A DNA stretch of 25,799 bases, taken from positions 1 through 25,799 of IMG/VR virus record IMGVR_UViG_3300007734_000519; one strand, written 5' to 3'. Below the pieces are notes generated by a model. That model was not told where the DNA came from and did not search any database. It worked only from the letters and a program-made list of their open reading frames with translations. Position 1 is the first letter of the stretch. Each line of letters begins with the position of its first letter. The stretch comes from a virus. Positions 1-25,799 of the stretch are shown in pieces. A program made the position numbers and the translations under genes.

Positions 1-17
1 GCAGCACTAGCACCCCT

Positions 18-42
18 GCAAAAAAAACGTTTTTGTTTTTGC
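18..42 (-). terminator. A/T-rich hairpin after the HNH gene
   Basis: The ends GCAAAAA (18-24) and TTTTTGC (36-42) are perfectly complementary, and a second AAAAACGTTTTT palindrome lies inside. On the minus strand the descending arm is a run of eight T followed by GC, about 17 bases after the HNH stop codon. It could be a weak terminator or an A/T-rich landmark before the next operon. The stem is almost all A-T pairs, so termination is uncertain. No gene is visible in positions 1-58. Confidence 0.35.
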
Positions 43-58
43 GTGTTTGATTCGAAGT

Positions 59-370
59 TCAGTTTGATGTGATTGGTTTATTTTGGCGGCGTGAGTTGCA
101 AGATCGGTGGGCTGCCGCAAGAGGCGAGTTGGGGTCGGCTGGTATGAGATGGTCGGCTGTGAATGGGTCGGCTGGTTTCTTGCCCTCGCCGCATATCCAG
201 CAGGCTACGGCGTTGTCTCTGATCTGTTTGGCTCGCTTTCGATAATCGCCTGCGTAATGGGGTCTGTTCGGTTTGGGGTGTTGCTGATACCAGAGCGTTT
301 GGCATCTTGTGCAGCGTGTGGCGTTGCTTGTGAGGGTTCGGCAGTTGAGACAGGGGCGTTGTATTGGCAT
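59..370 (-). CDS. HNH endonuclease with N-terminal zinc ribbon
   Basis: This 103-aa protein carries an N-terminal four-cysteine cluster (C7, C10, C20, C23) and a C-terminal HNH nuclease core: CWIC at 57-60, the TADH motif with H74, N81, H88 and a final C91-N-S-R-R. HNH proteins of this size commonly sit beside the terminase genes of tailed phages, and some are needed for DNA packaging and terminase cleavage. That suggests the terminase lies just left of this window (inference). Its ATG overlaps the stop of the PLP-enzyme gene by one base (TGATG), so it is translationally coupled to the modification-like cassette upstream. The family call is firm; the packaging role is not shown by the sequence. 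Confidence 0.9.
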   Translation of the reverse strand: MPIQRPCLNCRTLTSNATRCTRCQTLWYQQHPKPNRPHYAGDYRKRAKQIRDNAVACWICGEGKKPADPFTADHLIPADPNSPLAAAHRSCNSRRQNKPITSN

Positions 371-1116
371 CAGGATTCCCAGCCAAGCACATTCCAGAAC
401 AGGCGGCTGCGTTGCGGTTGGGCTTGGATTGCTTGTTGCATTAGGGCGAACGCTTTAGATTCGTAGTGCTGGCAGATGGGGAATGGGGCTGCACATTTGA
501 GAGGTTTTGCGAACAGTAGTGGTTGCTCGATGATTTGGCAGTTATCAGGCAGGGTTTGTTTCGCCCAACGAGATTGCAGCCCGACTGCCACTGCTTTGAT
601 CTGAGAGTTCGGGAACGACACGGCGAGATTCTTAGCGAGCATTCCTGACCCTGCGGCGCACCATATCTCGTCAGGTTGCCCGATTTGTTGGCGTAATGTT
701 TCGAGCATTGATCTGAATGGGGCTACGGCTGATTGGGTATCGAATCCTAGTGGTAGGAACAGTGCGCCTGTTTGTTGTGCGTAATCTCTTGCTCGTTTCT
801 GCACGACATTCATATAGCCGTGCTGGACTAATTCGAGATGTGCGCCGTTGTCTTGCACTCGTTTCATTCTTGGGTGCAGTTCTTTTCGCCAAGCGTAGAA
901 GATTGTGATGCGTTTGCCTGTTTCTCTGCCTATGACTGACAGCCCTACTGGTGCGCCTCCAGCGAACGGTGCGCCGAACACTATGTGGTCTGCATCGCCT
1001 ATCACATAGGGCAGAAATCTTACTTTCGTGCCGCCGTCAAGCAGATCATCTCTGAGCGCAGAGTATCCGTTGTGGTGCGTTACGATGAACGGCGAGGTTT
1101 GATACTCGCTGGTCAT
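370..1116 (-). CDS. Compact fold-type-II PLP-dependent enzyme (ACC deaminase/D-cysteine desulfhydrase-like)
   Basis: A 248-aa protein is obtained from the ATG at 1116, which overlaps the preceding stop as ATGA; the open frame continues further upstream only inside the neighbour. Residues 28-34 (GGTKVRF) match the catalytic-lysine motif of ACC deaminase and related tryptophan-synthase-beta-fold enzymes, where the lysine forms the Schiff base (here K31). Residues 151-160 contain AGSGML, resembling the glycine-rich phosphate-binding loop of PLP enzymes. Cellular members are usually around 330 aa, so this is a shortened version, and the substrate cannot be predicted. It is the third gene of a coupled set with a methyltransferase fusion and a GNAT/dioxygenase fusion, which suggests that it makes or alters an amino-acid-like group used in hypermodification (inference). 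Confidence 0.7.
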   Translation of the reverse strand: MTSEYQTSPFIVTHHNGYSALRDDLLDGGTKVRFLPYVIGDADHIVFGAPFAGGAPVGLSVIGRETGKRITIFYAWRKELHPRMKRVQDNGAHLELVQHGYMNVVQKRARDYAQQTGALFLPLGFDTQSAVAPFRSMLETLRQQIGQPDEIWCAAGSGMLAKNLAVSFPNSQIKAVAVGLQSRWAKQTLPDNCQIIEQPLLFAKPLKCAAPFPICQHYESKAFALMQQAIQAQPQRSRLFWNVLGWES

Positions 1117-2294
1117 AGCAATCGAGCAGCCTTGCCGTAAATCCAATCTTGTAGTTCTTTGTTTACAACAGCGTCTATGACTAGGTGAATGCGATCTAGT
1201 GAACCGTTGCGGTTTGAGACTGCGTGAGGTTTTCTTGTATCGAGATACCAAAGGCTGCCTGTTTCCAGATGCTTGCAGAGTTGTGTGCCGTTTAGTTGCC
1301 AAGCCTGAAACAAGCATTCAGGGTTGGTTTGTATCGGGATATGGAGGCGAGCGATCTTGTCGATAGTTGCGCCTGCTTCTTTATCTGTTATGTCAGCGTG
1401 TCGAGATAAGCCGCCATCTGATGCTCTGACTCTCATAAATCTGATGCGTTGCGTTTCGCAGCCCAGCAATCCGATGAGTTTTTGAACAGATGGGAAAGCG
1501 GCGAACGCTGGAGTATCTCTAACGGAATTGTTCAACAATGATGCGTTGTCTTGTTTCCATTTTTTTGACATCTCGGCTGGCTTGATTATGAAATGTGGGT
1601 TATCGGTGAAACCTTTGAGGCTGATTGCACTCCAAGATTTGCGTATGTTGTATGAACTGTAATGATCTGCCCAGCCGCTATCGGTGCTGTTTGCTACATA
1701 GGTTTCTAGTTCTGTTTTGATTTGGGCGATGATTTCAGGCGATGCGAAGTTTGGTGAGAGTCGTTCCAATGTTGCGTGATCAGAGATTGCTAGTGGTTCC
1801 CCTATGCGTTGTGCAGAGTTTGTGCCTCGAAACAGTATTGTTTTGAGTTCTGATGATGCGGAAACTTTAGTGCCTAATTTTTGAAAGCCCAGCCGTTTTA
1901 ATTGATCGAGTTTTGGGAAATCCTCTGTATGAGTTTCGAGCCATATCGCAGGGCTGTTAAATGATTGCAGCCAAGCATCAAGTGATTTATCTGATATCGG
2001 TTCAGCGAATGTGAGATGTTTGATAACGAAATCGGATTGTTGCACGAACAGTTGCCCTGCGGCGAATGTCGATTTGATGCTGTTCCGTTTTGCGGTTTTG
2101 CCAACGATGAAACCAATGGTTTGCGTTTTGTCATCATTGAATAGTTCATAGCCTTCGCCTTGAACGATGGCTTGTGCAATTTCTGCTTCGTTTGGTATTC
2201 CAAATCTGCCGAACGAGAACGGTTCATATCGCTCGAACAGTTTGCTAATCGCAGCGAGCCGTTCAAGAGGTATGCCTTGCTGCCAATCATTCAT
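1113..2294 (-). CDS. GNAT-like acyltransferase fused to an aspartyl/asparaginyl beta-hydroxylase-type 2OG-Fe(II) dioxygenase
   Basis: This 393-aa protein has two parts. Residues about 15-157 resemble a GNAT domain, with strand-rich segments ending in the characteristic KRLGFQKLG pattern. Residues about 205-385 match the aspartyl/asparaginyl beta-hydroxylase family: iron ligands H289-A-D291, distal H347 in KPHAVSN, and R358 in RIHLVID, the usual 2-oxoglutarate-binding arginine. All expected dioxygenase residues are present, so the enzyme is probably active. The start overlaps the methyltransferase gene by eight bases and the stop overlaps the PLP gene as ATGA. The phage Mu Mom protein, which modifies adenine in DNA, is also GNAT-related; a DNA-modifying role here rests on that analogy and on neighbours. 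The dioxygenase call is strong, the GNAT call moderate. Confidence 0.75.
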   Translation of the reverse strand: MNDWQQGIPLERLAAISKLFERYEPFSFGRFGIPNEAEIAQAIVQGEGYELFNDDKTQTIGFIVGKTAKRNSIKSTFAAGQLFVQQSDFVIKHLTFAEPISDKSLDAWLQSFNSPAIWLETHTEDFPKLDQLKRLGFQKLGTKVSASSELKTILFRGTNSAQRIGEPLAISDHATLERLSPNFASPEIIAQIKTELETYVANSTDSGWADHYSSYNIRKSWSAISLKGFTDNPHFIIKPAEMSKKWKQDNASLLNNSVRDTPAFAAFPSVQKLIGLLGCETQRIRFMRVRASDGGLSRHADITDKEAGATIDKIARLHIPIQTNPECLFQAWQLNGTQLCKHLETGSLWYLDTRKPHAVSNRNGSLDRIHLVIDAVVNKELQDWIYGKAARLL

Positions 2295-3726
2295 TTGCGC
2301 TCAACTCCTCCAGCCATTGAGGTTCATTGTCGTAGCCCCACTCGCCTTCGCCCAATGTTTCTGTTGTTGCGAACGGGTCGCCTTTGGCGAAAACTAAGAT
2401 GTTTTGATGTATGCGAGCGATCTTGCGTGATGCGCCGAACATTCTGCCAATTCGCATAGCCCACGAACCGCTTTGTTGCACATAAATACATTCGTTGTAA
2501 TAACGCAAACCTGCGTTTTCAAATGCTTTGATTGTGTCGCCAACAAAGTTCCGATAGTTGCCTTGTTCGTCTCTGATTTCTGAAACAACCCAAACAGCAA
2601 ACGAGTTATCAGCTAGCAGATTCGCTGACCTTGCAATAATTTCGTTGTAAGAAACCAAGAATTGTTCGTATGTCGGGCAGTTTGACAGATCGTTTTCGTC
2701 ATCTGAGTATTGTTCTAGATCGAAATATGGTGGACACGAGAACATCAAGTTGATCGGTGTTTTGATGCTGCTTAAATCAACTGTTCTTGAATCGCCGTTT
2801 ATCCATTCGCACGAGCCTGCGCCTTGCCCTAGTTTTGTTTTTTGTTCGTTATTTGCTGCTACTTGTTCTGATCTAAGTTCAACCCCGACATAGTTCATTC
2901 CAAGATGGGCTGCAACGATGCCTCGCACTGAACCTCCAGCGAACGGGTCAAATATGTGTCCGTTATTGGGGCAATACCATCTGTAAGCGATTTCGCAGAT
3001 CACGGGGTCAAATACTGATGTGCCGTTGTATTGAGGCTTGTCAGAGTTGGGGTATTCATAGATTGCGCTGTTCGGCAAAGTCAAGTTTTTGTCTCTGCCT
3101 GCGTTATTTAAGATCGTGTCAGAAAACTTCAACAAGTTCTCGTTTCTTCCTATTTCTGATTCAATGCCTAGTTTGAGCCAATAATCTCGGCGTTGTTTCC
3201 ACCAACTTCTGCGACAATCCATAATCGAAAACGGCGCAATTCCGAAACGCTGAGCGATAGCACCTGTTACAACATTGGTAGCAAACTTGCTCTCAAGGTC
3301 TAAAGGCTGCTCGAATGCGTTGTCGTTGATTAACAAGTCGAGATCATCGCCATCGAACAGTGACCCAGATAAGCCGATGTCTGTTGATGCCAACTCTTTC
3401 AACAATCGCTCTAAACCATCGTTGTTGTATGACGAAAGATCGGTGCTGCGGTTATCTGCGAGCAGGATTCGCAAAGCCTCGTCATCGTCTTTGGTTTCGA
3501 TAAAGCCTGCGTTGATCTGCTGCCAGCCTAAAGACTTTGCTGCTTTCCAAGTGTGGTTGCCTGCGAGGATACGGTTTGTGCGTTTATCTACCACGATAGG
3601 GCGATACTGACCGTGTGTTTTCAACGATTCACTTATTGCACCGATGTCGCCTTGACGAACATTCTTTGGGTGTGTTTCAACCGAATCTATATCTACGATC
3701 GTGTATTCAATTTTGCGTTGTTCCAT
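2287..3726 (-). CDS. ParB N-terminal domain fused to a DNA methyltransferase
   Basis: A 479-aa fusion. Residues about 6-95 form a ParB/Srx-type N-terminal domain, with the GNHTW box at 56-60 in place of the usual GxHR-type motif. The remainder is a Rossmann-type N4/N6 nucleic-acid methyltransferase: DPFAGGS at 260-266 (SAM-binding motif I) and SCPPYFD at 330-336 (motif IV). The usual first residue of the D/S/N-PPY catalytic motif is a cysteine here. The W-rich linker around 174-184 is typical of phage ParB-methylase proteins. Such enzymes probably protect phage DNA from host restriction. The gene starts a tightly coupled cassette (about 3726 to 59). The start has a weak AAGGAT site five bases upstream. 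Confidence 0.88.
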   Translation of the reverse strand: MEQRKIEYTIVDIDSVETHPKNVRQGDIGAISESLKTHGQYRPIVVDKRTNRILAGNHTWKAAKSLGWQQINAGFIETKDDDEALRILLADNRSTDLSSYNNDGLERLLKELASTDIGLSGSLFDGDDLDLLINDNAFEQPLDLESKFATNVVTGAIAQRFGIAPFSIMDCRRSWWKQRRDYWLKLGIESEIGRNENLLKFSDTILNNAGRDKNLTLPNSAIYEYPNSDKPQYNGTSVFDPVICEIAYRWYCPNNGHIFDPFAGGSVRGIVAAHLGMNYVGVELRSEQVAANNEQKTKLGQGAGSCEWINGDSRTVDLSSIKTPINLMFSCPPYFDLEQYSDDENDLSNCPTYEQFLVSYNEIIARSANLLADNSFAVWVVSEIRDEQGNYRNFVGDTIKAFENAGLRYYNECIYVQQSGSWAMRIGRMFGASRKIARIHQNILVFAKGDPFATTETLGEGEWGYDNEPQWLEELSANE

Positions 3727-3727
3727 C

Positions 3728-3889
3728 TCAATCCTTTTCTATCTCATAGTTGGCGTAACTCATTGTAATTAACTTGCCTTCAGAGGTTACACCAATCCAA
3801 GTCGGTGCATCGCTATCGCATAGGCAGCCGACAGTTCTTTTAGGGTCTGGCTCAAAAGCGTGACCGCAGTTGAGGCATTTGATTCGCAT
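3728..3889 (-). CDS. Small zinc-ribbon-like protein
   Basis: A 53-aa protein read from the ATG at 3889, four bases after the preceding stop; a longer frame to 3937 would only read back into the neighbour. It begins MRIKCLNCGHAF and later has CLCDSD, giving C-x2-C and C-x-C pairs that could bind one zinc ion. The C-terminal half (GVTSEGKLITMSYANYEI) looks like a small beta unit. No family was recognised. It lies immediately before the ParB-methyltransferase gene, with only a base between stop and next start, so the two are likely co-translated. Confidence 0.7.
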   Translation of the reverse strand: MRIKCLNCGHAFEPDPKRTVGCLCDSDAPTWIGVTSEGKLITMSYANYEIEKD

Positions 3890-3893
3890 TTGA

Positions 3894-4109
3894 TTACAGT
3901 TCTGCGCCTTGAGACATAGCGATTCGCATACGATCAACCATCTGCTTATACATCGCTAGTTCTTGTACTGCTTTGGCGTAAGCCTCGCTCAAAGTTTCTT
4001 TCTCAACTTTCAATAAATCTCGATCTTCTCGCATATGGTCAAGCGCAACCTGCAAATCGTCTGTTCGTGCCTGCCAATGCTGAAGTTCGGCGTTTAAACT
4101 TTCGCTCAT
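3894..4109 (-). CDS. Small coiled-coil protein
   Basis: A 71-aa, highly charged, almost entirely helical protein with a heptad-like pattern of leucine, valine and methionine from residue 5 to 65, so probably a coiled-coil dimer. Its ATG overlaps the stop of the 44-aa gene upstream as ATGA, a firm sign of real translation. Function unknown. Confidence 0.75.
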   Translation of the reverse strand: MSESLNAELQHWQARTDDLQVALDHMREDRDLLKVEKETLSEAYAKAVQELAMYKQMVDRMRIAMSQGAEL

Positions 4110-4240
4110 TTCTTCTGCCTCCGTTTCTTGATCTCTGCTTCTAATGCTTCAACAGTCGCAATTAACTCATCTGCTTCCATCTGCCCAACGCTTAGCCTCC
4201 GTAAGAATGCTACCGCATTCTGTAAATCTCTCAATGTCAT
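4106..4240 (-). CDS. 44-aa helical protein
   Basis: This gene is short: ATG at 4240, stop TGA at 4106-4108. The product starts MTLRDLQNAVAFLRRLSVG, has an acidic amphipathic middle, and ends in a very basic KKRRQKK tail. A GGAG ribosome-binding site lies four bases before the ATG, and the stop overlaps the next start as ATGA. It opens the coupled set that leads into the zinc-ribbon and methyltransferase genes. The basic tail could contact nucleic acid, but nothing more can be said. Confidence 0.75.
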   Translation of the reverse strand: MTLRDLQNAVAFLRRLSVGQMEADELIATVEALEAEIKKRRQKK

Positions 4241-4270
4241 AACACTCCGCTTTCCTTATCGGTGAACATT

Positions 4271-4343
4271 CCCTGTGCCACCATTTCAGGTGGGGCTTCA
4301 CGCTCAAGAGGGGAAAGAAAGCGAAGCGCAGATTGCCACAGGG
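4271..4343 (-). ncRNA. Predicted three-way-junction RNA in an intergenic gap
   Basis: The 116-base gap between two small genes holds nested complementarity. An outer helix pairs CCCTGTG (4271-4277) with CACAGGG (4337-4343). Inside it are a hairpin of CCACC (4278-4282) with GGTGG (4289-4293) and a second helix of 4295-4301 with 4321-4327, which has one G-U pair on the minus strand. The three helices close a compact three-way junction with a pyrimidine-rich loop on the minus-strand transcript. It could be a riboregulator, an RNA-processing site or a stability element for the downstream genes. It is a by-eye structure without comparative support. Confidence 0.4.
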
Positions 4344-4356
4344 AACGACTTTGAGC

Positions 4357-4575
4357 CTAACGGCTGCGAGTGTTGTAATGCTTGCGCCTCTTGTAACTTG
4401 CCTGATATTGAAGCAGGCTCGCTGCTCTGATTGCCACGCTAAGCAGTAGCCCGATGATGATACCGTAACCAACCCAGCCAGCAGGCGTGGATTCTGTTTC
4501 GGCTGGTAGCAGAGCCATCACAAGTAGGCAGGCAATCATTCCTAGCGATACACCTAGTTTGAATTGGGGTGTCAT
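4357..4575 (-). CDS. Small membrane protein with two transmembrane segments
   Basis: A 72-aa protein with hydrophobic segments at about residues 7-24 and 33-54, separated by a short ETESTPAGW loop and followed by a very basic tail (YKRRKHYNTRSR). By the positive-inside rule both ends probably face the cytoplasm. Its start overlaps the previous gene as ATGA. It lies outside the lysis cassette, so it may instead act at the host membrane early in infection, for example in exclusion or takeover (inference). No family was recognised. Confidence 0.7.
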   Translation of the reverse strand: MTPQFKLGVSLGMIACLLVMALLPAETESTPAGWVGYGIIIGLLLSVAIRAASLLQYQASYKRRKHYNTRSR

Positions 4576-4871
4576 TTTGTTTCCTCCTCGTTCATTGATA
4601 TCCGTTCAACTCTTGCAAGATAAACCCGTTGTTCATCGAGAGTCATCATCGCTTTTAAGAACTCCTCTGCGCCTGTTTTAATATCTTCGCCCTGCGCTGC
4701 AAGATGAAGCAGATTCATCAGCCAGCCGAGCGCACCGATCTCATCAAAGCCTGCATCGGCTTCCTCATCTGACCAGTCGTGCATCGCCACAATCAATCTG
4801 ATCTCGAACAGGGCTGTGTCGCCTGATGCGATCAATTCAATGTGATCTAGGGAATGGTTTGTGATTCTCAT
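4572..4871 (-). CDS. Hypothetical acidic protein
   Basis: A 99-aa, strongly acidic, mostly helical protein without cysteine motifs or membrane segments. Both ends overlap neighbouring genes as ATGA, so it is part of a translationally coupled run from 5709 down to 4357. No family recognised. Confidence 0.75.
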   Translation of the reverse strand: MRITNHSLDHIELIASGDTALFEIRLIVAMHDWSDEEADAGFDEIGALGWLMNLLHLAAQGEDIKTGAEEFLKAMMTLDEQRVYLARVERISMNEEETK

Positions 4872-5425
4872 TTTGCCTCCTCTAATTGTGTTAATTGGTT
4901 TAACATCTTACGGGCTGCATCTGCGTCTTGCTGCCATTTTGCAGGCAGATCGAAATGTTCACACGCATCTTTCCAAGCCATCGCAGGTGTTGTAATCGAA
5001 TCGAGTTCACCCCACGAGTGGTAAATGTATTCGATCATCTCGAAGGCTTGTTGTCGTGTTACTCTGAGATGATCTGCAAGCGTTTCGAGGTCAAGTTTCT
5101 GATACTTGGTTTGCCCACCCCAATACGCTGCGTTCTCGTAACAGTGCATCGGCACACCGTTCTGATCAGCGAGATGAACAAGTAGAAGCGGCTTGAGGTT
5201 TGGCATCTGCTCAGCAATTTGATCGTGTATCGCCCCTGCCGATTCCATAACCCATCGATTGTTTTTGGCTCTGCGCTCGACCTCGCCTGTGATTGAGAAG
5301 TAAGCATCTTTGTTCCCTTGTAGATGAACTAGGGCTGCTCTGACTTTCATTCGATGTTTCACTGCCTCGTTGTTGTGGCAAGCGTAAAACACTTTGTTGA
5401 ACTCTTTTGCTGCTAACAGTTTCAT
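4868..5425 (-). CDS. Conserved phage protein of unknown function
   Basis: A 185-aa protein. Its centre (about 45-105) has a pattern I associate with a widespread phage and plasmid family of unknown function: a strand ending in ITGEVERR, then AIHDQIAEQMPNLKPLLLVHL, then GVPMHCYENAAYW. Conserved histidines, glutamate and tryptophan suggest an enzyme-like or metal-binding core, but no activity is known to me. It has ATGA overlaps at both ends and a GAGGAGG ribosome-binding site inside the tail of the previous gene. Confidence 0.7.
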   Translation of the reverse strand: MKLLAAKEFNKVFYACHNNEAVKHRMKVRAALVHLQGNKDAYFSITGEVERRAKNNRWVMESAGAIHDQIAEQMPNLKPLLLVHLADQNGVPMHCYENAAYWGGQTKYQKLDLETLADHLRVTRQQAFEMIEYIYHSWGELDSITTPAMAWKDACEHFDLPAKWQQDADAARKMLNQLTQLEEAK

Positions 5426-5709
5426 TTTGCCTCCTCGAATGTTGATGCTGCCATTTCGTGCAAACTCATCTCTGACGCTTTCGATTGTTTCAACAGGCTC
5501 GATATTTCCGCAACCATTTCGCTATGGTCTGTGCCGAAATCTTGGTCAATTTCTTTCAGATAATTTACTGCGATACGCAGCCCTGCTAGAACTTGACTGT
5601 AATGCTTGTTGATAGCAAGCATTTCCTCTTGAACATCTCTGTCCTCGACTGCGTTGATCATTTCTATTGCCAGCCTTTGATGAGTGCTGGGTTGCTTGAT
5701 TGCTCTCAT
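5422..5709 (-). CDS. Hypothetical helical protein
   Basis: A 95-aa protein read from the ATG at 5709, which has a strong GAGGAGG site seven bases upstream. The open frame extends to 5796, but that extension falls in a structured intergenic region with a Pro/Gly/Ser-rich translation and no ribosome site, so it was dropped. The product is helical with acidic and hydrophobic heptads. It begins a run of ATGA-coupled genes. Function unknown. Confidence 0.7.
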   Translation of the reverse strand: MRAIKQPSTHQRLAIEMINAVEDRDVQEEMLAINKHYSQVLAGLRIAVNYLKEIDQDFGTDHSEMVAEISSLLKQSKASEMSLHEMAASTFEEAK

Positions 5710-5744
5710 TTTTGTTCCTCCTCTTGGTTGATGTTTTGATGTTC

Positions 5745-5786
5745 GGCTTTCGCCTTGTGGGTGTTCAGGGCTTGAACCTGAAAGCC
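5745..5786 (-). other. Alternative hairpins in the intergenic gap before the 95-aa gene
   Basis: TTCAGG (5764-5769) pairs with CCTGAA (5777-5782) around a seven-base loop. GGCTTTC (5745-5751) can instead pair with GAAAGCC (5780-5786). The two helices share bases 5780-5782 and cannot both form completely, so the element could switch. It lies about 36 bases before the ribosome-binding site of the 95-aa gene. Confidence 0.3.
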
Positions 5787-5805
5787 TGCCAGCCACCCGA
5801 TCTTG

Positions 5806-6219
5806 CTATTTCTTGTATTCGATTACTCCGTTGATCTTGTCTGCTAATTGATTGACCTGATCTGCGTTTAATCCGATTATGTAAGCCAGCGTTTGGATTT
5901 CGTGCCACAATTTTTTTGATTCCTGCACATATTCCTCAAATCGGCTTGAGTTTACCCAGCCTAGATCGAGAGCCGAGCCGTTGTGCAATCTTTTCATTTC
6001 TGTCTGACAAGTATTGATCAGCGAGTGCAACGCTCTTTCGATGGCTTCTCGGCTGCTTGCGTATCGATTGATGGCTTGAAACATTGAGTAAGCAATTTTG
6101 CCCTCCGCTGTCAAGTCATCTGTGCTGCCCAATCCTTGCAGCGTCTCACTCGATAGTTTGTAATAACTTGTGTATTCGCCTGAAATCATATTCAGCACAT
6201 TTGCCTTTAATTGTTCCAT
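5806..6219 (-). CDS. Hypothetical helical protein behind a hairpin leader
   Basis: A 137-aa all-helical protein without cysteine clusters or membrane segments (one lone Cys at about residue 71). The ATG at 6219 sits behind the shared leader element ending in AGAGGAGGACTTA, a near-perfect ribosome-binding site, so high expression is likely. No family recognised. It is isolated by gaps on both sides rather than overlapping its neighbours, as expected for a gene controlled on its own. Confidence 0.75.
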   Translation of the reverse strand: MEQLKANVLNMISGEYTSYYKLSSETLQGLGSTDDLTAEGKIAYSMFQAINRYASSREAIERALHSLINTCQTEMKRLHNGSALDLGWVNSSRFEEYVQESKKLWHEIQTLAYIIGLNADQVNQLADKINGVIEYKK

Positions 6220-6263
6220 TTTAAGTCCTCCTCTTGAACTTTGAGATTTTCTGACCTCATCAG
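6220..6263 (-). promoter_or_regulatory. Hairpin plus strong RBS leader (copy 3)
   Basis: On the minus strand, TGAGGT and ATCTCA form a six-pair stem (one G-U) with a six-base loop. One base later comes AGTTCAAGAGGAGGACTTA, then the ATG. The same arrangement precedes the genes at 6531 and 12222. No convincing -10 box is seen in front of this copy, so it may be served by read-through. Confidence 0.6.
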
Positions 6264-6295
6264 TAGCGAAGTAATCGCTAGACCCCTAACGGGGT
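6264..6295 (-). terminator. Tandem hairpins, possible terminator or attenuator
   Basis: ACCCC (6282-6286) pairs with GGGGT (6291-6295) around a four-base loop, in a sequence style typical of phage terminators. Directly next to it TAGCGA (6264-6269) pairs with TCGCTA (6275-6280). They lie between the stop of the 74-aa gene and the leader of the 137-aa gene. No long U-run follows, so attenuation or RNA processing are alternatives. Confidence 0.45.
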
Positions 6296-6306
6296 TTCGG
6301 TCTTGA

Positions 6307-6531
6307 CTATTTACAATTCAATGCGTCTCGGCAAACCTGATACATTGACTTGATATCTGAGTTGTCCGCATCACGCAGGAATGACCAGTCGTAATCTTGC
6401 GACCCAGATAAGCCTGCAGTCTCCCACAATGCCAGTGGCAGATTCTTGAACTTTTTTGATTTGAACTGATCAAGTCCATACCAAGCCTTGTAGATGAGTT
6501 TTAAGCATTTCTCTTTCTCTGATTGTTTCAT
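6307..6531 (-). CDS. Hypothetical small protein behind a hairpin leader
   Basis: A 74-aa lysine-rich protein with aromatic residues spaced through a helical fold. The ATG at 6531 follows the shared AGTTCAAGAGGAGGACTTA leader, and the best promoter candidate in the window lies just upstream, so it is probably transcribed strongly on its own. Conserved family not recognised; a small host-takeover protein is a reasonable guess only. Confidence 0.75.
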   Translation of the reverse strand: MKQSEKEKCLKLIYKAWYGLDQFKSKKFKNLPLALWETAGLSGSQDYDWSFLRDADNSDIKSMYQVCRDALNCK

Positions 6532-6573
6532 TTCTAAGTCCTCCTCTTGAACTTTCAGGCTGCTTGCCTGATG
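6532..6573 (-). promoter_or_regulatory. Hairpin plus strong RBS leader (copy 2)
   Basis: On the minus strand TCAGGC and GCCTGA form a perfect six-pair stem with a five-base loop. One base later comes AGTTCAAGAGGAGGACTTA and the ATG. If transcription starts six to seven bases after the predicted -10 box, the hairpin is at the very 5' end of the mRNA, where it could protect the message from decay. Confidence 0.65.
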
Positions 6574-6579
6574 AAGAAC

Positions 6580-6608
6580 ACTTTATGGAATGCCTGAGGA
6601 TTCTGCAA
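6580..6608 (-). promoter_or_regulatory. Predicted sigma-70-type promoter
   Basis: Minus-strand hexamers TTGCAG (6603-6608) and TAAAGT (6580-6585) are separated by exactly 17 bases. The same TAAAGTGT string stands at the same place before the leader at 12223-12262, which supports it as a real -10 element. It would drive the 74-aa gene. Confidence 0.5.
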
Positions 6609-6618
6609 ATCATCGCAA

Positions 6619-6652
6619 CCCACAAAATGGCTCAAAATAGGCGTTTTATGGG
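6619..6652 (-). terminator. Weak hairpin after the transglycosylase gene
   Basis: CCCATAAAA and TTTTGTGGG (minus-strand reading) form nine pairs with one G-U, around a 16-base loop. It lies shortly after the transglycosylase stop and before the promoter at 6580-6608. The following bases are only partly T-rich. Confidence 0.3.
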
Positions 6653-6676
6653 CTTTGTAAAAGAAATCTTTAGAAA

Positions 6677-7201
6677 TCAGCAGCCAAGCCAAGCCGACCA
6701 GCCGCATCTGCCCAGCCCTCGATCATACGCAATTAACGCCCCAGCAGAGGCAATCGAGATATCGACATCGAATAAATCTGTTGGCGCAAACTCTCGATTC
6801 AGAACTGTTTGCAAATATCCTCTTGGATAATAAGCCGTGCGCTGAATCCAGAACAAGTTGATTTGAAATAAGCCCAGCGAGCCTTTTACGCCTTGCACCG
6901 TGTTCGGGTCATTCTTGTTATGCGCTGTAGGGATACATCGAGATTCACGCCACACAATCTGATCAGCCCTAACCACATCTTTCTCAAGCCAGCCAGCGTC
7001 ACGCAACTGATTCCATATCTCGGGGCACTTAGCCCAAGCAGGCACACTCCGTTTGGTTTCTGGCACAAAATCGAACGGGTGCTGCGCCATCTGCACACGC
7101 TCGAACCGCTTAGGGGCTTCGGCAGCGTCAGCAACACCAGCCAGCGCAATCAAACTTACAACACATAAAGCAAAAATCTTTCGCATATCAACTCCGTTCA
7201 C
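6677..7201 (-). CDS. Secreted lytic transglycosylase-like muramidase
   Basis: A 174-aa protein (from GTG) with a signal peptide: basic MRKI, hydrophobic core to about residue 24, and a likely cleavage after ADA. The mature part has the SLT/lysozyme-like signature: catalytic glutamate E86 in WRESRC, then GSLGLFQIN at 107-115, a pattern typical of actinobacterial transglycosylase domains. It would cut peptidoglycan from outside the membrane. The GTG at 7201 has AAGGAGG five bases upstream; an ATG at 7186 with GGAG is possible and would start at the signal peptide. It stands alone, away from the late lysis cassette, behind a long leader. It could help release, remodel the wall or act in superinfection control (inference). 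Confidence 0.8.
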   Translation of the reverse strand: MNGVDMRKIFALCVVSLIALAGVADAAEAPKRFERVQMAQHPFDFVPETKRSVPAWAKCPEIWNQLRDAGWLEKDVVRADQIVWRESRCIPTAHNKNDPNTVQGVKGSLGLFQINLFWIQRTAYYPRGYLQTVLNREFAPTDLFDVDISIASAGALIAYDRGLGRCGWSAWLGC

Positions 7202-7547
7202 CGTGTCCTCCTTCAGACTTGGTAATAGGTTCTAGTTTTCTTTGTTCTGTCCTTGACAGTCGGTAGCACATCAGCGCATCTGAGCCTCAATCGGCGTGTA
7301 ACTAAATGTTAGCAGTTCTTAGCGTGTGTGATCTATGAATCAACACACACACGATGCCCAGCCGCAGAGACTTTAGAGATTTTGAAATGCCCCTATCGCT
7401 CTGCCTCACTGCGATTCCCAATCAAATAATTCGCCTCACACCGTAATTGCTTACAGCGTGATCTACCCTCGTTACCGAGTGTCACCAACTACCGTGCGAA
7501 TGGTTTAGGTCTGCGTGATTATTCTCTAGTTTTTACTTCTTGTTTTC
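7202..7547 (-). other. 346-base non-coding leader region
   Basis: No credible gene was found on either strand. On the minus strand there is an eight-pair hairpin CGTGTGTG/CACACACG (7323-7353), a small GNRA-capped hairpin CTCG-GTAA-CGAG (7468-7479) flanked by a GTGA/TCAC pair (7458-7485), and a CTGTC/GACAG palindrome near 7250. AAGGAGG for the transglycosylase lies at its end. No promoter fitting the consensus was identified. It is the longest gene-free stretch in the window and could hold a regulatory RNA, a promoter for a different sigma factor, or a replication origin. Confidence 0.5.
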
Positions 7548-7949
7548 TTACGCTGCTTTGAACTCCCGACATTTACACGGCACAACATATGTATATGTTT
7601 GCCCCATCGATTGTTTCGTGAACGCCTCGCAGATGATCTCTTTGGTTTCGAAGTTCCATCGCCTGCCTGTATCCCAGCCGTTGCCATCACATATCTCGCA
7701 AACTACCAATGTTTGCTCGATGGCTGGCTTGCGAAGCAACTTGAACGCCTTGTGAACCTCTTTGAGCGAAGGAAACTTGTCGTGGTTATCCATAATGACA
7801 GTGATTACTTTTCGAGCATCTTCTACTGTTTGATATAACAAGAACTCGTCTTGTGTGAAAGCGTTTTTGGCTTTCTGTAATGAAACAGGTGATGATGGAT
7901 ACAAACCGCAGATGCGGTCAATCATTCCCTCGATCTGTGTTGGTGTCAT
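7548..7949 (-). CDS. Zinc-binding protein, possible helicase loader/replisome organiser
   Basis: A 133-aa protein read from the ATG at 7949, which follows GAGGAGG and overlaps the preceding stop as ATGA; a longer frame lacks a ribosome site. Residues 1-80 are helical and resemble the small helicase-loader/inhibitor domains of phage (G39P/G40P-inhibitor type), with short amphipathic helices and a KFPSLKEVHKAF segment. The C-terminal part has CEIC and CKC pairs, a four-cysteine zinc site. Since the window has no helicase or polymerase, a protein that brings host DnaB to phage DNA would make sense. The function is an inference from weak resemblance. Confidence 0.5.
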   Translation of the reverse strand: MTPTQIEGMIDRICGLYPSSPVSLQKAKNAFTQDEFLLYQTVEDARKVITVIMDNHDKFPSLKEVHKAFKLLRKPAIEQTLVVCEICDGNGWDTGRRWNFETKEIICEAFTKQSMGQTYTYVVPCKCREFKAA

Positions 7950-8380
7950 TTTGCCTCCTCGATTAAGTTTCTGAATATAGCCCAATGAATATCGATTTCA
8001 ACGAACGCCTCGTTTTGCGAGTATTTAGTGTTTTTCATTACATTTCTTGACGAGTTTAAAAAATGCTCACCGTCAATAAACAAAGCGTGTGTGCGTTCGT
8101 GGTTCAACATAACGAACCAGGTTTCAGCATCAAGCGAGCAGAACTTGCGTTTGCGCCCCGAGAAGTGAACATTGTCAAACGGAAACATCTCACCTTTCCA
8201 GTTATGTTTTACTTCCACCTCGAACTGAAACTTTCTGCCCCATCTTTCAGCCAGCAAATCAATCCCATACTGATCAGGATTTACCCACGCTTTGTAGCCT
8301 TGTTTCTCTAGCCAAGCGATGATCTGAAACTTCGCCACATCATCTTGGTTGTAATGCTCTTGGCTGAAAACTTTGTTCAT
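7946..8380 (-). CDS. PD-(D/E)XK nuclease-like protein
   Basis: A 144-aa protein with the core of a PD-(D/E)XK nuclease: an N-terminal helix (DDVAKFQIIAWLEKQGY), then GIDLLAE with D41, and FEVEVK with E56-V-K58. That order and spacing match Holliday-junction resolvase/restriction-type folds of about this length. It probably cleaves branched or linear DNA during replication or recombination. It overlaps genes at both ends, and its ATG shares a base with the stop of the preceding gene (8380). The fold is fairly confident, the substrate is not known. Confidence 0.65.
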   Translation of the reverse strand: MNKVFSQEHYNQDDVAKFQIIAWLEKQGYKAWVNPDQYGIDLLAERWGRKFQFEVEVKHNWKGEMFPFDNVHFSGRKRKFCSLDAETWFVMLNHERTHALFIDGEHFLNSSRNVMKNTKYSQNEAFVEIDIHWAIFRNLIEEAK

Positions 8381-8877
8381 TACTGCCCTTCATAGTATTC
8401 GGTCATCGCAGGTCGCACTAACTGTTCCCAAGTACTAAGCCTAATCATTACAAGACCCTCGCTGCCCCAGCCCTCAGGCATCAGAACAGCCCGTGTAGGT
8501 TTCCTCATCGAACCATAATCAGCCTCGTTAGAACGCACCTGAGCCTCGATACGCAGCCACGCCGTAACTGCTGCCCCGATCTGCTTGCCTGCTTTGACCT
8601 CATTAGCGAACAACGCATCTTGCCAGCGTTCCTCGTTACCGTCACCAAACTTGTTTGATGGTGCTACCCCTAAACGCTTTCGAGCCGTGCGCTGCTTGCT
8701 CAAGCCTTTTGTTCGTGAGCGTTTACCTCTCGCTGTCGGGTCTGAGCAGCCTTTGACACGCCTGTTGCCATCTCGTGCAGGTCTGCCAAGTGTGCCGAAC
8801 TTCGGGCAGTCTTTGAGGTTGCATTTGTCTCGATTGCCTTGACATTCGCCTTTGCGTTCCTCACTCGTCATCGTCAT
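8380..8877 (-). CDS. Possible Holliday-junction-resolvase-like protein with a cysteine cluster
   Basis: A 165-aa protein from the ATG at 8877 (GGTGAG seven bases upstream); a GTG at 8892 would add five residues but lacks a ribosome site. The N-terminal 45 residues have four cysteines (in GECQ, DKCN, KDCP and KGCS), likely one zinc site, followed by a very basic stretch. The C-terminal half contains EERW then NEVKAG, an E...ExK pattern like a PD-(D/E)XK core, and the VLMPEGWGSEGLVMIRL strands. Actinophage proteins of this style are often called resolvases. The missing classic aspartate is a reason for caution. Confidence 0.5.
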   Translation of the reverse strand: MTMTSEERKGECQGNRDKCNLKDCPKFGTLGRPARDGNRRVKGCSDPTARGKRSRTKGLSKQRTARKRLGVAPSNKFGDGNEERWQDALFANEVKAGKQIGAAVTAWLRIEAQVRSNEADYGSMRKPTRAVLMPEGWGSEGLVMIRLSTWEQLVRPAMTEYYEGQ

Positions 8878-8950
8878 CTGGTTTCTCACCACAAACAGGT
8901 TTCACAGGCAGCAGCCGATTCGGAATGCAAGCACATAGTTTTGCTTTCAT
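8861..8950 (-). CDS. 29-aa cysteine-containing micro-ORF
   Basis: ATG at 8948-8950 overlaps the WhiB stop as ATGA, and the frame ends at 8861 inside the start of the next gene. The product has CAC near its start, a third Cys at residue 20 and an acidic DDDDE tail. The coupling suggests translation; the product may only serve to carry ribosomes to the next gene. It may also be a remnant of a small zinc-finger gene. Confidence 0.35.
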   Translation of the reverse strand: MKAKLCACIPNRLLPVKPVCGEKPDDDDE

Positions 8951-9198
8951 AATTGCGCTCGCTGTTCCTTTCTAATCTCTCGCCTCTGCTCAGGTGTAAG
9001 CCCTCCAAACATACCCCATTTATCGTCAGAGTCCTCGAGTCGCAGAACCAGAGCCAAACACTGCTCTTTGACAGTGCAATCGGCGCAGATATCTCGTGCC
9101 ATCTGCCAGCGATTATCGTGCGGCGAATATGCAGGAAAGAAAACAACAGTCGGCTTGCCTTTGCATAAAGCGTCATCAGTCCAATGATCACGAATCAC
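8947..9198 (-). CDS. WhiB-family transcriptional regulator
   Basis: An 83-aa WhiB-like protein. The four iron-sulfur cluster cysteines are present: C12, then C38-x2-C41-x5-C47, followed by the family turn GMFGG (62-66, usually G-[VI]-W-G-G) and a basic C-terminal helix (TPEQRREIRKEQR) of the type that contacts DNA. WhiB proteins bind the main sigma factor and adjust its promoter choice; phage versions, such as that of mycobacteriophage TM4, can act against the host WhiB. The family is restricted to Actinobacteria and their phages, so this gene fixes the likely host phylum. It overlaps both neighbours as ATGA and lies between recombination and nuclease genes. The W-to-F change in the turn is a minor oddity. 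Confidence 0.93.
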   Translation of the reverse strand: MIRDHWTDDALCKGKPTVVFFPAYSPHDNRWQMARDICADCTVKEQCLALVLRLEDSDDKWGMFGGLTPEQRREIRKEQRAQL

Positions 9199-9383
9199 AA
9201 TTCACCTTTATAGAACTGTGCAATCAAATCGTTCACCTCACCGAACTTAAAAATCGCTTCACGCAAATCATCGAGCGACTGCCTATCTGTGCCGTCAAAA
9301 ACCACGACCTTTCGGGCGCAATCAATGACGACACCGATAGCGAACTCGTATGCCATCTGCAATTCTTCAGAAGGGCTGTTCAT
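9195..9383 (-). CDS. Hypothetical 62-aa protein
   Basis: A small acidic helical protein. It overlaps the end of the annealing-protein gene by 17 bases and the WhiB start as ATGA. No family recognised. Its position suggests an accessory to recombination or to WhiB, but nothing in the sequence shows that. Confidence 0.65.
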   Translation of the reverse strand: MNSPSEELQMAYEFAIGVVIDCARKVVVFDGTDRQSLDDLREAIFKFGEVNDLIAQFYKGEL

Positions 9384-10128
9384 CAGTTTTCTTCTGACGC
9401 ATACCCATCAAATGTTTGATCAGGTCAGAGCCTTCTTTTGTGGTCAGTGTGTTCAAATTAGATTTATCGAACAACTGTTTAAGGATTGCGCTGATATCAC
9501 CGTCAGCAACTTCTTTGCTCAGCGATGACACCAAGCCTTTTTGCTTGTCTGATATCAGGCTACCGATCTTGCTGACAGGCTTCGCAGGTGAAGCAAACGC
9601 CGCCTCGATCTGCTCATCTGTTAATGCAGATGTCGGTTCAGGCTGCCCGTTTGCAGGGTGCGCCTGTTTGCTGGCTGCCATCTCTTGAGAGTTCATCGGG
9701 TAACTCGTATAAACGCTGCTCACATTGTTGCGTGGTGCTTGACTATCTTGTTTAGACCACAACGAGAGGCAGATGCCGAATCGCATCGCAGCGTTTCGCA
9801 AGAAATCGCCAACAAGTTCTTTGTCTAGATCAGGTTTGTCTGCTCGAACTGAGCCAACACCGACAAGCGATTTGCCAAGCAAGGTAAGAGTTGCCCACAT
9901 TGTTGCAACTCCGTTTGCTTCGTGTATTGCTGGTCTGCCATCAACCCAAGCGACAGGCTGCCAGTTCCACATCGGGTCAATCTCGATCAAGATTCGTGTG
10001 ATTTCTGCGTGGCTCACATAGGCAAGGTTGATTCCGTTGCGTGGTATCGTGCCGACAATTTTCGGGTCGGGTGTTGCGTATTGCTCTAACACTGCTTTGA
10101 GCAGTAGTGATTCTGTTTCATTACTCAT
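9367..10128 (-). CDS. Single-strand annealing protein (ERF/Rad52-like recombinase)
   Basis: A 253-aa protein from the ATG at 10128, which has AGGAGA seven bases upstream; an upstream ATG at 10167 lies inside the previous gene and lacks a site. Residues 20-145 fit the phage ERF/Rad52-like annealing domain, with WNWQPVAWVDGRPAI, a strand MWATLTLLGKSLVGVGS, and the hallmark DFLRNAAMRFGICLSLW helix near 123-139. The C-terminal third is a Pro/Ala-rich linker followed by a helical tail. It would anneal single strands produced by the YqaJ-like exonuclease two genes upstream, forming a Red-like pair. The exact subfamily (ERF or Sak-type) cannot be settled by eye. Confidence 0.8.
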   Translation of the reverse strand: MSNETESLLLKAVLEQYATPDPKIVGTIPRNGINLAYVSHAEITRILIEIDPMWNWQPVAWVDGRPAIHEANGVATMWATLTLLGKSLVGVGSVRADKPDLDKELVGDFLRNAAMRFGICLSLWSKQDSQAPRNNVSSVYTSYPMNSQEMAASKQAHPANGQPEPTSALTDEQIEAAFASPAKPVSKIGSLISDKQKGLVSSLSKEVADGDISAILKQLFDKSNLNTLTTKEGSDLIKHLMGMRQKKTDEQPF

Positions 10129-10306
10129 TTGTGTCTCCTTTTGATTGTTTATATTTTTTACCGTCAATTAACAAACGCTTTCGAAATCCATTCCCAATGT
10201 TTATCCCGTTGTAATAAATCACTGCTTGATTCCAGTTCTCAGTCGTTAATCGTGTCACATATTTTCCTTTTGCGCTTCTAGATTGAACTTTGTACTGCGG
10301 TTTCAT
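10121..10306 (-). CDS. Hypothetical basic 61-aa protein
   Basis: A lysine/arginine-rich small protein with an alternating strand pattern at both ends. It is wedged between exonuclease and annealing protein and overlaps both, so it is part of the recombination operon. Its charge would suit nucleic-acid binding (inference). No family recognised. Confidence 0.65.
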   Translation of the reverse strand: MKPQYKVQSRSAKGKYVTRLTTENWNQAVIYYNGINIGNGFRKRLLIDGKKYKQSKGDTNE

Positions 10307-11250
10307 TACTTAACTTTATTTCTGTGTGTTCTCATCACACGGTAGGCATTACTTTGTTTCTCATATTGTTTAACCAATTCAGGGTGATCGGCTCGAAGTC
10401 GAGCCATATCGAGAGCCGTTCTGCCTGCCTGCTGCTGCCAAGACAGAATCTTTTGCCCGTTGAACATACCGATCTCGTGGTTCAACATCATCTGTGCCAA
10501 CGCATCTTTGATTCGTGCCTCAGCATCGCTTGCCTCTTTTGAGGCAGCCCGTGCCTTCTCCAAATCGATTACTAACTGCGCTGCTGTTGCATCTAACTCG
10601 ATCATAGTTGGGGTCGGTTTTATAATCCGTGCGATGTCATCGGCACTAAAGTTGTTGATTTCGTCCATCGGTGGTGTGTTGTTATCTATCCATTCACCGA
10701 ACACTTCTGTTTCTAATCGCAGAGCATCAATCGCCACTTCGTTTTTTGGCAGTTCCACAACATTGATTCTCAGATCACGGTCAAGAACGCTGAACCATAC
10801 AGGGCAATCAAGCACGGACTGTTGCGCCCAGCCTTGCCACAACCATTCAATAGGCAGATCGTTCTCGTCATAAATCGAATATCGTGTAGTTGTTTTTGCT
10901 TCAACAACAATGTCAGGCTGAATCGAATTATCTACACCATCAAGAGAAACCGAGAGCCTGCCATCACGATAGATCGTGTCAGGCGTAAAGAAAATACGCC
11001 CCAACTGGTCTGATGCTGCCTGCAACAAGGCTGGCTCGAGAAGATTGCCTCGCCTAAACACCGCCTTGTCTGCTTGCTCAATCGGCTCGTTTAACTTGTC
11101 TGCGAACAGTTCGGCTCTTGACTTGTATGGCGAAGCGTTCATCAGCGCAGGGATATCGGAAGCCCCGAACACGCATCTGCCTTGGTCATCACGCCATCTT
11201 GTAAGTAGCCATTCTTTGCTGCCGTGTTTAGGTTTTGGGATTGCTTGCAT
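10306..11250 (-). CDS. YqaJ-type recombination exonuclease (lambda Exo-like)
   Basis: A 314-aa protein with the YqaJ viral-recombinase fold. Visible core elements are FGASDIPALMNASPYKS (28-44), the GNLLEP box with E72, SLDGV with D104, VVEAK with E117 and K119, and a glutamine-rich helix WAQQSV near 141. These match the PD-(D/E)XK active site of lambda exonuclease. The C-terminal about 100 residues form a helical extension. It would degrade 5' strands of DNA ends for the annealing protein encoded just downstream. The AGAAGGA ribosome site precedes the ATG. Neighbour order exonuclease, small basic protein, annealing protein supports the call. Confidence 0.85.
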   Translation of the reverse strand: MQAIPKPKHGSKEWLLTRWRDDQGRCVFGASDIPALMNASPYKSRAELFADKLNEPIEQADKAVFRRGNLLEPALLQAASDQLGRIFFTPDTIYRDGRLSVSLDGVDNSIQPDIVVEAKTTTRYSIYDENDLPIEWLWQGWAQQSVLDCPVWFSVLDRDLRINVVELPKNEVAIDALRLETEVFGEWIDNNTPPMDEINNFSADDIARIIKPTPTMIELDATAAQLVIDLEKARAASKEASDAEARIKDALAQMMLNHEIGMFNGQKILSWQQQAGRTALDMARLRADHPELVKQYEKQSNAYRVMRTHRNKVK

Positions 11251-11288
11251 TTCCTTCTCTCTTTCGTTGTTGGTTTATGTTGAACTGA

Positions 11289-11771
11289 TTATGCCTGAGG
11301 GGTGTTGCAAGGTTGTTCTTTGATTATGCGAGCCAACGGGTCAAACCAGCATCGCCTAGTAGCAGGCACAGTGCGATCTTGCTCGTAGCCGTGAATATGG
11401 GCGTTGCCCTTATACACATACTCGTAGTGATAATCCCACATCGCTACGCCTTCCCAACTTGTGTTTTCGCCGTCATCAACAATCGTAGCGTTGATCAGAT
11501 CGGCTTCTACTTGTTTTGCCCACTTCGCTAATGCCTTGCGAGCCGTGCGAGGATATTGATGCGATCTGCCTTGTATCGAAGTTGGTCTGCCATCAAGCAC
11601 TAGGCAAGGCGTAAAATATTCGCCACCGACCCTGCCTCGAATCCGCACAACCTCATAAGTGCGTTGCATCTGCATCGTTCCGATATCTCTTGACTGTGCT
11701 GTCGGCACAGGCGTGATGTCTGCTTTGCTGCCACTGAGATCAATGAGCATACCGTTCCACTTGCTAATCAT
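11289..11771 (-). CDS. Hypothetical 160-aa protein
   Basis: A mixed alpha/beta protein with a QRTYEVVRIRGRVGGEYFTPCLVLDGR strand-rich centre and several tryptophans and histidines in its second half. Family not recognised. Its AGAGGAGGACT ribosome site is embedded in the end of the previous gene and matches the leader element seen elsewhere, but without the hairpin. It heads the recombination genes. Confidence 0.75.
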   Translation of the reverse strand: MISKWNGMLIDLSGSKADITPVPTAQSRDIGTMQMQRTYEVVRIRGRVGGEYFTPCLVLDGRPTSIQGRSHQYPRTARKALAKWAKQVEADLINATIVDDGENTSWEGVAMWDYHYEYVYKGNAHIHGYEQDRTVPATRRCWFDPLARIIKEQPCNTPQA

Positions 11772-11773
11772 TT

Positions 11774-11989
11774 CTAGTCCTCCTCTTGACTAATAACTTC
11801 TAATTCAGATTCCCTTGCCCATAATTGAGTTGCATCATCAAACTTAACGAGAACCCAGCCATCGAAACGCCTTCTAACAATCAACACAGCCGAGCGATCT
11901 TTACCACAATGGATTGCGGAATTGTGCCAACACCAAACATAGGTTCGTGACTGCATCGCTTCGATGATTTGATCGCCTGCCATCATCAT
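11774..11989 (-). CDS. Hypothetical 71-aa protein
   Basis: A compact beta-rich protein with closely spaced aromatic residues and histidine/cysteine (YVWCWHNSAIHCGKDR). Three consecutive ATG codons begin it; the first overlaps the upstream stop as ATGA. The WVLVKFDD strand and general pattern suggest a small SH3-like barrel, which is a guess. Confidence 0.65.
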   Translation of the reverse strand: MMMAGDQIIEAMQSRTYVWCWHNSAIHCGKDRSAVLIVRRRFDGWVLVKFDDATQLWARESELEVISQEED

Positions 11990-12222
11990 TTTATTTCCAC
12001 TAGTTGCACTAACGAATCCTTAGGCAACTTTTCTTCCCTAACAATTCCTGTAGAGCAGCCAACAGTAATAATTATCCAAGTATTACCGTTCTTGCGTGTT
12101 GATGGTTTGATCTCTTGAACTAAGTAATTTTCTGTGCGACCAAGCCAAGTGAAAACATCACCAACTTGCAGATTCATAACAGCGTTGCGCTTGTTCTGAT
12201 TAACTTGCACCATATAACCCAT
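11986..12222 (-). CDS. Hypothetical 78-aa protein, first gene behind a hairpin leader
   Basis: A beta-rich small protein (NLQVGDVFTWLGRTENYLVQEIK, then a NTWIIITVG strand), again of SH3-barrel type length. The ATG at 12222 follows AGAGGAGGACTTA by four bases; an internal ATG at residue 16 lacks such a site. It is the first gene after the probable late terminator, so it likely opens the transcription unit that includes the recombination genes. No family recognised. Confidence 0.75.
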   Translation of the reverse strand: MGYMVQVNQNKRNAVMNLQVGDVFTWLGRTENYLVQEIKPSTRKNGNTWIIITVGCSTGIVREEKLPKDSLVQLVEIK

Positions 12223-12274
12223 TTTTAAGTCCTCCTCTTGAACTATCGGGTTGTTGCCCGATGACTACACTTTA
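12223..12274 (-). promoter_or_regulatory. Predicted -10 box, hairpin and strong RBS leader (copy 1)
   Basis: Minus-strand order: TAAAGT (12269-12274), six bases, a six-pair hairpin ATCGGG/CCCGAT with a six-base loop (12245-12262), then AGTTCAAGAGGAGGACTTA and the ATG at 12222. The -10 box and its distance to the hairpin match copy 2. No good -35 hexamer is seen at 16 to 19 bases (TAGGTA is nearest), so activation by a phage factor is possible. Confidence 0.55.
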
Positions 12275-12349
12275 GCCCACCTAGCCGCAGATACCTAATC
12301 ATTCATTTACCCTTATAAATAGGGGCTTTTCGAGGCTACGGGGAACAGA

Positions 12350-12369
12350 ACCAGCCCCGAGGGGCTGGT
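12350..12369 (-). terminator. Probable late-operon terminator
   Basis: ACCAGCCCC and GGGGCTGGT form a perfect GC-rich stem around a two- to four-base loop. On the minus strand it is followed by TCTGTTCC. It lies 52 bases past the last gene of the lysis block and before the leader at 12223-12274, the right place to separate late from middle genes. The T-run is imperfect. Confidence 0.6.
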
Positions 12370-12420
12370 CTGCTCAACCCGTGTGCGCAGGCGGAGAAGG
12401 AGAACGCCTCGCACAACTTT

Positions 12421-12696
12421 CTATGGTAGCAAACTAGAAAACAAGACACGCATCTCTCGAACCATACCGACAGGAATCGCCAAAATGTGATCAGCCTCGT
12501 CACCGAGAACAGATTGCGCCACCACAATATGCCCTGTGATCGAATCAGGCACAAGCCAGCCAACAGATTCAACTATTGCAGGCTCATCAACAATGTCATC
12601 GAGCGCAAACCAAGACGGGGCGACAGCGTGAGCATCGTGCCACTTGACATACACAACTGATTTTGTGCGGCTAGTTTCGTTTTGCTGGCTTCCCAT
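12421..12696 (-). CDS. Small conserved phage protein
   Basis: A 91-aa protein of a type I recognise from many phages of aquatic bacteria: an N-terminal strand YVKWHDAHAV, central ESVGWLVPDS, then strands HIVVAQSV and HILAIPVGMV. The repeated short strands suggest a small beta barrel. Function unknown. It overlaps the membrane/coiled-coil gene by 26 bases and has AAGGA five bases before the ATG. It is the last gene before the probable terminator. Confidence 0.7.
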   Translation of the reverse strand: MGSQQNETSRTKSVVYVKWHDAHAVAPSWFALDDIVDEPAIVESVGWLVPDSITGHIVVAQSVLGDEADHILAIPVGMVREMRVLFSSLLP

Positions 12697-12919
12697 TTGT
12701 TCCTTCTGCGTGATCTGTCAAATGTTTATCTAACTTGTCATCTACCCTGTTCACCGACTTGAAAATCATTCGCAACTGCTGTTGAACAATGGCGTGATCT
12801 TGACGGTTTTCTATTGCTGCTTCTCTCGCTTCTTTCTTAAACAGTTGCATCAGCCCTACAATGATTAGCCCGATGGTGCTGATCAGGGCAACAATGATTG
12901 TGGCGAGAGCGTCAGACAT
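12671..12919 (-). CDS. Membrane-anchored coiled-coil lysis protein candidate
   Basis: An 82-aa protein with one N-terminal transmembrane segment (about 5-26), a basic KKEAR boundary, then a helical coiled coil (30-70) and a hydrophilic tail. This layout resembles DUF2746-type and class III-like holins of actinophages. It begins one base inside the stop of the endolysin gene (TAATG). It probably helps release or control the endolysin; a role as a spanin-like accessory is an alternative. Confidence 0.6.
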   Translation of the reverse strand: MSDALATIIVALISTIGLIIVGLMQLFKKEAREAAIENRQDHAIVQQQLRMIFKSVNRVDDKLDKHLTDHAEGTNGKPAKRN

Positions 12920-13413
12920 TATGCGACAGGCTTTGCTGCTTGGGCGAACGCTTCACGCATCGCATCAGGGTTGTCAGCCATCGCAGGTGAAATCTCGGCG
13001 TGAAACCAGTCGCCCATCGGCGCACCAGTAATGGTCTTGGTGTTGTAGATAGTCCACGCACTTCGATCACATCGCCAACCTCTGCCGTGAGGCATCGGGA
13101 AATAGTCCAAGATCGCCTCGAGTCCGAAAGCGTCAGCGTTCTTGACAAGAAAATCCATCGCTTCCATCGCTTGTTTTCTGCCGCCTTCAGGTATGCCACG
13201 CTTCTCTTTTGCCATAAAACGGTAAGACAAATCGACTGCACGACCCGTGGCGTGAACAGACAATTCTTTTTTGCCTCGCATCGGACGATTCACATATGAA
13301 CCGTTGTTCCAGATCGCAGGATACAGTTTTGTTAATTCGTTAATGAAAACTCTCAAGCCTTTGCGTTCGCCTGCTGCAAGTCCGTCTTTGTTTCCTGTGT
13401 ATGGGCGTTTCAT
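12919..13413 (-). CDS. Endolysin, M15-type (D-Ala-D-Ala/L-Ala-D-Glu) peptidase
   Basis: A 164-aa enzyme with the zinc site of peptidase family M15/VanY-like proteins: SVHATGRAVDL (H54 and D61, the H-x6-D pair) and GDWFHAEI (H138 with D135 and E140 nearby). It would cut peptide bonds in peptidoglycan stems or crosslinks. There is no signal peptide, so release depends on the holin-like proteins encoded on either side. No separate cell-wall-binding domain is evident; the protein is a single catalytic domain. The start overlaps the upstream holin-like gene as ATGA. Family assignment is firm, exact bond cut is not. Confidence 0.85.
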   Translation of the reverse strand: MKRPYTGNKDGLAAGERKGLRVFINELTKLYPAIWNNGSYVNRPMRGKKELSVHATGRAVDLSYRFMAKEKRGIPEGGRKQAMEAMDFLVKNADAFGLEAILDYFPMPHGRGWRCDRSAWTIYNTKTITGAPMGDWFHAEISPAMADNPDAMREAFAQAAKPVA

Positions 13414-13667
13414 TTTGCTGATCGTTTCTTAACAATCTTTTTACCGTTACCGCCGAACGCATCAGAGATTTCTTGTGCGGTCAAGTTGCCATCAACAGAT
13501 GCTTTTGCAAGGCGTTCCGCAACTTGTGCGACAGCCGTGAAGCCTGCAAGTGCTGCTGCTTTCCATACGGGAATACCGCCAACGATTGCCGAACCAGTAA
13601 CTATCGCTAATGCGTTCGCCATAAAAAGTGAGAGAAGTCTTTGTGCGATGTCTTGTGCTTTTTTCAT
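13410..13667 (-). CDS. Holin-like membrane protein
   Basis: An 85-aa protein: amphipathic start, two short hydrophobic segments (about 14-31 and 33-49), a conserved-looking segment NLTAQEISDAFGG, and a basic tail KKIVKKRSAK. Small proteins with this plan beside an endolysin are usually holins of the r1t type. It lies between a second tiny membrane protein and the endolysin with ATGA overlap. It would form the membrane lesion that lets endolysin out. Confidence 0.7.
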   Translation of the reverse strand: MKKAQDIAQRLLSLFMANALAIVTGSAIVGGIPVWKAAALAGFTAVAQVAERLAKASVDGNLTAQEISDAFGGNGKKIVKKRSAK

Positions 13668-13670
13668 ATT

Positions 13671-13832
13671 TCATTCCTTTGAGCCGAGTGTTAGCACCGA
13701 GTGTATAACAATGCCGATGCCTGTGAGCAGTAGTGCCTGACGAAATGTTGTGCCCGAAAGGGTAATCAGAACTAGCCCTGTGCCAACCCAAGTCCAAGTG
13801 TTATCCACAAAATAGTTTTTAATCTTTTTCAT
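13671..13832 (-). CDS. 53-aa two-TM membrane protein, possible second holin or antiholin
   Basis: A short gene: ATG at 13830-13832, TGA at 13671-13673. The product starts MKKIKNYFVDNTWTW and has hydrophobic stretches at about 14-25 and 31-47, with LITLSGTTFRQALLLTG in the middle and a short polar end. The start overlaps the PA14-protein stop as ATGA. With the 85-aa protein next to it, it could make a holin/antiholin pair; this is inference from size and place. Confidence 0.7.
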   Translation of the reverse strand: MKKIKNYFVDNTWTWVGTGLVLITLSGTTFRQALLLTGIGIVIHSVLTLGSKE

Positions 13833-15409
13833 TGTTTAATCCTCGTGGTCGGCATTGGAAGCATAGTCAAAAGACCGCCGACAGCGACAAGGGTTCTGCG
13901 TTGCGAAACAGGGATACTAGAACCTGTCGGTATATATGACTCGAATTGTGAACCGAAAATATCTATGACTTTCTCGAAAGCCTTTTTCACTTTTGTTGGT
14001 GCTTTACTCAACACTTGACTCATCTGCTCAGCCTGTGCCTCTGTTAATTGCTCAGGCACAATCGTTTCAAAGATCGCCTCTGCCTGTTTTTCTGTTATCG
14101 CTTCAAGCACTACAGGCGTAACCACCAATTCAACCGCCTGCGATTGCGTGATGTTGGTAGCCAAGACTGCCTCAATTATCGCCACCACTTTCGCTGGTTC
14201 AGCCTCAGAGATGTCGTCAAGTATCTGATCGAATACCTTTTCGCTAATCTGCCCTGTTTCCGTCACTTCTATAGAAATAACAGGCTCTAGAATCGCATTA
14301 GAGCGTTTCAAATCGTCATCTTGAGGTAAGGGTAGGGTCGTTTCTGTTTCGTTCAATACGGTTGATTCTGATGCGTCTCGTGAAGCATCGCTGGTTGTTG
14401 GTGCTAGATCGGTTGTTGTTGGGGCAGTTTTGATAGTTGTTGAGGTATCCTGAACCGATGTTTCTACTTGTATCGGTTCTGTTGTGGTGGCTGGCAGGGT
14501 GGTCGTGGTGGTCGTGGTTTCTTGTATGGTTTCTGTTGTCGTGGGTTCGGGTTCAGACACAGGTGCAGACACGGTTGCAGGTGCGGAAGTATTTGGAACA
14601 GCAACGGGCTGATCGGTTGTAGAGGTTGTTTGTGTTGGCGGTGAAGGTAACACAGTTATTGTCGTTGTTGTGGCAGGGCTTGTGGTGGTGGTTGTCGTTG
14701 ATGTGGTTGTGCTTGTCTGAACTGGCTCTGTGGTTGTGGTCGTTGTTGTGGGAAGGGTTGTTGTAGATGAAGTCGTTGAAGAAGTCGTTGAAGTTGTGGT
14801 GGTGGTTTCTGGCAGCGTCGTGGTGCTTGATGTCGTGGTTGTCGATGTTGTTGTGGTGCTTGTGGTTGTTGTGGTGGATACTGCTGTAGTGGTGAACGCC
14901 GAATCGGGAACTATCTGCCAGCCTGTGTTGTTGATGTTCCACGCCAACATATAGCAGGTGTAACCGCCAGCCTCAAAAAACCAGCCGTCAAGCGGATAGA
15001 TGCCTGCTTCGAAAGTGTTTGAGGTTTGCGCCGACCACGAGCAGCCTTTAGTGTTCCATGTGCCGAACTCTGTTAAACCGATTTTGACTGTGCCACCGTC
15101 ATCGGCTGCGACCATGAACTTGATTGTGTTGTTCGCAGGGATTTCGATGAAGCCTGTGTAGTGAACCATAAAATTATCGTTCGGGCAGTTACCGAACGGT
15201 TCACCGTTAAAGTTTCGATTGATGTTGTTTTCTGTTTCGCTATGGCAAACAGGGTAGAGATCATCTGACCGTGTTGGTGGTATAGCGGAAACGCTATAGC
15301 CGACGGCGTTTAAGCCTGCTATCGGTTCTGCTTGTGCTGTTGTTGAAAAGAAACTTAATGCGATTGCTGGTAACGGTATCAGCCAGCGTGTTAGACGAGT
15401 TCTATCCAT
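13829..15409 (-). CDS. Secreted PA14-like protein with a Thr-rich mucin-like stalk and C-terminal hydrophobic anchor
   Basis: A 526-aa protein in four parts. Residues 1-27 are a signal peptide with likely cleavage after AQA. Residues about 35-172 resemble a PA14 beta-barrel domain (YTGFIEIPANNTIKFMV, then ADDGGTVKIG and DGWFFEAGGYTCYML), a fold that often binds glycans; four or more cysteines could form disulfides. Residues about 173-360 are a threonine/serine/proline-rich stalk resembling a mucin. Residues 360-490 are acidic helices with recurring T-x-x-Q-A units, and the end has QRRTLVAVGGLLTMLPMP, a short hydrophobic stretch, then TTRIKQ. It overlaps its upstream neighbour by 19 bases. A signal peptide is odd for a virion protein, so it may be displayed on the infected cell. 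Confidence 0.75.
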   Translation of the reverse strand: MDRTRLTRWLIPLPAIALSFFSTTAQAEPIAGLNAVGYSVSAIPPTRSDDLYPVCHSETENNINRNFNGEPFGNCPNDNFMVHYTGFIEIPANNTIKFMVAADDGGTVKIGLTEFGTWNTKGCSWSAQTSNTFEAGIYPLDGWFFEAGGYTCYMLAWNINNTGWQIVPDSAFTTTAVSTTTTTSTTTTSTTTTSSTTTLPETTTTTSTTSSTTSSTTTLPTTTTTTTEPVQTSTTTSTTTTTTSPATTTTITVLPSPPTQTTSTTDQPVAVPNTSAPATVSAPVSEPEPTTTETIQETTTTTTTLPATTTEPIQVETSVQDTSTTIKTAPTTTDLAPTTSDASRDASESTVLNETETTLPLPQDDDLKRSNAILEPVISIEVTETGQISEKVFDQILDDISEAEPAKVVAIIEAVLATNITQSQAVELVVTPVVLEAITEKQAEAIFETIVPEQLTEAQAEQMSQVLSKAPTKVKKAFEKVIDIFGSQFESYIPTGSSIPVSQRRTLVAVGGLLTMLPMPTTRIKQ

Positions 15410-15732
15410 TGTTGGTTCGGTTCAAACCAAACATAGCGTTTGCCGTCTGTTGGCATTGGTGTTGGTGGCTGCCAATCGAAGTTGTCGTCCAATGTCCACG
15501 AGCCGTATGGTTGTGGGCATATGAACACATCGTTCACCGCATCATAGGTGTAGCCGATACCTGCGTATTGTTTTCTGATGCGATGGTTGTAACTTGTGCG
15601 CACACAGGTTTGGTTACGAAAATTGCCATACCAAACTTCGGGTGTCAGACCTTCTATGAGTTCGGTTTCGTCTATGCCGACTATTACTTCGGTGACTCGG
15701 TTGTTGCTGTCTAGAAATGCGTAATGTGCCAT
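15391..15732 (-). CDS. Conserved tail-region protein of marine/freshwater phages
   Basis: A 113-aa protein of a family frequent in cyanophage-like and uncultured aquatic phages. It opens with MAHYAFLDSNNRVTEVIVG, continues with TSYNHRIRKQYAGIGYTYD, then a proline/tryptophan-rich end (PQPYGSWTLDDNFDWQPP, DGKRYVWFEP). The family lies next to tail-fibre genes and is presumed to be a structural or fibre-assembly protein; its function is not established as far as I know. A GGAG site precedes the ATG. Confidence 0.75.
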   Translation of the reverse strand: MAHYAFLDSNNRVTEVIVGIDETELIEGLTPEVWYGNFRNQTCVRTSYNHRIRKQYAGIGYTYDAVNDVFICPQPYGSWTLDDNFDWQPPTPMPTDGKRYVWFEPNQQWIELV

Positions 15733-15744
15733 ATGTTTATTCTC

Positions 15745-16689
15745 CTATGCTGCCCACGACACATTGCCTGTGCCTGCGGTAATCGTTGCTACTGTATAAC
15801 TTCCACTTATTGCTGTGCTTCCTGTGAGACCAGCACCGATTGTTATTGTAAAATTGGTTGGATAACGCAAGATGACGACACCGCTACCACCGTTACCACC
15901 ATTTGCTGTGCCACCAATTTCTGTCGCACCACCACCACCGCCACCTGTATTTGCTGTGCCAGGATTGCCATTATTGTTGCCACCTAATGCGCCTGCTGCA
16001 CCGCCACCACCCGAACCAGGCGCACCCAAACTTCCACCTACACCTGCGCCGCTACCTTGACCGCCAGCACCGCCACCACCGTAAGTAATACTTGAACCTG
16101 TTATAGAAACTGCAACACCATTACCGCCAGCACCCGAAATAGTGCTTTGGGCATTTCCACCAACAGCCCCAGCACCGCCACCACCGCCACCACTGAAACG
16201 ACTGAAACCGCTAGCAGAACCATTACCGCCAGCAAAACCTTGATTGGCTGTACCTGCACCGCCAGTTCGGTTGTTATATGAACCGCCACCACCCGAACCG
16301 CCACTAACGCCATTTTGACCTTGATTGTAAGCACCACGACCGCCGCCAGTAGAAGTGATAGTAGAAAATGTGCTGTCGCCACCGTTTGAACCATTGTCGG
16401 TTTGAGATGTTCTGCCTGTGCCACCTGCACCGATTGTCACCGTGTAATTCGTATTTGCTGTAAGTGTCAATGCGGTTTCTAAACTGCCACCACCGCCCGT
16501 CGCTGTTACGGTGCTACGCAAACCACCAGCACCACCACCTGGACCGCCAACTGTGTTGCCATCGCCGCCGCCACCACCACCACCAGCAACAACAAGATAA
16601 TCGACAGTCAATAATGTTTCATCACCTGTCGGCATCCAAGCCGAAGTGTAAGTTGAAACCCGTGTGCGTGGAACAAAAGGTCTAGACAT
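15745..16689 (-). CDS. Glycine-rich tail adhesin-like protein, copy B
   Basis: A 314-aa protein that is a paralogue of its upstream neighbour. N-terminal about 40 residues (VSTYTSAWMPTGDETLLTVD then YLVVAGG) and C-terminal about 45 residues (GGSGVVILRYP, TITIGAGLTGSTA, TAGTGNVSW) are nearly the same in both copies, while the glycine-run middle differs. Glycine-rich proteins of this kind can fold into polyglycine-II helix bundles, as in the phage S16 adhesin gp38, whose variable loops bind the receptor. The start lies directly after the neighbour's stop (TAGATG), so the two are made together. Receptor binding is inferred. Confidence 0.75.
   Translation of the reverse strand: MSRPFVPRTRVSTYTSAWMPTGDETLLTVDYLVVAGGGGGGGDGNTVGGPGGGAGGLRSTVTATGGGGSLETALTLTANTNYTVTIGAGGTGRTSQTDNGSNGGDSTFSTITSTGGGRGAYNQGQNGVSGGSGGGGSYNNRTGGAGTANQGFAGGNGSASGFSRFSGGGGGGAGAVGGNAQSTISGAGGNGVAVSITGSSITYGGGGAGGQGSGAGVGGSLGAPGSGGGGAAGALGGNNNGNPGTANTGGGGGGATEIGGTANGGNGGSGVVILRYPTNFTITIGAGLTGSTAISGSYTVATITAGTGNVSWAA
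16577..16641 (-). repeat. 65-bp exact direct repeat, copy B
   Basis: Identical to 17507-17571, exactly 930 bases away. It encodes the shared N-terminal segment of the glycine-rich pair. Exact identity at DNA level points to recent duplication or gene conversion. Confidence 0.9.
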
Positions 16690-17613
16690 CTAAGCCCAAC
16701 TCACATTCCCTGTGCCAGCAGTAATCGTTGTTATTTTGTTTGAGCCACTTGTCGCTGTTGAACCTGTTAAACCTGCACCGATAGTAATTGTGTAACTATT
16801 TGGATAAGACAATATGACTACACCGCTACCGCCTGCGCCTGCATTACCAACGCCTGACTCATTTCTTGCACCGCCACCGCCACCACCCGTGTTTGCTGTG
16901 CCAGCCGTTGCGTTTGCTTGCCGAGTAGTGCCAGCACCGCCACCGCCAGCACCGCCAGCACCGCCAGCACCGCCAGCCGCTTCACCGCAACCGCCACCGC
17001 CACCAGCATAAGTAACGCTAACTCCAGTTATAGATGATGATGAACCTGCGCCACCTGCACCACCTTGACCAGCACCGCCACCTAAATTAACACCCGTCGC
17101 ACCAACAACCGACGCACCACCACCACCGCCACCAGTATTAGTAGCGAGACTAAATGTGTCACCTGCACCGCCATTATTGCCTTGACTTGGTGAAGTGCTT
17201 GGCGTGTTACCCGACCCACCCGTGAACGGCGAATTTTGTGCGTTACCACCACCACCCGACCCACCATTAGAACCAGCGACACCGCTCAAACTTGAACCGC
17301 CACCACCGCCACCAGCACTCGTCATGGTTGTTAGACCGCTGCCACTAATTTCGCTACTGCTACCGCTTGAACCGTTATTATTGCGTGTTGTTGCTGCCGC
17401 ACCACCACCACCGACCGTAATTGTGTAATTTGTAGAAATAGTTAAAGTTGATGTTGCTGTGCGAAAACCACCCGCACCGCCACCGCCACCAAATAACCCA
17501 CCGCCGCCACCACCAGCAACAACAAGATAATCGACAGTCAATAATGTTTCATCACCTGTCGGCATCCAAGCAGAAATATATGTGCTAACCCGAGAACGGT
17601 TATCAAACCGCAT
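16690..17613 (-). CDS. Glycine-rich tail adhesin-like protein, copy A
   Basis: A 307-aa protein with the same plan as copy B: short N-terminal module (VSTYISAWMPTGDETLLTVD), glycine-rich repetitive middle (runs of GGGGG separated by aromatic or branched residues), and a C-terminal module ending TAGTGNVSWA. Its middle carries different loop sequences, for example between 100 and 140, suggesting diversification of binding. It is preceded by a small structural gene with three bases between. No reverse transcriptase or diversity-generating template was seen. Confidence 0.75.
   Translation of the reverse strand: MRFDNRSRVSTYISAWMPTGDETLLTVDYLVVAGGGGGGLFGGGGGAGGFRTATSTLTISTNYTITVGGGGAAATTRNNNGSSGSSSEISGSGLTTMTSAGGGGGGSSLSGVAGSNGGSGGGGNAQNSPFTGGSGNTPSTSPSQGNNGGAGDTFSLATNTGGGGGGASVVGATGVNLGGGAGQGGAGGAGSSSSITGVSVTYAGGGGGCGEAAGGAGGAGGAGGGGAGTTRQANATAGTANTGGGGGGARNESGVGNAGAGGSGVVILSYPNSYTITIGAGLTGSTATSGSNKITTITAGTGNVSWA
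17507..17571 (-). repeat. 65-bp exact direct repeat, copy A
   Basis: Identical to 16577-16641. It lies in the 5' part of the upstream glycine-rich gene and encodes the shared LLTVDYLVVAGG segment. Confidence 0.9.
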
Positions 17614-17616
17614 AAC

Positions 17617-17988
17617 CTAGACCGTGATTCGGTTCACATACCCGTGCAAACAAACAACATTCGCAGTCGCAGCAAACGCCCGAACAACCTTCGCCGAAGC
17701 ATTACCTTGCAACACCAAACCTGGGATAACCAAAACCAAACCTGACTCAGCCGTAACAGTTAATTCGATATTGCCATCAGGTGCAGTAGCCTCACCCCAC
17801 TCAATCGTCAATTTCACATTACTTGCAGAAGTATTGACCGCATACAACCAAATCTCGTCAATCGTTGTAGCCGTAGTAGAAGCAGTATGAATCGCTGTGC
17901 CAGCAGTAGCAGTCGCAGCAACCTTGATAGCCAAACCTGTGCCTGTAGTGCCTGCTGGCTGTAACGCTAGTTTTGTGAATGTTGCCAT
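17617..17988 (-). CDS. Small beta-sandwich virion protein
   Basis: A 123-aa Ala/Thr/Val-rich protein with alternating strands (DEIWLYAVNTSASNVKLTIEW, ESGLVLVIPGLVLQG) and very few charges. Proteins of this kind are common in the tail-fibre region of uncultured aquatic phages and are presumed baseplate or fibre components. An AGGAG site lies eight bases before the ATG. Precise role unknown. Confidence 0.65.
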   Translation of the reverse strand: MATFTKLALQPAGTTGTGLAIKVAATATAGTAIHTASTTATTIDEIWLYAVNTSASNVKLTIEWGEATAPDGNIELTVTAESGLVLVIPGLVLQGNASAKVVRAFAATANVVCLHGYVNRITV

Positions 17989-18003
17989 TATTTATCTCCT
18001 ATG

Positions 18004-18435
18004 TTATCCGAAAATCTGTGATGCAAGAATACCTTGATCGCTGTCCGCTGCTGCACCAGAACCACCAAGATTAGCAATCCAAGTATTTGTTGCCTGCTTG
18101 ATGAGTGTAGCAACTTGATATTGTGCCATCACAAGTGATGTTGCTTGTGTTGAGATAGTCACGCCTGCGCCAGCCGTCAAAGTTACTGCGCCTGCACCTA
18201 ACTGAATGACAACGATTCTTACACCAATATCGAAAGCGACAGATGAGTTTGGTGGCACAGTTAAAGTGCTTGCCGAAGCGTTGGTCATCGTTACTTGTTT
18301 GCCTGCGTCAGTTAAAACAAGTGTGTAAGAAGTGCCTGTTTGAGCATTTACATCATCTGACCAAACCGAAGACTGCAAAGTGTTCATTTGTGCTGCGGTT
18401 AGCACCTGCGCTGCGGTGAAAGTCTGTCTTGCCAT
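18004..18435 (-). CDS. Tail-fibre-region structural protein
   Basis: A 143-aa protein. It begins MARQTFTAAQVLTAAQMNTLQ, a helical opening I associate with phage tail or fibre proteins from aquatic metagenomes, and continues as a beta-rich domain (TYTLVLTDAGKQVTM, ASTLTVPPNSSVAF, IGVRIVVIQLGAGAVTLTAG). That second part resembles small fibre-shaft or collar repeats. It lies between the minor tail protein and the 123-aa protein. Confidence 0.65.
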   Translation of the reverse strand: MARQTFTAAQVLTAAQMNTLQSSVWSDDVNAQTGTSYTLVLTDAGKQVTMTNASASTLTVPPNSSVAFDIGVRIVVIQLGAGAVTLTAGAGVTISTQATSLVMAQYQVATLIKQATNTWIANLGGSGAAADSDQGILASQIFG

Positions 18436-18451
18436 AGTCGCCTAGTGTATA

Positions 18452-19711
18452 TCAGGCAAGAGCATTTGTGCTATCTAGCACACCGAAAATTGCGTCATTG
18501 AGCACAAATTGAAATACGATCTCGGCGTTAAACAAGCCGACAGTAACCCGATGCTCACCAGCCGTAATCAAATGCGTCAGCCGTTCCACCGCATAATAAT
18601 CTGTAACCGAAAGAGGCGAACCAGTTGTATAGGTTCGAGTCACGGTAACAACATCTTGTAATTCAAGAGCGTTAATAGCATCACGGTTAGGTGCTGACAT
18701 AGCCGAAGTAATCAGCCCTAGATCGTCAAACCGATACTGTGGGTTGGCGTATAAGCCGACTAAATAATTTGCCAAAGTTAAGGCTTCAGCATTCGATTGA
18801 AGCAACAAATTAGGTAGCGCATAGGTGCTGATACCAAACTCTGCTTGTGACGCAGTATTATCAGCGATTTGAACTGTGCCACCTTCAATCGTTGCCTGAA
18901 TACGGTTATATAGAAACTCTTGACCATAAATAACCTGTAACGCTGTATAGGGAATGTTTGAACCTGTGTCAGAAAATTGGGCTGCGACAACAGGAAACGC
19001 TGCGTCAAGACGATCAGTAAAAGTTAGATCACCGTTCGCAGCAATAAAGCAAGCACCCTGCTCACTTGTGGCAATTTCTTGCAGATATGTTAAAGCGTTT
19101 GTGTTGGCGGTGATTGTGTATGCGCCTAATGTTGCTAAACCTGTAGAGATGTTGCGTGTTGTTAATGGGTAGTCAATTTCGGGCAGGTTCAAAAGATAAT
19201 TAACTCGTGCGCCCGACAATTCAACTGATGGAGTTGTGTCAGTCTGAATAACTGTATTCGCTAATAACACAAAATCGTCTGCTGCCGTAATCGTCACCGT
19301 GCTGAGATTGTGATTATAAACAACATCTATATCGGTGATGCGCCCTGTGAACAGGTAGTTTGCGCCCGAAGTAACCGTTACTTTTCGACGTGGCACAACA
19401 CCCGAACGCCCAGCAGCCACATCATAATAAGGCGAATCAGTGTTGATCGGGTCAAACCTTCTGTCGTTATTCAGCAAAGTAAGCGAGCATTGACCTGAGT
19501 TGAATTGTGCGAACTGGTCTTGTCTGCCACGACTAATCGAAACCTCTTGACAGTATTCGGTAATGTCCACACCGACAAGGTTGCCGTCAAGCACAAACTC
19601 TGTATTGTTAAGAACACCTGCCTCAGCATCGTCAAGCACAAAAAAGTTGGTGATAAAACCAACCTCTGCGAGAACAGTTATCTGCTCGCCTGAAGCGAGA
19701 GTGGTAGCCAT
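18452..19711 (-). CDS. Minor tail protein (distal tail/baseplate hub-like)
   Basis: A 419-aa protein. Residues about 45-150 resemble the distal-tail/hub entry domain of siphoviruses: VDITEYCQEVSISRGRQDQFAQF, then CSLTLLNNDRRFDP, and later GRITDIDVVYNHNLSTVTITAAD. The rest holds strands typical of hub proteins and ends with FVLNDAIFGVLDSTNALA, an ending that is frequent in this group. A similar FVLDDAEAGVLNNTEFVLDG unit near residue 25 shows internal repetition. Its ATG lies directly after the tape-measure stop (TAAATG), consistent with its place at the tail tip. Confidence 0.8.
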   Translation of the reverse strand: MATTLASGEQITVLAEVGFITNFFVLDDAEAGVLNNTEFVLDGNLVGVDITEYCQEVSISRGRQDQFAQFNSGQCSLTLLNNDRRFDPINTDSPYYDVAAGRSGVVPRRKVTVTSGANYLFTGRITDIDVVYNHNLSTVTITAADDFVLLANTVIQTDTTPSVELSGARVNYLLNLPEIDYPLTTRNISTGLATLGAYTITANTNALTYLQEIATSEQGACFIAANGDLTFTDRLDAAFPVVAAQFSDTGSNIPYTALQVIYGQEFLYNRIQATIEGGTVQIADNTASQAEFGISTYALPNLLLQSNAEALTLANYLVGLYANPQYRFDDLGLITSAMSAPNRDAINALELQDVVTVTRTYTTGSPLSVTDYYAVERLTHLITAGEHRVTVGLFNAEIVFQFVLNDAIFGVLDSTNALA

Positions 19712-22195
19712 TTATGCCACCGTCAAAGGCAAAGCACCGTTCGTTCGCTCATAACGCTTCAAAGCATTAACGATCTGTGTGCCGATATCTTTGCCGTCAG
19801 CACCCATACCAGCCGTGACTTGAATATTGTAAGTGCTACCCATCGAACTTATACGGTCAAGAGGAATAATTGCTTCTGCGCCTGCCTCACCAGCAATAAT
19901 GCTTGTCGCTCGTGTAACAACACCTCCGTCAGCCATCAATGTTCCGATACCGCCACCCAACAATTCCTCGAGAGAAGGAATACGAATGACACCTAAATCT
20001 ATGCCCGAGAAATCGCCACGCCCGATACGACCTATCTGTTCAAGTTCCGATGGTGTAGGCAATGCTGCGATAGGTGCAGCAATAGTATCAACAACATCTT
20101 TAACGGCATCAACCGCAGGCTTCAACACACTGACGACAGCAGGAATAACAACAGTAGAAGCAGCATTTGCAGCAGCGTCAGCAGTTTCACGATCAGTTTT
20201 AGAAACTCCTTTACCAGCCTCACGGCGTTCCTGTTCAGCGTCAGCCAAATCTCTCGTAGCGTCAGCCAAACGCTCATAAGCCGCAACCCGTGCGTCTATA
20301 GCGTCACGCTGATCTTTCTCAGCCGACAACAAATCATTTAACGCATCTTTATAAGCGTCACTACCTTCTTTAGCACCGTTCACAACCTCATCTAGTTTTT
20401 GTTGCGAAGCAGTCAAAGCATCAACGGATTCTTTCTGCGAATCGGTAGCGTCAGCGACAGATAGTTTTGCTTGAGCCAATTTGATTTCTGCTTCTCGAAT
20501 CATTTGTGGCGTAGATTTCGGGTCTTTGCGAACTTCAGCCAATTCAAGTTCAGCCTCTTTGACAGCAAACACCGCTTGCTCTAAAGCATATTTGGCTCGC
20601 TCTGCTGCACGCTCAGCCTTTGAGCGTTCTTTTTCGGCATTTTTCGCTTCGTTTGATTCTTTGCCATAACCTTTAGTGATTAAGTTAAATCGTTTTTGTG
20701 CTTCTGTTAATGCGTTCGTTTTCTCTAACAGAGTCTTATTTGATTCATCTACAGCCTTGTTAGCGTCACGCAACGAACGCTGAGCCGAAGTAACACCCTT
20801 AATTGCGTCAATATATTTTTTTAATTTGTCGGCAGCCGATTCGACAGCACCACCGCTAGTTGAAACTTCTTTATAGCCTTTGCCTGTGTAGTCCACAAAC
20901 TTTCCCATACTTAAAGCCATCTGTGTGTAGCGATCTGCTTGCGTTTTAAGTTGATTCTCAGGTGTAACCACCATTCGCACCGCATTGGCAGTATTCACTG
21001 CTTGACGCTCAAGATTTTTTAACTGCTGTTCGGTCATCTGTGATGATTGACCAACTTTGCCTAACTGAACTTCGCCTATCGTTCCTATCTTTTTTAGACC
21101 AGCACCAAAAAAATTAGCGACATCAATCATCTTGTTAATAACAGAAATGATCGAGTTTATATATCTGATGAATCCATTAGCAAAGAACTCGACTATATCG
21201 ATCACGAAGTTGATTACGGCGTTCACGATTTTGCGAAATGTTTCAAAGTGCGTATAGGCGTAAATCACTGCTGCTGCTACAGCGACAAAAGCGATAACGA
21301 TGCCAGCGATAGTCAAAGCAATAGGTAACATCGCTGCTTGCGCTTCTACAGCAGAAGCACCGAACGCTTGCATAACAACCGTGCCGATACCCATAGCGAT
21401 ATTGAAAACAACAATGCCCGTAGCAAGAATGGCTATCGCAGCAGCCAAAGCCAACACCACTTTCTCGTTGTCAGCCATAAAACCGAACACCGCAGTCAGC
21501 ACCGAAGTCGTTTTCTCGAGCACAGGCAACAACGCTGCACCCAAACTCTCTTGAAACTCAGCCACATTATTTTTTAAGATTTTCATTTTGCCAGCAGCAG
21601 TCTCGGCAGCGTTAGCGGTAGCCCCACTGAAAGTATTTGACAGATCAGCAAAGATCGCTTCGGTGCTTGCCCCGTCTTTAATCAGGTCACGCAACGCAGG
21701 CGACAACTTTTGCAACGCTTTATAGTTGCCCGAATATGCTTTAGAAAGTGCATCAGCAGCAGACTGCAACGGCACATTTGACGCAGTAGCAATATCTTGC
21801 GCCAACGCCAAACCCTCTTGCGCTTGCGTCAAGTTCTTTGTGCCGATAACCAGCGACGACAAAGCGGCACGAAGTTCTGTGTCAGCCGTGCCCGAAGCAC
21901 GAGACATAGATTTGATCATCGCTTCAGTTGAAGCAACCGTGCCCGAAGTAGCACCAACCACTTTTTCTAAAGTTTGAGCAAGTTTTGCTTGCTCTAACTC
22001 GTCTGCTGCTGCTGCCTCAGCAGCCTTAAAACCTGCGAACGCTAAACCACCAAGCACAGCGACAGCAGGCAGAAACGCTTTCTTGAGAACGAACCCTGCT
22101 TGCTCTGTGCCTGTTTCAAGTTTCTTGAACTCTGTGATCGCTTTCGATATGCCTTTTGAATCGAAATCGGTGAGAATATTTATGCCAACAGCCAT
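19712..22195 (-). CDS. Tape measure protein
   Basis: An 827-aa protein, by far the longest here. The N-terminal quarter is a helical phage-tail-length domain. Hydrophobic segments occur at about 230-260 and 285-310, with more amphipathic helices to 365, which may cross the host membrane during DNA entry. A long charged coiled coil follows (about 440-650). The C-terminal region has LMADGGVVTRATSIIAGEAG then AEAIIPLDR, the usual tape-measure ending. At roughly 0.15 nm per residue the tail would be about 120 nm (general rule, not measured). It follows the chaperone genes as expected. Confidence 0.92.
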   Translation of the reverse strand: MAVGINILTDFDSKGISKAITEFKKLETGTEQAGFVLKKAFLPAVAVLGGLAFAGFKAAEAAAADELEQAKLAQTLEKVVGATSGTVASTEAMIKSMSRASGTADTELRAALSSLVIGTKNLTQAQEGLALAQDIATASNVPLQSAADALSKAYSGNYKALQKLSPALRDLIKDGASTEAIFADLSNTFSGATANAAETAAGKMKILKNNVAEFQESLGAALLPVLEKTTSVLTAVFGFMADNEKVVLALAAAIAILATGIVVFNIAMGIGTVVMQAFGASAVEAQAAMLPIALTIAGIVIAFVAVAAAVIYAYTHFETFRKIVNAVINFVIDIVEFFANGFIRYINSIISVINKMIDVANFFGAGLKKIGTIGEVQLGKVGQSSQMTEQQLKNLERQAVNTANAVRMVVTPENQLKTQADRYTQMALSMGKFVDYTGKGYKEVSTSGGAVESAADKLKKYIDAIKGVTSAQRSLRDANKAVDESNKTLLEKTNALTEAQKRFNLITKGYGKESNEAKNAEKERSKAERAAERAKYALEQAVFAVKEAELELAEVRKDPKSTPQMIREAEIKLAQAKLSVADATDSQKESVDALTASQQKLDEVVNGAKEGSDAYKDALNDLLSAEKDQRDAIDARVAAYERLADATRDLADAEQERREAGKGVSKTDRETADAAANAASTVVIPAVVSVLKPAVDAVKDVVDTIAAPIAALPTPSELEQIGRIGRGDFSGIDLGVIRIPSLEELLGGGIGTLMADGGVVTRATSIIAGEAGAEAIIPLDRISSMGSTYNIQVTAGMGADGKDIGTQIVNALKRYERTNGALPLTVA

Positions 22196-22198
22196 CGC

Positions 22199-22747
22199 TT
22201 ACCTCGTATTGCTTTCGTTGATTCGGCGTGTGGTGTAGCCATCAACTTCTTTAACGACTTTCAGCACCGCTTCCTCAACCATAGCCTGATTGTTTTTAAC
22301 TGCGCCGTAAAGAATACGAGAACGAGTAGTGCCACGCTTGCTTTTTGTTTTCAAATGCTTATCTAAATTGTTTATGAATGTTGAATTTTTTGATTCGTAT
22401 GTGCCGATACCTGCCGAGTCATAAACTTGACCGCCACCGTCCATCTGTTGAATACGCAGAATCCCGTAGCCACCTTTGGCGGTCTTGCGGACGAAACCAC
22501 CTGATTTTGCTTGAACAGTTTTGCTTGACGCTCGATACGCTGGCATCCGTTTGACACCAACACGCCCACCTGAACTATGCCAATTTTCTAGCGGAGGCGC
22601 AGTCGGAAACCGTGACCCAACTAGATCAGCCAACGGTTTCGCAGCGTCAGCCAACTTGGTTTTGAACTCGTTAAATAGTTCTTTCTCATAGTTCTTTAGA
22701 TAAAACAGTGTCTCGTTTATCCCGTAGAACTTGATTTCGCTTTGCAT
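22199..22747 (-). CDS. HK97 gp10-like tail/neck protein (tentative)
   Basis: A 182-aa basic protein. The N-terminal helices (EFKTKLADAAKPLADLVGSR), then FPTAPPLENW followed by a basic SGGRVGVKRMP segment, and later LRIQQMDGGGQVYDSAGIG resemble actinophage gp10-like neck/tail-completion proteins. Such genes normally stand between connector and tail terminator, where none is present in this window, but here the gene lies between the chaperones and the tape measure. The start has only a poor ribosome site and may be coupled to the frameshifted chaperone end 16 bases upstream. The family call is by pattern only. Confidence 0.5.
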   Translation of the reverse strand: MQSEIKFYGINETLFYLKNYEKELFNEFKTKLADAAKPLADLVGSRFPTAPPLENWHSSGGRVGVKRMPAYRASSKTVQAKSGGFVRKTAKGGYGILRIQQMDGGGQVYDSAGIGTYESKNSTFINNLDKHLKTKSKRGTTRSRILYGAVKNNQAMVEEAVLKVVKEVDGYTTRRINESNTR

Positions 22748-22763
22748 AGGCGCACATCATACT

Positions 22764-23185
22764 TTATTTGCGCCTACGATTCGCTTGCTTTACAACCCAA
22801 CGCTGATACGCCAACATCGTTTCCAACATCTCCTCGCTCTCAGCAAGCAATAAAGATGGCGCAATATGATACTCGTGCGCTAGATGAGCGATCAGCCAAT
22901 GCGCTGAATCGTCACCGAACTTTATTCTTTTGGGGAATCACCCTCGTCTCGTGGCGTAACCTGAGCGACAGTCGCAATCCAGTCAGGGTCAAACTTTAGT
23001 TTTGTTTTGCCTCTGTGTGTGAGAGCAGACCAAGCAAGCCAAGCAAGATCGGTCAAACGCATCTCAGTTTCAAGACGAACAACAGAGCGTTGCCAAGTTC
23101 TCTCGAACCCTACGAAGTCAGCGAACACCGCATCAACGGGCTCAATAGTGCCGTCAAGATATTCGACTTGTAAAGCAATTTTCAT
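22764..23185 (-). CDS. Tail assembly chaperone, -1 frameshift product (G-T type)
   Basis: Reading from 23185 and shifting back one base on CCCAAAA (22928-22934) joins the upstream frame to a second open frame ending at 22764. The fused product is 140 aa; after the shift it reads KRIKFGDDSAHWLIAHLAHE, then a helical region with MLAYQRWVVKQ and a basic NRRRK end. Length and composition fit the longer partner of siphoviral tail-assembly chaperones such as lambda gpGT. The second frame has no own start, so expression needs the shift. The 422-base span plus one re-read base is exactly 141 codons. Confidence 0.85.
22922..23185 (-). CDS. Tail assembly chaperone, short form (G type)
   Basis: An 87-aa protein, the unshifted product. 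It begins with a strand segment MKIALQVEYLDGTIEPVDAV, followed by helices including ERTWQRSVVRLETEM and LAWLAWSALTHRGK, and ends in an acidic tail. This pattern, and its place between major tail protein and tape measure, identify the short chaperone that coats the tape measure during tail assembly. A GGAGACAG ribosome site stands before the ATG. Confidence 0.85.
   Translation of the reverse strand: MKIALQVEYLDGTIEPVDAVFADFVGFERTWQRSVVRLETEMRLTDLAWLAWSALTHRGKTKLKFDPDWIATVAQVTPRDEGDSPKE
22928..22934 (-). other. Programmed -1 ribosomal frameshift site
   Basis: The minus strand reads C CCA AAA in the short chaperone frame, a canonical X-XXY-YYZ heptamer, one codon before the stop codon. The stop lies three bases after the heptamer. 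Confidence 0.85.
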
Positions 23186-23211
23186 TACTGTCTCCTTCTA
23201 TTTGATTTTGA

Positions 23212-23619
23212 TTACGCAGTTGCCTTAGTCAAAACACCACCAGTGAAACTTAGACTTGTCATTGCCAACTCACCAACGGATGCTGCTACAGGTGTGTGCG
23301 CTGCAAGGAATGTCCCAGTCAAGGTATAGGAAGGGTTAGTTGCGCTAACAGCAGACGAAGTTGGTTTAATTACAACAGTTGTTGTCGTTCCAACAAGTGG
23401 ATAAATAGTTGCTTCAACATTTGCTGCTGCGAAGTCTTGCATAAACTCGATATCAAGCGAATTGTTTTGCAGACCACCAGCGAACTTGTGCCCTGTGCTG
23501 CCAAATGCTGTTGTCTCAACGCTGTCAATCTCATAGTTCAATGTCACGCTGTTGGCGTGGTCGCTGAGCGCAATCGAGTTTACTGTGATTGAAGCATCTG
23601 TTAAAACTAAAACTGCCAT
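23212..23619 (-). CDS. Major tail (tube) protein
   Basis: A 135-aa beta-rich protein with the pattern of short siphoviral tube proteins in actinophages: VLTDASITVNSIALSDHANS, then SVETTAFGSTGHKFAGGLQNN, SLDIEFMQDFAAANVEATIY, and strands to the end. The VETTAFG and GL..NS elements are typical. It would stack as hexameric rings around the tape measure. It stands directly before the chaperone genes and after the tail terminator and the 56-aa gene, as usual. Confidence 0.85.
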   Translation of the reverse strand: MAVLVLTDASITVNSIALSDHANSVTLNYEIDSVETTAFGSTGHKFAGGLQNNSLDIEFMQDFAAANVEATIYPLVGTTTTVVIKPTSSAVSATNPSYTLTGTFLAAHTPVAASVGELAMTSLSFTGGVLTKATA

Positions 23620-23621
23620 AA

Positions 23622-23792
23622 CTATTTGTCGCTTTCTTTTGGTTCTTGTTTGGAAACTTTAACATTAACTTCAGCCAAATGTCCACCATCAACAAGCGCA
23701 GCAACATTCAAACCTTCAAGATCATCGCTTGAAATGTTTGAGCCTTGTGCGCCGAGTGTGCAATTCTCGCTGATGATTTTATAGTTTGCCAT
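23622..23792 (-). CDS. 56-aa conserved head-tail-region protein
   Basis: A short gene with ATG at 23790-23792 and TAG at 23622-23624. The product begins MANYKIISENCTLGAQGSNI, followed by an acidic segment and a strand LAEVNVKVSKQEP. Small proteins with this opening occur between tail terminator and tube protein in actinophages. The function is unknown; it may be a minor virion or assembly factor. Confidence 0.75.
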   Translation of the reverse strand: MANYKIISENCTLGAQGSNISSDDLEGLNVAALVDGGHLAEVNVKVSKQEPKESDK

Positions 23793-23800
23793 CGTTTGTC

Positions 23801-24208
23801 CTATCCGTGAACTGTTACTTGGAACTGTATCTGTAAAAACTCTGCGTCAGCAGAACTTAAACTCGTAATGTTCGCACCTGATGGTAGCACCAAAGTTCGG
23901 CACACGCCACCAAGCGTTTTGTCTCCTTCAATCGCAGCACGAACACTTTTCGCACCCGAATAAGAAAGATAATCGTCAAGCGTTGCGAAAGCGTTTCTGT
24001 CCGTGTATCTGCCCACGATCACATACACACTCCAATCCATAACAACATTCCCACCTTGAAACGCTTTGTGATATTCGATGCGGTTAAGAACAGGAAAGCC
24101 GACAGGCGGATTCAACTGCTCAGGCTGATAGGTGGAAGTCCTAAGCCCCGAAATTGTGGCGAGCCTTGTAGCCAGCCCTGTAGCGACCTGAGAAACTGTT
24201 GCTGCCAT
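23801..24208 (-). CDS. Tail terminator-like protein
   Basis: A 135-aa protein with an N-terminal helix (MAATVSQVATGLATRLATI), a short linker, and strands (DWSVYVIVGRY, GGVCRTLVLPSGANI, AEFLQIQFQVTVHG) that fit the tail-terminator/tail-completion fold. It shares one base with the connector gene (24208). In siphoviruses the terminator caps the tube and links it to the head. The place between connector and tube protein supports the call. Confidence 0.7.
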   Translation of the reverse strand: MAATVSQVATGLATRLATISGLRTSTYQPEQLNPPVGFPVLNRIEYHKAFQGGNVVMDWSVYVIVGRYTDRNAFATLDDYLSYSGAKSVRAAIEGDKTLGGVCRTLVLPSGANITSLSSADAEFLQIQFQVTVHG

Positions 24209-24810
24209 TAGGCGATACCGAAACGGCGATATTGTGAAAGCAAATCACGCACATCAGGATCAACAGCCCGAACCGTGATCGCCATATCAGCAAAACCGAC
24301 AACACCTAGCGCAGCGTTTAAGCGTGCGAACTGTCGCATAGCGAGCAAAATACAGGCTTGGTTAATGTCGTCAGGTATCGAATCCCAACCCCAAAACGCT
24401 GTTACCTGAACCGTCTCAAAAGATGGTGTCGTCAATAAAGGAAACGTTGCGCCACCAACCATACGAGCAGACTCATATGGGCGTGCAAAGATCGGCACAT
24501 TTCGTGGCTGTAAAACATAATCAGTTCCCTGTGTCAGCGTGGTCGCATAAGTGCCATCGCCTGCCGAGTCAATCTTGATCGTGACAGAAGTGTTTGCTAC
24601 ATCTCGCCCAAAGATTAAAAGATATTCGTCATAAGAATACATCGGGATAGCGGTGCTACTCGTCTTGTAAAAGAACCTGCCACAGTAGCCATCTATGCGC
24701 CGAGAAGCGGATTCAATAGCATTTTCGAGAAGTGTGTCATCGGTTGAATCGGTTATGCGTAAAGCCGATTTGATTTCCGCAAGAGTGCAATAACCGTTCA
24801 AGATTGCCAT
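24208..24810 (-). CDS. Head-tail connector protein (gp6-like)
   Basis: A 200-aa protein whose N-terminus (CTLAEIKSALRITDSTDDTL then ENAIESASRRIDGYCGRFFY) is the classic opening of the phage gp6-like head-tail connector family. The middle has strands with YLLIFGRDVANTSVTIKID and a proline-rich segment; the end has helices beginning DDINQACILLAMRQFARL. It would form the ring under the portal. It follows the capsid gene and a small protein, the expected place. Confidence 0.88.
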   Translation of the reverse strand: MAILNGYCTLAEIKSALRITDSTDDTLLENAIESASRRIDGYCGRFFYKTSSTAIPMYSYDEYLLIFGRDVANTSVTIKIDSAGDGTYATTLTQGTDYVLQPRNVPIFARPYESARMVGGATFPLLTTPSFETVQVTAFWGWDSIPDDINQACILLAMRQFARLNAALGVVGFADMAITVRAVDPDVRDLLSQYRRFGIA

Positions 24811-24813
24811 AGA

Positions 24814-25014
24814 TCAAACTTTCTTTTTCTTGCCACGCTTTACCACAGCAGTTTCAACCTCAGGCTCAATCGAAGCAATCTCAACTTCTGACTGATACTT
24901 GTGATCGAAACCGAGTTCACGCAACGCAGCATCAACCGCTTCGACACGATCTTTTAATCCCCTGCGTTCGTAGCCTGCTCGCTCTGTAAGAAGTGCATCA
25001 ATTTGTTTACTCAT
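24814..25014 (-). CDS. Small coiled-coil protein after the capsid gene
   Basis: A 66-aa protein with a helical N-terminus (MSKQIDALLTERAGYERRGL then KDRVEAVDAALRELG), an acidic middle and a KRGKKKKV tail. Very similar short proteins follow the capsid gene in many actinophages; their role is not established. It starts 20 bases after the UUCG hairpin. Confidence 0.75.
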   Translation of the reverse strand: MSKQIDALLTERAGYERRGLKDRVEAVDAALRELGFDHKYQSEVEIASIEPEVETAVVKRGKKKKV

Positions 25015-25034
25015 AATTGCCCCATAAATAGTTG

Positions 25035-25070
25035 AAGGTTGCTGATACCCCGAAGGATACCAGCAACCTT
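25035..25070 (-). terminator. UUCG-capped hairpin after the capsid gene
   Basis: On the minus strand AAGGTTGCTG pairs perfectly with CAGCAACCTT; the stem continues with two G-U and four more pairs to a C(TTCG)G tetraloop, in all 16 pairs. The following bases (CAACTATTTAT) lack a solid U-run. It lies 22 bases after the capsid stop, so it may partly terminate or protect the abundant capsid message. Confidence 0.75.
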
Positions 25071-25092
25071 ACAACAATTCAGTTTAATCAAC

Positions 25093-25799
25093 TTAGAAAG
25101 TTGGTGTGACCAATCCTGTGCCGTTGATTTGTGCCCAAGCGTTCGGGTAACGATTTGCTGTAAATGCAACGTAACCGTAAACGATCATAGTGACATCAAG
25201 TTCAGCAGCCTTTGGTTGTTCAAAGCGCAACATCATTGGTTCGCCTGCACCCTGTTCCCACAGGTGAAGTTCTTGCGAGTTGCCAATGTAGATGGTGTCT
25301 TGGTCTGTGCCAGCACCTTTGTTTGTTGCAACTGTTGCGTCTGTGTAAACAGGCAAGCCCAAAATGCTGTAACCAGAGTTGCCGTATTGAGCAGCACCTT
25401 GACCGTAAGCGTATGCAGGCTGACCTGAACTCGATGGTGTTGGAACAGCAAGTGGTCGTGATTGACCATCTACTGCTGCCAAGATGAAACCAAGTCGGCG
25501 TGGGTGCATAATGATTACATTCGGTCCAGCAAAGAATGTTGTCTGAACTTTGACGATTGCATCAACAATTTTTGGGTAGAGTTCCGCAACTGTTGGCGAA
25601 GCGTCTGTGTAAGTCACTGCTTGTCCTGCTGACGAGAACAATTCAGCAACAACAGCCGTGTTCAAAACTGTGTGGTATGAAGAAACAAGGTCAGCCATTA
25701 CAAGGCTGTCAATGTTTGTTCCACGCTCAAGTGCTTGACGAGAAACATTCTGCTGACCAGCAAAAGTCTTGACGGTAAGATCAAGTTTTGTGTCGTCCA
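25093..25799 (-). CDS. Major capsid protein, C-terminal part (runs off the window)
   Basis: The last 234 residues of a longer protein; the frame is open to the right edge, so the internal ATG at 25698 is not the start. It begins DDTKLDLTVKTFAGQQNVSR, then QALERGTNIDSLVMADL, which matches the entry to the A-domain in HK97-fold capsids. FAGPNVIIMHPRRLGFILAA and GYSILGLPVYTDATV follow, and the end has a DVTMIVYGYVAFTANRYPNAW strand. It would assemble as hexamers and pentamers. Context with connector and tail genes downstream supports it. Confidence 0.85.
   Translation of the reverse strand, partial: DDTKLDLTVKTFAGQQNVSRQALERGTNIDSLVMADLVSSYHTVLNTAVVAELFSSAGQAVTYTDASPTVAELYPKIVDAIVKVQTTFFAGPNVIIMHPRRLGFILAAVDGQSRPLAVPTPSSSGQPAYAYGQGAAQYGNSGYSILGLPVYTDATVATNKGAGTDQDTIYIGNSQELHLWEQGAGEPMMLRFEQPKAAELDVTMIVYGYVAFTANRYPNAWAQINGTGLVTPTF

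Follow-up and report, generated by a model that had tools for sequence, protein, structure and literature searches.

The window analysed here, a stretch of 25,799 nucleotides from an uncultivated virus whose hosts are probably actinobacteria, carries three minus-strand genes directly ahead of the packaging genes. Gene A (2287-3726; 479 aa) encodes a ParB-N domain and a class-I SAM transferase; gene B (1113-2294; 393 aa) encodes a fusion of a GNAT-fold domain with an Fe(II)/2-oxoglutarate (2OG) amino-acid hydroxylase; and gene C (370-1116; 248 aa) encodes a fold-type-II PLP enzyme, overlapped by an HNH gene located downstream of it (59-370). An initial sequence-only reading had described three overlapping genes at 370-3726, and the coordinates, the strand and mutual overlaps of 4-8 bp were all confirmed. 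Gene C starts at the ATG at 1116, within an ATGA overlap with gene B; a longer, 315-aa ORF was rejected as it merely extends in frame into gene B. The dN/dS values of each of the three genes (~0.06-0.12) mark them as conserved coding genes rather than chance ORFs.

Both parts of gene A scored over the Pfam cut-off (ParB_N, 6.7e-7; N6_N4_Mtase, 1.9e-10), and the gene matched phrog_498 of PHROGs at 1.3e-100. The ParB_N domain spans residues 13-92 (3451..3690, minus strand) and has a profile match to ParB/Noc structures. The AF2 model of the protein, in which the Rossmann fold and the SAM-binding motif I are present, aligned to TrmN/Trm11 with a VIA-align Z of 17.3, and the structures nearest to its fold are tRNA m2G methyltransferases (m2G6/m2G10). 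At least 30 columns are invariant across 17 relatives. Motif I reads DPFAGGSVRG (residues 260-269; 2920..2949, minus strand), and its ninth residue, Arg268, would contact the SAM carboxylate, as judged from motif position rather than from a ligand-bound structure. Motif IV reads CPPY (residues 331-334; 2725..2736, minus strand) and shows no variation in alignments of 17 and of 48 relatives; neither the (D/N/S)PP(Y/F/W) motif usual in DNA N4/N6 amino-methyltransferases nor the SPPC motif of the C5-methyltransferase CmoX occurs in its place. CPPY was also considered as a marker of linkage to PLP genes, and rejected since it is invariant both with and without PLP. We propose gene A as a putative DNA 3-amino-3-carboxypropyl (acp) transferase, a function still compatible with a list of fold matches that did not include aminopropyltransferases. 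The sequence-only reading had suggested transfer of a methyl or larger group; simple methylation is judged unlikely for this group.

The C-terminal part of gene B (residues 191-375; 1170..1724, minus strand) matched the Pfam family Asp_Arg_Hydrox (PF05118) over the cut-off (4.3e-8). Its metal ligands H299, D301 and H357 and the 2OG-binding R368 are invariant in 41 relatives, and it is nearest to free-amino-acid hydroxylases rather than to TET/JBP, as exemplified by the L-proline cis-4-hydroxylase 4p7w (Foldseek, 3.9e-11; PDB profile search, 5.4e-10). The N-terminal part (approximately residues 1-165; 1800..2294, minus strand) had no Pfam match; in the AF2 model (pLDDT 94.1) it matched the N-acetyltransferase Ard1 (2x7b; Foldseek E 1e-6, TMt 0.56). 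The acetyl-CoA motif [RQ]xxGx[GA] does not form a conserved column among the 41 relatives and is present in just 6 of them, and it is the fold alone that suggests the GNAT label for this domain. The labels methyltransferase and GNAT, as first given to genes A and B, are qualified by the motifs, namely CPPY in one protein and the missing acetyl-CoA motif in the other. Mom of phage Mu, which has a GNAT fold and has been linked to the modification of DNA bases, resembles gene B by fold, and differs in that gene B combines its GNAT domain with a 2OG hydroxylase in one protein beside what appears to be an amino-acid-installing system. The parallel with Mom drawn earlier, and the acyl transfer suggested with it, are unproven for a domain that lacks the acetyl-CoA signature. 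In cellular genomes the family is all but missing (2 loci, on MAG contigs), and no cellular origin for gene B was found.

Gene C scored just below the Pfam cut-off for PALP (3.8e-7; 30.2 vs 35 bits), which its relatives pass, and matched phrog_7093 (4.6e-31), which carries the PHROGs label 'threonine dehydratase'. NCBIfam and PADLOC gave no specific match for gene B or C, and PHROGs nothing for gene B. The Schiff-base lysine K31 (1024..1026, minus strand) lies in a GGTK motif that aligns with GGNK of ACC deaminase 1j0a, and both K31 and the Gly-rich phosphate loop (GSG, residues 156-158) are invariant in 17 relatives; together with the invariant residues of genes A and B, this bears out the early claim that each gene has recognisable active-site motifs. 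Profile comparison with hhalign related gene C to gp52, the PLP enzyme of Pseudomonas phage M6 (E 2.6e-15 over 221 columns), the homology being full-length and including the C-terminal PFP..YD.KAW..FWN block. In M6, gp52 has ADDT (amino acid:DNA transferase, 1.4e-46) on one side and on the other a radical SAM protein, with a 5-hmdU kinase near, and in phage Montesquieu a PLP relative adjoins an annotated aGPT-PPlase2. Decarboxylation is not classical for fold-type-II PLP enzymes, and the M6 PLP family reportedly has this activity. M6 DNA carries 5-aminoethyl-dU (5-NedU), a decarboxylated product (PMC6449724). On the basis of the homology we propose that gene C is a decarboxylase of a DNA-linked amino acid. 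Its best PDB profile matches (ACC deaminase, cysteine synthase and threonine dehydratase) would also fit an enzyme that deaminates or racemises the amino acid attached by a DNA transferase A, with no decarboxylation; this is unlikely given the relation to the M6 enzyme and its decarboxylated base, as well as the mutual exclusion of gene C and AdoMet decarboxylase described below. The M6 homology also led us to set aside SAM depletion as an anti-restriction strategy resembling that of SAM lyase.

The sequence-only reading had named scattering of the three genes in relatives as evidence against it, and we found that the genes remain together. Gene B retrieved 80 loci from IMG/VR, of which 45 had the A, B and C families jointly and 77 had at least one partner, and a member of the A family was nearby in 75 of the 80 loci found with gene C (A or B in 79/80). 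In 42 of these 80 PLP loci, A and C occurred without B nearby; within the suggested trio, gene B is an optional add-on to the A+C pair and not obligate. The same loci bear on a route in which A methylates a base, the dioxygenase of B hydroxylates the methyl group in the fashion of TET, and C couples an amino acid to it. Gene B does contain a 2OG dioxygenase, TET/JBP and ADDT chemistry works in this way in other phages, and beta-replacement is possible for fold-type-II PLP enzymes; the route is nonetheless rather unlikely, since more than half of the PLP loci do without B, the dioxygenase resembles amino-acid hydroxylases, and the AdoMet-decarboxylase clade would be left unexplained.

Physical fusions further tie the families together. 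In the Erythrobacter phages R6L and ZS04 a PLP domain is inserted within A, between residues 295 and 307 of P0003, and in Pseudanabaena phage Pam4 an insertion occurs at the same stretch, amounting to three cultured phages in total; A-B fusions (L061, L218) and B-A fusions (L240, L242) were also found. Mapped on the A tree, the PLP label requires at least 7-18 changes, and C nonetheless hardly ever occurs without A. These patterns, and the 75/80 loci above, argue against gene A being an ordinary DNA N-methyltransferase that shares the pre-terminase slot by chance with B and C as independent auxiliary metabolic genes, an explanation at odds also with the rarity of B in cellular genomes. We consider it quite improbable, even with the N6_N4_Mtase similarity, the RNA methyltransferases among the nearest folds, and the many A relatives that stand alone ahead of terminase in its favor. 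That the cassette modifies tRNA or rRNA, as the nearest structures of A and the acp modifications known in both RNAs might suggest, is very improbable in view of the ParB-type DNA-binding domain, the terminase-adjacent position across phages, and the presence of B and C partners in DNA hypermodification cassettes as well.

Two such cassettes are informative with regard to the source of the amino acid in the proposed acp transfer. The thymidine hypermodification systems of M6 and Salmonella phage ViI (ADDT, radical SAM, PLP) share with the window a homologous PLP enzyme and, under the proposed model, the tailoring of an amino acid already appended to DNA, and the M6 genes are also near the terminase small subunit; however, M6 attaches the amino acid through 5-hmdU, 5-hmdU kinase and ADDT, whereas A+C phages have the ParB/SAM-transferase instead. 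As the window is a fragment, ADDT and 5-hmdU kinase (PF18724, PF18723) were searched for in complete genomes of relatives: there was no match in four cultured A+C phages (mycobacteriophage AlanGrant, Microcystis phage Mae-JY30, ZS04 and Pam4), while the positive controls M6, LilMcDreamy and Montesquieu were all found. In A+C phages, which also include mycobacteriophage Vincenzo, A would therefore have to supply the amino acid. Mycobacteriophage LilMcDreamy has the only cultured relative of gene B, homologous over most of its length and neighbored by Tet_JBP-like and ADDT proteins; its cassette, too, includes a ParB protein and is placed before terminase. Unlike in the window, the base is apparently activated there by TET/JBP and ADDT, and the cassette has neither a CPPY transferase nor a PLP gene. 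The annotation of LilMcDreamy gp2 as queuine tRNA-ribosyltransferase led us to consider 7-deazaguanine modification, which we rejected as gp2 scores as Tet_JBP, below the Pfam cut-off. The initial suggestion of a single multi-step hypermodification pathway is well supported by co-occurrence, fusions, the homology of C with the M6 enzyme, and the position of B beside ADDT in LilMcDreamy.

A sister clade of A (99% support) has a different motif I, FAGD[ST]xFG. The ninth residue of the motif is Arg in 143/143 GG-type domains and Phe in 65/65 GD-type domains, and AdoMet decarboxylase follows 61/65 Phe-type members vs 0/143 Arg-type members, with the opposite pattern for C or B partners (0/65 vs 89/143). 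The GD clade represents one change on the A tree, so that the correlation between Arg/Phe and decarboxylase is a single independent observation; for this reason, and since the sequences are related, Fisher p-values were not taken as independent evidence. Stand-alone A-family genes make up 54/143 of the Arg-type and could be plain methyltransferases. With FAGGSVRG and B, C and HNH as neighbors, gene A of the window lies outside the decarboxylase clade. In Croceibacter phage P2559S, the gene for an experimentally active AdoMet decarboxylase (PMC9992855) adjoins a Phe-type A gene. Pseudomonas phage ZRG1 is another cultured member of the decarboxylase clade. A search of 8 phage records of the AdoMet-decarboxylase type revealed no spermidine synthase.

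Taking together the observed gene content, conservation, fusions, homologies, and correlations of motif and partner, we favor, with a probability of about 0.58, a post-replicative DNA hypermodification cassette, whose chemical steps, target base and role in restriction evasion we infer as follows. The ParB-type domain would direct A to DNA, where A would use SAM as a donor of the amino-acid arm rather than of a methyl group, placing acp on a base, probably at an exocyclic or ring nitrogen. Once the amino acid is on the DNA, the dioxygenase of B would hydroxylate it, and the divergent GNAT-fold domain of the same protein may bind its amino group or acylate it; C would then decarboxylate the amino acid, leaving a (hydroxy)aminopropyl group. 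In the sister clade, the phage AdoMet decarboxylase would act on SAM first, and direct transfer of aminopropyl would give the same end group. We regard the cassette of the window as part of a phage pathway that is widespread and undescribed, and whose most likely function is to attach the SAM amino-acid arm to DNA bases before trimming and decorating it. The broader proposal, that the large family of ParB-linked phage DNA 'methyltransferases' are aminocarboxypropyl/aminopropyl transferases following two convergent routes to aminopropylated bases, with hydroxylation added in the window, has in our view an even chance of being correct.

TYW2-type acp transferases and spermidine synthase are Rossmann-fold enzymes that transfer an acp or aminopropyl group from SAM or dcSAM, and offer a comparison of function only: they act on tRNA or polyamines, have no ParB domain, and no sequence relation to gene A was found. 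The CmoA/CmoX/CmoY system for 5-carboxymethylcytosine differs from the window in its C5-cytosine methyltransferase family with the SPPC motif, its use of carboxy-SAM and its ATP-dependent glycine ligation, and in having no PLP enzyme or amino-acid hydroxylase (PMC12783734). Literature searches on ParB and PLP hypermodification, modification in mycobacteriophage cluster B, and aminocarboxypropyl/aminopropyl DNA turned up no account of the proposed system, with earlier mention possible in Iyer 2013, Lee 2018/2022 and Wen 2024. If correct, the acp-transfer model would add direct transfer of the SAM arm as a new way to put amino acids on DNA, reassign a phage gene family whose present labels are DNA adenine methyltransferase, N6/N4 methyltransferase or ParB protein, explain phage AdoMet decarboxylases without spermidine synthase, and predict specific new nucleosides in cultured phages. 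Being cationic, the side chains should block restriction enzymes and make DNA packaging easier, and such a modification could conceal phage DNA from bacterial defences. In some contigs gene B, often with C, is accompanied by a distant transferase family (motif I GWGGR, and TSPPYF), so that the cassette also occurs with transferases other than the CPPY type.

The three genes lie at the left end of the window, a viral record of 25,799 bp, on the minus strand, which carries nearly all of its genes: gene A (2287-3726), encoding a ParB-N/SAM-transferase, gene B (1113-2294), encoding a GNAT-fold/2OG-hydroxylase fusion, and gene C (370-1116, with its start at the ATG at 1116), encoding a PLP enzyme. 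They overlap, as the sequence-only reading had described; the overlaps are of a few bases, and an HNH gene (59-370) at the same end shares in these overlaps. All three are under strong purifying selection (dN/dS ~0.06-0.12, as compared with L001-L003; L-numbers denote related loci), and in relatives L011-L014 the cassette leads directly into the terminase genes. The middle of the window carries a YqaJ exonuclease gene and a WhiB-family regulator gene (8947-9198; PF02467, 1.1e-14), and the right part head and tail genes; the WhiB gene, together with matches to mycobacteriophage proteins, suggests an actinobacterial host. Two neighbouring glycine-rich proteins (15745-17613), likely duplicated tail proteins, share a near-identical N-terminal block, VSTYxSAWMPTGDETLLTVDYLVVAGGGGGG. 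Immediately upstream of gene A, the closest relative carries one more N4/N6-type methyltransferase (L001:2-1201), which does not occur at that place in the window.

The gene A protein combines a ParB_N domain with an N6_N4_Mtase-type domain, in which motif I (DPFAGGSVRG) is followed by motif IV (CPPY); its catalytic part gave a confident AF2 model, whose top structural matches (Z ~17) are the tRNA m2G enzymes TrmN, Trm11 and Trm14. For gene B, a fusion of GNAT and 2OG-dioxygenase domains had been proposed, and structure searches with the AF2 model (pLDDT 94) recovered both folds: the N-terminus is closest to the Ard1 N-acetyltransferase, and the C-terminus to L-proline cis-4-hydroxylase (profile match 5.4e-10) and to a beta-hydroxylase of nucleoside-antibiotic synthesis. 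In the dioxygenase half the triad and arginine are invariant across 41 relatives, but conservation does not extend to the acetyl-CoA motif of the GNAT half. Gene C encodes, as anticipated, a compact PLP enzyme, of fold type II with an invariant Lys31; its best relative with a solved structure is ACC deaminase.

The conserved co-occurrence that the earlier reading had proposed as a check was found in IMG/VR. When gene B served as the query, 45 of 80 similar loci carried both the A and C families and 77 at least one partner; among 80 picked by gene C, an A family member was present in 75 and all three families in 33, and the sole partnerless PLP locus (L280) begins 3 bases from its contig end. 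The genes are also physically fused: A and B form a single ORF in L061 and L218, and B and A in L240 and L242, while the A proteins of Erythrobacter phages R6L and ZS04 carry the PLP domain as an insertion between motifs I and IV (between the equivalents of residues 295 and 307), an arrangement shared by Pseudanabaena phage Pam4. Gene order varies (B-A, B-C-A and A-C-B), so the link is functional and not just the common inheritance of a single block. In cells, gene B is nearly absent (2 loci among 84,980 cellular genomes). The cassette is real, conserved and functionally coherent, and we consider it very probable (roughly 0.85) that it serves phage DNA hypermodification.

Three independent observations link genes B and C with DNA-borne amino acids. 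First, gene C is a full-length homolog of phage M6 gp52 (hhalign E 2.6e-15), which is flanked by an amino acid:DNA transferase (ADDT; 1.4e-46) and a radical-SAM protein, with a 5-hmdU kinase and a thymidylate-synthase-like gene nearby. Appended amino acids are reportedly "sculpted" by enzymes including PLP-dependent decarboxylases (a view attributed to Lee et al., NAR 2022). M6 DNA contains 5-(2-aminoethyl)-dU (PMC6449724, PMC11946847). Second, in phage Montesquieu a PLP relative lies immediately 3' of an annotated aGPT-PPlase2, and the genome encodes a 5-hmdU kinase. Third, LilMcDreamy gp4, the sole cultured homolog of gene B across most of its length, has an ADDT protein (2.7e-12) and a Tet_JBP-like one (weak, 0.0022) before it and a terminase after it. 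Several annotations in such phages differ from our assignments: in LilMcDreamy (L019:855-2665), gp2, annotated as queuine tRNA-ribosyltransferase, scores weakly, below cut-off, as Tet_JBP, and the hypothetical gp3 is the amino acid:DNA transferase (PF18724), while the "nucleoside deaminase" gp2 of AlanGrant (L020:1406-2275) is a PALP-type PLP enzyme adjoining a ParB/CPPY transferase.

A search that recovered ADDT from M6 and LilMcDreamy, and the 5-hmdU kinase from M6 and Montesquieu, found neither in four complete genomes of cultured phages carrying A and C (AlanGrant, Mae-JY30, ZS04 and Pam4). Should the substrate of C in these phages be a DNA-bound amino acid, A would have to install it. SAM would be the obvious donor, since A is a SAM-binding enzyme and the 3-amino-3-carboxypropyl (acp) arm of SAM is itself an amino acid.

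A sister clade of gene A (e.g., in Croceibacter phage P2559S and Pseudomonas phage ZRG1) offers a second line of support for SAM-arm donation. Here the gene A relative is followed, usually with an overlap, by an AdoMet decarboxylase gene (PF02675, 2e-19 and 1.6e-23), and complementation has shown that the P2559S enzyme truly has this activity (PMC9992855). Across 208 distinct catalytic domains, the decarboxylase accompanied 61/65 sister-clade members vs 0/143 others, and the ninth position of motif I was Phe in the clade and Arg (Arg268 in gene A) in all others. None of the 65 had C or B nearby, vs 89/143 others, a share that is overstated because part of the Arg-type sample came from searches that started from B and C (C occurred in 22/~80 of the set drawn with A alone). 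Decarboxylated SAM lacks the carboxylate, which fits the loss of an Arg that would bind this group. Because the clade has a single origin (support 99), the correlation counts as one event regardless of the number of sequences. The clade was seen at L026, L028 and L112-L191, from IMG/VR and two cultured phages; its motif I reads FAGD[ST]xFG, and the decarboxylase gene almost always comes next, which suggests DNA aminopropylation from decarboxylated SAM. Such SAM would most obviously serve to donate aminopropyl groups, and a search of 8 phage records of the clade found no spermidine synthase.

In the pathway that we propose, A would move acp from SAM onto a base, B would hydroxylate the acp group, with its GNAT domain binding or acylating it, and C would decarboxylate it to a (hydroxy)aminopropyl group, possibly as a shield from restriction. 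Several contigs have B and A but no C, and B never occurs with the decarboxylase clade, as expected if its dioxygenase requires the carboxylate; the role of C draws on homology and on its mutual exclusion with AdoMet decarboxylase. We favor acp-based chemistry, though with distinctly less confidence than hypermodification itself. As proposed, the cassette works like the second half of thymidine hypermodification, in which an amino acid is appended and then tailored, yet it does not belong to that system, since ADDT and kinase are absent from the complete relatives tested. With CmoX/CmoY (PMC12783734) it would share the use of a SAM-derived group as a handle, while enzyme family and chemistry differ. 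The literature searched, which covered the key papers incompletely, yielded no description of the three-gene system or of acp or aminopropyl transfer to DNA; if this chemistry is confirmed, the cassette would be close to categorically new.

Variant arrangements were also observed. In L223, L226, L238, L243-L249, L252 and L257, gene B occurs with another family of transferases (DPSAGWGGR as motif I, TSPPYF as motif IV), which has Arg at the position equal to Arg268; gene C is present in most of these contigs. A second SAM-binding protein of 207-213 aa replaces the PLP gene in L011:5603-6226, L013:7120-7746 (both with motifs SLPDMEE and DPFCGQGS) and L027:5141-5782, and its homolog in halovirus HCTV-2 comes after a gene A relative. 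Finally, in L260:5114-7260 a gene B homolog lies directly 3' of an apparent ThyX-type thymidylate synthase (judged by eye), near a GYGGR/TSPPYF transferase, possibly representing yet another base route.
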